From Pengzhenrongella frigida (lineage in GTDB: Bacteria > Actinomycetota > Actinomycetes > Actinomycetales > Cellulomonadaceae): 64,000 bases of DNA. A model generated the notes under the pieces. The model did no database searches. It worked only from the letters and a program-made list of their open reading frames with translations, and was not told where the DNA came from. A program made the translations under genes and the position numbers. Shown here piece by piece: positions 1-64,000 of this stretch; the stretch's first letter is position 1, and each line of letters opens with the position of its first letter. The stretch lies in NCBI RefSeq assembly GCF_004168625.1, contig NZ_SDWW01000016.1:1-64000 (forward strand), given 5' to 3'.

Positions 1-1295
1 CCGCTGGCGCCGCCACCACGCCGGGCGCCGCGGCCGCCGGCTCCGCGCCGCGCGCGGCCCTGACCGGCCACGTCACCGCCGCGCGAACCCTGGTGCGGCA
101 CGGAGACGGGCGGGGCGGTCGGCATGACGATGTCGGCGACCTCGCCGACGAGCCCGGCGATGACCGGCGAACCGGGACCCACGCGCACCGGGGTGACGTT
201 GATCTTGGCCTGGCGCGTGAGCGTCTTCACGTCGCCGGCCTGCTCGGGGAGCATGACGGTGACGACGACGCCCTCGTGGCCGGCACGCGCCGTGCGGCCC
301 GAGCGGTGCAGGTACGCCTTGTGCTCGGCCGGCGGGTCGACGTGCACGACGAGCTCGATGTCGTCCACGTGGATCCCGCGGGCGGCGATGTCGGTCGCGC
401 ACAGCACCCGGACCTCGCCGGACGCGAACGCGGCGAGGTTGCGCTCGCGCGCCGGCTGGCTCAGGTTCCCGTGCAGGTCGACCGCGGGGATGCCGGCGGC
501 CGTGAGCTGCTTCGCAAGCTTCTTCGCCTGGTGCTTGGTGCGCGTGAACAGCAGCCGGCGGCCGGTGCCGGACGCGAGCTCGTTGACGACGAGCCGCTTG
601 GACTCGGCGTCGTGCACCGCCAGGACGTGGTGCGTCATCTTCGCGACCGGCGAGTCGGCCGTGTCGACCGAGTGGTGCAGCGGGTTCGTGAGGTACCGCT
701 TGACGATCTGGTCGACGCCGTTGTCCAGGGTGGCCGAGAAGAGCAGGCGCTGGCCGACCTTCGGGGTCTGGTCCATGAGGCGCTTGACGCCGGGCAGGAA
801 GCCGAGGTCGGCCATGTGGTCGGCCTCGTCGAGCACGGTGACCTCGACGCCCGCGAGGGACACGAGCCGCTGCTTGATGAGGTCCTCGAGGCGGCCGGGG
901 CAGGCCACCAGGATGTCGATGCCGCCGTTGAGGGCGCTCACCTGCCGACCCTGGGAGACCCCACCGAACACGGTTGTGACGGACAGGCGCTGCGTGCGGG
1001 CGAGCGGCTCGATCACCTCGGCGATCTGGTTCGCGAGCTCGCGGGTCGGGGCCAGCACGAGTGCGCGCGGACGGGCGGGGCGGCGCTGGCCGGTCGAGGC
1101 GGCGAGCCGCGCGACCATCGGCAGGGCGAACGCGAGCGTCTTGCCCGAGCCGGTGCGCCCCCGGCCGAGGACGTCGCGGCCCTGCAGGGTGTCCGGCAGC
1201 GTCGCTGCCTGGATGGGGAACGGCGAGGTGATCCCGCTCTCCGTGAGGGAGCGGACCAGGGTCTCGGGCACACCGAGATCAGAGAACGTAGGCAT
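1..1295 (-). CDS. DEAD-box RNA helicase (RhlE-like), 3' end cut by window edge
   Basis: ATP-dependent RNA helicase, cytoplasmic, likely used in RNA remodelling or ribosome assembly. Reading leftward from ATG at 1295 the protein starts MPTFSDLGVP and shows the Walker A motif GRTGSGKT at residues 46-53, the DEAD box at 156-159 and a motif VI of the form HRSGRTARAG near residue 330. The visible end (about residue 400 on) is an Arg/Gly-rich tail typical of RhlE-type helicases, and continues past base 1, so the gene is partial. The upstream 5' side holds a purine-rich GGAAAGG about 12 bases before the ATG. Confidence in family is high; the exact paralogue (RhlE, CsdA-like) cannot be decided. Confidence 0.93.
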   Translation of the reverse strand, partial: MPTFSDLGVPETLVRSLTESGITSPFPIQAATLPDTLQGRDVLGRGRTGSGKTLAFALPMVARLAASTGQRRPARPRALVLAPTRELANQIAEVIEPLARTQRLSVTTVFGGVSQGRQVSALNGGIDILVACPGRLEDLIKQRLVSLAGVEVTVLDEADHMADLGFLPGVKRLMDQTPKVGQRLLFSATLDNGVDQIVKRYLTNPLHHSVDTADSPVAKMTHHVLAVHDAESKRLVVNELASGTGRRLLFTRTKHQAKKLAKQLTAAGIPAVDLHGNLSQPARERNLAAFASGEVRVLCATDIAARGIHVDDIELVVHVDPPAEHKAYLHRSGRTARAGHEGVVVTVMLPEQAGDVKTLTRQAKINVTPVRVGPGSPVIAGLVGEVADIVMPTAPPVSVPHQGSRGGDVAGQGRARRGAGGRGARRGGGAS

Positions 1296-1608
1296 GTAAA
1301 GGTCGCCTTTCCGGCGTTGGATGAGTCGGGGCTCGCCGCGTGAACTCGCAGGTGCTCCACGACGTCGGGGCTCGCAGAAAAGCGGCCCACGGTGCGCAAG
1401 TGTACCTGGCCGACCGATGAGCCTCGTTTTCGCCCGGTTCGCCCCACCCTCGAGCGCCGGGCGGCACCGGGAAGCGACCAGCGAAACCCGCACGTCAGCG
1501 GCGCTCTTTCACCCGCTGGGGGCGCTCATCTTCGCGCGCGCCTCGTCGATATGGACGGCAGCGGAGCAAGGGGGCGGCGCGGTGCCGTGTGCCCGCGGAA
1601 GGCGGACC
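1296..1608. other. intergenic region between divergent helicase and LacI-GGDEF-EAL genes
   Basis: About 313 bases without a convincing gene. On the minus strand TACACT (bases 1404-1399) could be a -10 element for the helicase, which would give it a leader of roughly 100 bases, but no good -35 is seen. A GGAAGG purine tract (1597-1602) just before 1609 is the likely ribosome binding site of the rightward gene. A frame extending the rightward gene back to 1321 exists but has no supporting ribosome site. Confidence 0.4.
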
Positions 1609-4600
1609 ATGATTCACCGGACGACGACGATCCTCGTCCTGACCCCGAGCACGGGCGGGTACTACTACGGCGGCGTCCTCGCCGGCATCACCCGGGAAGC
1701 CGCTGCCGCAGGCGCGCGGCTGGTCCTGGTCCAGACGCTCGATCCCGGAGCGCGCAACGACGACGTCGGCGAGCTCAACGAGTTCTCGATCCCGGTCGCG
1801 TGGTCCCAGGTGGACGGCGTCGTGTCGATCACCACGGCCGTTCGCGGCGCCTACCTGCAACGCGTGCGGGACGCCGGCATCCCGGTCGTGCTCGCGAGCA
1901 CCCGGCTGGCGGACTTCCACGCCCCGGCGGCCCTCCCGGACAACCGCGGGGGGACCGCCGCGGGCGTGGAGCACCTGATCAGCCACGGACACACCCGGAT
2001 CGGGTTCGTCGGGTTCCTCGGCAACTCCGACATCGTCGACCGGCATGACTCCTTCGACCGGACGCTCGCGGCCTACCACCTCGAGCCGGGGCGGCTGTTC
2101 GAGGCTCCGGACAACGCCGAAGGCGGCGGTGAGCAGGCCGCACGCGACGTGATCGCGGCGGCGGAACGCCCCACAGCCCTGATGGTCGCCTGCGACCGGA
2201 ACGCGATCGGCCTCATGCGCGAGCTGACCTTCGCGGGTCTGCGCGTACCCGAGGACATCGCCGTGGTCTCGTTCGACAACATCGATGCCGCCGCCTTCAG
2301 CTCCCCCACCCTGTCGAGCGTCAACCAGCGGTTCGACGAGGTCGGCGCACTGGCGACCCGGCTGCTGCTCGCCCAGATGCGCGGCGAGGCGGTGCCGGTC
2401 GGCGCGCACACCTCGCAGGCGGGCGTCGTCGCGATGCGGGGCTCGTGCGGCTGCACGGCCGAGTCGGGCGCGCACCCGGCCGAACCGAACGGCGCAGCCG
2501 CCGACAACACGCACCCCGATTCCGCAGACGACCGGTCGCCCGACGCGTCCGGCGATCGGCGCCGAGCCGAGCTCCTCGAGGTGCTCGGCGGGGCGGTCCT
2601 CACCGGGAACCCCTCTCTCGACGCACCCCGCCGGGCCGCGACCCTCGCCATGGTGCTCCAGGCGGAGCACCTGCGGCAGCTGGGCGACTCCGCGACGACG
2701 GTCGAGATCCGGTCCCTGGAGGCGTCGCTGCGCAGCCTGTCCCGTCGTCCCGACGTGCTGCGTCGGATCACGGGCGCGGTGACCGAGCATCTCCAGCACG
2801 CGAGCCGTGGTGCCGGCGCCGGGACCGACCGGCTGACCACCGCCCTGTGGCAGCTGCAGGCGGGCGCGTTCCTGTGGCAGGCAGAGTGCAGCGAGAGCGC
2901 GCTCGAGGAGCAGTACGCCGTCGACGCCGGCCTGCACGACGCCGGTCACTCCGACCCGCGGGCCCTGGGCTGGCTCGCCGGAACGCATGTGCGCGCAGGG
3001 GTCCTGGCGATGTGGGTCGGCGACCCGTCGGCCGGTCGGCTGCGGATCGCAGGCACGTACGACCCGGCCGGCCTGCTGCCTGACCTCGTCGGCCTCGCCA
3101 CGACCGCGCAGCAGTTCCCGCCGGAACCGTTGATCGACGCCGGCCAGCCGGCCGAGCGCCGCGTCGCCATCGTCGTGCCGGTGCGCACCAAGGAGCGCGA
3201 CTGGGGGCTGCTCGCCGTCGTCGGCGACATCGACACCTACTCCGCCCGGGAGACGTACCACCACTGGGCCACGCTGCTCTGTGCGGCGTTCGAGGAGGAG
3301 GGGCTCCAGGACTCGGTCCGCGCGAGCGAGGAGCGGTACGCGCTCGTGGCGCGGGCGACCAACGACGGGCTGTGGGAGTGGGACGCGCGTACCGGCTCGA
3401 TGTACCTGTCGGACCGGTGCGCCGCCCTGCTCGGCCTTGCACCCGGCCCGGCCGGCGGCCTCCTGGCCCGGTGGACCGACGTCGTCCACCCGGACGACCT
3501 GGCGCAGATGCAACGCGGGATGCACTCGGTCGCGACCGGCCGGCAGGAGGCGACCGACACCGAGTACCGGGTCCGGACCGCCGACGGCGACTACCGGTGG
3601 GTGCAGTCGCGCGCCCTGGGGGTGAAGTCCGCGCACGGCCCGGTCGAACGGGTGGTCGGCGCCCTCGCGGACATCCACGAGCGGCGCTGCCTCGAGGACC
3701 GCCTGCGGGAGTTCGCGATGTACGACGTGCTCACAGGGCTGCCGAACCGTCGGCTCTTCCTCGATCGACTGACGCACGCCCTCACCCGGGCGCACCGCTC
3801 GAACACGCCGTTCGCCGTGCTCTTCCTGGACCTCGACGGTTTCAAGGTCATCAACGACTCGCTCGGCCACCAGATGGGCGACCGGGTCCTGCGCACGATC
3901 GGCGCGCGCATCGAGCGGTCGCTGCGTGACGTCGACACCGGGGCGCGGTTCGGCGGCGACGAGTTCGCCGTCCTGCTGCACGACGTCGCACCCGGCGACG
4001 TCCTGGTGATCGCGCAGCGGGTGCAGGCGGCGCTCGTCGAGGTGATCGACCTCGACGGTCACCAGGTCTCGGTCCGGGCGAGCCTGGGGGTGGCGACCAG
4101 CGCGATCGACTACACGTGCGCCGAGGACGTCCTGCGCGACGCCGACACCGCGATGTATCACGCGAAGGCGGTCGAACGGGGCTCCGTGGCGTTCTTCGAC
4201 GCCGAGATGCACGCCAAGGCGGTCCGGCAGCTGCTCCTGCACACCGAGCTGCGCCATGCCCTCGACGCCGAGGAGTTCGAAGTCCACTACCAGCCGATCG
4301 TCGACCTGGGCACGGGTCGGACGGACCGGTTCGAGGCCCTGGTGCGCTGGCGGCACCCCGAGCGCGGGCTGGTCCCGCCGGACGAGTTCTTGCCGCTGAT
4401 GGCGGAGGTCGGGCTGATCGTCCGGCTCGGGCACCTGATCGTCGACGAGGTCTGCCGTCAGCTGGCGGCCTGGGGCCCCGCGGTCGCCAACGTCGCCGTC
4501 AACGTCTCGGACCGCGAGTTCTGGCACAAGGATCTGCTGTCCCACGTCCTCCGGAGCCTGACGCGCCACGGCATCACCGCGGACCGCCTCACCCTGGAGA

Positions 4601-5028
4601 TCACCGAGGGCGTGATCATGCGGCAACCCGAGCTGGCCCTCACCCTGATGGGCAACCTGCACGACGCCGGCCTGCACCTGCACATCGACGACTTCGGGAC
4701 GGGCTACTCCTCCCTGGAGATGCTGCACCGGTTCCCGGTCGACGCGTTCAAGATCGACCGCTCGTTCATCCGCGCCCTCGAACCCGGTGAGCGGACCGCC
4801 AACCTGGTCAGCGCGATCGTCGCCATGGGCAACGCCCTCGGGCTGGCCGTCGTGGCCGAGGGCATCGAGACTGCCGAGCAGCTGGCCTTCCTCAAGGGGA
4901 TCGGGTGCGTCACCGGTCAGGGCTTCCTGTTCATGCCGGCGGTCGTGGGTACGCACGCCCCCCGCCTGCTGGGCCGAGACCTGGGATCGGAGAGCACCCG
5001 GAGCGGCGAGCCGCAGCCCGTACCGTAG
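1609..5028 (+). CDS. LacI-type ligand sensor / PAS / GGDEF / EAL dual c-di-GMP protein
   Basis: 1139 aa cytoplasmic protein predicted to couple a small ligand, perhaps a sugar, to c-di-GMP synthesis and breakdown. Residues 1-290 form a periplasmic-binding-protein-like domain of the LacI/RbsB type, but there is no helix-turn-helix before it and no signal peptide, so it is a cytosolic sensor. Residues about 300-570 are helical with a GAF-like end, 571-690 a PAS domain, 703-870 GGDEF (motif RFGGDEF near 781, I-site RDVD kept), and 887-1117 EAL (EALVRW, DDFGTGYSS near 1027, KIDRSFI), all with intact catalytic motifs. Start chosen at ATG 1609 because GGAAGG precedes it and the ligand domain begins there; an upstream in-frame extension of 96 codons looks non-coding. 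Followed by a metallopeptidase gene after 5 bases. Confidence 0.92.
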   Translation: MIHRTTTILVLTPSTGGYYYGGVLAGITREAAAAGARLVLVQTLDPGARNDDVGELNEFSIPVAWSQVDGVVSITTAVRGAYLQRVRDAGIPVVLASTRLADFHAPAALPDNRGGTAAGVEHLISHGHTRIGFVGFLGNSDIVDRHDSFDRTLAAYHLEPGRLFEAPDNAEGGGEQAARDVIAAAERPTALMVACDRNAIGLMRELTFAGLRVPEDIAVVSFDNIDAAAFSSPTLSSVNQRFDEVGALATRLLLAQMRGEAVPVGAHTSQAGVVAMRGSCGCTAESGAHPAEPNGAAADNTHPDSADDRSPDASGDRRRAELLEVLGGAVLTGNPSLDAPRRAATLAMVLQAEHLRQLGDSATTVEIRSLEASLRSLSRRPDVLRRITGAVTEHLQHASRGAGAGTDRLTTALWQLQAGAFLWQAECSESALEEQYAVDAGLHDAGHSDPRALGWLAGTHVRAGVLAMWVGDPSAGRLRIAGTYDPAGLLPDLVGLATTAQQFPPEPLIDAGQPAERRVAIVVPVRTKERDWGLLAVVGDIDTYSARETYHHWATLLCAAFEEEGLQDSVRASEERYALVARATNDGLWEWDARTGSMYLSDRCAALLGLAPGPAGGLLARWTDVVHPDDLAQMQRGMHSVATGRQEATDTEYRVRTADGDYRWVQSRALGVKSAHGPVERVVGALADIHERRCLEDRLREFAMYDVLTGLPNRRLFLDRLTHALTRAHRSNTPFAVLFLDLDGFKVINDSLGHQMGDRVLRTIGARIERSLRDVDTGARFGGDEFAVLLHDVAPGDVLVIAQRVQAALVEVIDLDGHQVSVRASLGVATSAIDYTCAEDVLRDADTAMYHAKAVERGSVAFFDAEMHAKAVRQLLLHTELRHALDAEEFEVHYQPIVDLGTGRTDRFEALVRWRHPERGLVPPDEFLPLMAEVGLIVRLGHLIVDEVCRQLAAWGPAVANVAVNVSDREFWHKDLLSHVLRSLTRHGITADRLTLEITEGVIMRQPELALTLMGNLHDAGLHLHIDDFGTGYSSLEMLHRFPVDAFKIDRSFIRALEPGERTANLVSAIVAMGNALGLAVVAEGIETAEQLAFLKGIGCVTGQGFLFMPAVVGTHAPRLLGRDLGSESTRSGEPQPVP

Positions 5029-5033
5029 GCGCC

Positions 5034-5756
5034 GTGGGTGGACTCCAGATCGCTGCGTTCGCACGTGAGGTCTGGGACCGGATCACGTCCACGCAGCCTG
5101 CCCCCTCGCCCACCGTGATCCTCGCCACGGCCGGCCTCGCCGCGCTCCTCGTGCTCACCCCGAGGGTCTGGCCGTTCGTGCGGCACGCGATCACGCTCGT
5201 GCACGAGGGGTCGCACGCCACCGTCGCCGTGCTCACCGGTCGGCGGCTCGCCGGGATCCGGCTGCACTCGGACACGTCTGGGCTGACCGTCTCGGTCGGG
5301 CGGCCACGTGGACCGGGGATGGTCGCCACGGCCGCCGCCGGGTACCTCGGTCCCGGCGTCCTCGGGCTCGGCGCCGCTTGGCTCACGTCCCGCGGGCATG
5401 CGGTCGCCGTCCTGTGGGTGCTGCTGCTGATGCTCGTCGGCGTGCTGATCCAGATCCGCAACTGGTTCGGACTCTGGTCCGTGCTCGTCACCGGGTCCGC
5501 GCTGGTGGCGGTCACGTGGTGGGCACCTGAGGTCTGGCAGTCGGCGACCGCGTACACGATCACCTGGTTCCTGCTGCTCGGAGCCACCCGGCCGGTCCTC
5601 GAGCTGCTCGCCCACCGTGGACCGGGGTCCGACGCCGACGTCCTCGCCCGGCTGACGCACCTCCCGGCGCTCGGCTGGGTGCTCGTGTTCGGCGCTGGAA
5701 CGGTCGGCGCCGCCGTGCTCGGCGGTTCCCTGCTCCTGGCCGATCACGTGAGGTGA
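5034..5756 (+). CDS. M50-family membrane metallopeptidase-like protein
   Basis: 240 aa integral membrane protein with about six hydrophobic segments. It carries HEGSH at residues 57-61, which fits the zinc HExxH motif of the M50/site-2-protease-like family found in actinobacteria (M50B-like). Start taken as GTG 5034, only 5 bases after the stop of the preceding GGDEF-EAL gene, so both are probably one transcript; an ATG further upstream would overlap that gene by more than 120 bases. The substrate is unknown. If proteolytic, it would cleave within the membrane; the second zinc-ligand motif is not obvious to me, so activity is not certain. Confidence 0.8.
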   Translation: MGGLQIAAFAREVWDRITSTQPAPSPTVILATAGLAALLVLTPRVWPFVRHAITLVHEGSHATVAVLTGRRLAGIRLHSDTSGLTVSVGRPRGPGMVATAAAGYLGPGVLGLGAAWLTSRGHAVAVLWVLLLMLVGVLIQIRNWFGLWSVLVTGSALVAVTWWAPEVWQSATAYTITWFLLLGATRPVLELLAHRGPGSDADVLARLTHLPALGWVLVFGAGTVGAAVLGGSLLLADHVR

Positions 5757-5854
5757 CATTTGGGACGTTTCCGTTTCGCCCGTTCTGACCAGCACTATTC
5801 CCGTATTGTCTTGCGTACACCCTCGGGTGCGCGCCCTTGCCGGAGACACTCGAG

Positions 5855-7936
5855 ATGCGATCCGCCGTGACCCCCACCGCACGCAAACGAACGCCGCTGA
5901 CCAGGTACTTCTCGGTCGTCAGCGTCGTCTCCATGCTCACTCTCGGGGTCGCGCTCGTGGCCACGACGTCCCAGCTCAGCCGCGACCGCGCGATCGAAGA
6001 GGGCATCGAGACGGCACAGACCGTGCAGGCCTACGCGCAGGCGCCCGTGCCCCTCGACGCCCACACCCTGGGCACGCTCAGCCCGGAGCAGCGCGCAGCG
6101 GTCGTCGCCTCGGTCGACGGGTTCTCGACCCGGCTCGTCGCCCTGCGCCTGTGGGCGGCCGACGGCGAGATGCTCTTCGACTCGGCCGCCGCCGACCCGT
6201 CCGGGTTCCCGGACGGGCAACGGCTGGACATGGCCGTCCGCTCCAACACGCCGAACGCGCGCGTAGTCACCGACGTGCAGGGCGACCTGAACCTGCTCAG
6301 CAGCACGGGGACCGAGCGTGAGGTCCTCGACGTCTACGTCCCGATCGACTACGGGACCGTGGTGGTCGGCGCTGCCGAGGTCGTCCTCGACTACAGCGGC
6401 ACAGCGGCCACGCTCACCAAGGGCAACCGCACCATCACCGGCGTCGTCGCCGTCGGGCTGCTGCTGGTCTGGCTCCTGCTGTATCGCACCGTGCGGAAGT
6501 TCTCGTCGCGACTGCAGTCCACGGCGCTGGACAACGCGCGGCTCGCCCTGCTCGACTCGCTCACCGGCCTGCCGAACCGGCGGATGCTCCTGGACCGGCT
6601 CGCCAGGGCCGTCGAGACGGCAGCCGAGGTCGGCACCGGCGTCGGACTGGTCATGCTCGACATCGACCGGTTCAAGGACATCAACGACTCCCTCGGCCAC
6701 GACATGGGCGACGAGCTGCTCGCGCAGGTCGCCCTTCGCCTGCAGGCCGCCCTGCGCGACGACGACCTCGTCGCCCGCCTCGGCGGGGACGAGTTCGCCG
6801 TCCTGGTTCCGGCGATCCGCTCGGCCAAGGATGCCGAAGGGCTTGCCGAGCGGGTCCGCACCGTGTTCACCGAGCCGTTCCAGCTCGGCGAGATGGAGCT
6901 GCACGTCGAGACCTCGATCGGCGTGGCCTGCATCCCCGAGCACGCCACGGACGGCTCGTCCCTCATGCGCAAGGCCGACGTCGCGATGTACACCGCCAAG
7001 GTGCACCGGTTGGGCGTCGCGGTGTACTCCCCGCACGAGGACGACTCCTCACCGGCCCGGCTCGTGCTGCTCGGTGACCTGCACCGCGCCCTGACCCAGC
7101 CCGACGAGCTGGTGCTGCACTACCAGCCGAAGATCGATCTGCGCACCGGGGCGACCATCGGCGTCGAGGCGCTCATGCGGTGGGAGCACCCGACGCGGGG
7201 CATGCTCCCGCCGGGCCTCTTCGTGCCGCTCGCCGAGCAGACCGGGCTGATCAACGACCTGACGAGGTTCGCGCTCGAGAAGGCGATCGAGCAGATCGCG
7301 GCCTGGCAGGCGGACGGCTACTCGCTGGCGGTGGCGGTCAACCTCTCGGCGCACAACCTCACCTCGTTCACGGTCGTGGACACGATCGTCGAGCTCCTCG
7401 ACAAGCACCAGGTGTCGCCGGACCTGCTCGAGGTCGAGATCACCGAGACGGCCCTCGTGGCCGACCCGTCGCGCATCCTGCCGGTCCTCACCAGGCTCGA
7501 CGGCATGGGGATCCGGGTGTCGATCGACGACTTCGGCACCGGCACCACCTCGATCTCCCAGCTGCGCGACCTGCCGGTGACCCAGCTGAAGATCGACCGC
7601 CTCTTCATCTCCGACCTCGAGTCCAACCCGGACGTGTGCGGCTCCGAGATCGTGGTCAAGGCGATGGTCGACCTCGCGCACTCGTTCGGCCTGGTCGTGA
7701 TCGCGGAGGGCGTCGAGGACGCGCGCACCGCGAGCCGGCTCGCCGCGCTCGACGTCGACCAGGCCCAGGGTTTCCTGTACTCCAAGGCCGTGCCACCCGC
7801 CGAGATCGCCGCCGCCCGCGCGGCCCTGGTCCCGACCCAGCGGCAGAGCCCCGAGGAGCTCGACCCACGCCATGCGATATCCGATCGGCCGAATCCCTCA
7901 AGTCCCCCGGCCGACCTGCCGATCAGGACCCCATGA
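5855..7936 (+). CDS. membrane GGDEF-EAL protein with extracytoplasmic sensor
   Basis: 693 aa. A transmembrane helix at about residues 18-40, an extracytoplasmic region to about 190, a second helix at about 192-212, then GGDEF (RLGGDEF, motif residues 310-314, I-site RDDD) and EAL (EAL at 438-440, EITET, DDFGTGTTS, LKIDRLFI). Both catalytic sites look complete, so it may make or degrade c-di-GMP according to an external signal. ATG 5855 is preferred over an in-frame TTG at 5837 because GGAG lies 9 bases ahead. The stop overlaps an in-frame ATG of the next gene (ATGA), which ties it to the TasA-like/SipW cassette downstream. Confidence 0.93.
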   Translation: MRSAVTPTARKRTPLTRYFSVVSVVSMLTLGVALVATTSQLSRDRAIEEGIETAQTVQAYAQAPVPLDAHTLGTLSPEQRAAVVASVDGFSTRLVALRLWAADGEMLFDSAAADPSGFPDGQRLDMAVRSNTPNARVVTDVQGDLNLLSSTGTEREVLDVYVPIDYGTVVVGAAEVVLDYSGTAATLTKGNRTITGVVAVGLLLVWLLLYRTVRKFSSRLQSTALDNARLALLDSLTGLPNRRMLLDRLARAVETAAEVGTGVGLVMLDIDRFKDINDSLGHDMGDELLAQVALRLQAALRDDDLVARLGGDEFAVLVPAIRSAKDAEGLAERVRTVFTEPFQLGEMELHVETSIGVACIPEHATDGSSLMRKADVAMYTAKVHRLGVAVYSPHEDDSSPARLVLLGDLHRALTQPDELVLHYQPKIDLRTGATIGVEALMRWEHPTRGMLPPGLFVPLAEQTGLINDLTRFALEKAIEQIAAWQADGYSLAVAVNLSAHNLTSFTVVDTIVELLDKHQVSPDLLEVEITETALVADPSRILPVLTRLDGMGIRVSIDDFGTGTTSISQLRDLPVTQLKIDRLFISDLESNPDVCGSEIVVKAMVDLAHSFGLVVIAEGVEDARTASRLAALDVDQAQGFLYSKAVPPAEIAAARAALVPTQRQSPEELDPRHAISDRPNPSSPPADLPIRTP

Positions 7937-7956
7937 GCCCTGAAGGAAGTGCGCCG

Positions 7957-8601
7957 ATGGATGATCTGCTTCAGGAGATGATCCAGCCTGCTGGGCCGAC
8001 GGGCCACGACCGCGCCAGGCGCCGACGCCTGGTGATGAGCGCAGCGACCGTCGGACTGGCGGTGATCGGGCTGACCTCGCTGACGACGTCGGCACTGTTC
8101 ACCGACAACGAGTCGGCGGTTGGCGGCGGGTTCACCACCGGCTCGGTCAACGTGACGCTCACGCCGGCCGCGGACTTCCTCAAGATCGGCAACATGGCCC
8201 CCGGAGACACGGAGTTCCGCTCGATCACCGTGAACAACCCCGGCTCGCTGGGGTACCGGTACGCGGTCACCAAGGCGTGGACCGACTCGAACGCCGGGTA
8301 CCCCCTCTCGGCAGTGCTGCAGATCGCCACCTTTGTGCTCCCCACGGGGGGCACGTGCGACGCCGCCTCCGCTGTGCCCGCGGCCCAGATCCGACCGCTC
8401 GGTGCGATCAGCGCCGACGGCGCGACGCTGATCGGGGATCCCGCCACCGGCGCACATGCGGGCGATCGCCCCATCCTCGCCGGAGCCGGCGAGCTGCTCT
8501 GCTTCCAGATCACCCTGCCGATCTCGGTCGGGAACGAGTACCAGTCCTCGACGAGCACGGTGTCGGTCCAGGTCGTCGCAGAGCAGACGGCCAACAACTA
8601 G
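7957..8601 (+). CDS. TasA/CalY-like SipW-dependent secreted protein
   Basis: 214 aa. N-terminal cytoplasmic segment rich in Arg, hydrophobic stretch near residues 28-48, then the sequence LFTDNESAVGGGFTTGSVNV, the pattern of SipW-type signal regions (T/S-A-x-F-T/S-D, Gly-rich) seen in TasA and CalY matrix proteins. The rest is a beta-rich domain with several Thr/Ser/Gly turns. The SipW-like peptidase is the next gene. Start chosen at ATG 7957 because GAAGGAAG lies 7 bases upstream; ATG 7933 overlaps the previous stop and is the alternative. In Bacillus TasA forms biofilm fibres; here that function is inference. Confidence 0.78.
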   Translation: MDDLLQEMIQPAGPTGHDRARRRRLVMSAATVGLAVIGLTSLTTSALFTDNESAVGGGFTTGSVNVTLTPAADFLKIGNMAPGDTEFRSITVNNPGSLGYRYAVTKAWTDSNAGYPLSAVLQIATFVLPTGGTCDAASAVPAAQIRPLGAISADGATLIGDPATGAHAGDRPILAGAGELLCFQITLPISVGNEYQSSTSTVSVQVVAEQTANN

Positions 8602-8635
8602 TTCCGACACCACGACGTAGGGCAACCACCGCGCC

Positions 8636-9355
8636 ATGCACACCCCCTTGACCGACCAGCCGGACCGTCGCGCCGCGCCGCCAGTGGCGCGGTCCGGTCG
8701 GCGGCGGCCGACGTCCGTGCGAGGCCGGATCGGATTCGGTCTCCTGTGGTCCGTCGTCGGGCTCTGCCTCATCGCGTACAGCGGCTCGCTGGTCGTCCCG
8801 CTGTGGTTCCAGCTCAACCACCAGCGGCTGCTGATCGTCACGTCGGGCTCGATGTCGCCCTACTTCGACGCCGGTGATGCGGTCGTCATGCGACAGATCA
8901 CCGACCCGTCGCAGCTGCGCGTCGGGCAGGTCGCCTCGTTCTGGCCGTCGGGCTCCGAAACGCTCGTGACCCACCGCATCACCAAGCTGACGATGCTCCC
9001 GCTGATGGTGCAGGACGAGGCCACCGGCAAGATGGTCCCCCGGCTCGACGCCGCGACCGGCGAACCGCTCGTGCGGCCGTACATCCTCACCAAGGGCGAC
9101 GCCAACGCGACGGCCGACGCGGACGCGACCCCGCTCACCCGGGTGCGCGGCGTGGTCCTCGAGGTCCACCCGCACTGGGGCGCGATCCTCGACTGGGCCA
9201 ACTCTCCGGACGGCCGCTTCGCCCTGCTCACGCCGCCGCTCGCGATCCTCGCCGCCATGGAGCTCACCGCAGTCATCCAGATGCGACGGGCCCGGTCCGC
9301 CACGCCCGTCGCGGCCCCGACAAGGGCGGTCGTCGATGACATCCTCTTCATCTGA
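8636..9355 (+). CDS. sipW: signal peptidase I, SipW (S26B) type
   Basis: 239 aa membrane peptidase predicted to process SipW-dependent precursors. One helix near residues 35-60, catalytic serine in SGSMSP (Ser72), and a histidine, not lysine, in the second motif VTHRI (His113); the Ser/His pair marks the SipW/archaeal-eukaryotic class rather than ordinary bacterial LepB. A second hydrophobic helix lies at the C-terminal side (about 198-215). It sits between two candidate substrates: the TasA-like gene upstream and the LamG-like gene downstream, whose start lies inside its last 20 bases. No strong ribosome site is seen before ATG 8636. Confidence 0.9.
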   Translation: MHTPLTDQPDRRAAPPVARSGRRRPTSVRGRIGFGLLWSVVGLCLIAYSGSLVVPLWFQLNHQRLLIVTSGSMSPYFDAGDAVVMRQITDPSQLRVGQVASFWPSGSETLVTHRITKLTMLPLMVQDEATGKMVPRLDAATGEPLVRPYILTKGDANATADADATPLTRVRGVVLEVHPHWGAILDWANSPDGRFALLTPPLAILAAMELTAVIQMRRARSATPVAAPTRAVVDDILFI

Positions 9356-10538
9356 GCCCCTCCGGCACGCGGCACCCCGCCTCGCCCTGGTGGCGGTCGG
9401 GGCGCTCGTCCTGGCCGGGTTCACGACCGGGCTCGACACGACCGAGGCGACGCTGAGCGACTCGTCCGTGCTCACCTCGGCGATGACGACCCGGGCGGCG
9501 TGCGTCGCCGACGCGGCGCAGTACACCTCCACGATGATCACCGCCGCCGACCCCGTGCTGCGCCTGAGCTTCACCGACGGCCTTCCGCAGGACTTCACCC
9601 CGACCCCGGCAGTCGTGGCGGTGTCGGCGGCGGAGCCGGTGATCGCCCCGCTGGAGGCGATGGCAGGTCCGGAGGCGTCAGCGCCGGCGCCGCAGGAGCC
9701 GGCGGCAGCACTGCCGGACGCCGTGGTGGTCGCGCCGACGGACGAGGCCGCCCCGCAGGAGACCGTCGCTCCGCGCCGCTCCCGCTCACGTCAGAGGTCG
9801 ACGGACCGGACCGCAGCCCCCGCCGCTGCCGCACCAACGAGCATGACGGAGCCGGTCGCCGCGGCGGTCCTGGTCTCCGCAGCGGTACCGGCCGCCACCA
9901 CCGAGCCGGTCCCTGCCGCGGAGCCGGTCCCTGCCGCGGAGCCGGCACCCGCCCCGGCACCCGAGGCCGTCCCAGCACCCGCGGTCACCCCCGGCGGCCT
10001 GCTCGTGTGCGACCCCGCCCAGTTCACCGCGGCGTCGACGAACGCGCCGCCCACGGGTCCGCCGGCCGCGTCGCTCAGCCTGCCCGGCGGCACCTCGAGC
10101 GGCCTGCGGTCGAACGACCTGGCGCTCGGATCGACGTTCACGCTCCTGCTGTGGGTCTCGGCGAGCGAGTCGGCCACCGGCGAGCTCGTCTCCCTGATGA
10201 GCGCCGACAGCGGGTTCGTCGTCAGCCTCACCCCGGGGGCAGGGTCGTCCACCGTGATGCTCACGCCGCCCAGCGGCGAGCCGGTGACTGCGGTCCTGCC
10301 CGCCAACGGCAGCCACCTCGTGGCCGTCACGGTCAACGACACCGGCGCCCGGCTCAGCATCGACGGCACCGCGTCGGCACGAGCGAGCACGGCCCCGTAC
10401 CCCGGCAACCTCTCGCTCACTCTCGGCGCCCGCACCGGCTTGACCAGCGCGATCGCCGTGATCGACGAGGTGACGCTGCTGACCAGCGCGGCCGACTCGA
10501 CCTGGCTCACCCAGCTGGTCGCAGCCGACCGCTGGTAG
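9336..10538 (+). CDS. secreted LamG/concanavalin-like protein with SipW-type leader
   Basis: 400 aa. The N-terminus has a hydrophobic segment (about 14-32) followed by TEATLSDSSVLTSAMTT, resembling the SipW-type leader of the neighbouring TasA-like gene. A Pro/Ala-rich linker (about 85-220), including an exact repeat of EPVPAA, joins to a C-terminal jellyroll resembling LamG domains (FTLLLWV, IDEVTLLT). Likely an extracellular adhesin or matrix component. Its start overlaps the end of sipW by 20 bases and has AAGGGCGG 7 bases upstream, which supports translational coupling. No cell-wall sorting signal is seen at the C-terminus. Confidence 0.72.
   Translation: MTSSSSEPLRHAAPRLALVAVGALVLAGFTTGLDTTEATLSDSSVLTSAMTTRAACVADAAQYTSTMITAADPVLRLSFTDGLPQDFTPTPAVVAVSAAEPVIAPLEAMAGPEASAPAPQEPAAALPDAVVVAPTDEAAPQETVAPRRSRSRQRSTDRTAAPAAAAPTSMTEPVAAAVLVSAAVPAATTEPVPAAEPVPAAEPAPAPAPEAVPAPAVTPGGLLVCDPAQFTAASTNAPPTGPPAASLSLPGGTSSGLRSNDLALGSTFTLLLWVSASESATGELVSLMSADSGFVVSLTPGAGSSTVMLTPPSGEPVTAVLPANGSHLVAVTVNDTGARLSIDGTASARASTAPYPGNLSLTLGARTGLTSAIAVIDEVTLLTSAADSTWLTQLVAADRW
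9903..9938 (+). repeat. 18-base tandem repeat (two copies) in Pro/Ala linker
   Basis: The unit gagccggtccctgccgcg occurs twice back to back and a third partial copy follows. It encodes EPVPAA twice and is an in-frame expansion point of the linker in the LamG-like protein. Confidence 0.9.
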
Positions 10539-10568
10539 CTCTCCGGCGCCATTCGACGCCGCAGCCGG

Positions 10569-11063
10569 TCAGACGAGCGCGCTGCGCCGCTCGAGCAGCA
10601 CCAGGTCCTGCCACACCCCGCCGCGCTGCCCGAGGCGCTCACGCACCCCGACCCGGCGGAACCCGTGCCTCCCGAGCAGCGCCAGGCTCGCCGCGTTGTC
10701 GGTGAACACCCCGGCTTCGAGGGTCCAGACCCCGGCCGCCTCGGAGCTGTCGATCATCGCCGCCAGCAGCGCACCACCGACCCCCCGGCCCCGGCCGGCG
10801 GCCGCCACGTAGACGCTGAGCTCGACGACCCCCGCGTACACGCACCGCCCGCTCACGGGTGAGGCCGCGACCCAGCCCACGACGCCGCCGTCGTCGGCGA
10901 GGGCAACCAGGCGATGGGAATCCAGGTGCCCCCCGTCCCAGGCCTGCCAGGTCGGCGCGGCGGTCTCGAAGGTCGCGGTGCCGGCCGCGATGCCCTCCGC
11001 GTAGACGGCCAGGACGGCCGCGGCGTCGTCGTCGACCATGGGTCGGATCCGCACGGCGCTCAC
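10569..11063 (-). CDS. arsN: GNAT acetyltransferase, candidate arsinothricin/phosphinothricin N-acetyltransferase
   Basis: 164 aa. Begins VSAVRIRPM..DD and carries the GNAT acetyl-CoA motif RGRGVGGALL; the early pattern A-x-ATFET-x4-W matches the phosphinothricin acetyltransferase/ArsN1 branch, enzymes that acetylate the amino group of phosphinothricin, methionine sulfoximine or the arsenical antibiotic arsinothricin. The GTG start (11063) overlaps the stop of arsR by four bases (GTGA), so it is co-transcribed with the arsenic repressor and sits back to back with arsM. That context favours ArsN; the substrate is inferred, not shown. Confidence 0.78.
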   Translation of the reverse strand: MSAVRIRPMVDDDAAAVLAVYAEGIAAGTATFETAAPTWQAWDGGHLDSHRLVALADDGGVVGWVAASPVSGRCVYAGVVELSVYVAAAGRGRGVGGALLAAMIDSSEAAGVWTLEAGVFTDNAASLALLGRHGFRRVGVRERLGQRGGVWQDLVLLERRSALV

Positions 11064-11446
11064 CGGGGCCCGGTCGTGGTCGCGGTCGTGGTCGTCAGGA
11101 GCCCCGCGAGCGCGTCGAGCGCGCCAGGGACCAGGGCGTAGTACGCCCAGACGCCACGCTTCTCGCGGGTGAGGAGGCCGGCGTCGACCAGCACCTTGAA
11201 GTGGTGCGAGACCGTCGGCTGAGCGAGGCCGAGCACGTCCGTCGCGTCGCACGTGCAGACCTCGCCGTCGTCCTGGGTCGCCACCAGCGAGAGCAGACGC
11301 AGCCGCGCCGGATCGGCGATCGCCTTGAGCAGGCGGGCCAGCTGGTCAGCCTGGTCCGCAGCGAGCGGTGCGCGCGCGATCGGCTCGCAGCACGAGGCGG
11401 CGTCGAGCACCGGGAGCAGGGTGGGGGCGGTCGGCACGGTGGTCAC
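11060..11446 (-). CDS. arsR: ArsR-family arsenite-responsive repressor
   Basis: 128 aa winged-helix repressor. Cysteines Cys19-Cys20 near the N-terminus and Cys64/Cys66 in GEVCTCD give candidate As(III) ligands: the CC pair resembles the Corynebacterium-type site, while CxC next to the recognition helix resembles the classical E(L/V)CVC site. Recognition helix QPTVSHHFKVLVDAG at about 77-91. It would release the operator between arsR and arsM on binding arsenite. The GTG start at 11446 has no ribosome site but a TANNNT-like -10 ends 7 bases upstream, so the mRNA is probably leaderless. Confidence 0.9.
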   Translation of the reverse strand: MTTVPTAPTLLPVLDAASCCEPIARAPLAADQADQLARLLKAIADPARLRLLSLVATQDDGEVCTCDATDVLGLAQPTVSHHFKVLVDAGLLTREKRGVWAYYALVPGALDALAGLLTTTTATTTGPR

Positions 11447-11452
11447 AGCACG

Positions 11453-11481
11453 AGTATGCCCAACATATTGACACCTGTCGA
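11453..11481 (-). promoter_or_regulatory. probable arsR promoter (leaderless)
   Basis: On the minus strand TCGACA (11481-11476) is followed after 17 bases by CATACT (11458-11453). The GTG of arsR begins 7 bases beyond, so transcription should start at or next to the start codon. The -35 lies inside the inverted repeat. Confidence 0.55.
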
Positions 11482-11496
11482 TGTCTGATCCAGGAT
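11468..11496 (+). promoter_or_regulatory. probable arsM promoter
   Basis: Plus-strand TTGACA (11468-11473) is a perfect -35 hexamer; 17 bases later CAGGAT (11491-11496) is a weak -10. The inverted repeat covers the spacer and -10, a good position for repression. A GAGGAG ribosome site follows at 11525-11530. Confidence 0.55.
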
Positions 11497-11507
11497 CAAG
11501 ACATCGA
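11478..11507. promoter_or_regulatory. inverted repeat, likely ArsR operator
   Basis: tcgatgtctgatcc and ggatcaagacatcga face each other with one extra base in the right arm and a single A between. It lies between the divergent arsR and arsM genes and overlaps promoter elements of both, which is where an ArsR dimer is expected to bind. Confidence 0.65.
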
Positions 11508-11535
11508 GATCGATCAATGTCTGCGAGGAGCCGCC

Positions 11536-12339
11536 ATGTCCGAGAACCTGTCCGACGCCGTCCGTGCCCACTACGCCTCCGCCGCCCGCGCGGTGCTGAC
11601 GCCGGTGGCCGGCGCCGCGACCGCGTGCTGTGGCGGGCCGGTCGAGGGCACGACGAGCTGCTGCGCACCCGCCGAGCCGACAGCGGTCACCTTCGGCCGT
11701 GCGCTCTACTCCCCGGCCGACACCGCCACCCTCCCCGACTCCGCCCTCCTGGCGAGCCTCGGCTGCGGCAACCCGACGGCGGTCGCAGACCTGCGCCCGG
11801 GCGAGCGCGTGCTCGACCTGGGGTCGGGCGGCGGGATCGACGTCCTGCTCTCCGCGCGACGCGTGGGCCCGACCGGGTTCGTCTACGGGGTCGACTTCAC
11901 CCCCGAGATGCTCGAACTCGCCCGGGCCAACGCTGTCGAGGCCGGCGCGACGAACGTCGAGTTCCTCGCGGGCCGGATCGAGGCGGTCCCGCTCCCGGCC
12001 GGGGTCGTCGACGTCGTCATCTCGAACTGCGTGGTGAACCTGTCCGTCGACAAGCCGGCTGTCCTCGCGGAGGCCTTCCGGGTACTCGTGGCGGGCGGAC
12101 GGCTCGGGATCTCCGACGTGGTCGCCGAGGACCGGCTCACCCCGGCCGAGCGCGCCGAGGCGGGCGGGTACGTGGAGTGCATCGCCGGCGCCCTCGGTCG
12201 CACGGAGTACCTCGAGGGCCTCGCGGCGGCCGGCTTCGCGGACGCGTCGGTCACCTTCACCCATCCGGTGACCTCGGCGGACGGACGCCACTCGGGCCTG
12301 CACGGCGCAATCATCCGCGCGACCAAACCGCTCTCCTGA
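11536..12339 (+). CDS. arsM: arsenite S-adenosylmethionine methyltransferase
   Basis: 267 aa. Converts As(III) stepwise to methylated, mostly volatile arsenicals. SAM motif DLGSGGG at residues 94-100; the three conserved arsenite-binding cysteines are visible as Cys77 (SLGCGNP), Cys165 (SNCVVNLS) and Cys215 (YVECIAGA). Extra CC pairs at 31-32 and 42-43 are common in bacterial ArsM. Start at ATG 11536 behind GAGGAG. Divergent from arsR with a shared operator; a strong hairpin ends the transcript. Together with the ArsN-like gene this suggests defence against organoarsenicals as well as inorganic arsenic. Confidence 0.95.
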
Positions 12340-12351
12340 CCACGCGGAGTC

Positions 12352-12378
12352 AGACCCGGCGCGCCCCGCGCCGGGTCT
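12352..12378 (+). terminator. 12-bp hairpin after arsM
   Basis: agacccggcgcg pairs perfectly with cgcgccgggtct around a three-base loop, 12 bases after the arsM stop. No clear U-tract follows. Confidence 0.7.
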
Positions 12379-12401
12379 CACCCGTGCGGTGCCGGACTGC
12401 C

Positions 12402-12407
12402 TACGGT
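12402..12407 (+). promoter_or_regulatory. -10 element of leaderless DoxX-like gene
   Basis: TACGGT ends 7 bases before the ATG at 12415, the spacing of leaderless actinobacterial genes. Confidence 0.4.
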
Positions 12408-12414
12408 GGGCCCC

Positions 12415-12870
12415 ATGCCCGACGACGCCAGCACGCCTCGCCTCTCAGCCCGGTCCGGTCGCACCCCCGCGGCGCTCGCCGGCCGTCCCCGCGCTCTCGG
12501 CCTCGCCGCGCTGCTGGGGCTCGCTGGTGCCACCCACATCGCCCGACCGCGCCTGTACGAGCCGCTGATCCCGCGCGCGCTGGGCAACCCGCGGGTCTGG
12601 GTGCTGGTCAGCGGGGTCGCGGAGCTCGCCTGCGCAGCGGCGGTCGCGGTCCCGCGCACCCGACGCATCGGAGCGCTCGCGAGCGCCGCGCTGTTCGTCG
12701 CGGTGTTCCCCGGCAACGTCCAGATGGCCCTCGACTCCCGGGCCGGCGCCGACCGGACGCGCACCGCGATCACGTGGGCGCGCCTGCCCGTGCAGGTCCC
12801 GCTGATCGGCTGGGCCCTGGCCGTCTCCCGGCGGAGCGTCAGGCCTTCTCGGGACGCTGCGGCGCCGTGA
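12415..12870 (+). CDS. DoxX-like small membrane protein
   Basis: 151 aa with about four hydrophobic segments: LGLAALLGLAGATHIARP, WVLVSGVAELACAAAVAV, ALASAALFVAVFPGNVQMALD and a last one near 130. The FPGNVQMALD signature is typical of the DoxX/COG4270 group. Biochemical role unknown; relatives have been tied to redox or membrane stress. Its 3' end overlaps the end of the convergent aquaporin gene by 32 bases. Confidence 0.75.
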   Translation: MPDDASTPRLSARSGRTPAALAGRPRALGLAALLGLAGATHIARPRLYEPLIPRALGNPRVWVLVSGVAELACAAAVAVPRTRRIGALASAALFVAVFPGNVQMALDSRAGADRTRTAITWARLPVQVPLIGWALAVSRRSVRPSRDAAAP

Positions 12871-13678
12871 ACAGCGCGCCCTGGGCGGCGCCCGAACCCG
12901 CGCGGCCGCCGCCCGCGCCGCGGAGCACGAACGCGAACCCCACCGCGAGCGCGGCACCGACGAGCGGACCGGCGACGTACACCCAGTACTCGCTGAAGTC
13001 TCGGCCGAGGAGGTCGGGCCCGAACGTGCGGGCCGGGTTCATCGACGTGCCCGAGATCGGGCTGCCCCACAGCCCGGCGAGCGCGATGTAGGCGCCCACC
13101 CCGAACGCGCCGACGATCCCCAGGTTCTGGGCGCCCGACGCGGTCCCCAGGATCACGCTCACCAGGCCGAGGGTGAGCACGACCTCCATCCAGAAGGCCG
13201 CCCACGCCGAGTAGCCGGCCGCCGGGTAGTTCGAGCCGAACGTGGCCGAGACCCCGATCACGGCCTGCAGGAACCAGGCGGCCAGGGCGGCGCCCGCCAG
13301 CTGGACGACGACGTACGCGGGTACGCGCCGCCACGGGAAGTCGCCACGCAGCGCGAAGGCGACGCTGACCGCCGGGTTGAGATGGGCCCCGGACACCCTG
13401 CCCATGAACAAGATGATGGCCAGGACCATGAGGCCCGGCGCCACCACCGCGGCGCTGCGGCTGATCGTGTCCGGGAAGGCCTGACCCATCATGCCGCCAC
13501 CCGCTGCGACGAGGACCAGGAAGAACGTGCCGAGCAGCTCGGAGAACAGCCGGCGCCACTCCTGGCTGGGGTCGGCGAAGTCCTGGATCGTCTGGACCAG
13601 CTGGTCGACCTCGGACTCGAGGAGGTGTCGGCCCGAAGGCCCCCGATGAGCCCCCCGCGTATCGGTCGTCTCCGCCAT
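12839..13678 (-). CDS. MIP-family aquaporin / glycerol-type channel
   Basis: 279 aa channel with a 45-residue cytoplasmic N-terminus and six membrane helices. Both NPA boxes are intact: NPAVS at 101-103 and MNPAR at 214-216, with the selectivity-filter Arg217. It could pass water, glycerol or metalloids; arsenic loci in some bacteria carry aquaporins for As(III) flow, and arsM lies 500 bases away, but it is on the opposite strand and downstream of a cbiM-like gene, so a link is only a suggestion. The last ~20 residues are Gly/Ala/Pro-rich. Confidence 0.9.
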   Translation of the reverse strand: MAETTDTRGAHRGPSGRHLLESEVDQLVQTIQDFADPSQEWRRLFSELLGTFFLVLVAAGGGMMGQAFPDTISRSAAVVAPGLMVLAIILFMGRVSGAHLNPAVSVAFALRGDFPWRRVPAYVVVQLAGAALAAWFLQAVIGVSATFGSNYPAAGYSAWAAFWMEVVLTLGLVSVILGTASGAQNLGIVGAFGVGAYIALAGLWGSPISGTSMNPARTFGPDLLGRDFSEYWVYVAGPLVGAALAVGFAFVLRGAGGGRAGSGAAQGALFTAPQRPEKA

Positions 13679-13735
13679 GACCTCGCCCCCAGTCTCGTCT
13701 CGTCGGCCGCACCCGGACGGTCGCCCTCCTCGACG

Positions 13736-14776
13736 CTAGGACGGCGAGACCGCGGCACCCTCCCCTGACGCGGATGAGGTGCGCGCGATCAGGGCGGCGA
13801 GCCCGCCGCCGGCGGCGGCCACCAGCACCACGCCCACCAGCCCGGCCAGCCCGACGTCGATCCCGCTCGCGGCGCCGTAGCCGGCCAGCCAGGCACCCGA
13901 CATCACCTCGGCACCGGCAGCGACCTCCAGGCCGAGGTGCTGCGAGACGAACGCCAGCCCGTCCGGGCTCGGCGAGGCGAACCGCGCCAGCGCGACCGCC
14001 ACGATCCCGGCGGTGGTCGCCACGGCGACGACGCCGACCCGGGCCGACGCGCGGGCCGGCGTGGGGGAACCGGTCCACCGGGCGGCGAACACCAGGTTCG
14101 GGTTGACGGCCATCACCGCAGCCACGAGGAGTCCCGTGAGCAGCGCCTCGCCCAACCCGATCAGCAGGTGCCAGCCCACCATCTGGCCGGCGAGCGACCC
14201 GAGCGGGACCTGGGCCATGCCGCCGACGGCGTACAGCGCGACGAGCCCGGCCGCGGCCGCGACGACCGAGACGAGCCCGCCGACGGCGGCTGCACGTGCC
14301 ACCGCGTTTCGACCGTCGTCGCGCTGACCGCGGTTGCCCTGGCCGTCATGGCGCCGCAGCAGCGCGCGCAGGACCAGCCACGCCGCCCCGACGCCGACGA
14401 CCCCGATCAGCGCGACGTTCACCCCGAGCGACTGCAGGCCGCCGTCGGCGAACACCACGGCTTGGACGGTGAGCACGAGGGTGATCGAGAGCAGGCCGAG
14501 CCACGGCCCGAGCAGCACGGCCGCGAGCGCACCCCCGAGCAGGTGCCCGGACGTCCCGGCCGCCACCGGGAAGTTCAGCATCTGGGTCGCGAAGATCAGC
14601 GCGGTCACCGACGCGGTCATCGCGACCCGCGTGCGCACGTCGACGCGCTGCCCGTCCGGGTTCGGGGAGAGCAGCTCGCCGCGCGCCCGCCGCACGGCGA
14701 CCAGGAGGGCCCCGGCGGCGAGGGCAGCGGTCGCGACCGAGGTGGGCTGACTGACGAAGTGCTCCGGGGTGTGCAT
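13736..14776 (-). CDS. cbiM: CbiM-type Ni/Co uptake component fused to a CbiN/PDGLE-like domain
   Basis: 346 aa membrane protein beginning MHTPEHFV; His2 belongs to the metal-binding N-terminus of CbiM/NikM S-components. The core NFPVAAGTSGHLLGGALAAV is diagnostic of CbiM. The C-terminal third carries SPDGLAFV, the PDGLE motif of CbiN/NikN, so the protein is a CbiM-CbiN fusion. No ATPase (CbiO) or T-component (CbiQ) gene lies nearby, unusual since these normally share the operon. Solitary CbiMN units can transport in the absence of the ATPase in heterologous tests from the literature, so it may still work. No cobalamin riboswitch is apparent upstream. Confidence 0.88.
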   Translation of the reverse strand: MHTPEHFVSQPTSVATAALAAGALLVAVRRARGELLSPNPDGQRVDVRTRVAMTASVTALIFATQMLNFPVAAGTSGHLLGGALAAVLLGPWLGLLSITLVLTVQAVVFADGGLQSLGVNVALIGVVGVGAAWLVLRALLRRHDGQGNRGQRDDGRNAVARAAAVGGLVSVVAAAAGLVALYAVGGMAQVPLGSLAGQMVGWHLLIGLGEALLTGLLVAAVMAVNPNLVFAARWTGSPTPARASARVGVVAVATTAGIVAVALARFASPSPDGLAFVSQHLGLEVAAGAEVMSGAWLAGYGAASGIDVGLAGLVGVVLVAAAGGGLAALIARTSSASGEGAAVSPS

Positions 14777-14882
14777 GGCTCAGGCTCCCTCGTGCTCGGT
14801 CCCCCTGGATCTCAGGGTAGGACGGCGCCCCCGACCTCGCCCGCGCGGACGGCGCGCCGGCCTGGACCTCGACGGCGGCGCG

Positions 14883-16046
14883 TCACGAGCCCTCGCGGTG
14901 CGCGCGACCGGCTTCGGCGACCAGTCCCCCGCGGGCCGCCAGGGAGCCGGCCACCGCGGTGACCGCGATCGTCACGAGCGCACCGAGGATCAGCGCGGCC
15001 GGCTCGCCGGGTGCGAGCACGTGCAGGTCGGCACCCACCGTCGCTGCCGCGATCGGCACGCCGAGCTGGGCCGAGGCCATCGCTCCCATCGACAGCGGCT
15101 GGGCGAGCAGGCGCATCGCGACGTGTGCGAGGACCGCCCCGATCCCGAGGGCGAGCCCCAGTGCCGCGAACGCCGGGTTGCGCACCAGCTCGCCGAGGTC
15201 GAGCGTGGCCCCGAGCCAGACGAAGAACAGCGGCCCCAGGAACCCCTCGGTCACGGCGAAGAGCTGCCGGGCGAGCCGCCGGGGCTCGCCGACGAGCGCC
15301 ACCGCCACCCCGAAGGCGAACCCGGCGAGCATGATCGACACCTCGGCCCAGACCGCGAGCGCCGCCAGACCGAACAGCACCGCCAGGTTCATCCGGAGCT
15401 CGAGGGCGAACTTGCGCTCGTCGGAGACCTGGTGCGCATGCTTGCGGATCCCGGTGCGCTCGAGCCAGCGCAGGAGCAGGAAGAGGGCACCCGTCGCGCC
15501 GAGCACGGCGACCGTGCCGAGGGCGGCGCGCAGGGCGTGCTCCGGGTCGATCACGAGCGGGAGCACCACGATGCACGCCGTGTCGGCGAGCGCGACCTGG
15601 GGGAGCATCTGGAGCACGGGGACCCCACCGAGCCGCAGGGAGCTCACGATCGGCAGGATGAGCGCAGCCGAGGACGACGCCATGAGGACCGCGTACAGGG
15701 CCGCGTGTCCGGTGTCGAAGATGTTCGCGATCACGACCCCGAGCACGGCGGCGATGACCCCGACCGCCACCGCACGGACCGTCCCGATCCGGAGCCCGGC
15801 CCGCAGCTGCGGGTCGTGCACGGGCACATGGGAACCGGCCACGAACATGACCAGGGCGAACCCGATGTCCGCCAGGAAGGTGAGGGTGACGTCGCCCGCG
15901 TCCAACCAGTCGAGCACCATCGGGCCCACCAGGATGCCGGCGAACAGCTCGCCGACCACGACCGGCACGTGCCAGCGCTGCGGCCACGCGAGCGCGGGAC
16001 CGAGGACGCCGATCAGCGCAACCACAGCCAAGGTTCCGAAGGTCAT
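14883..16046 (-). CDS. CPA2-family cation:proton antiporter (KefB-like)
   Basis: 387 aa, about 12 hydrophobic segments, starting MTFGTLAVVALIGVLGPALAW with the early motif GELFAGILVGP and later motif LADIGFALVMFVAGS, both standard for monovalent cation:proton antiporters of family CPA2. There is no RCK/TrkA-N regulatory tail. Likely exchanges Na+ or K+ for H+ in the cytoplasmic membrane. It is transcribed leftward after the GAF-GGDEF-EAL gene (22-base gap), and a co-transcript is possible. Confidence 0.88.
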   Translation of the reverse strand: MTFGTLAVVALIGVLGPALAWPQRWHVPVVVGELFAGILVGPMVLDWLDAGDVTLTFLADIGFALVMFVAGSHVPVHDPQLRAGLRIGTVRAVAVGVIAAVLGVVIANIFDTGHAALYAVLMASSSAALILPIVSSLRLGGVPVLQMLPQVALADTACIVVLPLVIDPEHALRAALGTVAVLGATGALFLLLRWLERTGIRKHAHQVSDERKFALELRMNLAVLFGLAALAVWAEVSIMLAGFAFGVAVALVGEPRRLARQLFAVTEGFLGPLFFVWLGATLDLGELVRNPAFAALGLALGIGAVLAHVAMRLLAQPLSMGAMASAQLGVPIAAATVGADLHVLAPGEPAALILGALVTIAVTAVAGSLAARGGLVAEAGRAHREGS

Positions 16047-16067
16047 GGGCGCGCCTCTCGCCGTGCG

Positions 16068-17900
16068 TCAGGCCAACCGGACCACCAGGTCGCGGGCGGA
16101 CATGGGGTGCGCGAACAGGTAGCCCTGCGCGAGGTCGCACCCGACCTCGCGCATCTCGTGGCACTGCGCCTCGGTCTCGACGCCCTCGGCCGTGACCGTC
16201 ATGCCGAGCTCGTGGGCCAGCCGCGTCACGGCCGAGACGATCGTCGACGTGACCGCGTCCTGCCCCATCCCGACGACGAACGTCTGGTCGATCTTCACGA
16301 TGTCGACCGGAAACCGCTGGAGATAGCTCAGCGAGCAGTACCCCGTGCCGAAGTCGTCCAGGGCGAGCCTGACCCCGAGGGTCTTGAGGTCGTGCAGCAC
16401 ACGCATGCCGCGCCCGTTGTCCTCGAGGATCACCCCCTCGGTGACCTCGAGCACCAGGGCGGCGGGATCCATGCCGGCCGTGGCGAGCACGCGCGCGACG
16501 GCGGCGGGGAGCTGCGGCGCCATCAGCTGCCGGGCCGAGACGTTCACCGACAGGTCCAGCCGCCGGCCCGGGTGCCGGCGGTGCCAGGCGACCCAGTCCC
16601 GGCACGCCCGGGCGAGCACCCACTCCCCGACCTGGGTGATCTGCCCGCTCCGTTCCGCGACGGCGATCGCCGTCGCGGCCGGCACCGCTCCCTGGTCGGG
16701 GTGCGTCCAGCGCAGCAACGCCTCGGCGCCCACGACGGAGCCGTCCACCATGCGCACGATCGGTTGGTACACCAGGCTCAGCTGCCCGCGGGACCCCGCC
16801 GCGCGCAGCTCCTGCTCGAGCGCGTTGCGCTGGTGGTCCTCCTCGGCCGCCCGCAGGTCGATCGTCTGGTGGGCGCCACCGCCCTGCCGCTTGGCCTGGT
16901 ACTTCGCCATGTCCGCGTCGAGCACCAGGTGGTCCGACACGGTCCGGCCCGGTCCCGAGAACGCGATCCCGATGCCGGCGGACGCCACCAGCTCACCGGA
17001 GCTCACCGCGAACGGGAGCTCGAATGCCGCGTCGATCCGCTGCACGAGGACGTCGACGTCGGCCGGGTCCGCGAGGTCCTCGCACAGGAACACGAACTCG
17101 TCGCCGGACACGCGCGCGAGGGTGTCCCCGGTCCGCACCAGCAAGGACAGCCGGTTCGCGACGGCGACCAGCAACTCGTCCCCGACATGGTGCCCGTAGG
17201 CGTCGTTGACCCGCTTGAAGTTGTCCAGGTCGATGAACAGCACCGCCGCCAGGCTCTGCGAACGCCGAGCGCGGCGGGCCGCCTGGTCGATCCGTTCTTG
17301 GAGGAGCACCCGGTTGGGCAGCCCGGTGAGCGCGTCGTGCAGGGCCCGGTCGCGGTACCAGTCCGCCGCGTGCTGCGCGCGCTCGCGTGCCTGCGCGTTC
17401 AGCAGGTAGGCGGCCGCCACGTCGGCAAGCGTCTGCGCCGCCTCCGCCGCCTCCGCCGCGTCACCGGTGTCCGAGGTGAGCGGGCCCTCGGCGTCCCGAT
17501 ACAGCGCGAGCGCGCCCAGGCTGCCGCCGTCGTGGCGGAGCGGGAAGGCGAACACGGCCCGCACCCCGGCGGTGATCGCCGCCGGGCCGAAGGCCGGGTA
17601 CCGGTCGTCGGCGGCGACGAACGGGACCGCCACGGGTTCTCCCGTACGGAACACCGTCAGGCACGGTCCCTCGCCCAGGTCCGACTGGAGCTGCTCGACC
17701 TCGGGCGCCGCCTGGTTCGAGGCGGCGATGTAGCGCTGCGTGAGCCCGGGGCCGACCAGCGTGACGCCTGCTCCGGTGACCGGCAGGACCTCCACGATCC
17801 GCTCCACGAGGTGCTGCAGGATCTCCTGGACCGGGAAGTCGGTGAGCAGCGTCCGGGCAAACTCGCTGAGCACCAGCGACAGGCTGTCCTTGTGGACCAC
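16068..17900 (-). CDS. GAF-GGDEF-EAL cyclic-di-GMP protein (SGDEF variant)
   Basis: 610 aa, no membrane segment. GAF domain at about 20-175, GGDEF domain with motif RVSGDEF (Ser265-Gly266-Asp267-Glu268-Phe269; first Gly replaced by Ser) and I-site RTGD, and an EAL domain with EAL 393-395, EVTEGVI, DDFGTGYCS, VKIDQTFV and AEGVE intact. The phosphodiesterase side looks complete, the cyclase side is one residue off consensus, so a net hydrolase with a GTP- or product-binding GGDEF is plausible. Start set at GTG 17900, preceded by GGGAGGGATC; an upstream in-frame ATG at 18059 adds a basic segment without a ribosome site. Confidence 0.9.
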   Translation of the reverse strand: MVHKDSLSLVLSEFARTLLTDFPVQEILQHLVERIVEVLPVTGAGVTLVGPGLTQRYIAASNQAAPEVEQLQSDLGEGPCLTVFRTGEPVAVPFVAADDRYPAFGPAAITAGVRAVFAFPLRHDGGSLGALALYRDAEGPLTSDTGDAAEAAEAAQTLADVAAAYLLNAQARERAQHAADWYRDRALHDALTGLPNRVLLQERIDQAARRARRSQSLAAVLFIDLDNFKRVNDAYGHHVGDELLVAVANRLSLLVRTGDTLARVSGDEFVFLCEDLADPADVDVLVQRIDAAFELPFAVSSGELVASAGIGIAFSGPGRTVSDHLVLDADMAKYQAKRQGGGAHQTIDLRAAEEDHQRNALEQELRAAGSRGQLSLVYQPIVRMVDGSVVGAEALLRWTHPDQGAVPAATAIAVAERSGQITQVGEWVLARACRDWVAWHRRHPGRRLDLSVNVSARQLMAPQLPAAVARVLATAGMDPAALVLEVTEGVILEDNGRGMRVLHDLKTLGVRLALDDFGTGYCSLSYLQRFPVDIVKIDQTFVVGMGQDAVTSTIVSAVTRLAHELGMTVTAEGVETEAQCHEMREVGCDLAQGYLFAHPMSARDLVVRLA

Positions 17901-18006
17901 GATCCCTCCCCGGCGCCGACCAGGTCCCGCGGTGGTTCGGGCGGGCAGAGCGACGGTGCGACGCCTCCACGGTATCGAGCGCCCCGGCGGCCTGCACGCC
18001 CGCTCC

Positions 18007-18049
18007 GTCGATCCCCCGCGCTCCGTTCCCCCGCTTTGTCGATCCCCCG
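18007..18049 (+). repeat. short direct repeat upstream of GGDEF gene
   Basis: gtcgatcccccgcgct appears twice about 26 bases apart, followed by a second duplicated motif (ccccctgtcagg) at about 18060-18083. Function unknown; both lie just upstream of a candidate promoter. Confidence 0.55.
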
Positions 18050-18089
18050 CGCTGCCCATCCCCCTGTCAGGCCCCCTGTCAGGCGGGGG

Positions 18090-18117
18090 TTGCGCGCGCC
18101 GATCGCCTCGCTAGGGT
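18090..18117 (+). promoter_or_regulatory. candidate promoter of membrane GGDEF gene
   Basis: TTGCGC (18090-18095), 16-base spacer, TAGGGT (18112-18117), about 22 bases before ATG 18140, which has AAGGGGA as its ribosome site. Confidence 0.5.
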
Positions 18118-18139
18118 CGATAGCAAGAAGGGGACCTCG

Positions 18140-19249
18140 ATGATTCCGTGGATTTCCGCCCATCGCGCGCGGTTTCTGGCCATCGTGGCGGTGCTCCTGG
18201 CAGGTGCCGTGATGGGGAGCCTGCTCGACTCCTTTCCGGCGCGCCTGGTCACCTTCCTGCTCGCCCTGGGGATCGCGACGGCCATCGGCGGGGTCGGCAC
18301 GTCGCGGGGCTTCACCGCGCCGTCGACCTCGGCTGACGAGCGAGACCTGGCGGCGGAGCAGCGGGACCTGGCCGCCCGGCAACGAGATCAGGAAGCCGAG
18401 CACCGGGACTACGCGGCCGACCATCGCGACGAGGCGGCCGACCATCGCGACGACGGCGCCGACCTGCGCGACCAGGACGCCGCAGAGCGCGACCGTGACG
18501 CCGACCAGCGCGAGCGGCTTAGGTTGCGGGCGGTCGAGGCGTCGGAGACCGCCGGCCTCTCTCCGGGTTCGGTCCCCGACCTGGACCAGATCCAGGACAC
18601 CACCGCGGCCCGCACGCGGGCGCTGCACGATCGCAGCTCGGGCTGGACCGAGCGCACGGCAGCGGAGCTGGACCGCGACGCAGCCCTGGCGGATCGCGGT
18701 GCGTCTGCCGGTGAGCGCAGCAACGCCGAACGAGACCGCGACGCGGCCATGGCTGATCGCGGTGCGTCCGCCCGGGAGCGCGAGTTCGCCTCGGTCGACG
18801 GCCTGACCGGAGCCCTGCTCCGCGGCGTGGGGATGATCGAGCTCGAGCACGAGCACGTGCGGGCCCGGCGGACGAACCAACCGCTCGCGCTCGCGTTCAT
18901 CGACGTCGACCACCTGAAGGCGCTCAACGACTCGCGCGGCCACCCGGCCGGTGACCGGATGCTGCGCGAGGTCGCCGAGACGCTGCGCGCCTCGCTGCGC
19001 CCGTACGACCTGGTCATCCGTTACGGCGGGGACGAGTTCATCTGCGTCCTGTCGGGAATGGACCTCCTCGCCGCCGCGGCGCGGCTCTCGATCGTCAACA
19101 CGACGCTGGCGAACGCCGACGAGCCCGGCTCGGTGACGATCGGGCTCGCAGAGCTGCAGCCCGGGGAGCCGGTCGACCAGCTCGTCGCCCGCGCGGACGC
19201 CGCCCTACTCAAGGAGCGGCAGCGGCGACGTACCGGGGGTCAGTCCTGA
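18140..19249 (+). CDS. membrane diguanylate cyclase with RD-rich heptad linker
   Basis: 369 aa. Two close membrane helices (about 10-30 and 33-53) with almost no external loop, then a striking charged linker of seven-residue units (roughly AADHRDE) repeated from about residue 64 to 132 and again around 170-220, likely a long coiled coil. The C-terminal GGDEF domain has an intact RYGGDEF (296-300) and I-site RPYD, so it should synthesise c-di-GMP when dimerised. It is divergent from the GAF-GGDEF-EAL gene and convergent with the next GGDDF-EAL gene. Confidence 0.92.
   Translation: MIPWISAHRARFLAIVAVLLAGAVMGSLLDSFPARLVTFLLALGIATAIGGVGTSRGFTAPSTSADERDLAAEQRDLAARQRDQEAEHRDYAADHRDEAADHRDDGADLRDQDAAERDRDADQRERLRLRAVEASETAGLSPGSVPDLDQIQDTTAARTRALHDRSSGWTERTAAELDRDAALADRGASAGERSNAERDRDAAMADRGASAREREFASVDGLTGALLRGVGMIELEHEHVRARRTNQPLALAFIDVDHLKALNDSRGHPAGDRMLREVAETLRASLRPYDLVIRYGGDEFICVLSGMDLLAAAARLSIVNTTLANADEPGSVTIGLAELQPGEPVDQLVARADAALLKERQRRRTGGQS
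18331..18540 (+). repeat. in-frame 21-base heptad-coding repeat
   Basis: Degenerate 21-base units encoding variants of A-A-x-x-R-D-x; identical stretches such as gcggccgaccatcgcgacga recur back to back near 18415-18450. The periodicity predicts a continuous coiled coil in the protein. Confidence 0.7.
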
Positions 19250-19281
19250 CGATCACCCGCCGGTAGGCCGGGGGCAGCCGG

Positions 19282-20688
19282 TCAGTTCCGGCCGGGGAGC
19301 GGCCAGGTCATCGCCGATCGGCGCCACAGCGGCTCCGGATCGGGCCGGCCGAGCAGGAAGCCCTGACCGCCGACGAACCGGGCCGCACCGCTGACCGACT
19401 TCGCCGCACTGACGAGGTGCTGGAGGATCTCCTTCGTCTCGATCCCCTCGGCGATCACGACGGCGCCGCTCTCGGCCGCGTAGGCGACGATCGCCGCGAG
19501 CACGGCCCGCCCCGAGCCGCCCGTGCGCGCGCTGCTCACGACGTCACGGTCGATCTTGACGTACTCGGGGCGGACCCGAGTCAGCAGCCCGAGCGCGCCG
19601 TCGCCGGAGCCGAAGCCGTCGAGGGCCAGCTGGAAGCCGCGGTCTCGCAGGTCCTGGACGGGTCCGTCGACCAGGGCGATCCGCTCGTGGACGTTCTCGG
19701 GCAGCTCGATGACGACCTGGTCGGGCCGTCGGCCGGCGGCCTGGACCTCCCGCAGGATCTGTCGGCTGGTCTCACCGTCGTGGTCGAAGACCTCGGGGGC
19801 GATGTTGAGGAAGAGCAGGAGGTCGTCGGGCAGGTCACGGACCTGAGCGAGCGCCGACTCCCGGCACAGGGCATCGAGCTCGCCGACGCTGCCGAGCCGG
19901 GCCGCTCCCTCGAACGCGTCGCGCGGACCCGCGAGCCCGTACTCGGCCGAGGGCCGCGCGAGCGCCTCGAAACCGAGGATCCGGTGGGTGGTGAGGTTCC
20001 AGATCGGCTGGAACGCGGCCCCCATGTGCCGCCCGACGAGCAGCCGGCGCACGGCGGCGATCGTCGCCGCGGAGGTGTGCCACGGGGCAGACTCCGCCAT
20101 CTCGGTGTAGGTCGCGACCTGGTTGCGTCCGCGTCGCTTGGCCTCGGCCAGGGCCCGTGCGGCCCGTGCACGCATCGCCGCGGCGTCGATGCTGGGGTCG
20201 ATGTCGACGTGGGTGGGGTCGAACTCGGCGAGCCCGAGGCTGAGCGTGATCCCGGCCATCCGCGACAGCGCGGCCCGGCGGAACCGCTCGACCGGCCGCA
20301 GGGCGTTCTCCAACCCGGTGTGCGTCATGATCAGGGCGAAGTCGTCGCCCCCGAGGCGGAAGGCACGGTCGACCGAGCGGCCGGCCCGCAAGGCCCCCGC
20401 GAGGGCGACCAGGACCTTGTCGCCCTCGCCCCGGCCGAGGTTGTCGTTGACGAACGTGAAGTCGTCGACGTCGAGAAGCACGAGGACGAACGGCTCGCGG
20501 AAGCGGCGGGCGAGCGCGACCTCCTGCCGCAGCGCCTCCTGGAACGCCCAGTGGTCGCCCAGACCAGTGAGACGGTCGAGTGAGAGATCGGCGTCGGAGG
20601 CGGGTCGACCGACTCGGATCCGCCCGGTGAGACGGCGCGGCGGGACGCTGCGAGCTCCCAGCGCTAGCCGGTTGAGGTAGGTCGCCAT
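19282..20688 (-). CDS. GGDDF-EAL protein with altered EAL active site
   Basis: 468 aa, no membrane segment. GGDEF domain with RLGGDDF (113-117) and I-site RSVD; the Glu of GGDEF is Asp. EAL domain keeps EAL (241-243), Asn295, Glu328, Glu331, Lys378 and Glu414 but the usual DDFGTG is LDGFGSG (Asp357-Gly358), losing the second metal-binding Asp. The substitution predicts weak or no phosphodiesterase activity, so the protein may bind rather than cleave c-di-GMP. Start ATG 20688. It converges on the membrane GGDEF gene with a 32-base gap and is divergent from kaiC. Confidence 0.9.
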   Translation of the reverse strand: MATYLNRLALGARSVPPRRLTGRIRVGRPASDADLSLDRLTGLGDHWAFQEALRQEVALARRFREPFVLVLLDVDDFTFVNDNLGRGEGDKVLVALAGALRAGRSVDRAFRLGGDDFALIMTHTGLENALRPVERFRRAALSRMAGITLSLGLAEFDPTHVDIDPSIDAAAMRARAARALAEAKRRGRNQVATYTEMAESAPWHTSAATIAAVRRLLVGRHMGAAFQPIWNLTTHRILGFEALARPSAEYGLAGPRDAFEGAARLGSVGELDALCRESALAQVRDLPDDLLLFLNIAPEVFDHDGETSRQILREVQAAGRRPDQVVIELPENVHERIALVDGPVQDLRDRGFQLALDGFGSGDGALGLLTRVRPEYVKIDRDVVSSARTGGSGRAVLAAIVAYAAESGAVVIAEGIETKEILQHLVSAAKSVSGAARFVGGQGFLLGRPDPEPLWRRSAMTWPLPGRN

Positions 20689-20850
20689 CGGCTCTCGTCC
20701 CGTCTGGTCGAAGACCTGGGCTTGCGAACCAGCCTAGGAGGTGGCCGAACCGTGTCAACCGGCGGGGCTAATGACCCTTGACCCGCGCAGACCCCAACGA
20801 GCACGTTGGTGCTGTACGGCAAGGAGGAGTGGCTCGCCGAGGGAGGTGCC

Positions 20851-22617
20851 ATGACCGTGTCAGCCGGAGAGCGCCACCCACCGCGGACGGAGGCGCGACT
20901 GGCGAAGGCGCCGTCGGGCATCCGCGGGTTCGACCAGGTCACCGACGGCGGGCTGCCCCGGGGCCGCCCGACCCTGGTGACCGGGGCGTCAGGCTCGGGA
21001 AAGACGATGTTCGCCGTCGAGTTCCTGGTGCGCGGTGCGCGCGACTACGGCGAGCCCGGGGTGCTGCTCACGTTCGAGGAGTCGGCCGACGACCTCATCG
21101 AGAACGTGGCCTCGCTCGGGTTCGACCTGACCCAGCTGGAGCGTGACGGGATGCTCGTGATCGACGCGATCCACGTCGACCCGGCGGAGGTCGTCGCGAC
21201 GGGCGCGTTCAACCTCGACGGACTGTTCATCCGGCTGGCCGGCGCCGTGGAAGAGGTCGGCGCGAAGCGGGTCGTGCTGGACACGATCGAGGTGCTGTTC
21301 GGCGCGCTGGGCAACGAGGGGATCGTGCGCGGCGAGCTCGCTCGGCTGTTCCGCTGGTTGAAGAGCCGGGGGCTGACGGCGGTCGTCACGGGGGAGCGGG
21401 GACGGGCCGGACAGCTGACCCGGTTCGGAATCGAGGAGTACGTCTCCGACTGCGTGATCGTCCTCGACCACCGCGTGCTCGACGACGTCTCGACCCGGCG
21501 CCTGCAGGTGGCGAAGTACCGCGGATCGGCACACGGCACCAACGAGTACCCCTTCCTGATCACGGACCGCGGCGTCACGGTGCTGCCGATCACGGCCGCG
21601 GGGCTCCGGTACGGCGCCCCGACCGAACGGGTCTCGACCGGCCTGGCCCAGCTCGACCACCTGCTCGGCGGCGGCGTGTACCGCGGGTCGATCGTGATGG
21701 TCAGCGGCAGTGCCGGGACCGGCAAGACGACCCTTGCCGCGCAGGTCGTCGACGCGGCATGCGCGCGCGGGGAGCAGGCGCTGTTCGTCTCGTTCGAGGA
21801 GTCCCCCGATCAGCTCGTCCGCGACATGCGCTCGGTCGGCATCGACCTGGGTCGATGGGTCGATGCCGGGGTGCTGCGGATGTGGTCCGAGCGGGCCACC
21901 GCGTTCGGGCTGGAGTCGCACCTCGGCCGCCTGGAACGCATGTTGGAGGAGCAGGCCCCGCAGGTCGTCGCGCTCGACGGGATCGCCAGCCTCGGCCACG
22001 TCGGCTCCCCGAGCGAGGTGACCTCGGCGGTGACCCGCGAGCTGGATCTGGTCAAGGCGCGCGGGATCACGGGGGTGCTCACCACGCTCACGCACGAGTC
22101 GGACTCCGCGGCGAGCGCCCTGTCGGTGTCGTCGCTGATCGACACCTGGCTGCTCCTGCGCAACGTGGAGACGGACGGCGAGCGCAACCGGCTGCTGTTC
22201 GTGATCAAGAGCCGGGGCACGGCGCACTCCAACCAGGTGCGCGAGTTCGTCCTGACGGACCACGGCGCCGAGCTGCTCGAGGTCGTCGTCGGGCCCCGGG
22301 GCGTCGCGACCGGGTCGGCCCGCGCGGCGCTGCTCGCCGAGGAGCACATCGGGGCCGTCACCCGCCGCGAGGACCTCGACCAGCGCCGTGCCGCCCTGGC
22401 GCAGCGGGCGGCGGAGGTGGCGGCCCAGATCGCCGTCCTGCAGGCGAAGCTCGCCGCCGAGGGGGCCGAGGTCGACCGGCTCGCCGCTCAGGAGACGCAC
22501 CGGGACGAGGCCCGCCGCAGCGCCCGGAGCGTGCTGGGCGCGGCGCGAGGGGACAGCACCGCCAGCGGGGACACCGCACCGGAGCACCCGACTCCGGGAC
22601 CGGAGGAAGAGGTCTGA
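20851..22617 (+). CDS. kaiC: KaiC-like double RecA-domain ATPase/autokinase
   Basis: 588 aa. CI domain: Walker A GASGSGKT at 45-52 and the catalytic pair FEE at 75-77. CII domain: Walker A GSAGTGKT at 286-293 and FEE at 315-317. In [12 protein letters not shown] aligns with the cyanobacterial phosphosites (HISTITDT), placing Ser427-Ser428 at the Ser431/Thr432 positions and Ser422 at the Thr426 position, so autophosphorylation is possible. The C-terminal 70 residues form an Ala/Glu/Arg coiled coil unlike the short KaiC A-loop tail, and no kaiA is present. Start ATG 20851 behind GGGAGG. First gene of a four-gene overlapping unit. Confidence 0.93.
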
Positions 22618-22619
22618 GG

Positions 22620-22982
22620 ATGACCACCCGAAAGAAGGACCCGTCGGGCGCGGCGGGCGAGAACGGCGACCCGGAGGAGGTCTTCGAGTTGCGTCTGTAC
22701 GTCGCCGGCCAGAGCCCGCGGTCGGTGCGTGCCATCGAGAACCTGCGGCAGGTGTGCGAGACGTACCTGCCCGGGCGGTTCACCATCGAGCTGATCGATC
22801 TGCTGGAGCACCCGAGGCTCGCGCGCGGCGACGAGATCATCGCGGTCCCCACCCTGGTCCGCCGGCTGCCGCAGCCGATCCGCAAGATCATCGGCGACCT
22901 GTCGGACACCGAGCAGGTCCTCGTGGGGCTTCAGCTGCGTCCCGACGGGCGCGACAGGAAGGACGGGCGCGACGCATCATGA
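22620..22982 (+). CDS. kaiB: KaiB-like thioredoxin-fold protein 1
   Basis: 120 aa. Core [20 protein letters not shown], then [20 protein letters not shown] and [16 protein letters not shown], very close to cyanobacterial KaiB. Cyanobacterial KaiB switches fold and binds the KaiC CI ring. The ATG lies two bases after the kaiC stop, with a purine-rich GGAGGAAGAGG tract upstream. Extra charged N- and C-terminal segments flank the domain. Confidence 0.93.
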
Positions 22983-23299
22983 CCGCCGACGTCCCGGTCC
23001 GCTGGTATCTCACGCTGTATGTGAGCGGAGCGTCGCCGCGCTCGGCAGCCGCCCTGGAAGCCGTGCGCCGGCTGGCGGACGAGGACCTCGCCGGGCAGGT
23101 CGAGCTGGAGGTCGTGGACGTGCGCGACGAGCCGGCGCTCGTCGTGCGGGACGACATCCTTGCGGTCCCGACGCTCGTCAAACGGCTGCCGCCGCCGCTG
23201 CGCAAGCTCGTCGGTGACCTCTCGGACACGGGCCGGGTCCGGCTGGCGCTCGATCTGCGGCCCGAGCCGCCGGTCCGCACCGATCAGGAGGGATCATGA
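22979..23299 (+). CDS. kaiB: KaiB-like thioredoxin-fold protein 2
   Basis: 106 aa second Kai[41 protein letters not shown] and [16 protein letters not shown] match KaiB. It diverges from the first copy (for example in the segment after residue 40), so the pair is not a recent duplication. ATGA overlap with the first kaiB and with the next gene. Two KaiB-like genes per KaiC suggest one may act on KaiC and the other on the PAS-GGDEF partner. Confidence 0.93.
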
Positions 23300-26196
23300 A
23301 CCACGTCCCGCGAGCGCGCTCGAGCGGCGCGACGTCGCTCACGGACCGGGAGAGCGCGCTGCTGCGCGAGATCGGCGACCTGACCGCCGCGCTCGACGCC
23401 ATCCGCACCGGCGGCGTCGACGCGGTGATGGTCCCGGGGCCCGACGGCGACAGCCTCTACACGCTGACCAGCGCCGACCGCCCCTACCGCGTGTTCGTCG
23501 AGGAGATGGGCGACGGCGCCGCCACGATCTCGGAGCGCGGGATCATCCTCTACGCGAACAACCGATTCGCCGAGCTGGTGCGCCGCGAGCGAAGTGCGCT
23601 CCTCGGGCGCGACCTCACCACCTTCGTGCGCCCGACGCAGGGCGACGTCCTGGCGAGGCTGACGAGGACCGCCCCCGCGACGACGCGCCACGCCGAGGTG
23701 GATCTCGTCCGGCCGGACGGCTCGACCATCCCGGTGCTCGCCTCCGTCACCGGCCTGGACCTCGACGGCGTCGTCGTCCGCTGTCTGGTCGTCAGCGACC
23801 TGACCGCCCGGGTGGAGGCCGAGGAGCGGTTCCGGATCACGATGGACAGCGCCACGATCGGGATGGCCCTGGTCTCTCCCGGGGGGCGGTTCCTCCTGGT
23901 CAATCCCGCGCTGTGCCAGATCCTCGGCCGCGACGCCGAGCGGATGAGGGCGACGACCTGGACCGAGGTGACCCACCCGGACGACCTCGACGAGGGCCGG
24001 AGCCTGATGGGTGAGCTCACGGCCGGGCGGGTCCCGTCGTTCCGCACGCGCAAGCGCTACCTGCGGCCGGACGGCTCGGTGGTCTGGGGAGACCTCACGG
24101 AATCGTGCGTGCGCAACGACGACGGGTCGGTGCGGTACTTCATCGCCCAGGTCATGGACGTGACCGACGCGGTGCGGGCCGAGCGCGAGCTCGTCCGCCG
24201 CGAGGCAGAGCTCCGGGCGATCGCTGACAGCTCGGCCGACATCCTGGTGCGAACGTCGCCCGAGGGTCGGATCGACTACGTGTCGCCCGCCGTCACCCGC
24301 ATTCTCGGTTGGGACCCCCAGGAGATCCTCGGGCTCCCGGCAGCCGAGTTCGTGCACCCGGACGACCTGGCGCAGGCTGTCGCCCCGGGGCCGTCGACCG
24401 GGTGGTTCCCACCGCGCACTCGGCTGCGCCGCAGGGACGGGACGTATCGATGGATCTCCGCACGCGTGACCCCGGTCGGGGACCCGGGCAACCCCGAGGG
24501 CTTCGTGGCCGTCGTGCGGGACGTCGAGGAGCTGGTCCGGCAGGAGCGCGCGCTCGAGGAGTCCGAGCGGCACTATCGATCCCTGGTCGCGGGAGCGGCG
24601 GAGGCGATGTACGAGGCCGGACCCGACCGCCTCGTCACGTGGATGTCGCCGTCGATCACGGCGCTGCTGGGCTGGGCGCCCGACGAGCTCGTCGGCACGG
24701 CGATGTCCAACCTGCTCCATCCGGACGACAAGGATCGGATCGAGCCGCTGAGCGACGAGATCTATGGCGCCACCGACGCGTTCGCCCGGACCCACGCCCT
24801 GCGGATGCGCACGAAGGAGGGCACGTACCGGTGGGTGGCGGCGCGCGCTCGTACGGTGGTCGACGCCGACGGGCGCCTCATCCGGATCGTGGCCGGCCTG
24901 CAGGACATCGACGAGCTGGTGAGGACCCAGGCTCGGCTGCAGGCCACCTTGGACACCGAGTTCGACCCGCACGTGGTGCTGACCGCGGTCCGCGACGAGA
25001 CCGGCCAGATCGCCGACTTCGTCTACACCGAGGCCAACCGGGCGGCCTGCGAGTACAACGGACTGCCCCGCGCGCAGCTCCTGGGGCGTCGGCTTCTCGA
25101 CCTGATGCCGGGGCACATCGACTCGGAGATCTTTGAGGTGTATCGGGCGGTCGTCGCCACCGGTGAGCCACTGAAGATCGACGGCTTCGCGTACGAGAAC
25201 GAGCTCAAGGGCGGCGAGGTGCGGCGCTACGACGTCCAGACCGCGAAGCTCGATGACGGCCTGTCCTACACCTGGCGCGATGTCACCGACCAGTACGCCG
25301 CGCGCGCCGCGCTCGCGGCCTCGGAGGAGATCCATCGGCTCCTGACGGAGAACCTGTCCGACGTCGTGGTGCATCTGCGGGCCGGGACGATCGCCTGGGT
25401 GTCTCCCTCGTTGACCGGCTCGCTCGGCTGGACTGCGCAGGACTGGCTCGATCATCCGATCGCCGAGTTCATCCACCCGGACGACCTGGGAGCTGTCGAC
25501 GAGCACCGGGACGCCCTCGCCGCCGGGGGGTCCGACCTGTTCCGCCTGCGGATCCACGCCAAGGACGGCCGCAGCCACTGGATCCAGGTCCACGCCAAGC
25601 CGTTCTACGACCGGGACGGCGTCCAGGACGGGGTCGTCGCCTCCTTCCGGATCATCGATCCCGAGGTCGCCGCCGAGGAGGACCTGGAGGCGCGGGCCCG
25701 GTCCGACGAGCTGACGGGCCTGATGAACCGCCGCGAGGTGCTCGAGCGCGTGGCGGTCATGACCAGTCATCCGCGCCGCACCGGCGAGGAGGCGGCGGTG
25801 CTCTTCGGCGACATCGACGGGTTCAAGGCGATCAACGACGACTACGGCCACTCGGCCGGGGACGAGGTGCTGCACACGGTCGCCATCCGCGTCGCCTCCT
25901 GCCTGCGCAGCGGGGACATCGCCGCACGGATCGGCGGCGACGAGCTCCTCGTGCTGCTCGACGGCGTCCACGAGCTCGCCAATGCCGTGGACATCGCCGA
26001 CAACATCCGCCGGGCCGTCGCCCATCCCATCGCGATCGACGGCGTGACCGTCACCGTCACGCTGAGCATCGGGGTGACCCTGGCCGTTCCTGGGGAGAGC
26101 GTCGACGACATGATCGCGCGCGCCGACGAGGCGATGTACGAGGCGAAGCAGGCGGGCGGCGACCGCGTCGTCGCGAAGCTGCCGCGACCCGCCTGA
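23296..26196 (+). CDS. KaiBC-linked six-PAS diguanylate cyclase (GGDEL)
   Basis: 966 aa, no membrane helix. A short N-terminal segment with GGVDAVMVPGPDGDSLYTL resembles the leader of PAS histidine kinases encoded beside kaiBC in other bacteria. PAS domains begin near residues 64, 174, 303, 418, 544 and 675; a GGDEF domain follows (about 795-965) with RIGGDEL at 880-884 and an I-site RSGD (871-874). The last motif residue is Leu not Phe, a mild change. ATGA overlap with kaiB2. Here the usual kinase output of KaiBC neighbours is replaced by a predicted c-di-GMP synthase. Confidence 0.92.
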   Translation: MNHVPRARSSGATSLTDRESALLREIGDLTAALDAIRTGGVDAVMVPGPDGDSLYTLTSADRPYRVFVEEMGDGAATISERGIILYANNRFAELVRRERSALLGRDLTTFVRPTQGDVLARLTRTAPATTRHAEVDLVRPDGSTIPVLASVTGLDLDGVVVRCLVVSDLTARVEAEERFRITMDSATIGMALVSPGGRFLLVNPALCQILGRDAERMRATTWTEVTHPDDLDEGRSLMGELTAGRVPSFRTRKRYLRPDGSVVWGDLTESCVRNDDGSVRYFIAQVMDVTDAVRAERELVRREAELRAIADSSADILVRTSPEGRIDYVSPAVTRILGWDPQEILGLPAAEFVHPDDLAQAVAPGPSTGWFPPRTRLRRRDGTYRWISARVTPVGDPGNPEGFVAVVRDVEELVRQERALEESERHYRSLVAGAAEAMYEAGPDRLVTWMSPSITALLGWAPDELVGTAMSNLLHPDDKDRIEPLSDEIYGATDAFARTHALRMRTKEGTYRWVAARARTVVDADGRLIRIVAGLQDIDELVRTQARLQATLDTEFDPHVVLTAVRDETGQIADFVYTEANRAACEYNGLPRAQLLGRRLLDLMPGHIDSEIFEVYRAVVATGEPLKIDGFAYENELKGGEVRRYDVQTAKLDDGLSYTWRDVTDQYAARAALAASEEIHRLLTENLSDVVVHLRAGTIAWVSPSLTGSLGWTAQDWLDHPIAEFIHPDDLGAVDEHRDALAAGGSDLFRLRIHAKDGRSHWIQVHAKPFYDRDGVQDGVVASFRIIDPEVAAEEDLEARARSDELTGLMNRREVLERVAVMTSHPRRTGEEAAVLFGDIDGFKAINDDYGHSAGDEVLHTVAIRVASCLRSGDIAARIGGDELLVLLDGVHELANAVDIADNIRRAVAHPIAIDGVTVTVTLSIGVTLAVPGESVDDMIARADEAMYEAKQAGGDRVVAKLPRPA

Positions 26197-26237
26197 CGTC
26201 GCCGTGAGAACCACCCGACGAACCCGACCGCACTGGC

Positions 26238-26243
26238 TAGAGT
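26238..26243 (+). promoter_or_regulatory. candidate -10 of trpB
   Basis: TAGAGT, about 43 bases before ATG 26286, in the only spacer between the kai operon and trpB. A -35 (CCGACG at 26215-26220) is poor. The GAGGTGA ribosome site sits at 26275-26281. Confidence 0.4.
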
Positions 26244-26285
26244 TGCCGCTGTCGCACGTCAACCCACAGCGCACGAGGTGACTCA

Positions 26286-27515
<1,230 letters not shown>

Positions 27516-27518
27516 CCG

Positions 27519-28850
27519 CTACGGCCGGTGTGAGTTCCAGCCCGTGAGGAACGCACCGGTCACCTGCGGGGCGTCGTCGCCGAACTCGTTGAACGGATCG
27601 ACGGCCGCGTCCCGCAGCACCGCCGAGGACGTGAACCGCAGGGAGACGACGTCGCCCATCCGGACCGTCATCGCGGTGCCGGACGGGACGGTGGCCGCGA
27701 GCGCCTGACCGAGGGCCATCGCCTGCGGTTCGTCGTAGCCGGCGGTGCTGATGTCGAGGGAGCCGGTGCCGGTGCTGACCCGGCCGACGGTCTCGTTCAG
27801 CGGGGAGCTCGAGAGCACGGTGAGCGCGGCGGCGAACCCGTCTGCGGCGAGGGCGCCATCGACGATGAGGAAGCGCTCGTCGTCGGTCCGGTACCCGACG
27901 TCGACCCGCGCGCGCGCCGGCAGGGCACCCAGCGCAGCCTCGGCGGCGATCGCCTCGCTCACCGTCGGGTACGACAAGGACATCGACCCCGGTCCGGCGT
28001 CGATCGAGGTCGGGGTCCCGGCGGCCTTCGCCGCGACGACCAGGGCGTCGACGTCGTCATAGTTGCCCGGCACCCCCTTGGTGACGTTGCCGAACTGGAT
28101 CGTGGCGGTGACCCCCGGCGCGGTGAACGACACGAGCTTGGCGACGGCCACCGACTCGGCCGCGTCCACCCGGACCTCCAGGACGTCGTCGTCGAGGTGG
28201 GCCGCGAGGACGGGGTACGCAGCGGCGACCGCGGCGAAGGCGGTGCGCGCATCGCGCTCGGCGCCGGGGCTCGTGGCCTGCACCGAGAAGGCCCCGTCGG
28301 CGGTCTCGGCCCGAACCGTCTCGAACGTCAGCGGGCGGTGGGCCGCGGCGATGCCGACCAGCGCGTCGAACGCGGCCAGGAAGTCCTCCGGCCCGGCGAC
28401 GGCCACCGAGCTGGCGCTCGGGCCGGTCACGGCGAGCGTCTGCGCCTCGGTGTTCGTGTCCACGTCGACGACGAGCTCGACCGTCGCGGTGTTCCGGGCG
28501 GAGTCGTCCCCGTCCACGGGGAACGTCGCGGTGAAGCCGGTCGAGGCATAGGTCGCCGTGACCGACAGGTCCTGGTGGGTGCGGAACGCCTCCACCCGGC
28601 GAAGCACCACCGCCATCTCCGCCACCGTGAGGTCGGGCGCCAGCGCCACGTTCAGGTCGGCCGACCCGGAGAACGGCAACGCGTTGTTGCTGAACCCGTC
28701 GATGCTCTCGACGTTCTCCGTGTCGACCATCCACGCCTTGAAGTCGGCGGACAGCGCCGTGCCGGCATCGATCGGCCCGCACGCGGCCGTCCCGAGCAGC
28801 AGAAGGGCAGCGGCGACCGCCGTCGCGCACACGCGCATGTGTCGGTTCAT
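27519..28850 (-). CDS. putative lipoprotein of unknown function
   Basis: 443 aa. Signal peptide with hydrophobic run ATAVAAALLLLG followed by TAACG; the Cys is a probable lipid-modification site, although Thr at -3 is not the usual Leu. The rest contains several similar beta-alpha stretches (such as MAVVLRRVEAF, ALTVLSSSPLNE) without a family I recognise. Start at ATG 28850 (AGGA 10 bases before) is preferred over ATG 28865, which has no ribosome site. It follows the PemK-like gene by 54 bases on the same strand and may share its promoter. Confidence 0.7.
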   Translation of the reverse strand: MNRHMRVCATAVAAALLLLGTAACGPIDAGTALSADFKAWMVDTENVESIDGFSNNALPFSGSADLNVALAPDLTVAEMAVVLRRVEAFRTHQDLSVTATYASTGFTATFPVDGDDSARNTATVELVVDVDTNTEAQTLAVTGPSASSVAVAGPEDFLAAFDALVGIAAAHRPLTFETVRAETADGAFSVQATSPGAERDARTAFAAVAAAYPVLAAHLDDDVLEVRVDAAESVAVAKLVSFTAPGVTATIQFGNVTKGVPGNYDDVDALVVAAKAAGTPTSIDAGPGSMSLSYPTVSEAIAAEAALGALPARARVDVGYRTDDERFLIVDGALAADGFAAALTVLSSSPLNETVGRVSTGTGSLDISTAGYDEPQAMALGQALAATVPSGTAMTVRMGDVVSLRFTSSAVLRDAAVDPFNEFGDDAPQVTGAFLTGWNSHRP

Positions 28851-28904
28851 AGCGGGGATCCTCATCGCTGGTCAGCCGGAAAGTGGAGGGGTGCAGGGCG
28901 GCGA

Positions 28905-29327
28905 TCAGCGACCGGTCGCGCGGTCGTACCAGCTGACCAGCGGCGCTCCCGGACTGCCCGTCCGCCGCCGCATCGCCGAGCGTCGCAACCGCATCGGCCG
29001 GACGCTCACCCAGCTGGTCCGGTTCAGACCGGGGATGCCCGCGGGCACGCGCAGGTGATCCCGACGCGCACCCTTGTCCTGCGAGGTGAACCGGGCGACC
29101 GTGCAGGTACGGCCGTCGACCGCGAGCACCAGGACGGGGCGATCCTTGCTGCCGCTCCCCTCCTCGAACGGCACGTCGGCGAACCAGATCTCCCCCGTGC
29201 GCGGCCGCGCCCCGCGGCGCCGGAGCAGCCCAACAAGGACGACGACGGCCGTCGCGAGCGCGATCGGAAGCGACCGCGGGTCGTGCGCCACGTCCGCGAG
29301 CAGGGCACCCAGATCGATCTGGTCCAT
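28905..29327 (-). CDS. PemK/MazF-like fold protein with N-terminal membrane segment
   Basis: 140 aa. Hydrophobic helix at about 20-36, then TGEIWFADVPFEEGSGSKDRPVLVLAV and RFTSQDKGARRDHLRVP, matching the PemK/MazF ribonuclease fold seen in actinobacterial GEIWWADVPFEDG proteins. No antitoxin gene lies next to it, and the membrane anchor is not typical of a type II toxin, so it may be a PemK-like protein outside toxin-antitoxin systems. The neighbouring lipoprotein is on the same strand. ATG 29327 has a GGGGGAG run 12 bases upstream. Confidence 0.72.
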   Translation of the reverse strand: MDQIDLGALLADVAHDPRSLPIALATAVVVLVGLLRRRGARPRTGEIWFADVPFEEGSGSKDRPVLVLAVDGRTCTVARFTSQDKGARRDHLRVPAGIPGLNRTSWVSVRPMRLRRSAMRRRTGSPGAPLVSWYDRATGR

Positions 29328-29500
29328 CGGATCCGGCCAACTCCCCCTCGGCGACGTGCGTGACCGTGCCGAGACTACGGCGGGCCGGGCGCAGGCGGGC
29401 GCATGCGCTCAGACCGTCGGTTCGACGACCCCGGTTGAACGGTGGCCCCGGAGCGCGGACGATGTCGATGGACGCGAACGCCCAGGACGAGAGGCTCCCC

Positions 29501-29782
29501 ATGTCCTACCAGGCCTACCTCGACGCGATCGAGCAGAAGACCGGTCGCACGCCGCAACAGCTCCTCGACGAGGCCGCGAGCCGCGGCTACGGCCCGGGCA
29601 CCAACGCGACCGAGTTCGTCACCTGGCTCAAGGACGAGTACGACGTCGGACGTGGCCACGCGATGGCTCTGTACGGGGTGCTCAAGAACGGCCCCACCGT
29701 GCCGGAGAAACACGTCGGATCAGCCGGCAGTCACCGGGACGAGACCCTCGAGCTCCGACTGGACGGCATAGCCGCCCGCTAG
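29501..29782 (+). CDS. DUF4287 domain protein
   Basis: 93 aa. Matches DUF4287: SYQAYLDAIEQKTGRTPQQ, then EFVTWLKDEYDVGRGHAMAL. Function unknown. Start at ATG 29501 is typical for the family and GAGAGG lies 7 bases upstream; ATG 29462, 13 residues earlier, has GGAG before it and is the alternative. Divergent from the PemK-like gene. Confidence 0.75.
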   Translation: MSYQAYLDAIEQKTGRTPQQLLDEAASRGYGPGTNATEFVTWLKDEYDVGRGHAMALYGVLKNGPTVPEKHVGSAGSHRDETLELRLDGIAAR

Positions 29783-29801
29783 CGCCCGACTCTCGGGGTT
29801 C

Positions 29802-30401
29802 TCAGGGTGAGGTGCGCCGGTAGACGAGGTGGGTCACATGCGGCGTCGTCCGGCTCGAGGCCGGCACCATCGCCAGATCCTCCACGCCGTCGAAGACCCG
29901 CAGCCCGTCGCCGACGGTGAACGGCACGACGTGGAGCCGCAGCTCGTCGACCAGACCGGCACCCAGGTAGGCGTTCAGGGTGCTCGGGCCACCGGCGATC
30001 GCGACGTCGCCCTCACCGGCCGCGTCGCGCGCCCGCTCGAGAGCAGTCTCGATCCCCTCGGTCACGAAGTGGAACGTGGTGCCGCCCGCCATGGTCAGCG
30101 CCTCCCGGGGCCGCGAGCAGAGTACGAAGGCCGGCGCGTGGTATGGCGGCTCCGACCCCCACCAGCCCTGCCACCGCAGGTCCCACGCACCCCGGTCCGG
30201 CCCGAACATGTGCCGCCCCATGACGTAGGCGCGCGCGCGGAGGATCCCGGCGATCTCGTCCGGGCTGTCGTCGCCGTGCTCGAACATCCAGGGGTGCAGC
30301 CGGTCTCCCACGACCGGTCCGAACGGGTGCTCCAGCGACTGGTCGTGACCGGCCGCGACGAGGTCGAGCGAGACCGAGATGTCGGCGGTGACGAGACTCA
30401 T
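29802..30401 (-). CDS. RibD-C/dihydrofolate-reductase-like oxidoreductase
   Basis: 199 aa. Begins MSLVTADISVSLDLVAAG and contains YVMGRHMFGP, AGGTTFHFVTEG and IAGGPSTLNAYLGAGLVDEL, features of NADPH-dependent RibD-C/DHFR-fold proteins. Substrate unknown. Convergent with DUF4287 (20-base gap). The ATG at 30401 has no ribosome site; TACCCT ends 7 bases upstream. Confidence 0.85.
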   Translation of the reverse strand: MSLVTADISVSLDLVAAGHDQSLEHPFGPVVGDRLHPWMFEHGDDSPDEIAGILRARAYVMGRHMFGPDRGAWDLRWQGWWGSEPPYHAPAFVLCSRPREALTMAGGTTFHFVTEGIETALERARDAAGEGDVAIAGGPSTLNAYLGAGLVDELRLHVVPFTVGDGLRVFDGVEDLAMVPASSRTTPHVTHLVYRRTSP

Positions 30402-30408
30402 GACTGCC

Positions 30409-30414
30409 AGGGTA
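30409..30414 (-). promoter_or_regulatory. -10 of leaderless RibD-like gene
   Basis: TACCCT (minus strand) ends 7 bases before ATG 30401, consistent with leaderless initiation. Confidence 0.4.
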
Positions 30415-30507
30415 GGTGCGAGGAGGTACGCGAACCACCCGGTTCGGATGGATTTGTCCCACGTGACGAGCCGTAGGTCGCCCGTCGGCGGGTCGAGCCC
30501 GCCGTCG

Positions 30508-30654
30508 TCAGGCCTGCGCGTCGGCCAGGTCGTCCAGGTTCGCGAGCACGCGGCGCAGGAGATCGTCTTCTTCTTCGACGTGCGCGACAACCAGCTCGAC
30601 GAGACCGGCATCGACCTCCAGTCTCTCCTCGGCCGACAGCCCCCAAGCGAACAC
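30508..30654 (-). CDS. possible small helical protein or remnant
   Basis: 48 codons from GTG 30654: VFAWGLSAEERLEVDAGLVE then VVAHVEEEDDLLRRVLANLDD. Codon third positions are GC-rich and the sequence is an amphipathic acidic helix, so it looks coding, but no ribosome site is seen and I recognise no family. It could be the end of a decayed gene. Confidence 0.25.
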   Translation of the reverse strand: MFAWGLSAEERLEVDAGLVELVVAHVEEEDDLLRRVLANLDDLADAQA

Positions 30655-30814
30655 GCCGAGTGCGGCCGTTCTGCCTGTGCGAGCGCCTCTTCGAGAACCG
30701 ATCGCCCGCACCGGGCGCGGGTGCGGATATCCGGCACGCATGGGACGGAGAACGCGAGGTTCGGAAAGCGGCGCGCGCAGCGACCTTCAGTAGGTTTGCC
30801 CGGGAGTCCCCTAC

Positions 30815-30846
30815 AACGTTTCACACCACGCAGTCGTCAATAGGGT
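30815..30846 (+). promoter_or_regulatory. candidate promoter of ECF sigma operon
   Basis: Two readings overlap: an ECF-type pair CAACGTT ... CGTC (AAC to CGTC spacing 17, positions 30815-30838) that could allow autoregulation, and a housekeeping-like TTTCAC/TAGGGT pair (30819-30824, 30841-30846). Confidence 0.35.
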
Positions 30847-30908
30847 GAGCGCTGATTCGCACCGGCCAACAACCGGGCCGACGATGATTAGGCGGGGGGG
30901 AACCGAGA

Positions 30909-31526
30909 ATGCCTGAGAGTGCCAGCGACCGACTGCTGGGCGAGCTCGCGCGTGAGCGCGGCGGGGCCCTGACGGGTTACGCGTACCTGCTCACGGGAGA
31001 AGCGGCGGCGGCGGAGGATCTCGTCCAGGACGCGCTCGTGAAGGTCTTCGTGCGGACCCGGTCCGGGTTCACCCCGGAGGTGGCCGAGGCCTACGTGCGC
31101 CGGGCGATCCTCACGCTGTACGTCGACGGGTTTCGGCGCCGGCAGCGGTGGGCGGCCGTGCGGCACCTGCTCGTGCGCGACGACCGCCGAGACGGTCCGG
31201 ACGCCGCGGTGGCGGTGCGCCTGGACCTGCGAGCGGCCCTCGGAGTCCTGGCGCCACAGGAGCGCGCTTGTGTCGTGCTGCGGTACTACGAGGACCTGAC
31301 GGTCCCCGAGATCGCGGCTCAGCTGCAGCTCGCGCCGGGAACCGTGAAGCGGTACCTGAGCAATGCGGTGCACAAGCTGGAGGCTCGCCTGGGGCCGACA
31401 CCCTCGTTGCACCTGCCCGACGCCGTCGGCGACGTCATCGTGGTCGGCCGCACCGCCACGACGAGTACGGCGACCTCGTCGAACCGGACGAACCCGACGA
31501 CCCGACGAGGAGCTGACCATGTCTGA
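30909..31526 (+). CDS. ECF RNA polymerase sigma factor (SigE-family)
   Basis: 205 aa. Region 2 as LTGYAYLLTGEAAAAEDLVQ and region 4 as LAPQERACVVLRYYEDLTVP followed by the HTH VPEIAAQLQLAPGTVKRYLS. The tail after about 165 is Thr/Ser-rich. Regulon unknown. The stop overlaps the next gene by 8 bases, so the two form an operon. Confidence 0.9.
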   Translation: MPESASDRLLGELARERGGALTGYAYLLTGEAAAAEDLVQDALVKVFVRTRSGFTPEVAEAYVRRAILTLYVDGFRRRQRWAAVRHLLVRDDRRDGPDAAVAVRLDLRAALGVLAPQERACVVLRYYEDLTVPEIAAQLQLAPGTVKRYLSNAVHKLEARLGPTPSLHLPDAVGDVIVVGRTATTSTATSSNRTNPTTRRGADHV

Positions 31527-32325
31527 CGACTTCCGGCGCGACCTGCATGCTCTCGGTGACGACTCGACGGGCAACACACTCCCGATCGACACGATTCTGA
31601 CCCGTGTGCACCGGCGGCGATTCGTGCGCACCCTCGCCTTCGGTCTGGCCGGTGCAGGCGCGGCGAGCGCGCTCGTGCTCGGCGGGATCACCGTCCTGGA
31701 GCACCGGCAGAGCGCGCCGGTCGCGCCGGTCGCGAGTTCGAGCCCGACCAAGACCCCCGCGCCAGCCCCGAGCCCGACGCCCACCCCGACGGCGCCGGTC
31801 GAGACTCCCCCCGCGACCGCGACCCCGCCTGGCCCCGGGTTCACCCTCGGTGCCGACGGCTCGATCGCCGACTTCCCGCTCAACGCGCCCGAGGCCGACG
31901 TCGTCGCCTATCTCGACGCCCAGCTCGGGTCACACACGGTGAGCGACCCCACCATGGCCTGCAGGATAAGCGCGACCCCCGGCCGGCTCCTGTCGTGGGA
32001 CGACACGCTTTTCGTGAAGATCCAGACCGAGGTGATGACGTCGCCAGGCGATCCGGGCCCCCCGACCTACGCGCCCGCGCCCCCTTACGTCGCGGGGTGG
32101 AACCTGACCGACGCCGCCTTCGACCTGCGGACCGACGAAGGCCTCGCGGTCGGGGACTCCGTGGCGAGCCTGCGTGCGACCTATCCCGCAATGCCCGGCC
32201 AGCCCTCATGGGTGCCGTACTTGTGGATCTGGTACCAGGGGTCGCTCCAGGTCCTGACCGACGGCGGCGCCGAAACGGATGGCATCGTCCAGATCGCTGC
32301 GGGGGAAATCTGCCCGCTCGACTGA
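31519..32325 (+). CDS. membrane-anchored partner of the ECF sigma (probable anti-sigma/sensor)
   Basis: 268 aa. Cytoplasmic N-terminus of about 35 residues, one membrane helix (TLAFGLAGAGAASALVLGG), a Pro/Thr-rich spacer (about 72-105), and an extracellular C-terminal domain with two Cys (MACRIS, EICPLD) that may form a disulfide. Overlaps the sigma gene by 8 bases (GAGGAG upstream). The short N-terminus lacks a clear zinc-binding anti-sigma (HxxxCxxC) motif, so the anti-sigma role is inferred from operon position only. Confidence 0.7.
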   Translation: MSDDFRRDLHALGDDSTGNTLPIDTILTRVHRRRFVRTLAFGLAGAGAASALVLGGITVLEHRQSAPVAPVASSSPTKTPAPAPSPTPTPTAPVETPPATATPPGPGFTLGADGSIADFPLNAPEADVVAYLDAQLGSHTVSDPTMACRISATPGRLLSWDDTLFVKIQTEVMTSPGDPGPPTYAPAPPYVAGWNLTDAAFDLRTDEGLAVGDSVASLRATYPAMPGQPSWVPYLWIWYQGSLQVLTDGGAETDGIVQIAAGEICPLD

Positions 32326-32506
32326 CCGAAGACGTCGCGGGTGCGCACACCCATCGCGCCTCCTCTGCCGCGCTTCGATCGCTGCCGTGACGCACCGACG
32401 CCGCATCCCCCGCACCCTCCAGTAGGCTGTCCCGGCGGGGCGGAAGCACCCCGGGTTGTCCCGAAGGTTCTCCGGAGGGTTGTCCCGATCGTCTTCCGTA
32501 TCCCCC

Positions 32507-32579
32507 GGGCCTCTAGCTCAGTTGGTAGAGCATCGGACTTTTAATCCGTTGGTCGTCGGTTCGAGCCCGACGGGGCCCA
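32507..32579 (+). tRNA. tRNA-Lys (anticodon TTT)
   Basis: 73 bases: acceptor GGGCCTC pairs GGGGCCC, D-arm GCTC/GAGC, anticodon loop CTTTTAA with anticodon at 32540-32542, T-arm GTCGG-TTCGAGC-CCGAC, discriminator A at 32579. CCA is not encoded. Confidence 0.97.
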
Positions 32580-32692
32580 CCCTTCGCAGCCCACGGTCGC
32601 GATGACCCGGATCACTGTCCCGCGCCACGGAGTCCGGGCGCGCAGCATCGCCGCCCGCAGCGATCCCGCCCGCAGCACTCCCGCACGCCGCA

Positions 32693-32724
32693 GGGCCGCC
32701 CGCAGCATGTGCTGCGGACGGCCC
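32693..32724. terminator. hairpin between tRNA-Lys and HesB-like gene
   Basis: gggccg-c-ccgcagca pairs with tgctgcgg-a-cggccc around a tiny loop, one mismatch. It follows a cluster of CCCGCAGC repeats (32650-32685). It lies in the convergent spacer; no U-tract. Confidence 0.5.
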
Positions 32725-32741
32725 CGGACGTGGAGCGGCGC

Positions 32742-33023
32742 TCAGGTTTGCGGAACCACCCGGAAGCTGGTGGTCGCGTTGGCCGGATCGGCATCGAGCT
32801 GCTGATCGGCGAGGACCTCGGCCGCGGTGGGCTCGAGGAAGACCTTGGCGGTGCCGAGTTCGACGACGGCGTCGCCGGGTGCAGGCTCGGCGACGAGCAC
32901 AAGGTCGAACCCGCCCTGCTCGGACGTGGAGGCCGCGATGCGCAACCCCCCTGTCTCGGGGAGTCCTGCGCTGTCGGTGAGCTCCTGGACGGTGGTGCGA
33001 GCGTTCTCGGTCAGGGTGAGCAA
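32742..33023 (-). CDS. HesB/IscA-like fold protein lacking cysteines
   Basis: 93 aa. LTLTENARTTVQELTDSAGL, then GGLRIAASTSEQGGFDLVLV and VFLEPTAAEVLADQQLD, the layout of HesB/IscA A-type carriers. However there is no cysteine at all, so the three conserved Fe-S ligands are missing and the protein cannot act as a classical carrier. Start set at TTG 33023, 6 bases after GGAGGAG; an in-frame ATG 50 codons upstream would add an arginine-rich segment. Confidence 0.75.
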   Translation of the reverse strand: MLTLTENARTTVQELTDSAGLPETGGLRIAASTSEQGGFDLVLVAEPAPGDAVVELGTAKVFLEPTAAEVLADQQLDADPANATTSFRVVPQT

Positions 33024-33210
33024 AACAGGCTCCTCCGGTTGCCGGGGTGCGGCGCCCGGGACCGTCGCCCTGGAAGGACGGCCGGCCCGCGAGCGCCTGC
33101 GGTCCCCTCCACCGTCACAAGCCCCGCGCCCGAATGCAAGCCTCCGGGCCCCATCCGTCCACTGGGTGGACACCGGGGGTCAGGGACACCAGGCGCCAGC
33201 GGCGCCAAGG

Positions 33211-34755
33211 TCAGTGGCGCGGAGTCTCGGTCGTGTCCGTCGGCTCCGGCTCGGCGAGGGCACGCTCGGCGGTGTGCTCGCGCTCGGCCAGCACCTCCGG
33301 GCCCGGGCCGGCGAACGCCTGGGCGCGCTCGACCGCGTCGAGGCTCCCGGTGAACAGCCGGGAGTCGGTCCGCATCGTGAACTGGACGGTGTCGTCCGGC
33401 CCGGGGGTCCGTCGGGTCGTGCGGCGCGTGGGCGGTTCGGCGCTCGCGGCCGCCGGGCTCGCCGCCGGTGGGCGCGGCTGGTCCGGCTGGTTCGAGCCCT
33501 CCGACGGCTCCCGCTGCAGGGACGGGTCCGCCGGAGCCAGTCGGCGGGTCCGGACCGGTGGCTCCGGCTCGACGGGCGGCGTCGGCTCGCGCGGCACGGC
33601 GACCGTCGCCGGCGCCTGCCCGACGGCGCGCGCGAGGTCGCCGTCGGGCAGGGCGGGCTGCGCGGCGGGCGAGGCGGCCGAGACGACGGGCGAGGAACCC
33701 TCGATCCGGGTGCGGGGCAGCGACTGCGGCGCCGTCCGCTGCACCCACTCAACGAGCCCCTCGCGCACGTAGCAGCGCAGGTCGAACAGCGTCGGGGCGT
33801 CGACGGCGCTCGCGAGGGCACGCACCTGGACGAAGCCGCCGGTCGCCTCGGTCACCTGCAGCACGCCGACCCGGTTGTCCCACAGGTCGCTCACCGCGAG
33901 CAGCCGGGTCAGCTCGGCCCGCATCGCCTCGACCGGGACCTCCCAGTCGAGGTCGAGCTCGACCGTCCCGAGCAGGTTCGCGTCGCGCCGGGTCCAGTTC
34001 TGGAACGGGGTGGTCGTGAAGTGCGTGGACGGGACGATCAGCCGCCGGTCGTCCCACAGGTGCACCACGACGTACGTCATCGTGATCTCCTCGATCCGGC
34101 CCCACTCCTGCTCGACGATGACGACGTCGTCGACCCGGATCGCGTCCGTGAACGCGAGCTGCAGGCCGGCGAAGACGTTGGCGAGCGAGCTCTGCGCCGC
34201 GAGCCCGGCCACGATCGTGAGCACCCCGGCCGAGGCGAACAGGCTCGTGCCGGCCGCGCGCGCATCGGGGAAGGTCATCAGGATCCCGGCGATCGCGCAG
34301 ATCGCGAGGATGGCGACCGTGAGCCGGCGCAGCACGGTGATCTGGGTGCGGACGCGGCGGGCGCGGGCGTTGTCGGGTACGTCCATCCGGAAGCGCGACA
34401 GCGCGGCGTCCTCGACCACGAACGCGAGCGCGCCGATCAGCCAGGCCGCCGCGGCGATCAGCAGGATCAGGAGCAGGTGTTCGGCGATGAGCGTCCAGTG
34501 CGAGGTCTCGGTCGACAACCGCAGGGCGATCCACACGGCGATGATCACGAGGACCGCCCGCAGGGGGCGCCGGACCTTGGCCAGCAGGTCCATCGCGAGG
34601 TTCGAGCGCCGGGCGGCCGTGCGGACCACGGCCGAGATGATGGTCGCCAGCACGAGGGCGGCCACGACGGCACCGACGACTGCGCCGATCGGTCCGACGA
34701 CGTCGGCCGTCTCGGTCGCGGTCACATCCACGGCGGAGTTCACATCGAGGAACAT
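33211..34755 (-). CDS. MscS-family mechanosensitive channel
   Basis: 514 aa. Membrane helices at the N-terminus followed by the MscS pore-lining region AGTSLFASAGVLTIVAGLAA and the beta domain VDDVVIVEQEWGRIEEITM. The last ~145 residues are Pro/Thr/Glu-rich and look disordered. Opens under hypo-osmotic tension. ATG 34755 lacks a ribosome site, but TACCCT ends 6 bases upstream. Minus strand, divergent from the GlsB-like gene. Confidence 0.9.
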   Translation of the reverse strand: MFLDVNSAVDVTATETADVVGPIGAVVGAVVAALVLATIISAVVRTAARRSNLAMDLLAKVRRPLRAVLVIIAVWIALRLSTETSHWTLIAEHLLLILLIAAAAWLIGALAFVVEDAALSRFRMDVPDNARARRVRTQITVLRRLTVAILAICAIAGILMTFPDARAAGTSLFASAGVLTIVAGLAAQSSLANVFAGLQLAFTDAIRVDDVVIVEQEWGRIEEITMTYVVVHLWDDRRLIVPSTHFTTTPFQNWTRRDANLLGTVELDLDWEVPVEAMRAELTRLLAVSDLWDNRVGVLQVTEATGGFVQVRALASAVDAPTLFDLRCYVREGLVEWVQRTAPQSLPRTRIEGSSPVVSAASPAAQPALPDGDLARAVGQAPATVAVPREPTPPVEPEPPVRTRRLAPADPSLQREPSEGSNQPDQPRPPAASPAAASAEPPTRRTTRRTPGPDDTVQFTMRTDSRLFTGSLDAVERAQAFAGPGPEVLAEREHTAERALAEPEPTDTTETPRH

Positions 34756-34761
34756 GCGGTC

Positions 34762-34767
34762 AGGGTA
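34762..34767 (-). promoter_or_regulatory. -10 of leaderless MscS gene
   Basis: TACCCT (minus strand), 6 bases before ATG 34755. Confidence 0.4.
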
Positions 34768-34991
34768 GGCGTCCAGGGCTGGGGTCCGACAGCCGCGCAG
34801 GTGCTCACCCCGCGCGCGGGGCCGACCACCGCGCGCGGAAGTCCGACGGTGCTGGCATCGCTGCGCATACCGCGACGCTATACCCCACAATCGGCGGTTC
34901 TGCCCGATGTGCGCATCGACCAGGGTTCGGCTACCTTCTCTCACCCTGGGGTCGTACCCGACTCCTTGAAGCGGAATGAGAGGCACTCGAC

Positions 34992-35258
34992 ATGACCGTC
35001 ACCGGGTTCATCACCGCCATCGTCATCGGCGCCATCATCGGCGCGCTCGGACGCCTGTTCGCGCCCGGAAGGCAGAACATCTCCCTCCTGGTCACGATCA
35101 TCGTCGGCATCGTCGCGGCCCTGCTCGGCACGGCGCTCGCCAACGCGGTCTCGTCGGCCGACACGTCCGGGATCGACTGGATCGAGCTCCTCTTTCAGAT
35201 CGTGCTTGCCGTCGTCGGCGTGACGCTGGCGGCGCGACTGACCGGCAAGCGCGCGTGA
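34992..35258 (+). CDS. GlsB/YeaQ/YmgE family membrane protein
   Basis: 88 aa, three hydrophobic segments: GFITAIVIGAIIGALGRLF, LLVTIIVGIVAALLGTAL and LLFQIVLAVVGVTLAARL, the standard layout of the transglycosylase-associated stress family. Function not established. Followed by a strong terminator. Confidence 0.88.
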   Translation: MTVTGFITAIVIGAIIGALGRLFAPGRQNISLLVTIIVGIVAALLGTALANAVSSADTSGIDWIELLFQIVLAVVGVTLAARLTGKRA

Positions 35259-35288
35259 TCGCGATCTGATCGAGTCCTGATCCACGAG

Positions 35289-35320
35289 AGCCCGGCGGCC
35301 GTCGACGGCCGCCGGGCTTT
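35289..35320 (+). terminator. rho-independent terminator after GlsB-like gene
   Basis: agcccggcggccg / cggccgccgggct stem with a short loop and TTT at the end, 30 bases after the stop. Confidence 0.9.
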
Positions 35321-35341
35321 CGTGACGCTGCTCACGGGCCG

Positions 35342-36214
35342 CTACGAGGTGAGCGCGACCGCGATCAGCAGCAGGGTCACGAGGAAGCCGGTCACGAGGT
35401 TGAGCCACAGGAACCGTCGCCACCCGGTGTTGGCGCGCTCGCAGTCGTCGTCGCGCACCGACCAGAAGGCGGCCGCGTTGGCCGCGTAGGGCAGCGGCAG
35501 CACCGCCGCGAGCCAGCCCGGCCACGGCACGAGCAGCAGCAGGGCAGCGGCCAGCAGGTACGCGACCGTCGAGGCGACCACGGTCGGGTGCGCCCCCAGC
35601 ACGGTGGCGACCGAGGCGATGTTGCCCTCGCGGTCCGCCCGCACGTCCTGCACCGCCCCGAACGCGTGCGACCCCATCCCCCACGCGAAGAACGCGAGCA
35701 GCACCGGCCAGGCCGTGCGGGCCGAGAGGTCGGTGCCGGTCAGGACGAGCGCGTACAGCAGGGGCCCGACGAAGTGCATGGCCGACGTCGCGGAGTCGAC
35801 GACGGGCCGCTCCTTGAACCGCAGCCTCGGCGCGGAGTAGGCGATGACCAGGAAGACGACGACGACGAGCGTGGCCGCCGAGGCCGCGTCGCCGAGGGTG
35901 AGCAGCCACACGAGCAACGGCACGTTCGTCACCGCGCACGCCCGCAGGATGCGGCGGTGGACCGCGCGCGCCGTCGTGGGGTCCGCGAGCGCACCCTCGA
36001 TCCCACCCTTGCGCGGGTTGAGCAGGTCGGATGCGTAGTCGAAGACGTCGTTGACGCCGTACATCAGCAGGTTGTACGGGAACAGGAAGTAGATCGTGCC
36101 CACCACGAGCGCGGTGTCGATCCGGCCGCCGGTGGCCAGGAGGTACCCCGCGGCGAACGGGTAGGCGGTGTTGATCCAGGAGAACGGCCGGGATGCGGCG
36201 AGGATCTCCCTCAC
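35342..36214 (-). CDS. crtEb: UbiA-type prenyltransferase, lycopene elongase
   Basis: 290 aa, multiple membrane segments. The Asp-rich prenyl diphosphate motif appears as NDVFDYASD, with a second near VQDVRADREG. As the last gene of a crt operon, it most likely adds C5 units to lycopene to give a C50 precursor, as CrtEb does in corynebacterial decaprenoxanthin synthesis. GTG 36214 overlaps the stop of crtYf (GTGA). Confidence 0.88.
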   Translation of the reverse strand: MREILAASRPFSWINTAYPFAAGYLLATGGRIDTALVVGTIYFLFPYNLLMYGVNDVFDYASDLLNPRKGGIEGALADPTTARAVHRRILRACAVTNVPLLVWLLTLGDAASAATLVVVVFLVIAYSAPRLRFKERPVVDSATSAMHFVGPLLYALVLTGTDLSARTAWPVLLAFFAWGMGSHAFGAVQDVRADREGNIASVATVLGAHPTVVASTVAYLLAAALLLLVPWPGWLAAVLPLPYAANAAAFWSVRDDDCERANTGWRRFLWLNLVTGFLVTLLLIAVALTS

Positions 36215-36540
36215 GAGTCCGCCTCGTCGGTGGCGGGCGCCGGATCGGTGCGCCGCGAGCGGGCGCGCAGCGTCACCCAGCAGGCGGGCATCAGCACCAC
36301 CGCGGCGAGCGAGTAGGCGAAGTCCTCGATCGGCGCGCGCCACAGCAGCACGCCGAGGATCTTGTCGGGCGCGTAGTCGACGAGGCTCGACAGGATCATC
36401 ACGTTGTCGAACACCGCGGTGAGCACGACCATCACCACCGCGGTCCACAGCAGCGGCCCCCGGCGCAGCCCACGCAGCCGCGGTGCGAGCACGACGACGA
36501 GCAGCACCAGCACGAGCCCGTTGAGCACGGCGTTCGTCAT
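36211..36540 (-). CDS. crtYf: lycopene/C50 carotenoid cyclase subunit
   Basis: 109 aa membrane protein with three helices and the motif WRAPIEDFAYSLAAV, matching the (F/I)PxE-type lycopene cyclase domain subunit. It should form a heterodimer with the adjacent CrtYe. ATGA overlap at 36537. Confidence 0.85.
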   Translation of the reverse strand: MTNAVLNGLVLVLLVVVLAPRLRGLRRGPLLWTAVVMVVLTAVFDNVMILSSLVDYAPDKILGVLLWRAPIEDFAYSLAAVVLMPACWVTLRARSRRTDPAPATDEADS

Positions 36541-36875
36541 CGCGGGCCACCCCCGGCAGCCTTGCGGGAGGCCCGCCGGTCCAGCGCGAGCCAGACGAGC
36601 AGCGAGTTGTAGCAGAGCAGCGCGAGGAAGAACGCCTCCTCGATCGGAAGCTCCGGCGCGAGCAGCAGGCCCGTCATGTACGGGTTCTCACCGCGGGCGA
36701 AGATGCCCAGGGCGAGCCCGGCGACGTCCCACGCCAGGAACACCACCACCCCGACGCCGAGGCACAGCGCGGTCCGGCGCCAGTCGGCCCAGAACGCGAG
36801 CCGGAAGCGCCGGTCGAGCACGGCCAGGCCCCCGAGCGACACCAGCAGGGCACCGAGGTACGCGAGTCCGATCAC
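36537..36875 (-). CDS. crtYe: lycopene/C50 carotenoid cyclase subunit
   Basis: 112 aa membrane protein with LLAPELPIEEAFFLALLCYN, the PxEE motif of heterodimeric cyclases. Pairs with CrtYf to close both ends of the C50 chain. ATGA overlap with crtI. Confidence 0.85.
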   Translation of the reverse strand: MIGLAYLGALLVSLGGLAVLDRRFRLAFWADWRRTALCLGVGVVVFLAWDVAGLALGIFARGENPYMTGLLLAPELPIEEAFFLALLCYNSLLVWLALDRRASRKAAGGGPR

Positions 36876-38608
36876 GGCGCGAGACCCCGCGCGGCGGCGG
36901 GCCAGGCGTCCGGCGCACGTGAGGAGTCGAGGAAGCCGGGCCGCAGCGGGGTCGGCAGCGCGCGCGACGACGTCTCACCGAGCAGCCGCTTGGCCACGAG
37001 CTCGGCGCTGATCAGGCACATCGGCAGACCCACGCCCGGGATCGTGCCGCCGCCCACGTACAGCAGGTTCGGGACCCGGGGTGAGACGTTCGGCGGGCGG
37101 AACAGCGCGCTCTGGAGCAGGGTGTGCTCCATCCCGAGGGCCGTGCCGCGCCACGCGGAGAAGTCGGCGACGAAGTCGGACGGGCCGTACACGCGCCGGG
37201 TGACCACGCGGTCGCGCAGGTCGGGCACGCCCGACCAGGTGCCCACCTGGTCGATGAACCGGTCCGCGTGGGCCTCGAGCGCAGCGCGCCCTGCCGGACC
37301 TGCGCCCAGCGTCGGGTCGGCCGGGAACGGGACCAGGATGAACAGGTTCTCGTGCCCGGGCGGGGCGGCGTCCGAGTCGGTGGCCGAGGTGCGCGAGACG
37401 TAGATGGACCCCTCCTGCGGCACCCGCAGATCCTCGACGGGGCTCGTCGTGCCGTGGCCGAGCAGGGCCTCGAAGTTGCCCGGCCAGTCGCGGGTGAAGA
37501 ACAGCGAGTGGTGGGGGAGCTCGGGCAGCTCGCCGCGCACCCCGAGCATGATCAGGAGCGAGGAGATCCCCGGCCCGCGCCGCCGCCAGGACTGCTCCGG
37601 AAGGTGGCAGTGCTCGGGGGCCAGCAGGACGGTCTCGGTGTGGTGCAGGTCCGCGCCCGAGACCACGATGTCGGCCGGGACCAGCTCGCCGTCGGCGAGG
37701 CGCACCCCGCGAGCGACGCCGGTCCGGCGCGGGGCGCGCGCGGTCCGCCCGGCCGGCTCGACCTCGATCGACGTGACGTCGCACCCCGTCCGGATCTGGA
37801 CGCCGGCCGCCACCGCGAGGCGCTCGATCGCCTGGATGATCGTGTACATCCCACCGCGGGGAAACCGCACGCCGTCGACCAGGTCGAGGTGGCTCATGAG
37901 CGTGTACAGGCCGGGCACGCGGTACGGCGAGGACCCGAGGAACACGGCGTGGTAGCTGAGCACCTGCCGCAGGCGCGGGTCCTGGACGGTGCGCGCGACC
38001 CGGTCGGCCAGCGTCTCGGACAGCAGCCGCAGCAGCGTCGGGGTGCGCGCCACGATGTCGGCGCCGAGCACCTTGTCCGGGCGCGCGAAGGTCGTGTACA
38101 GGAAGTGGTCGACGGCCATGCGGTAGGCCTCGGTCGAGTTCGCGGCGTACGCGCGCATCCGCTCCCCGGCACCCGGCTCGAGCGCGTCGAAGCGGGCCCA
38201 GTTGGCTTCCGCGTCGATCCCGACGTCGAGGGTCTCGGCGACCTGGCCCGGTGCCGACTCGAAGAACACGCGGTAGGCCGGGTCGAGCCGCTCGAGGTCG
38301 AGGTGGTCGTCGATGTCCTCGCCGAACAGCGCGAAGAAGTGCGCGAACACCTCGGGCATGAAGTACCAGGACGGGCCGGTGTCGAACCGGAAGCCGTCGA
38401 TCTGCAGGGTCCCGAACCGGCCGCCGAGCCGGTCGTGCCGTTCGAGCAGCGTGACCTCGGCCCCGCCGCGCGCGAGCAGCGCCGCGGTGGCCAGACCGCC
38501 GATGCCGCCCCCGATCACGACGACGCGCCGACCGTCGCCACCCGAAGCGGTGCGCGCCGGCGCGCTCGGCGCGGCAGCCGTCGCCGTGCTGGTCAGGTGG
38601 TCGGTCAT
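36872..38608 (-). CDS. crtI: phytoene desaturase
   Basis: 578 aa. FAD-binding VVVIGGGIGGLATAALLARG near residue 30 and C-terminal signature GGGTIPGVGLPMCLISAE. Converts phytoene to lycopene. Start at ATG 38608, four-base overlap with crtB. An upstream in-frame extension runs into crtB and is rejected. Confidence 0.93.
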   Translation of the reverse strand: MTDHLTSTATAAAPSAPARTASGGDGRRVVVIGGGIGGLATAALLARGGAEVTLLERHDRLGGRFGTLQIDGFRFDTGPSWYFMPEVFAHFFALFGEDIDDHLDLERLDPAYRVFFESAPGQVAETLDVGIDAEANWARFDALEPGAGERMRAYAANSTEAYRMAVDHFLYTTFARPDKVLGADIVARTPTLLRLLSETLADRVARTVQDPRLRQVLSYHAVFLGSSPYRVPGLYTLMSHLDLVDGVRFPRGGMYTIIQAIERLAVAAGVQIRTGCDVTSIEVEPAGRTARAPRRTGVARGVRLADGELVPADIVVSGADLHHTETVLLAPEHCHLPEQSWRRRGPGISSLLIMLGVRGELPELPHHSLFFTRDWPGNFEALLGHGTTSPVEDLRVPQEGSIYVSRTSATDSDAAPPGHENLFILVPFPADPTLGAGPAGRAALEAHADRFIDQVGTWSGVPDLRDRVVTRRVYGPSDFVADFSAWRGTALGMEHTLLQSALFRPPNVSPRVPNLLYVGGGTIPGVGLPMCLISAELVAKRLLGETSSRALPTPLRPGFLDSSRAPDAWPAAARGLAP

Positions 38609-39525
38609 CGCACACCCCTCGTTGTTCGCGCCTCGATGGCGATCTCGTGCCCGATCGACCGGGCGACGATGGCAAGTTTGGTGGGTCCGGGCACCCGCAC
38701 GCGCCGCGCGAGCAGCTCGGCGGGCGGGGTCGCAGCGAGCTCGGTCGTGAGCCGGTCGTACAGCCCGAGGGTCGAGGCGACGGCCCACCGGGCACGGCGA
38801 GGCAGCCCCGGCAGCGAGGCACGTGCGGTCGCGATGTCCGCGGCGATCTCGGCCAGGATCTCGTCGAGGGCCGCCTGGTCGAGCGTGTCCGGCGTCACGC
38901 CGGGGAAGTAGCTGCGGCCCAGCTCGCCGTAGTCGGCCCCGAGGTCGCGCAGGAAGTTGATCTTCTGGAACGCGGCACCGAGCGCCTGGGCGCCCGCACG
39001 CAGACCCGCGTCGGGCGCCGCAACAGCGTCGAGCGGGCCGCGTTCCGCAACCCGGTCGCCCGGGCCGCGGGCCGCGTCGAGGAACACCGCGAGGCACATC
39101 AGCCCGATCACCTCCGCCGAGCCGTAGACGTACCGCTCGTAGCTCGCCCGGTCGTGCACGAGCACGGTGAGATCCATCCGCATCGAGGCGAAGAACGGGT
39201 CGATCTCCGCGTGGCCGATGCCCACCTGGTGCGCGGTCCGGGCGAACGCGTGGATCACCAGGTTGGTCGAGTACCCCGACTCCAGGGCGCGCGCGGTCTG
39301 CGCCTCGAACTCGTCCAGCAGCGGTCCGGCGTCCGTGCCGCGACGCGTGTCGACGATCTCGTCCGCGATCCGGACGAGCGCGTACACGGCCTCGATCCCG
39401 TGCCGGGCACGCGCGCCGAGCAGCTTGGTGCCCAGGCCGAACGAGGTCGAGTACCGGGACAGCACCACGCTGCTCGCGCGGGCGGCGGTCTCGTCGTAGA
39501 GCGCCTGGCCCGTGTCGGCGCCCAT
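38605..39525 (-). CDS. crtB: phytoene synthase
   Basis: 306 aa squalene/phytoene synthase. Asp-rich motif VRIADEIVDTRRG near 60-72 and the second motif FLRDLGADYGELGR. Joins two geranylgeranyl diphosphates. Start at ATG 39525, sharing one base with the crtE stop. Confidence 0.93.
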   Translation of the reverse strand: MGADTGQALYDETAARASSVVLSRYSTSFGLGTKLLGARARHGIEAVYALVRIADEIVDTRRGTDAGPLLDEFEAQTARALESGYSTNLVIHAFARTAHQVGIGHAEIDPFFASMRMDLTVLVHDRASYERYVYGSAEVIGLMCLAVFLDAARGPGDRVAERGPLDAVAAPDAGLRAGAQALGAAFQKINFLRDLGADYGELGRSYFPGVTPDTLDQAALDEILAEIAADIATARASLPGLPRRARWAVASTLGLYDRLTTELAATPPAELLARRVRVPGPTKLAIVARSIGHEIAIEARTTRGVR

Positions 39526-40724
39526 CAGGCGTCCCGGCCGGCGAGCTCGTCGACCAGGGCGCACAGGTAGTCCGCGAGCGGGGCGGGCAGGTGCAGCCGG
39601 GCCGTCTGACGAGCGGTGCGCGCCGCTCCTGCGGCGATCCCGCGCGTGCGGTCGAGCGCCCCGCTGTCGGCCATCACCGCCCGCACGCGCGCGGCGTCGT
39701 CCTCGTCCAGGTCCGGGTCGCCGACGTGCCGGTCGAGCACCGCGCGACCGGCGGCGTCGGCCAGCAGGTACGACAGCCGCAGCAGCTCGGTGCGTTTGCC
39801 CTCACGGATGTCGGAGAGCACCGACTTGCCGGTCTGCTCCGGGTCGCCGAAGACACCGAGCTCGTCGTCGACCAGCTGGAAGGCCACGCCGAGCGCGGTC
39901 CCGAGCCGTTCGAGCTGCGCGCGCGTCGCGTCGTCGGCCCCGGCCAGCAGACCACCGATCACCAGCGGACCGCTGCACGTGTACGCGGCGGTCTTGAGCT
40001 CGGCGATGAGGATGGCGTCCACCCGCGTGGGGCCGGTCAGCTCGGCCGCGATGTCCAGCAGCTCGCCGCCGACCGTCGTCGTCACGCTGCGCACGAGCAG
40101 CCCGACGGCGCCCAGCCGCAGCTCGGGGGCGATCGGGGCGCGCGCCACGAGGTCGAAGGCGCCCGTGAGCGCGAGGTCTCCGCCGAGCAGCGCCGCGGCC
40201 AGGACCTGGTCCTCGGCCGCCTTGCCGACCACGCCGACCGCCGCGAGCTCCGCACGTCGAGCGCCCGCCAGGTTGGGGCGGCCGCGGCGCATCTCGTCGT
40301 GGTCCAGCACGTCGTCGTGCACCACCATCGCCGTGTGCAGCAGCTCCTGCGCGGCGGCGATGGGTGCGACGCCGTCGATGTCGGTCCCGCCCAGTCCGAG
40401 GTAGGCCGCCAGCATGAGGCGCGGGCGCAGCAGCTTGCCGCCGCCGACCTGGTCCGCCAGCGTCGCCCACAGCGCGCCGTAGGCAGGGGCCATCGCCTCG
40501 GCGGCCGCCCTGCCGGCCCGCAGGTGATCGTTCAGGGCGCGCACCGACGCCTGCACGCCGAGCTCGACCTCGGTCGCGAGCCGGTCGCGAACCGATCCGG
40601 CCGGCGTCAGGCCATCGAGCCGACCGGCACGCGCGCCCGCGCTGGTGTCGGCGCTGGTGTCCGCGCGCTCGACGACGCCGGCCCGGGCACTGCCCGAACT
40701 CCCCGAACGTCCCACGTCGGCCAT
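39525..40724 (-). CDS. crtE: geranylgeranyl diphosphate synthase
   Basis: 399 aa trans-isoprenyl diphosphate synthase. First Asp-rich motif HDDVLDHDEMRRG (DDxxD) and second DDELGVFGDPEQTGK. A 50-residue Ser/Ala/Arg-rich N-terminus precedes the domain. First gene of the crt operon, with GGGGGAC before ATG 40724. An inverted repeat sits about 27-40 bases upstream. Confidence 0.9.
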   Translation of the reverse strand: MADVGRSGSSGSARAGVVERADTSADTSAGARAGRLDGLTPAGSVRDRLATEVELGVQASVRALNDHLRAGRAAAEAMAPAYGALWATLADQVGGGKLLRPRLMLAAYLGLGGTDIDGVAPIAAAQELLHTAMVVHDDVLDHDEMRRGRPNLAGARRAELAAVGVVGKAAEDQVLAAALLGGDLALTGAFDLVARAPIAPELRLGAVGLLVRSVTTTVGGELLDIAAELTGPTRVDAILIAELKTAAYTCSGPLVIGGLLAGADDATRAQLERLGTALGVAFQLVDDELGVFGDPEQTGKSVLSDIREGKRTELLRLSYLLADAAGRAVLDRHVGDPDLDEDDAARVRAVMADSGALDRTRGIAAGAARTARQTARLHLPAPLADYLCALVDELAGRDA

Positions 40725-40750
40725 AGTCGTCCCCCGTCGGTCAGCGGATG

Positions 40751-40764
40751 CTCAGCATACTGAG
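40751..40764. promoter_or_regulatory. inverted repeat upstream of crt operon
   Basis: CTCAG-CATA-CTGAG, 27 bases before crtE. In related actinobacteria MarR-type CrtR proteins bind similar upstream sites; a role here is a guess. Confidence 0.35.
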
Positions 40765-40800
40765 TATTCGCCGGATACCGGGGGCCGGTCCCCGCATCGG

Positions 40801-40806
40801 TAGGCT
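40801..40806 (+). promoter_or_regulatory. -10 of leaderless galE
   Basis: TAGGCT ends 7 bases before ATG 40814; no ribosome site is present between. Confidence 0.45.
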
Positions 40807-40813
40807 CTGCACC

Positions 40814-41788
40814 ATGACATGGCTGGTGACGGGCGGAGCGGGTTACATCGGAGCGCACGTGGTGCGCGCGTTCGCGGAGGTCGGTCTGCAGACCGTCGTC
40901 CTGGACGATCTTTCGAGCGGTTTCGCGGGCTTCGTGCCGCGCGACGTGCCCCTCGTCACGGGCTCGATCCTCGACACCGCACTGGTCCGCCAGACCATCG
41001 CCGAGCACCAGGTGACGGGCGTGGTGCACGTGGCCGGCTTCAAGTACGCCGGCGTGAGCGTCCAGCGCCCGCTGCACACCTATCAGCAGAACGTCACCGG
41101 CACGGTGTCGGTGCTCGAGGCGATGGCGGCCGAGGGCGTCGACGCGATCGTCTTCTCGTCCAGCGCGGCGACCTACGGCACGCCCCACACCGACCTGGTG
41201 ACGGAGACGACCCAGACCGATCCGCAGTCGCCCTACGGCGAGAGCAAGCTCATCGGCGAGTGGCTGCTGCGCGATCAGGAGGTGGCCGTCGGCCTGCGTC
41301 ACACGTCGCTGCGGTACTTCAACGTGGTCGGCTCGGGCACGCCCGAGCTCCCGGACACGAGCCCGCACAACCTCTTCCCGCTGGTGCTCGACGCGCTCGT
41401 CGCGGGCCGCACGCCGCGGATCAACGGCGTCGACTACGAGACTCCCGACGGCACGTGCGTGCGCGACTACGTCCACGTCGCCGACCTCGCGCTCTCCCAC
41501 GTCGCGGCCGCCCAGGCGCTCGCCGCGGGCCGGCCGCGCGAGCCCGTCTACAACCTCGGCAGCGGCGACGGCGTCTCGGTCCGGGAGATCATGACGGCGA
41601 TGGCCGAGGTGACCGGGATCGAGTTCACCCCGGAGATCGCCGCGCGCCGCCCGGGCGACCCGGCTCGCATCGTGGCCTCCGGCGCGCTCGCCGCCCGCGA
41701 CCTCGACTGGCGCATGCGGCACACCCTGCGCGACATGGTCGCCAGCGCCTGGGAAGCCCGCCAGGCCACCTCGCCGACCCCGGCCTGA
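40814..41788 (+). CDS. galE: UDP-glucose 4-epimerase
   Basis: 324 aa SDR-type epimerase. NAD-binding TGGAGYIGAHV at the N-terminus, Ser in SSSAATYG and the YxxxK pair in PYGESK. Interconverts UDP-glucose and UDP-galactose. Start at ATG 40814 fits the GxxGxxG position, and longer upstream frames are rejected. Likely leaderless. Divergent from the crt operon. Confidence 0.95.
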   Translation: MTWLVTGGAGYIGAHVVRAFAEVGLQTVVLDDLSSGFAGFVPRDVPLVTGSILDTALVRQTIAEHQVTGVVHVAGFKYAGVSVQRPLHTYQQNVTGTVSVLEAMAAEGVDAIVFSSSAATYGTPHTDLVTETTQTDPQSPYGESKLIGEWLLRDQEVAVGLRHTSLRYFNVVGSGTPELPDTSPHNLFPLVLDALVAGRTPRINGVDYETPDGTCVRDYVHVADLALSHVAAAQALAAGRPREPVYNLGSGDGVSVREIMTAMAEVTGIEFTPEIAARRPGDPARIVASGALAARDLDWRMRHTLRDMVASAWEARQATSPTPA

Positions 41789-41808
41789 CCTTCGGCCAGG
41801 CACCGTGA

Positions 41809-41844
41809 CCGAGGTGGCGCAGGCTCAGGCCTGCGCCACCTCGG
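41809..41844. terminator. 16-bp perfect hairpin shared by galE and LLM gene ends
   Basis: ccgaggtggcgcaggc pairs with gcctgcgccacctcgg around TCAG. The loop carries the stop codon of the leftward LLM gene, so the stem encodes its final residues. Works as a bidirectional terminator; no U-tract. Confidence 0.75.
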
Positions 41845-42793
41845 ACACCGCCACCTCCGCCAGGTGCGGACGCAGCGCGCGCAGCTCGGGCAGGCGGGCG
41901 GCCACCTCGTCCAGGACCGCCTCGGAGCCCGCGTAGATCCCGTCGGCCCGCGGCCAGTGCACGACGACGTCCGTGAAGCCGAGCGCGGCCGCTCGCTCGG
42001 CCCCTTCCGCCAGCGTCGGATAGGAGTCCAGGGAGTACACCGGCGCCCCGTCGAGGTTGAGGTAGCGGTCGATCGTGCGCGGGTCGCGACCCTCGTCACG
42101 CGCGGCCTCCTCGAACTGCTCGACCATCCGCGCCAGCCCGGCCCACCAGCGCTCCTGCGCCTGACCGGGGCTGAGCTCCTCGAGGTCCTCGCCGGCGAGG
42201 GTCGGCCCGAACGTCGTCCACCCCTCGCCGTACCGGGCGGCGAGCGCCATCGCTCGCGGCCCGTTCGCGGCCACCACGAACGGCACGCGCGGGCTCTGCA
42301 CGCAGCCCGGGTACATCCGCGCCCCGTGCGCCTCGTAGAACTCGCCGACGTGCTCGGTGACCGGATCCGTCAGGAGCCGGTCGAGCAGCGCGGTGAACTC
42401 CGCGAACCGCTGCGTGCGCACGCGCGCCGTCGGCGCCGGGCCCATGACCTCCGCGTCGACGCCGGTTCCCCCGGCCCCGATCCCGAGCAGCAGCCGACCG
42501 TCGCTGATGTCGTCGAGCCCCATCACGTCCTTCGCGAACGGCACCGGGTGGCGGAAGTTGGGGCTCGCGACCCAGGTGCCGAGCTTGATCCGCGTCGTGA
42601 CCGCGGCGGCGGCGGCGAGCAGCGGCACCGTGGCGAACCAGGGCTCGTCCGCGAGCGTGCGCCACGCGAGGTGGTCGTAGGTCCAGGCGTGGTCGAACCC
42701 GTACTCCTCGGCGCGCAGCCACTTCTCTCGCGCGCCGGACCACCGCTCCTGGGGCAGCAGCACGATCCCGAACCGAACTCCGCCATCAGTCAT
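41825..42793 (-). CDS. LLM-class flavin-dependent oxidoreductase
   Basis: 322 aa luciferase-like TIM barrel. VRFGIVLLPQERWSGARE, HAWTYDHLAWRT and LLLGIGAGGTGVDAE fit F420/FMN-dependent LLM enzymes of actinobacteria. Substrate unknown. ATG 42793 probably leaderless. Confidence 0.88.
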   Translation of the reverse strand: MTDGGVRFGIVLLPQERWSGAREKWLRAEEYGFDHAWTYDHLAWRTLADEPWFATVPLLAAAAAVTTRIKLGTWVASPNFRHPVPFAKDVMGLDDISDGRLLLGIGAGGTGVDAEVMGPAPTARVRTQRFAEFTALLDRLLTDPVTEHVGEFYEAHGARMYPGCVQSPRVPFVVAANGPRAMALAARYGEGWTTFGPTLAGEDLEELSPGQAQERWWAGLARMVEQFEEAARDEGRDPRTIDRYLNLDGAPVYSLDSYPTLAEGAERAAALGFTDVVVHWPRADGIYAGSEAVLDEVAARLPELRALRPHLAEVAVSEVAQA

Positions 42794-42799
42794 CCGGCA

Positions 42800-42805
42800 A
42801 AACTA
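42800..42805 (-). promoter_or_regulatory. -10 of leaderless LLM gene
   Basis: TAGTTT (minus strand), 6 bases before ATG 42793. Confidence 0.4.
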
Positions 42806-42830
42806 CCCACCTTCGGGTTCGGCTAGCCGG

Positions 42831-43184
42831 CTAGCCCCAGCCGAGGGCGTGCAGGCGTTCGTCGTCGATGCCGAAGTGATGGGCGATCTCGTGGACGACC
42901 GTGACCAGCACCTCCTCGACCACCTCCGCGCGGGTCTCGCACATCGCGAGCGTCGGTCGGCGGAAGATCGTGATCCGGTCGGGCAGCGCACCCATCGCCC
43001 AGGAGTCGTCCCGCTCGGTCAGCGGCACGCCGTCGTAGACGCCGAGCAGGTCCGGGTCGTCGGCCGGGGGGTCGTCCTCCACGAGCACGACGACGTTGTC
43101 CATCTGCGCCGCCAGCTCGTCCGGGATCTCGTCCAGCGCGTCGCGGACCGCGTCCTCGAAGTCACCGCGCGTCATCGTCACCAC
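42831..43184 (-). CDS. minimal zincin-like metallopeptidase
   Basis: 117 aa. HEIAHHFGID near residue 98 carries HExxH; DNVVVLVEDDP and GPVPLTERD-like stretches match the actinobacterial minimal MMP family (COG3824). Function unknown. GTG 43184 is used because homologues begin with a short MVxM; ATG 43175 is the alternative. Confidence 0.85.
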   Translation of the reverse strand: MVTMTRGDFEDAVRDALDEIPDELAAQMDNVVVLVEDDPPADDPDLLGVYDGVPLTERDDSWAMGALPDRITIFRRPTLAMCETRAEVVEEVLVTVVHEIAHHFGIDDERLHALGWG

Positions 43185-43286
43185 GTGCCCATCCTGCCCT
43201 GCCGGACCCCGCTTTGGATCTCTCGGGAATCTGACCTATGATTTGCGAGGTCTTACGACGCCTGTAGACGTCAGGGCGTTGTTCTA

Positions 43287-43359
43287 GCCCCCATCGTCTA
43301 GCGGCCTAGGACCCCGCCCTTTCACGGCGGTAGCACGGGTTCGAATCCCGTTGGGGGTA
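43287..43359 (+). tRNA. tRNA-Glu (anticodon TTC)
   Basis: 73 bases: GCCCCCA / TGGGGGT acceptor (with a G-U end pair), anticodon stem CCGCC/GGCGG with loop CTTTCAC (anticodon 43321-43323), T-arm CGGG-TTCGAAT-CCCG, discriminator A. Confidence 0.97.
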
Positions 43360-43423
43360 CGTGCACGTCAGCAGTTCGTTTTTGATCAGCAGTTCGATTT
43401 TTACAGGTACCTTGTTCACGCAA

Positions 43424-43497
43424 GGCCCCGTAGCGCAGTTGGTTAGCGCGCCGCCCTGTCACGGCGGAGGTCGCGGGTTCGAGTCCCGTCGGGGTCG
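43424..43497 (+). tRNA. tRNA-Asp (anticodon GTC)
   Basis: 74 bases: GGCCCCG / CGGGGTC acceptor, D-arm GCGC/GCGC, anticodon loop CTGTCAC (anticodon 43458-43460), T-arm GCGGG-TTCGAGT-CCCGT, discriminator G. Confidence 0.97.
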
Positions 43498-43505
43498 CTA
43501 GATTT

Positions 43506-43530
43506 GCGCCCGGCCCACAAGGCCGGGCGC
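43506..43530 (+). terminator. hairpin between tRNA-Asp and tRNA-Phe
   Basis: gcgcccggcc pairs perfectly with ggccgggcgc around CACAA. May end the upstream unit or assist tRNA processing. Confidence 0.6.
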
Positions 43531-43539
43531 AGTCGGTTT

Positions 43540-43615
43540 GGCCATGTAGCTCAGTTGGTAGAGCGTCCGACTGAAAATCGGAAGGTCGGCGGTTCGACCC
43601 CGCCCGTGGCCACCA
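43540..43615 (+). tRNA. tRNA-Phe (anticodon GAA), CCA encoded
   Basis: GGCCATG / CGTGGCC acceptor, anticodon loop CTGAAAA, T-arm GGCGG-TTCGACC-CCGCC, discriminator A at 43612 followed by CCA. Confidence 0.96.
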
Positions 43616-43620
43616 CTTGC

Positions 43621-43648
43621 AGCCCCGTCCGGAACCCCGGGCGGGGCT
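43621..43648 (+). terminator. terminator after tRNA-Phe
   Basis: agccccgtcc pairs with gggcggggct (one G-U) around an eight-base loop. Confidence 0.65.
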
Positions 43649-43759
43649 GATCTCGTCGTCAGGTGCGCGACACCCCCACCGAACACGCCGCACGAGCTGC
43701 CGTGTGCCGACAGACTGGGGTCGCAGAGATCTCGCGATCAGTAGAGGAAGTGGTCTTTC

Positions 43760-44176
43760 GTGGACGACACGCAGTGGACGACGCCAAGCTCCGGTAGCCG
43801 CCCGACCGTGGGCGAGCTGTTCAGCCGGCTGTCGGCGCAGACGTCCGACCTGGTGCGCGCGGAGATCGAGCTCGCGAAGGCCGAGCTCGCCCAGAAGGCC
43901 AAGGCGAGCGGGATCGGGATCGGTCTGTTCGTCGGGGCCGCCGTGCTCGGGTTCTTCGCCCTGGCCGTGCTCATCACGACGGCGATCCTCGCGCTCGCCC
44001 TCGCGGTACCGGCCTGGCTGGCGGCCCTGATCGTCGCGATCGTGCTGCTCCTGGTCGCGGGGCTCCTCGCGCTGGTCGGCAAGCGGTCGCTCGACAGCGC
44101 CTCCGCCACGCCGGGGCGCACGGCCGAGAACGTCAAGCAGGACGTCGATGCGATCAAGAAAGGACTGCGCTCATGA
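43760..44176 (+). CDS. holin-like (PF07332) membrane protein
   Basis: 138 aa. N-terminal amphipathic helix (TSDLVRAEIELAKAELAQKA) and two long membrane helices, matching the PF07332 holin-superfamily proteins common in actinobacteria. Not phage-linked here. GTG 43760 start; four-base overlap with next gene. Confidence 0.8.
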   Translation: MDDTQWTTPSSGSRPTVGELFSRLSAQTSDLVRAEIELAKAELAQKAKASGIGIGLFVGAAVLGFFALAVLITTAILALALAVPAWLAALIVAIVLLLVAGLLALVGKRSLDSASATPGRTAENVKQDVDAIKKGLRS

Positions 44177-44484
44177 CGACGAGCCCCACGCCCGACTCCA
44201 CCGCGAGCCCCGTTCCCCGTTCCACGCCGGACCAGATCGAGGCGCGGCTCGAGCAGAACCGGGCCGACCTCGCCGCGACCATCGACGAGCTGACCGAGCG
44301 GCTCGATCCCCGGGTCCGGGCGACCGAGACCGTCACGCGCGCGAAGCAGGTGCTGCACGACGCCGGCACCGACCCGAGCACGTCGACCGCGGCCCGGGAC
44401 CACGCCCGCAAGCTCCTCGGGATCGGCGCCCTCGGCGTGGCCGGGTTCGTCGCGGTCGTCTCCGCGATCGCCCGCCGCCGCTGA
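44173..44484 (+). CDS. DUF3618 membrane protein
   Basis: 103 aa. TPDQIEARLEQNRADLAATI and DELTERLDPRVRA match DUF3618; one C-terminal membrane helix near 80-98. Commonly encoded beside the holin-like gene, as here (ATGA). Confidence 0.85.
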   Translation: MTTSPTPDSTASPVPRSTPDQIEARLEQNRADLAATIDELTERLDPRVRATETVTRAKQVLHDAGTDPSTSTAARDHARKLLGIGALGVAGFVAVVSAIARRR

Positions 44485-44520
44485 TCAGAGCTTGCTCTGA
44501 TCAGAACCGGCTCTGATCAG
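44481..44520. terminator. TGATCA-based hairpins between convergent genes
   Basis: ctgatcagagc pairs perfectly with gctctgatcag (44481-44504), and a third tctgatcag follows at 44512-44520. The palindrome TGATCA holds the stop codon of both the rightward DUF3618 and the leftward EamA gene. Confidence 0.7.
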
Positions 44521-45449
44521 CCGGCGACGTCCGCGGCGGCGGCAGTCACCGGCCGCGCGAGCCGCGGTCGCCGTCGGGCAGCGCCCCACTGCGTGAGGGC
44601 GACGCCGGCGAGCACGACGACGCCGCCGACCGGCTCGTACCAGTGCAGGTCCTCGTGCAGCACCAGGACACCGAGAGTCGTCGAGACCAGCGGGATGACG
44701 TACGTGACGCTCGCGGTCACGGTGGCGCCCGCGAGTTCCATCACGCGCCAGTACAGAAGGAACGCGAGCCCGGTGCCCCCCAGCCCGAGCGCGGCGAGCG
44801 CGAGCGCCGGTCCGGCGGCGACCGGGGCCACCAGAGGTGAGGTGAGCGCGAACGGCGCGAGCAGCACGGTGCCGACCGCGAGCTGCACGGCGGGCAACGT
44901 GACCGGCGACAGCCCGACCCCGGTCAGCCGACGTCGGCTCCACGCGTTGCCGAAGCCGTAGCAGAGCGTCGCGCCGACGAGCATGAGACCGCCGAGCAGG
45001 TCGATCGCCCCCGGGTTCCAGACCCCGAGGAGCACCGCGATCCCCGCGAAGCCCGCGGCGATGCCGACGAGCTGGACCCGGTCGGGCCGCTCGTGCGGCA
45101 CGAGGATCGCCACGAACATGGCGGTGAACAGCGGCGTCGTCGCGTTCACGAGCCCGGCGAGCACGGAGCTGACCCGCTGCTCGGCCAGGGCGAAGAGCAC
45201 GAACGGCCCCGCGGTCATCACCGCGCCCACGATCACGAGGTCACCGAGCCGGGCGCGCGGGATCGACGCGCGCTCCCGCCGCGCCACCAGGATCACCACG
45301 AGCAGCGCGAACCCGATCACGATCCGCCCGAACGCCACCTGGGTCGGCGCGAACGACCGCAGCGCGATCGCGATGAACAGGAAGCTGCAGCCCCACAGCA
45401 GCGCCAGGACGAGATAGGGGCCGAGCCAGCCCCGGGGACTGCCCGTCAC
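44517..45449 (-). CDS. EamA/RhaT-type exporter
   Basis: 310 aa, ten hydrophobic helices in two EamA halves (YLVLALLWGCSFLFIAIAL; LLGGLMLVGATLCYGFGNAW). Metabolite exporter of unknown substrate. GTG 45449 overlaps the ogt stop (GTGA), so it is the third gene of the repair operon; in-frame sequence upstream of it lies inside ogt. Confidence 0.85.
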   Translation of the reverse strand: MTGSPRGWLGPYLVLALLWGCSFLFIAIALRSFAPTQVAFGRIVIGFALLVVILVARRERASIPRARLGDLVIVGAVMTAGPFVLFALAEQRVSSVLAGLVNATTPLFTAMFVAILVPHERPDRVQLVGIAAGFAGIAVLLGVWNPGAIDLLGGLMLVGATLCYGFGNAWSRRRLTGVGLSPVTLPAVQLAVGTVLLAPFALTSPLVAPVAAGPALALAALGLGGTGLAFLLYWRVMELAGATVTASVTYVIPLVSTTLGVLVLHEDLHWYEPVGGVVVLAGVALTQWGAARRRPRLARPVTAAAADVAG

Positions 45450-46114
45450 CGAGAGCCGCTCGCGACGGGCGCAGCGGACAGGACGGGCGTGCTCACGGCG
45501 GGCGTGGTCACGGCGGCGGGCGTGGCCGACACGACGGGCGCCGGGGTCGGCGCAGGTGCCGCGGCAGGGCTCTCGTGGCCGACGACGGCGCCCTCGTGGG
45601 CCAGCAGCGCCCGCTTGGTCCCGAGCCCGTACAGGTACCCGCCGAGGCCCCCGCCGGTGCGCAGCACCCGATGGCACGGGACGAACGGCGCGAGCCGGTT
45701 GCGCGCGCACGCACTGCCCGCCGCACGCACGGCCGCGGGCCGTCCGGCCGACGCGGCGAGCTCGGCGTACGACGCCGTCTGCCCGGCCGGGATCGCCCGC
45801 ATCGCGGTCCAGACCGCCTGGAAGAACGGCCCGCCCGGCTGCTCGGCGGCGATCGTGTCCAGAGCGTGCACGTCGCCCGCGACGTAGCGCTGCACGGCCT
45901 CGACGACGTCGGCCATCGCCGGGTCGGCGGTCGCCTGCGCGAGACTCAGCGTGCGCACCCCCCGCGCGCGCAGCTCGGCCGGGAGCCGGTCGACCGTGCG
46001 GTCGACGGACTCGAAGCCCGCGCCGCGCACGACGGCGTCCTCGGGGGAGACGACGAAGGCGAGGGGTCCGGCCGGGGTCGGCACGGCAGTGGCGGTCAAC
46101 GGCGTGGTGTTCAT
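45446..46114 (-). CDS. ogt: methylated-DNA-protein cysteine methyltransferase
   Basis: 222 aa. Active-site PCHRV with the acceptor Cys, preceded by ASYAELAASAGRPAAVRAAG. Removes alkyl groups from O6-guanine. The last ~40 residues are an Ala/Pro/Val/Thr-rich low-complexity tail not found in the standard enzyme. GGAGCTCCCG before ATG 46114. Confidence 0.92.
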   Translation of the reverse strand: MNTTPLTATAVPTPAGPLAFVVSPEDAVVRGAGFESVDRTVDRLPAELRARGVRTLSLAQATADPAMADVVEAVQRYVAGDVHALDTIAAEQPGGPFFQAVWTAMRAIPAGQTASYAELAASAGRPAAVRAAGSACARNRLAPFVPCHRVLRTGGGLGGYLYGLGTKRALLAHEGAVVGHESPAAAPAPTPAPVVSATPAAVTTPAVSTPVLSAAPVASGSR

Positions 46115-46216
46115 CGGGAGCTCCGGTTGAGGGGGACGGCGGTGCGGCGGCCGCTCAGGGACATCCTCCCCCGCCGCCAGCCGCCCCCGCTCGCGGGTTT
46201 CGGACGCAGCGCCGAC

Positions 46217-47785
46217 CTATCCGCTCGGTCTGGTGCGGACGGACCAGGCGGACCAGGCGGACCAGAGATGCTGGGCCGCATACCCGCGCCACGGACGCCA
46301 GGGCGCCGCGCTGGCCGTCGCCGCCCCGATGTCGACCGGTCGCCCGGCCCCGCCCGGCAGCTCGGCGAGGGCCTTGCGCAGCACCAGGTCCCCGGCGGGG
46401 AAGACGTCGGGGTCCCCCAGCGCCCGCAGCGCGATGTAGTCGGCGGTCCACGGTCCGATGCCGGGCAGGGCCAGGAGCCCCGCCCGGACGGCCCCGCGGT
46501 CGGCGTCCGGCGTCAGCGGCAGCCCCTCGGCGACGGCCTCCGCGAGCCGGGCCAGGGTCACGGCCCGCGCACCGGTCAGACCGATCTCCCGCAGCCGGTC
46601 GGGACCGGCCGAGGCGAGCACCGCGGCGGTCGGGAACAGGGACAGCCCGGCGCGGTCGGCTCCGTGCGGGTCGAGCCAGCTGGCGCCGTGCAGCGCGACC
46701 AGCCGCGCGGCGAGCGTGCGGGCGCCCGCGACGGACACCTGCTGGCCCAGCACGGCTCGCACCGCCAGCTCGAACGGGTCGGTCGTCCCCGGGATGCGCA
46801 GGCCGGGCCGCGCTGCGACCAGCGGCGCGAGAACGGGATCGGCACCGAGCGCGTCGTCGACCAGCCGGGGGTCGCAGTCGAGGTCGAGCCAGCGACGCAG
46901 GCGGGTCACGACCCCCGCGAGGTCCGTCAGGTCCGCCAGCTGGAGCCGCGCCAGGATCTTGCCCGGGCCCTCGAACGAGACCGTGACCAGGGCCGGGCCA
47001 CCCGGAGCGCCGAGCAGCTTCGTGATCGCCGTCGTGCCCTCCACCCGCTCCAGCCCGGCGATCGCCCGCCCGGCGGTGTGCGCGAACCAGCTCGCCGCGT
47101 CGTACGGCTCGAGATGACGCAGGCGCAGCGTGAGCACGGCGCCGGCAACGGCCGTGCGGTCCGCCGTGCCCCGGGCGCTGCGTCCTGTCCCGCGGGCGGT
47201 CGCCGGATCGCGACGCAAGGTCGACGGCGGCGCCCCGAACTCCGTCCGCATGACGTCGTTGAACTGCCGCAGGCTTGCAAAACCCGCCGCGAACGCGACG
47301 TCGACCATCGACAGCTCCGTCTGATCGAGCAGCATCCGGGCGAGCTGTGCGCGCCGCGTGCGTGCGAGCTGGAGGGGAGAGGCGCCGATCTCCGCGACGA
47401 GGACCCGGTGCAGGTGCCGCGGGCTCACGTGCAGCCGGGTCGCCAGGCCCTCGACGCCGTCGGTGTCGACGGCGCCGTCGCCGATCGCCCGCAGCGCACG
47501 CGCCGCGAGGTCGCCGCGGCTGTCCCAGTCGCGTGACCCCGGCAACGAGTCGGGCCGGCAGCGGCGGCAGGCGCGGAAGCCGGCGGCCACGGCCGCGGCG
47601 GCCGCGGGGTAGAACCGACAGTTCTCCGGCAGCGGTGTCCGGGCCGGGCAGGACGGCCGGCAGTAGATCCCCGTGGACAGCACCCCGACGAAGAGGCGTC
47701 CGTCGAACCTCGGGTCGCGCCCGCTGATCGCGCGATAGGCGGCGTGCGGGTCGGGCCAGCCGACCGGGAGGGGGTGCGCGTTCAC
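46217..47785 (-). CDS. Ada-AlkA fusion (sensor and 3-methyladenine glycosylase)
   Basis: 522 aa. Ada N-terminal zinc domain with VGVLSTGIYCRPSCPA and CRRCRP, which takes methyl groups from phosphotriesters; AraC-type HTH (residues about 110-190); AlkA glycosylase with HhH LPGIGPWTADYIALRALGD and the catalytic Asp of that block. Couples sensing of alkylation to base removal. The methyl-guanine (Ogt) function is on the next gene rather than in the fusion. Confidence 0.92.
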   Translation of the reverse strand: MNAHPLPVGWPDPHAAYRAISGRDPRFDGRLFVGVLSTGIYCRPSCPARTPLPENCRFYPAAAAAVAAGFRACRRCRPDSLPGSRDWDSRGDLAARALRAIGDGAVDTDGVEGLATRLHVSPRHLHRVLVAEIGASPLQLARTRRAQLARMLLDQTELSMVDVAFAAGFASLRQFNDVMRTEFGAPPSTLRRDPATARGTGRSARGTADRTAVAGAVLTLRLRHLEPYDAASWFAHTAGRAIAGLERVEGTTAITKLLGAPGGPALVTVSFEGPGKILARLQLADLTDLAGVVTRLRRWLDLDCDPRLVDDALGADPVLAPLVAARPGLRIPGTTDPFELAVRAVLGQQVSVAGARTLAARLVALHGASWLDPHGADRAGLSLFPTAAVLASAGPDRLREIGLTGARAVTLARLAEAVAEGLPLTPDADRGAVRAGLLALPGIGPWTADYIALRALGDPDVFPAGDLVLRKALAELPGGAGRPVDIGAATASAAPWRPWRGYAAQHLWSAWSAWSVRTRPSG

Positions 47786-47959
47786 GCACCAAGTCTGCGG
47801 CCGGCCGGGTGCTCCGGCTAGCGGCTTTCGGACACGGCGGGCGTCCGACCGATCCTTCTCAGACCTCGATGTCTGGCGTCGGTGCAGCGGACGCGAACAC
47901 GTCCGGGTGCATCGGGGAGATCAGGCAGGTCAGTCTGAGCAGGATCGGTCGGCCGCAGG

Positions 47960-48169
47960 TCAGGCCTCGGTCGGGCGCTGCTGCGGGATGCCGTTGAGAA
48001 GGTTGCGGACCTCGACCTCGTGGTAGCGGCGGTGGCCGCCCAGCGTACGGATCGAGGAGAGCTTGCCGGCCTTGGCCCAGCGCGTGACCGTCTTGGGGTC
48101 GACGCGGAAGAGGGTCGCAACTTCCGAGGGGGTGAGCAGAGACTCGGAGTCGGCGGCAGGGGTCGGCAT
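47960..48169 (-). CDS. bldC: BldC-type MerR-like regulator
   Basis: 69 aa. LTPSEVATLFRVDPKTVTRW followed by GHRRYHEVEVRNLL, nearly the canonical BldC winged HTH. In Streptomyces it binds head-to-tail direct repeats and controls development. GGAGGAAC lies 5 bases before ATG 48169. Confidence 0.92.
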   Translation of the reverse strand: MPTPAADSESLLTPSEVATLFRVDPKTVTRWAKAGKLSSIRTLGGHRRYHEVEVRNLLNGIPQQRPTEA

Positions 48170-48764
48170 GGTGTTCCTCCAGATGGGCGGAGCGGAATCG
48201 ATCGGGTAGAAAACTTGCAGTCAACCGGCGCCCCGGCAGATCCGGGATCTTCGCCCGGAGGAAAAGTGATACCTACAGGTGTACCAAATCAACCGATCTC
48301 AGGCGGGAGGGCTTTGGTCCTAGACCCGAGACCCGGCATCCGTCCGCCTGCTGGACAGGGCCGATAAAACGTACCTTACTGGGGCGAAGGGGTGAAGTTC
48401 GGGGTTCGACCACCAAACAGAGCAAAACTCTCTTCACCCGAACGCCGTTCGCTGGCGGCTGAAAGTTGTCCACCATGCGAGATACCTCGAACTCGAGGTA
48501 CCACTCATCAGTTGCCGGGCGCGCCCGTCGGCTGATCCCGGCCCTGCTCCTGGGTGTCCGCGCAGCCCTCGTGGTGGTCTGCGACACCGTCGACCAGCCG
48601 ACGCGGGCGCCCCTGCGGGCCCGGCGGGACCTGCGCGTCCGGAGAGTGGTCGGAATGCCTGAGGACCATGTAAAGTTCACCAGGAACAGACATTTATCCA
48701 GCACCCCGGGGCCGCGCGTGTACGCACGAGCCAGCCCCGCTTCTACGTTAAGGGGGTCGGTGCC
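48170..48764. other. intergenic region between bldC and DUF3073
   Basis: About 595 bases with AT-richer pockets. It holds a TTGACT at 48225-48220 on the minus strand (possible bldC -35) and an inverted repeat GGTGAAG...CTTCACC (about 48391-48439). Two overlapping small frames on opposite strands were not convincing. The gene-poor length and structure fit complex regulation of bldC. Confidence 0.4.
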
Positions 48765-48974
48765 ATGGGGCGCGGCCGTCAGAAGGCAAAGCAGACGAAG
48801 GTTGCCCGGGACCTGAAGTACTACAGTCCCGACACCAACTACCGAGCTCTCGAGCAGGAGCTCACGTCGCCAGGCCAAACGGATCTAGCGACGGGTATCC
48901 GGAGGCCTCCGGCAGACTCGAACGACGAGGTCGACCCGGACACGTACACCCGATGGGCCACGGACGACCGGTGA
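48765..48974 (+). CDS. DUF3073 protein
   Basis: 69 aa, highly charged: GRGRQKAKQTKVARDLKYYS matches DUF3073, an actinobacterial family of unknown function. AAGGGGG upstream. Convergent with purM; two hairpins separate them. Confidence 0.88.
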   Translation: MGRGRQKAKQTKVARDLKYYSPDTNYRALEQELTSPGQTDLATGIRRPPADSNDEVDPDTYTRWATDDR

Positions 48975-48980
48975 TGCCTT

Positions 48981-49005
48981 CCCGGGTCGCCTCGCGCGAC
49001 CCGGG
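48981..49005 (+). terminator. hairpin after DUF3073
   Basis: cccgggtcgc pairs with gcgacccggg around CTCGC. Confidence 0.7.
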
Positions 49006-49018
49006 TGCACGGCCCTTG

Positions 49019-49045
49019 ACGACCCGGCCACAGCGGCCGGGTCGT
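49019..49045. terminator. hairpin at the purM end
   Basis: acgacccggcc pairs with ggccgggtcgt around ACAGC, followed by TTCTC. Lies directly beside the purM stop. Confidence 0.75.
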
Positions 49046-49047
49046 TC

Positions 49048-50190
49048 TCACGTGGTCCGGTAGGCGCCGGTCATCCGCACGGCACCGCCGTGCACCCCCT
49101 TGGTGCCACGCACGATGTCCTGCCCCGCGGCGCCGTCGTCGGCCCCGATGGTCCCCAGCACCCAGGCGGGCAGCCCGCACGCCGCCAGGTGCCGCAGCGC
49201 CGCATCGACGCCGTCGGGCCCGACCACGGCGACCATGCCCACGCCCAGGTTCAGGGTTGCCTCGAGGTCGCTCCACGGGACGCCGCCCAGACCTCGCACG
49301 ACGTCGAAGATCGCCGGCACGGTCCAGGTCGAGCGGTCCACCGTTGCGGCCAGGCCCACCGGGAGCACGCGCGCGAGGTTCGCCGCCAGACCGCCGCCGG
49401 TGATGTGGCTGTAGGCGTGGACCTGCGCGGATGCGTCCTGCGCGAGCGAGAGCAGGTCCGCGGAGTACACGCGGGTCGGCACCAGGAGCTCCTCGCCGAG
49501 CGTCCGCCCGAACTCGGGGACGTCCCGGTCGAGCTTCCAGCCGGCGACCTCGATGACCTTGCGCACGAGCGAGAAGCCGTTGGAGTGCAGCCCGGACGAG
49601 GCGATGGCGAGCACGACGTCGCCGTCGTGCACCTTGGCCGGGCCGAGCAGGTCCGCCGCCTCGACGACGCCGACCGCTGCACCGGCGACGTCGTACTCGT
49701 CCGGGCCCAGCAGGCCGGGGTGCTCCGCGGTCTCGCCACCGACGAGGGCGACCCCCGCGACCTCGCAGGCCGCCGCGATCCCCCGCACGATGTCGGCGAT
49801 CCGCTCCGGGACCACCCGGCCGCACGCGATGTAGTCGGTCATGACGAGCGGCTTCGCACCGCACACCACGACGTCGTCGACGACCATGCCGACGAGGTCG
49901 AAGCCGATCGTGTCGTGGATGTCGAGCGCCTGCGCGATCGCGACCTTGGTGCCGACGCCGTCCGTGGACGACGCCAGCAGCGGCCGGTCGTACGACTTGA
50001 GCGCACTCGCGTCGAAGAGCCCCGCGAAGCCACCGGCTCCGCCGAGCACCTGCGGACCGTGCGTGCGCGCCACCGCGGCCTTCATCAGCTCGACGGCGCG
50101 GTCGCCTGCGGCGGTGTCCACGCCTGCGGCGGCGTAGGTGAGGCCTTCAGAAGCGAGCGGGGTGACGGCGTCGGGCATCGCGGCGCTCAC
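49048..50190 (-). CDS. purM: phosphoribosylformylglycinamidine cyclo-ligase
   Basis: 380 aa. FGAR to AIR ring-closure step of purine synthesis. LASSTDGVGTKVAIAQALD, GGETAEHPG and HITGGGLAANLARVLP are signature blocks. GTG 50190 overlaps the purF stop by four bases, so it is chosen over ATG 50178. Confidence 0.94.
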   Translation of the reverse strand: MSAAMPDAVTPLASEGLTYAAAGVDTAAGDRAVELMKAAVARTHGPQVLGGAGGFAGLFDASALKSYDRPLLASSTDGVGTKVAIAQALDIHDTIGFDLVGMVVDDVVVCGAKPLVMTDYIACGRVVPERIADIVRGIAAACEVAGVALVGGETAEHPGLLGPDEYDVAGAAVGVVEAADLLGPAKVHDGDVVLAIASSGLHSNGFSLVRKVIEVAGWKLDRDVPEFGRTLGEELLVPTRVYSADLLSLAQDASAQVHAYSHITGGGLAANLARVLPVGLAATVDRSTWTVPAIFDVVRGLGGVPWSDLEATLNLGVGMVAVVGPDGVDAALRHLAACGLPAWVLGTIGADDGAAGQDIVRGTKGVHGGAVRMTGAYRTT

Positions 50191-51734
50191 GGCTGCTCGA
50201 GCGCGGACGCGCCACCGGTCGTGGCGACGAGCGTGTGCAAGCCGTCTTCGGGTGCGCCCAGGGGCAGCTCGTTCTGCTCGATCAGATGCTTGCCGAGTCG
50301 CGCTGACGGCGGCAGCTCGATCGGGTAGGTGCCGGTGAAGCAGGCGGTGCACAGCTGCGCGACCGGCTGCTCGGTCGCGGCCACCATGCCTTCGAGCGAG
50401 ATGTAGCCGAGCGAGTCCGCGCCGAGGGATGCGCCGACCTCGGCGGGGCTGAGGCCCGTCGCGATGAGTTCGGCGCGGGAGGCGAAGTCGATGCCGTAGA
50501 AGCACGGCCACTTCACCGGCGGGGAGGAGATGCGCACGTGCACCTCGGCGGCGCCCGCCTCGCGGAGCATCCGGATCAGGGCGCGCTGGGTGTTGCCCCG
50601 CACGATGGAGTCGTCGACCACGACGATCCGCTGGCCGCGGATCACCTCGCGCAGCGGGTTGAGCTTGAGCCGGATGCCAAGCTGCCGGAGCGTCTGGGAG
50701 GGCTGGATGAAGGTGCGACCCACGTAGGCGTTCTTGGTCAGCCCCTGCGCGAACCGGATGCCGGACTCCGCGGCGTACCCGACCGCGGCCGGGGTGCCGG
50801 ACTCCGGGACCGGGATGACGATGTCCGCCTCGACCGGGAACTCCCGCGCCAGCTGGCGCCCCATCTCCACGCGGGAGGAGTGCACCGACCGGCCGGCGAT
50901 CGAGGTGTCCGGCCGAGCCAGGTAGACGTACTCGAACACGCAGCCGGCCCGGTCCACCGGGGCGAACCGCTCCGAGCGCAGTCCGTCGGCGTCGATGCAG
51001 ATCAGCTCGCCCGGTTCGACCTCGCGCACGAACGACGCCCCGACGATGTCGAGCGCGGAGGTCTCGCTCGCGACCACCCAGCCGCGCTCGAGGCGGCCGA
51101 GCACGAGCGGCCGCACGCCCTGCGGGTCGCGAGCGGCGTACAGCGTGCGCTCGTCCATGAACACCAGGGAGAACGCGCCGCGCAGGCGAGGCAGGACCTC
51201 GCGCGCCGTCATCTCGAGGGTGTGGTCCGGGTCGCCCGCGAGCAGAGCGGTCACCAGGGCCGTGTCGGTCGTGTTGCCGCGGGCCAGCTCACCGCGACGC
51301 TGCGCGCCGTAGCGCTCCGCGACGAGATCGACGAGCTCGCCGGTGTTGGTGAGGTTGCCGTTGTGCGCGAGGGCGATCGTGCCGCCCGCCGTGGCGCCGA
51401 GCGTCGGCTGGGCGTTCTCCCAGGTGCTGGCACCGGTGGTGGAGTACCGCGTGTGCCCAATGGCGAGGTATCCGGTCAGCGCGTTGAGCGCGGTCTCGTC
51501 GAAGACCTGCGACACCAGCCCCATGTCCTTGTAGACGAGCAGCTGCTCGCCGTTGGACGTGGCGATGCCGGCAGACTCCTGCCCGCGATGCTGCAGCGCG
51601 TACAGGCCGAAGTAGGCGAGCTTGGCCACCTCCTCGCCGGGCGCCCAGACGCCGAAGACCCCGCAGGCATCCTGCGGGCCCTTCTCGCCGGGTAGGAGGT
51701 CGTGTGAAAGAAGTCCGTCTCCGCGGGGGGCCAC
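50187..51734 (-). CDS. purF: amidophosphoribosyltransferase
   Basis: 515 aa. First committed purine step. Propeptide of about 23 residues, then the nucleophile Cys24 in QDACGVFG. PRTase motif VVVDDSIVRGNT and LCTACFTG near the C-terminus match PurF; the conserved cysteines fit the Fe-S type. GTG start with no ribosome site visible. Adjacent to purM, with purL 4 kb away on the same strand. Confidence 0.94.
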   Translation of the reverse strand: MAPRGDGLLSHDLLPGEKGPQDACGVFGVWAPGEEVAKLAYFGLYALQHRGQESAGIATSNGEQLLVYKDMGLVSQVFDETALNALTGYLAIGHTRYSTTGASTWENAQPTLGATAGGTIALAHNGNLTNTGELVDLVAERYGAQRRGELARGNTTDTALVTALLAGDPDHTLEMTAREVLPRLRGAFSLVFMDERTLYAARDPQGVRPLVLGRLERGWVVASETSALDIVGASFVREVEPGELICIDADGLRSERFAPVDRAGCVFEYVYLARPDTSIAGRSVHSSRVEMGRQLAREFPVEADIVIPVPESGTPAAVGYAAESGIRFAQGLTKNAYVGRTFIQPSQTLRQLGIRLKLNPLREVIRGQRIVVVDDSIVRGNTQRALIRMLREAGAAEVHVRISSPPVKWPCFYGIDFASRAELIATGLSPAEVGASLGADSLGYISLEGMVAATEQPVAQLCTACFTGTYPIELPPSARLGKHLIEQNELPLGAPEDGLHTLVATTGGASALEQP

Positions 51735-51800
51735 GGGTCAATGGTTGCACAGGCCGCTGGTCGGTCCGGAACCCGCCCACGGTGGCGGGTCAGGGGACCG

Positions 51801-52154
51801 TCACGGGCGGGGATCGCCGCCGGGACGGGGCTCGCCGTCGGGACGGGGCTCGACGCGGCGGTCGGTGCGGCGGTCGGTGCGGCGCTGGCTGCGCCGGTCC
51901 ACGACCACCGCGAGCCCGCCCCCGATCAGCGCGCCGACCACGGCGAGCCCGAGGGCCGTCAGCGCGATCACGGCGGCTCGCGGTGAGCCCTCGCTCGCGG
52001 GCGTGAGCGCCGCCGCCAGCACCCCGACGATCGCCCCGATCAGCACGCCGGCTCGGATGAACGCGCCGAACCGGGGCGCGTGGCGAACGACGGCGGTCTC
52101 CACGACGCGCGGGAGATCGTCGTCGGGCATGGGGGTTGGCTGCTGGCTGCTCAC
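51801..52154 (-). CDS. small membrane protein of unknown function
   Basis: 117 aa. Two hydrophobic helices (FIRAGVLIGAIVGVLAAALT, VIALTALGLAVVGALIGGG) and a C-terminus rich in Arg/Pro/Asp repeats (RRTDRRTDRRVEPRPDGEP). No family recognised. GTG 52154 is 8 bases after TAGCGT; ATG 52130 is the alternative. Confidence 0.6.
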   Translation of the reverse strand: MSSQQPTPMPDDDLPRVVETAVVRHAPRFGAFIRAGVLIGAIVGVLAAALTPASEGSPRAAVIALTALGLAVVGALIGGGLAVVVDRRSQRRTDRRTDRRVEPRPDGEPRPGGDPRP

Positions 52155-52162
52155 GCTGGCAG

Positions 52163-52168
52163 ACGCTA
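52163..52168 (-). promoter_or_regulatory. -10 of possible leaderless membrane-protein gene
   Basis: TAGCGT (minus strand), 8 bases before GTG 52154. Confidence 0.35.
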
Positions 52169-52341
52169 CGCGACGCGGTCCGTCCGCGCCGTCCGCCGGT
52201 GTCAGCAGCCGCAGCTGGTGCTGGAGGGGCGGCTGTGCAGGATGGGACGTCACGTGCACCCCACCCGCACCGCCCGTCACACGCGCGGCTGTGGGCACCG
52301 CGCGCACGCACGAAGCGCGCGATCGGTGGCGGCCGGACAGG

Positions 52342-52725
52342 TCAGCGGTCGCGGGTACGGGCCGCCTGGAGGGGGAGGTTCGCGGCCAGGTCGGCCCGCT
52401 CGCCGGAGGCCGAGACTCGCCCCTGCCCGACGGCGTCCGCCCAGCTCAGCAGGCCGCAGGCCAGGGCGAGCCACGTAGCGGGGTCCGTCTCGACGACGTT
52501 CGGCGGAGTACCACGGGTGTGCCGAGGACCCCCGAGGGCCTGGACAGCGCCGTCGGGCGGGACCCGTACCTCGACGGAGTGCCCCGGCGCGACCTCCGCC
52601 AGCTCCTCGAGCGTGAACCGCACGGCGGTCCGGATCACGGTGCGCGGTGCGGCCGCGGGATCAGCCCGCCAGGCTGCGAGCGCAGCTCGACCGTCGACGG
52701 GATCGGTACGGCGGCGCGGGGGCAT
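52342..52725 (-). CDS. sterol-carrier-like protein
   Basis: 127 aa. [20 protein letters not shown] and [19 protein letters not shown] match the actinobacterial sterol-carrier-family protein usually encoded next to purF. Exact ligand unknown. ATG 52725 follows TAGCCT after 7 bases (leaderless). Confidence 0.8.
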
Positions 52726-52732
52726 GACGTCA

Positions 52733-52738
52733 AGGCTA
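52733..52738 (-). promoter_or_regulatory. -10 of leaderless sterol-carrier-like gene
   Basis: TAGCCT (minus strand), 7 bases before ATG 52725. Confidence 0.4.
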
Positions 52739-52810
52739 GGCGTGCGCACACGCGCAGCGGGCACGGGCCCGGCTCAAGCGCACCCGGCGCTCACGAGGCC
52801 TCACGGCTCC

Positions 52811-53131
52811 GGGGGGGGGCGGGGGGCAAGGGGTGGGGGCTCGGAGCTCGGGTCTGGGGTCGAAGTCGGGTCTGGGGTCGGAGCTCGGGTTGGGCTCGGA
52901 GCTCGGGGGTCTGGGCTCGGGCGACGGGGCTCGGGGTCTGGGCTCGGGGTCTGGGCTCGGGGATCGGGGGGCAAGGGGTTGGGGCTCGGAGCTCGGGTCT
53001 GGGGTCGAAGTCGGGTCTGGGGTCGGAGCTCGGGTTGGGCTCGGAGCTCGGAGGTCAGGGCTCGGGGATCGGGGGTCAGGGCTCGGAGTTCGCGGGTCGG
53101 GGGGTCGGGGATCGGGGCTCGAGCTCGGGGC
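52811..53131. repeat. G-rich degenerate repeat tract
   Basis: Units built from GGGCTCGG, GGTCTGGG and GGAGCTCGG fill about 320 bases. An 82-base segment at 52825-52906 recurs at 52970-53051 with one mismatch (offset 145). Starts with runs of 9, 6, 4 and 5 G. Plus-strand G runs could form quadruplexes. It is intergenic, between rsgA and the sterol-carrier gene. Confidence 0.85.
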
Positions 53132-54265
53132 TCACCGGGCACGCATCTGGCGACGGTGCGACGCGGCCCGCTGCTTCCAGAGCGCGGTCTCCGCCGCAGC
53201 CAGCCGATGGTCCGCTCGTCGTGCCTGCCACGCCGCCTCGCGGGCGACCCGCCGCCAGCTGTCGAACCGGCGCGCGGAGAGCTCGCCGGACTCGAGCGCG
53301 GCCTGCACCGCACACCCCGGCTCTCGGTCGTGCGCGCAGTCGTTGAACCGGCAGCGCTCGGCGAGTGCCGTGATGTCCGCGAACGCGGCCCCGACGGCGT
53401 CCTCGCCACCGACGACCCCGACCGCACGCAGCCCCGGGGTGTCGATCAGCACCGCGCCGGAGTCGAGCACGACAAGCTCGCGGTGCGTGGTCGTGTGGCG
53501 CCCCTTCCCATCCGCGCGCAGGGCACCGGTGGCCATCAGCTCGCGGCCCACGAGGGCGTTGAGGAGGGTCGACTTCCCCGCCCCGGAGGTGCCGACGATC
53601 ACCACGGTGATCCCGGGCGACAGCAGCGCGCGCAGGGGCTCGAGTCCGGTCCCCGCCGTCGCACTGACCACATGCACATCGACGCCGGGCGCGACTGCGG
53701 CCACCTGCGCCGCAGATCGCGCGCCGTCGGCCACGAGGTCCGCCTTCGTCAGGACGACCACGGGCCGGGCGCCCGACCGCCAGGCGAGCATGAGCAGCCG
53801 CTCGATCCGGCCGGGCTCGGGCTCCGGGGCGAGATGCTCGGCGACGAGGACGACGTCGACGTTGGCCGCGAGCGCCTGAGTGCGCGCCGTGCCGCCGGCC
53901 GAGTCCCGCACGAGCACGGTGCGGCGCGGCAGGAGCTCCAGGAGGGTGGTGCCACCGTCCGCCCTCGTTCCGGTCAGGACGTAGTCGCCCACGGTGGGGA
54001 CGTGGCGCGCGCCGTCGGCGTCGGGGACGAGCCCGTCCCGGTCGAGCGCGACCCGGACCGGCGACGGGGACGAGGTCGAGTCGAGGTCGGGCGGCAGCGG
54101 GGCCGCACGCGCGACCGCGCCGGCCAGGGGCGCCCCGCCGGCCGCCGGAGCCGGAGAGCCGGACGGATCGCCGGCGGTCGCCGCGTCTGCCCCAGCAGGC
54201 AGGAGGAGCACAGCACCTCGGTCGACCCGAACGACCCGCGCGACGCACGCTGAGGAATCAGCCAT
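53132..54265 (-). CDS. rsgA: ribosome small subunit GTPase RsgA
   Basis: 377 aa circularly permuted GTPase that aids 30S maturation. TKAD (G4) precedes GTSGAGKST (G1) and DTPG (G3), and a zinc knuckle CRFNDCAHDREPGC follows. OB-fold at the N-terminus with a Ser/Pro/Ala insert near 30-60. ATG 54265 probably leaderless (TAGCGT 6 bases upstream). Confidence 0.93.
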   Translation of the reverse strand: MADSSACVARVVRVDRGAVLLLPAGADAATAGDPSGSPAPAAGGAPLAGAVARAAPLPPDLDSTSSPSPVRVALDRDGLVPDADGARHVPTVGDYVLTGTRADGGTTLLELLPRRTVLVRDSAGGTARTQALAANVDVVLVAEHLAPEPEPGRIERLLMLAWRSGARPVVVLTKADLVADGARSAAQVAAVAPGVDVHVVSATAGTGLEPLRALLSPGITVVIVGTSGAGKSTLLNALVGRELMATGALRADGKGRHTTTHRELVVLDSGAVLIDTPGLRAVGVVGGEDAVGAAFADITALAERCRFNDCAHDREPGCAVQAALESGELSARRFDSWRRVAREAAWQARRADHRLAAAETALWKQRAASHRRQMRAR

Positions 54266-54271
54266 GCTCCG

Positions 54272-54277
54272 ACGCTA
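54272..54277 (-). promoter_or_regulatory. -10 of leaderless rsgA
   Basis: TAGCGT (minus strand), 6 bases before ATG 54265. Confidence 0.4.
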
Positions 54278-54374
54278 GGTCGGGTCGCCGCGGGTCGCCA
54301 TCGAATATTCGGCCCCGGCCGACCACCCGCTACCGCGCGGCACCCGGACGTGCGGCGAGGGCGGCGCGCCAGGC

Positions 54375-55175
54375 TCAGGCGCGAGCCGCCTTGACCGCGG
54401 CCCGGACCATCGCGGCGTCGGTGACGTCGTAGTTGCCCGTCCCGCCGCCCGGACCGGCCGGGCCGGGGTCGACGGCCGCGCGCCGGGCGGATAGGTGCAC
54501 GGCGTCGACCCCCGTGACGAGCAGCGCGCCGACGTGCTGCGTCCGGATCCGTCCGCCGGCCATGATCTGCACGCGGCCCCTCGTCGCCGCGGCGTGCGCG
54601 GCGGCCGCCTTGAGGCCGACGCGGCCGTCGATCGCGCGCGCTGCACCACCCGAGGTCAGCACCCGGGTCACCCCGAGCTCGGCGAGCTGGTCGAGCGCGA
54701 CCAGGGGGTTTGCCACCACGTCGAACGCGCGGTGGAACGTCACGGTCGCCCCGTCCGCGGCGGCGACCAACGCCGCGATGGCGTCGACGTCGACGTCGCC
54801 GCAGGTGGTCAGCGCACCGACGACCACACCCGCAGCCCCGGTGCGCACGACCGCTCGCACGTCCCGGACCAGCACGTCGAGCTCCGCGGCGTCGTAGGTG
54901 AATCCCCCGGGGCGCGTGCGGATGAGTGCGTGCACGGGGATCCCGATCGCCGCGGCCGCCTCGACCAGGCCGATCGGCGGGGTGAGCCCGCCGGTCTCCC
55001 CGAGCGCCACGCACAGCTCGACCCGGTCGGCGCCGGCGGCCTGCGCGATGCACACCCCGGCGACGTCCTGCACGGCGATCTCGACCGCGGGCTGGGGCAC
55101 CAGGACCCAGGTCACCCCGGGCCGCGGCGCCGCAGCGCCGGTCTCGTCCGGCGTCGAAGCAGCGTCACTGGTCAC
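54375..55175 (-). CDS. cutC: CutC-like protein
   Basis: 266 aa TIM barrel. ADRVELCVALGETGGLTP, TFHRAFDVV and VLTSGGAARA are CutC signatures. Once linked to copper, its true role is disputed. GTG 55175 start behind GGGAGA. On the same strand as purL upstream, with a 60-base gap. Confidence 0.9.
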   Translation of the reverse strand: MTSDAASTPDETGAAAPRPGVTWVLVPQPAVEIAVQDVAGVCIAQAAGADRVELCVALGETGGLTPPIGLVEAAAAIGIPVHALIRTRPGGFTYDAAELDVLVRDVRAVVRTGAAGVVVGALTTCGDVDVDAIAALVAAADGATVTFHRAFDVVANPLVALDQLAELGVTRVLTSGGAARAIDGRVGLKAAAAHAAATRGRVQIMAGGRIRTQHVGALLVTGVDAVHLSARRAAVDPGPAGPGGGTGNYDVTDAAMVRAAVKAARA

Positions 55176-55235
55176 AGGTGGCGTCTCCCGTCTTCTCGGT
55201 GCGGGCGCCGGACCACGCGTCCAGCGCCGGACGCG

Positions 55236-57596
55236 TCATCCGAAGTACCTCGGCAGGGTCGCGTCCGAGGCCGCCCGCGCCTCCGCGAGCGGCACGGTGA
55301 ACAGGTCGGCGACCTCGACGGCGGGCGCCGGGGCGTCGCCGTGGTGGTCGGCGCCGGACAGCGGGGCGTCGGCGGTGACCCCGAGCTTGAGCAGCGGGAA
55401 GCCGCGCGCACCGCACAGGTCGGCGAACCGGACCTCCTCCGAGCGCGGCACGGCCACGATCGCGCGCGCCGTCGACTCGGAGAACAAGGCCTCGAACGGC
55501 GTGATGCCGTCCCGGGCGCACAGCGCGTCGACGCTCACGCGCACCCCCGTGCCGTACCGCAGCGAGGACTCGACGAGCGCCTGCGCGAGGCCGCCCTCCG
55601 AGAGGTCGTGCGCGGCGTCGATCAGGTGGTCCCGCGAGGCGTTGATGAGAATCTCGGCGAGCGTGCGCTCGGCGGCCAGGTCGACGCGCGGCGGCACCCC
55701 GCCGAGGTGCGCGTGCGCGACGTCGGCCCAGGCCGACCCGTCGAGCTCGGCACGGGTGACGCCGAGCAGGTAGACCGACAGCCCGGGTGCCGTCCACCCG
55801 GAGTTCGTGGCCCGCGCGACGTCGTCCAGCACGCCGAGGACGCCGACGACGGGCGTCGGGTGGATCGACGAGTCGATCTTGCCGGCCTCCCCGGTGCCGT
55901 TGTAGAGCGAGACGTTGCCGCCGGTCACCGGGATGCCGAGCACCTGGCAGCCGTCCGCGAGGCCGCGCACGGCCTCGACGAGCTGCCACATGGCGTCGGG
56001 GTCCTCGGGCGAGCCGAAGTTGAGGCAGTCCGTGACCGCGAGCGGCCGCGCACCCGTCGTGGCGACGTTGCGGTAGGACTCCGCGAGCGCGAGCTGGGCA
56101 CCGGTGTACGGGTCGAGCTTCGTGTAGCGGCCGTTGGCGTCGGTCGACAGCGCGACCCCCAGGCCGGTGACCTCGTCGACGCGCACGACGCCGCCGTCGT
56201 CGGGCTGGGCGAGCTTGGTGTTGCCCTGCACGTAGCGGTCGTACTGGTCGGTGACCCACGCCTTGGACGCGAGGTTCGGCGAGGCGAGCAGCGCGAGCAG
56301 GGTGGCGCGCAGCTCGGCGGGGGTGCCGGGCCGGGCGAGGCCCGCGGCCACGACGGTGTCGGCCACGAGGGCGTCCTGCCAGGCCGGACGCGCGAACGGG
56401 CGGTGGTAGACCGGCCCGTCGTGCGCGACCGTGCGCGGCGGGACGTCGACGACGGTCTCACCCTTGAAGTCGATGACCAGGCGGCCGGTCTCGGTGACCT
56501 CGCCCAGCACCGCGGTCTCGACGTCCCACTTCTCGGTGATCGCGAGGAACGCGTCCAGCAGGTCGGGGCGGACCACCGCCATCATGCGTTCCTGCGACTC
56601 CGACATGAGGATCTCCTCGGCGCGCAGCGAGGGATCGCGCAGCGGGACGAGGTCGAGGTCGACGTGCATGCCGCCGTCGCCCGCGCTGGCCAGCTCCGAC
56701 GTCGCGCACGACAGCCCGGCACCGCCGAGGTCCTGGATCCCCTCGACGACCTTGGCCGCGAACAGCTCCAGGCAGCACTCGATGAGCACCTTCTCCTGGA
56801 AGGGGTCCCCGACCTGGACGCTCGGGCGCTTCGCGGCCGACTTGCCGTGCTCGTCGAAGGTCTCCGACGCGAGCACCGAGACGCCGCCGATGCCGTCGCC
56901 ACCGGTGCGTGCACCGAACAGGACGATCTTGTTGCCGACGCCGGACGCGTTGGCGAGGTGGATGTCCTCGTGCCGCATCGACCCGACGCACAGCGCGTTG
57001 ACCAGCGGGTTGCCCTGGTAGGACGGGTCGAACACGAGCTCCCCGCCGATGTTGGGCAGGCCCAGGCTGTTGCCGTACCCGCCGACGCCGGAGACGATCC
57101 CGTGCACCACGCGCGGGGTGTCCGGGTGGTCGATCGCGCCGAAGCGCAGCTGGTCCATGACCGCGATCGGGCGCGCGCCCATCGCCATGATGTCGCGCAC
57201 GATGCCGCCGACGCCGGTCGCGGCGCCCTGGTACGGCTCGACGAAGCTTGGGTGGTTGTGGCTCTCGACCTTGAACGTCACGGCCCAGCCGTCGCCGATG
57301 TCGACCACGCCCGCGTTCTCGCCGATGCCGACGAGCAGGTGCTCGCGCATCGCGTCGGTGGTCTTCTCGCCGAACTGCGCCAGGTGGATCTTGGAGGACT
57401 TGTACGAGCAGTGCTCGGACCACATCACGGAGTACATCGCGAGCTCGGCTGCGGTGGGCCGGCGGTCGAGGATGTCGCGGATGCGCTGGTACTCGTCGGG
57501 CTTGAGGCCGAGATCAGCCCAGGGCTGTGGCGCCTCGGGGGTCGCGGTCGCGTGCGCGACTGTGTCGAGGAACGGGCGATCGGGTGCGGTGGTCAT
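55236..57596 (-). CDS. purL: phosphoribosylformylglycinamidine synthase II
   Basis: 786 aa. Converts FGAR to FGAM with glutamine-derived ammonia. [30 protein letters not shown] and [16 protein letters not shown] are hallmarks of the stand-alone (small) PurL. PurQ and PurS, which it needs, are not in this window. ATG 57596 behind AGGGA. Divergent from the LacI-type regulator. Confidence 0.94.
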
Positions 57597-57763
57597 CGAT
57601 TCCCTGCCGTGTGGTCTGCCGGAGACCGCTTCAGGTTACCGGCGCCGACCGCGGGGCGGATCGGGCGTCCGGCATGCACCGGCTTGATGGTTGCCAGAAC
57701 CTCTGTTGGTCCTTGCGCGACCACGATTTGGACATTCCGGGTCCTCCGTGTGACCCTGATCAT

Positions 57764-58846
57764 ATGGAAGCGCTTCCCACCAATGAGGGTGACCCGGGGT
57801 CGACGTCGTCGTCGACGTCGGGTGCAGAAGCGGCCGCCGAACCCCACACCGTCACGATCTACGACGTCGCCCGGGCCGCCGGCGTCGGGATCGCCACCGT
57901 CTCCCGGGCCCTGCGGGGTTCGGCCCCGGTCGCCGACGCGACGCGCGCCAAGATCCTGCGCGTCGTCGACGAGCTGGGCTTCCGACCGAGCCACCTCGGC
58001 ACATCCCTCGCCGAGAAGCGGCACGCCGCCGCCGGCATCGTCTTCCCGGACCTGTCGGGGCCCTACTACGCCGAGGTCGTGATGGGCCACGAAGAGGCGG
58101 CCTCCCGCCTCGGGCGCAGCGTGCTGATCCAGGGGACGAACGGCCGGACCGACCCGATCGCCGCGGCGCGCGACCTCGCGGGAAGGGTCGACGGGCTCGT
58201 CGTCCTGGGCCGCACGGTCCCCGACGCCCTGGTCGAGGAGATCCTGGCGCAGGGCGTGCCCGTCGTGCTGCTCGCCCGGCCGTCCGTCGGCAACGCGGAC
58301 AGCCTGCGGGTGGACAACCTCACCGCGGCCCGCGCCCTCGGCGAGCACCTCGGCACCCACCACTTCGCCCAGGTCCGGTTCCTCGGGTCCCCCGACTCGT
58401 CGCACGACGTCGCCGAGCGCTGGGCCGGGATCTTCCAGGGCCTGGCGCGGTCCGCGACCCGCCTCGACCTGACGCCCTGCAACCTCGACGAGGAGTCGGG
58501 CACCCGGGTCGCCCGGGCCGTGCTCGCTGGGCCCGACCGACCGGACGCGCTCGTGTGTGCGAACGACGAGATCGCGCTCGGCGCCATCGTCGCGGCGGAG
58601 GAGGCCGGCCTCACGGTCGGCGTCGACATCGCGATCACCGGCTGGGACGACATCATGGCCGCCCGCCATGCCCGCCCCGGCCTCACCACCGTCCGCCAGC
58701 CCATGCGGCTGCTCGGAGCCCACGCGGCCGAGGTGCTCGACGAGCGCATCAGCCGAACCCGCACGACACCCCGGCACGAGATCCTGCCCGCCGAACTGGT
58801 GGTCCGGTCCAGCTGTGGTTCACACCCCCAAGGAGACAGACGATGA
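57764..58846 (+). CDS. LacI-family carbohydrate regulator
   Basis: 360 aa. HTH TIYDVARAAGVGIATVSRAL at residues 31-50, preceded by a 28-residue Ser/Thr/Ala-rich extension, then a sugar-binding core (GIVFPDLSGPYYAEVVMGHE). A LacI-type operator lies on the start codon, so autoregulation is likely. Four-base overlap with the binding-protein gene (ATGA) puts it in the operon it controls. The true start could be later; no other in-frame ATG precedes the HTH. Confidence 0.9.
   Translation: MEALPTNEGDPGSTSSSTSGAEAAAEPHTVTIYDVARAAGVGIATVSRALRGSAPVADATRAKILRVVDELGFRPSHLGTSLAEKRHAAAGIVFPDLSGPYYAEVVMGHEEAASRLGRSVLIQGTNGRTDPIAAARDLAGRVDGLVVLGRTVPDALVEEILAQGVPVVLLARPSVGNADSLRVDNLTAARALGEHLGTHHFAQVRFLGSPDSSHDVAERWAGIFQGLARSATRLDLTPCNLDEESGTRVARAVLAGPDRPDALVCANDEIALGAIVAAEEAGLTVGVDIAITGWDDIMAARHARPGLTTVRQPMRLLGAHAAEVLDERISRTRTTPRHEILPAELVVRSSCGSHPQGDRR
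57765..57778. promoter_or_regulatory. LacI-type operator at the regulator start codon
   Basis: TGGAAGCGCTTCCC, one base off a perfect palindrome with the central CG of sugar LacI operators. It covers codons 1-5 of the regulator. Confidence 0.7.
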
Positions 58847-60105
58847 GCAAGATCCTGCGCGTCAGCGTCGCCGCGCTCGCGGTGACCTCGATGCTGGCAC
58901 TGACCGGATGCGGACGCAGCGACGCCGCACCCGAAGGGGACACCTCGGCCGCCGCGGTCGCCGAGGGCGCGGCCACCGGAACGATCACCGTCTGGGCGAT
59001 GGGCACCGAGGGGGAGAAGCTCTCCGACTTCGCCGAGGCGTTCAGCGAGGAGAACCCGGACGCCACCGTCAAGGAGACCGCGATCCCGTGGGACGCCGCG
59101 CACGACAAGATCGCGACGGCGATCGCCGCCGACCAGACCCCCGACGTCTCCATGGTCGGGACGACCTGGATGGGCGAGTTCGCGTCGACCGGCGCGCTCG
59201 ACCCGACGCCCGACACCATCGCCGCCGACTCGTTCTTCCCCGGCGCCTGGGGCACGACCGTGGTCAACGACGTCGCCTACGGCATGCCGTGGTACGTCGA
59301 GACCCGGGTCATGTACGTCAACACCGCGGTGGCCGAGAAGGCCGGAGTGTCCCCCTCTCCGACCACGTGGGAGGAGCTGACGGCCACCTCCGCCGCCATG
59401 CAGGCGACGGGCGGCGCGGCGTCGGGCATCACCCTGCAGGCCGGGCAGCAGGGCGCGTGGCAGACGCTGATGCCGTTCGTCTGGCAGGCCGGCGGCGAGA
59501 TCCTCGACGCTGACGGCAACCTCACCCTCGACACCCCCGAGTTCGTCGAGGCGCTGGCGTACTACCAGTCCTTCTTCACCGACGGCGTCGCGCCGAAGGA
59601 CGTCCCCGTCGGCACGCTGGAGTCCGACTTCGTCGCCGGCAACATCGCGTCGTTCGTCTCCGGCCCGTGGCACGTCGGCATCCTCAACGAGGCCGGCTAC
59701 GAGGACTTCACCCTGTCCCCGCTGCCCAAGGGCAAGCAGCTCGCGTCCTTCATCGGCGGGAGCAACCTCGCGGTGTTCAAGAACGCCGAGAACCGCGACG
59801 GTGCCTGGAAGTTCATCGAGTGGTTGAGCCAGCCGGACACGCAGGCCGCCTGGTACGAGGCCACGAGCGACCTGCCGTCCGTCCCGGCCGCCTGGGAGTC
59901 CGGCGCGCTGGCCACCGACCCGCAGCTCGCCGTCTTCGGCACGCAGCTCGAGACCGCCGTCGCACCGCCGTCGGTCCCGAACTGGGAGCAGATCGCGACC
60001 GTGATCGACACCGAGCTCGAAAAGGTCACCAAGAGCGGGCTCGACCCGCAGGAGGCCGCCACGTCCATCCAGCAGCAGGCGGAGGCCATCGGGACCGGGC
60101 TGTGA
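58843..60105 (+). CDS. ABC transporter sugar-binding lipoprotein
   Basis: 420 aa. Lipobox LTGC with Cys23. ITVWAMGTEGEKLSDFAEAF and GNIASFVSGPWHVGILNEAG fit the family-1 (maltose-type) solute-binding proteins. Aromatic ligand-stacking residues (for example WTTW-like and PWYVE) suggest an oligosaccharide. AAGGAGA before ATG 58843. Confidence 0.93.
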   Translation: MSKILRVSVAALAVTSMLALTGCGRSDAAPEGDTSAAAVAEGAATGTITVWAMGTEGEKLSDFAEAFSEENPDATVKETAIPWDAAHDKIATAIAADQTPDVSMVGTTWMGEFASTGALDPTPDTIAADSFFPGAWGTTVVNDVAYGMPWYVETRVMYVNTAVAEKAGVSPSPTTWEELTATSAAMQATGGAASGITLQAGQQGAWQTLMPFVWQAGGEILDADGNLTLDTPEFVEALAYYQSFFTDGVAPKDVPVGTLESDFVAGNIASFVSGPWHVGILNEAGYEDFTLSPLPKGKQLASFIGGSNLAVFKNAENRDGAWKFIEWLSQPDTQAAWYEATSDLPSVPAAWESGALATDPQLAVFGTQLETAVAPPSVPNWEQIATVIDTELEKVTKSGLDPQEAATSIQQQAEAIGTGL

Positions 60106-60143
60106 ACCCCGGCACCCGAGACGAGACGACGGTCGTGTAGCTC

Positions 60144-61165
60144 ATGTCCACGACGATCCTCCCGAAGTCCCCCGCGCCGGCGCAGCAGCCGGCGCGGGGG
60201 GCGACCCCCGCCATTCGACGCTCGACGCCGCTGCGCCGCCGCCGCAGCCTCGCCGCCTGGGGCTTCGCCGCCCCGTTCGTCCTGCTGTTCCTCGTCTTCA
60301 CGGCGTGGCCGGTCATCTCGTCGCTGCTGATGAGCGTGACCGACATCAAGAGCCGGGACCTGCGGGATCCGTTCAACGTGAACTTCGTCGGGATCGACAA
60401 CTTCTCCGCCGTGCTGTCGGACCCGCTGTTCTGGCAGGCCGCACGCAACACCGGCTACTTCGTGGTCGTCGGGGTCCCGCTCGTCATGTTCGTCTCGCTC
60501 ATGATCGCGATGGCCCTGAACACCGGCATCACGCGCCTGTCCGGCTTCTTCCGGGTCGGGTACTTCATGCCGGTGGTGACGTCGATCGTCGCGGTCGCGG
60601 TCGTCTGGCGGTTCCTCCTCAAGGAGGACAACGGCATCATCAACCTCGCGCTCGGCTGGTTCGGGATCGACGGACCCAACTGGCTCGGGGACCCGAACTG
60701 GTCCATGCCCGCGATGATCATGATGGCCGTGTGGCGCAGCATGGGCACGCTGATCGTCATCTTCCTCGCCGGCCTGCAGGGCGTTCCCGCGTCCCTGCAC
60801 GAGGCAGCCGCGCTCGACGGCGCGAACGCCGCCCAGCGCCTGCGCCTCATCACGGTCCCGATCATGCGGCCGACGCTGCTGTTCGGCGCCGTGCTCACCG
60901 GGATCGGGTACCTGCAGTTCTTCGAGGAGCCGTTCGTGATGACCAACGGTGGTCCGCTGAACAGCACGCTGTCGGTCTCGTTCTACATCTACCGCCAGTT
61001 CGGCTTCGGCAACTACGGCATCGCCTCCGCGATGAGCTACCTGCTGTTCTTCGCGATCGTGCTGCTGACCCTGCTGCAGTTCCGCCTGCTCAGCGAGCGA
61101 GACCCGCGGCCGCGCAAGAAGGCCCGCAAGGCGAGCACCACCACCGCGCCCGAGGGGAGCACCCG

Positions 61166-61169
<4 letters not shown>
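60144..61169 (+). CDS. ABC sugar permease (MalF-like)
   Basis: 341 aa, six to eight helices. EAAALDGANAAQRLRLITVP is the conserved EAA loop contacting the ATPase. Four-base overlap with the second permease. No ATPase gene in the window; a shared MsiK-type ATPase encoded elsewhere is likely. Confidence 0.92.

Positions 61170-64000
<2,831 letters not shown>

What the first reader, a model, noticed from the sequence alone, without database searches (positions are those of the whole stretch)
20851..26196. A clock-like KaiC-KaiB-KaiB unit fused by operon to a PAS6-GGDEF c-di-GMP synthase
Seen: kaiC, two kaiB copies and a six-PAS GGDEF gene sit in one run with 2-base and ATGA junctions. KaiC keeps both Walker A motifs, both FEE pairs and Ser427-Ser428 at the phosphosite positions. 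Known: KaiC/KaiB form a phosphorylation switch in cyanobacteria, and other bacteria pair them with PAS histidine kinases whose N-terminus looks like this one. Inference: here the kinase is replaced by a cyclase, so KaiBC state may set c-di-GMP levels directly. No kaiA is present. I know of no described KaiBC to c-di-GMP circuit, so this is the strongest candidate for a new system.
Basis: partly seen in the sequence, partly recalled or inferred. Interest (0 to 1): 0.9.

Follow-up and report, generated by a model that had tools for sequence, protein, structure and literature searches.

The report
Kai-type timer wired to c-di-GMP synthase
A bacterium, by its closest relatives an actinobacterium, carries a cyanobacterial-clock-like switch (KaiC with two KaiB proteins) in one gene run with an enzyme that should make the second messenger c-di-GMP, attached through a short protein module that we find almost only next to such switches.

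Summary
kaiC (20851-22617), kaiB1, kaiB2 and a PAS-GGDEF gene (to 26196) form one tight run (2-base gap, two ATGA overlaps). KaiC is of the KaiA-independent Rhodobacter type, with Ser427-Ser428 and a C-terminal coiled-coil extension. The main new result is a ~48-residue N-terminal module on the PAS-GGDEF protein, without a Pfam family. It sits right after kaiB across phyla; in two samples (396 and 299 genomes) every strong hit lies in a genome with a kaiB match (one of them a broken remnant). The same module carries histidine kinases (53 of 86 ORFs), c-di-GMP enzymes (12 of 86), SpoIIE phosphatases or sigma-54 activators. KaiB1 and KaiB2 are two old paralogue classes. The window's protein is a chimera: its first ~200 residues go with the kai lineage, the part from about residue 440 with another cyclase of the same genome; its nearest kai relative has no GGDEF. 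'Kinase replaced by cyclase' is thus supported by anatomy. That KaiBC state controls c-di-GMP is inference. A 2011 paper already noted GGDEF/EAL genes beside kaiBC, so this is a new variant of a known kind.

The parts
20851..22617 (+). kaiC, 588 aa, double-domain ATPase of the KaiA-independent (R. sphaeroides / KaiC2) type
   Evidence: Pfam PF06745 two stretches; best solved match 8DBA, E 3e-170, residues 17-569 on 5-557
20983..21006 (+). Walker A of the first KaiC domain (residues 45-52)
21706..21729 (+). Walker A of the second KaiC domain (residues 286-293)
22129..22134 (+). Ser427-Ser428 phosphosite pair
   Evidence: aligned
22333..22557 (+). C-terminal extension aligned with the coiled coil of R. 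sphaeroides KaiC
   Evidence: alignment; coiled coil of 8DBA from PMC10076222 passages
22620..22982 (+). kaiB1, proximal KaiB class, 120 aa
   Evidence: Pfam PF07689 E 1e-25; first-copy class in KaiB tree
22979..23299 (+). kaiB2, distal KaiB class, 106 aa
   Evidence: Pfam PF07689 E 7e-22; second-copy class in KaiB tree; AlphaFold model with order beta-alpha-beta-alpha-beta-beta-alpha
23296..26196 (+). PAS-GGDEF protein, 966 aa, predicted diguanylate cyclase
23359..23502 (+). N-terminal module of about 48 residues shared by proteins encoded just after kaiB
   Evidence: no Pfam family at E<=1 for the window stretch
23494..23811 (+). PAS1; with the N-terminal module the part that goes with the kai lineage
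   Evidence: (PAS_9 at residues 74-170)
25699..26163 (+). GGDEF domain, signature GGDEL at residues 880-884 with RSGD I-site upstream

Best explanation
The run encodes a KaiA-less KaiBC switch and a dedicated partner protein. KaiC is expected to autophosphorylate on Ser427/Ser428 and hydrolyse ATP without KaiA, so that its phosphorylation follows the cell's ATP/ADP state, as in R. sphaeroides. KaiB1 and KaiB2 are expected to bind one KaiC state. The N-terminal module of the PAS-GGDEF protein docks on the KaiBC assembly, and this contact, together with whatever the PAS domains sense, sets pairing of the GGDEF domains and so c-di-GMP synthesis. Shown: genes, motifs, gene order, near-exclusive linkage of the module to kaiB, exchangeable output domains, two KaiB classes, chimeric make-up of this cyclase. 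Inferred: docking, direction of signal, cyclase activity, and timing.
For: Module-kaiB linkage: own phylum, 9 of 9 genomes with strong module hits also have a kaiB match, 0 of 377 genomes without a kaiB match have a strong hit; second phylum sample, 9 of 9 and 0 of 264. The module starts within 500 bp after a KaiB domain in 84 of the 87 matches that have one upstream on the strand. Output domains vary behind the module: 12 of 86 module ORFs carry GGDEF, GGDEF-EAL or HD-GYP. KaiC closest to R. sphaeroides KaiC, no KaiA match. GGDE and I-site kept. Three KaiC loci whose genomes show no KaiB have no module gene at the locus (L086, L107, L126; for L126 none in the genome).
Against: No interaction, phosphorylation or cyclase data. 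The signature is GGDEL, and activity of that form is not shown. The nearest relative (L087) keeps kaiC, two kaiB and the module but has no GGDEF, so the cyclase is not needed by the system in general. A distance-correlation test did not single out KaiB1 or KaiB2 as partner of the module. KaiB often occurs without the module: 10 of 19 kaiB-matching genomes of the own phylum have no strong hit and 26 of 35 in the second sample have none. The three KaiB-less loci form one clade, so they are one event. Three cases loosen the link: an orphan module-kinase (L176), a module gene beside a kaiB remnant (G572), and an HD-GYP module gene before kaiC (L133).
Confidence: 0.55

Rival explanations
1. The PAS protein is an input, not an output: its PAS domains sense redox, light or a ligand and the protein sets the KaiBC state; the GGDEF part is a second branch or a GTP/c-di-GMP-sensing part.
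For: Six PAS_4 stretches. For R. sphaeroides the operon's histidine kinase was suggested to carry a redox signal to KaiBC (PMC5520375 passage). PAS-only partners exist (9 of 86; L087).
Against: Exchange of many effector types behind one module looks like outputs being swapped; an input needs no enzyme at its C-terminus.
Confidence: 0.25
2. Gene neighbourhood only: in a genome with 45 GGDEF domains, and with three more c-di-GMP genes just upstream, the cyclase came to lie in the run without working with KaiBC.
For: 45 GGDEF matches in the genome, six on this contig; neighbours at 16068-20688.
Against: The cyclase carries the kaiB-linked module, the only match in the genome, and overlaps kaiB2 by four bases; module linkage to kaiB is near exclusive.
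Confidence: 0.08
3. The GGDEL domain is not a cyclase but a c-di-GMP or GTP receptor that feeds back on KaiBC.
For: GGDEL instead of GGDEF, I-site kept.
Against: GGDE and the DIDGFK..ND and GH..GD stretches (recalled as metal and substrate motifs) stand in the alignment, and the domain matches PF00990 over positions 2-160 of 161 (E 4e-42).
Confidence: 0.12

Closest known systems
Rhodobacter sphaeroides KaiBC system (PDB 8DBA, 8FWI, 8FWJ; PMC10076222, passages read)
   Same: KaiC collinear over 553 residues with the C-terminal coiled coil, Ser-Ser site; KaiB1 and KaiB2 best match the KaiB of 8FWJ; no KaiA
   Different: there a histidine kinase is encoded in the operon with kaiBC (PMC5520375 passage); here two kaiB and a PAS-GGDEF protein
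kaiC-kaiB with a histidine kinase or GGDEF/EAL gene in non-cyanobacterial bacteria (PMC3164672, section 17 read)
   Same: same gene context, reported in 2011 for GGDEF/EAL as well as kinase
   Different: that section describes no shared N-terminal module of the kaiB-linked genes (its RtaNt module belongs to kaiC-kinase pairs without kaiB) and no KaiB classes; GGDEF without EAL behind the module is the rare form in my set (1 of 86 module ORFs)
SasA output of the cyanobacterial clock (PMC13001216 introduction passages; SasA's KaiB-like domain from PMC3164672)
   Same: a dedicated signalling protein reads the Kai proteins
   Different: no KaiB-like domain in the PAS-GGDEF protein among the 10 Pfam families or the 25 of 34 NCBIfam families shown; second messenger instead of phosphotransfer
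c-di-GMP effects on the S. elongatus clock (PMC13001216, abstract and passages read)
   Same: links c-di-GMP and a Kai clock
   Different: there c-di-GMP was altered with E. coli enzymes and acted on the clock, by the authors' account indirectly; the passages seen name no Kai-linked cyclase

Membership tests
KaiC (KaiC2 / R. sphaeroides type) | two fused KaiC ATPase domains with both Walker A motifs | tested here: met
KaiC (KaiC2 / R. sphaeroides type) | Ser-Ser at the phosphosites (KaiC2 rule from PMC5520375 passage) | tested here: met
KaiC (KaiC2 / R. sphaeroides type) | C-terminal coiled-coil extension | tested here: met
   by sequence alignment to 8DBA only; no oligomer data
KaiC (KaiC2 / R. 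sphaeroides type) | autophosphorylation and ATPase activity without KaiA | not testable with these tools
   needs protein
KaiABC circadian clock | kaiA present | tested here: not met
   0 matches in the draft genome; control found S. elongatus
KaiABC circadian clock | self-sustained rhythm | not testable with these tools
   needs culture
KaiB | KaiB domain over curated Pfam cut-off | tested here: met
   both copies; NCBIfam clock-KaiB models match below their cut-offs
Diguanylate cyclase | GG(D/E)EF signature | tested here: inconclusive
   GGDEL; first four residues kept
Diguanylate cyclase | RxxD inhibitory site before the signature (not in all cyclases; recalled) | tested here: met
   RSGD
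Diguanylate cyclase | enzyme activity | not testable with these tools
   needs protein
kaiBC-linked signalling gene with N-terminal module | module at the N-terminus, encoded directly after kaiB | tested here: met

The most novel reading that the evidence does not exclude
The N-terminal module is a general docking plug for KaiBC: one conserved Kai timer or energy gauge drives, through this plug, whichever effector is fused behind it (kinase, c-di-GMP synthase or hydrolase, SpoIIE phosphatase, sigma-54 activator), with KaiB2 as a specialised adaptor. In this genome a resident cyclase was captured by fusion to make a direct KaiBC-to-c-di-GMP circuit.
Probability: 0.45. Interest if true: 0.82.

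Novelty: new variant of a known kind. Interest (0 to 1): 0.63.

Why it matters
What KaiBC does outside cyanobacteria, and how its state leaves the Kai proteins, is open. A short module that marks the Kai-linked partner in bacteria and archaea names the likely contact and makes it testable with small constructs. If right, Kai switches are a plug-in energy or time gauge, and this locus is a case where the readout is a second messenger that commonly controls attachment, motility and development.

Tried and rejected
Distance-correlation (mirror-tree) test on 53 loci: the module tracks KaiC most (partial 0.37), but PAS1 does too (0.31), and neither KaiB stands out; inconclusive. Fold search of the module-PAS1 model: the 50 hits shown of 574 at E<=0.001 are mainly PAS/LOV structures, and none of them explains the module; the module profile has no solved relative (best E 0.32). 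Promoter and terminator scans found nothing, which says little in a high-G+C organism. Pfam weak hit RMC1_N to a consensus of the module (E 0.32) dismissed. 'Cyclase simply inherited from the GGDEF-EAL kai loci' rejected: the window's KaiC sits in a 7-row set with kinase, HD-GYP, no-output and unclear relatives, apart from a set that holds five GGDEF-EAL loci (SH-aLRT 99 and 100; quick tree without mixture model, long branches reported, one of them L122 in the 7-row set). Legionella kai operon as precedent: recalled only; searches for its third gene by locus tag found no paper.

Rows dropped: for the two-by-two counts I used module hits with E<1e-17 and left out three weak ones (G636, at a kai locus; G451 and G457, partial, in genomes without a kaiB match; their fetched stretches, L180 of 3.2 kb and L179, show no kai genes). 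Counted at E<=0.001, 10 of 12 module genomes have a kaiB match. One of the nine strong ones (G572) has only a kaiB remnant with stops, and my profiles found no kai gene in its stretch L178. In the second sample all nine hits were counted, one of them weak (G750, E 3.7e-5). That (and 49 and 51) drew the same genomes is read from their handles and equal numbers, not stated by the tool. In the trees I left out L182 and L184 (duplicates of L125 and L071) and L136.
Full report
OBSERVATION. The reading frames are as described: kaiC 20851-22617, kaiB1 22620-22982, kaiB2 22979-23299, PAS-GGDEF 23296-26196, then a PLP-enzyme gene (looks like trpB) from 26286. The first gap is two bases and the next two junctions are ATGA overlaps. 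KaiC has two Walker A motifs (residues 45, 286), two FEES (75, 315) and Ser427-Ser428. The cyclase domain is complete but reads GGDEL, with an RSGD I-site. KaiA gave no match in the genome.

WHAT KIND OF KAI SYSTEM. The best solved match of KaiC is R. sphaeroides KaiC (8DBA, E 3e-170), collinear through the C-terminal coiled coil; S. elongatus KaiC (1U9I; organism recalled) gives 5e-94. Both KaiBs match best the KaiB bound to R. sphaeroides KaiC (8FWJ). PMC10076222 (part of the abstract and passages) describes that system as a KaiA-less clock driven by the ATP-to-ADP ratio. The Ser-Ser pair is the KaiC2 pattern (PMC5520375 passages).

RARITY. In 297 genomes of the same order, KaiB matches in 11 and passes the family cut-off in 2, this one included; in 396 genomes of the phylum 19 match kaiB1. 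The nearest KaiC found is in a Dermatophilaceae MAG (L087; 72% over the best tblastn segment, which may leave out records near the window's own genome; 76% over 481 columns). That the window is actinobacterial is inferred from this.

THE MODULE. The ~48 residues before PAS1 recur at the start of the gene after kaiB. A profile grown from the window found 86 ORFs in 82 of the 105 sequences searched (window plus L048-L151); 84 of the 87 matches that have a KaiB domain upstream on the strand start within 500 bp of it. Pfam has no family for the window's stretch even at E 1. Whole-genome tests: in 396 genomes of the own phylum, strong hits in 9, all with a kaiB match, one of these a remnant; in 299 genomes of the phylum of a betaproteobacterial locus, hits in 9, all among the 35 with KaiB, each beside kaiB by coordinates. 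Fisher exact values are 1.5e-13 and 1.5e-9, without correction for kinship. The reverse does not hold: 10 of 19 and 26 of 35 kaiB-matching genomes lack a (strong) module hit. In 40 genomes that I chose from the 80 KaiC loci, 37 have the module. Of five off-locus hits fetched, four lie at further kaiC-kaiB loci and one (L176) is an orphan kinase; a sixth, weak and partial (G700 contig 303), was not fetched. The model of module plus PAS1 (mean pLDDT 89) gives a long helix and a beta hairpin before the PAS domain, the hairpin less certain (blocks of 77 and 57).

OUTPUTS ARE SWAPPED. Of the 86 module ORFs: kinase 53, PAS only 9, GGDEF-EAL 8, cut by contig end 4, HD-GYP 3, sigma-54 activator 2, SpoIIE 2, and one each of GGDEF (the window), PAS/GAF, probable kinase, split frame, unclear. 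Most kinase labels rest on my own motif-seeded profile. Pfam was run on 20 module ORFs without a clear output, later on L097, and on the GGDEF ones (L099 and L100 by my profile only); six short Bacteroidota 'PAS only' ORFs (L075, L098, L101, L105, L119, L120) were not scanned and are labelled by my profiles and likeness to L082, and two of these loci (L075, L082) have a kinase frame directly after. Two Methylococcaceae loci carry the module twice, on a kinase (L100; in L099 a split frame) and then on a GGDEF-EAL protein. A distant KaiC clade (SH-aLRT 100) holds kaiB-kaiC-PAS-GGDEF runs in L143 and L144; L140 and L145 have kaiB followed directly by PAS-GGDEF with no KaiC found by my profile. 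L143's protein also has an HD-GYP domain and a weak module hit.

TWO KAIB CLASSES. In 68 loci with exactly two kaiB after kaiC, all first and all second copies fall on opposite sides of one branch (SH-aLRT 99; 81 columns, quick tree, many other forks unresolved). So the pair is an old duplication kept in order, not a local repeat. Single KaiBs beside the module score mostly as the first class, some as the second, several by small margins, so the second class is not strictly needed. KaiB2 is modelled with the order beta-alpha-beta-alpha-beta-beta-alpha, which I recall as the KaiC-binding fold; KaiB1 was not modelled.

ORIGIN OF THIS CYCLASE. In 40-residue blocks, residues 41-200 are 45-82% identical to L087's partner protein, against 12-52% to the genome's own PAS-GGDEF paralogue on contig 49. 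Residues 201-280 are alike to both. At 321-400 the global alignment gives the paralogue no counterpart and L087 40-42%. From 441 to 960 the paralogue is at 41-80% and L087 at 18% or absent. The last 366 residues are 65% identical to that paralogue (one TAG inside the matched stretch). So the gene is a chimera, switched somewhere between about residues 200 and 440; repeated PAS domains blur the point. L087's protein has three PAS domains and no GGDEF. Direction of copying between the two genes is not shown.

TREE. On 109 KaiC rows the window and L087 pair (99) inside a 7-row set (99) with kinase, HD-GYP and unclear outputs; five of the eight GGDEF-EAL loci lie in another 7-row set (100); starred branches force at least four changes for GGDEF-EAL. 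Kai-to-c-di-GMP coupling therefore arose, or was lost, several times. Labels are one per locus; L099 and L100, which also have a kinase-type module gene, were labelled GGDEF-EAL.

MECHANISM. Best reading: KaiBC state acts through the module on GGDEF pairing (0.55). Input role of the PAS protein is the main rival (0.25). Binding, direction and activity are inference.

LITERATURE. PMC3164672 (section 17) reported GGDEF/EAL genes beside kaiBC in 2011. PMC13001216 (abstract and passages) shows that c-di-GMP levels shift the S. elongatus clock. PMC4794148 (passages) gives kaiC, kaiB and a PAS histidine kinase gene in Rhodopseudomonas. Full-text searches for Kai with GGDEF, c-di-GMP or HD-GYP listed, by titles and abstract starts, no experimental KaiBC-to-cyclase circuit; I did not open the other listed papers, and the library lacks most subscription papers. 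I ran no search aimed at a description of the module itself.

Noticed in passing
window 16068-20688: Three more c-di-GMP genes just upstream: GAF-GGDEF-EAL (16068-18059, -), GGDEF (18140-19249, +), GGDEF-EAL (19282-20688, -, with GGDDF); the genome has 45 GGDEF matches, six of them on this contig.
   Followed up: partly
L133 7822-13445: kaiC-kaiB-kaiB locus of the same phylum with a module-PAS-HD-GYP gene before kaiC and a module-PAS-SpoIIE gene after kaiB.
   Followed up: partly
L122 7824-11678: Record titled Synechococcus lacustris: kaiC-kaiB followed by a module-PAS-HD-GYP gene, in a genome that also has KaiA.
   Followed up: no
L176 7306-9639: Module-PAS-histidine kinase without kai genes in the fetched 20 kb, in the genome behind L081 (titled Fibrobacteres), which has other kai loci.
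   Followed up: no
L201 1740-5146: The genome of the closest relative L087 has a second kaiC-kaiB-module-PAS-kinase run.
   Followed up: no
L140 8593-11045; L145 8728-10342: kaiB followed directly by a PAS-GGDEF gene with no KaiC found by my profile in the fetched 20 kb.
   Followed up: no
L086, L107, L126: KaiC of records titled Ignavibacteria and Chlorobiaceae whose genomes have no KaiB match and no module gene at the locus.
   Followed up: partly
window 26286-27515: PLP-dependent enzyme gene (PF00291; looks like a stand-alone trpB, by eye) about 90 bases after the PAS-GGDEF gene on the same strand.
   Followed up: no
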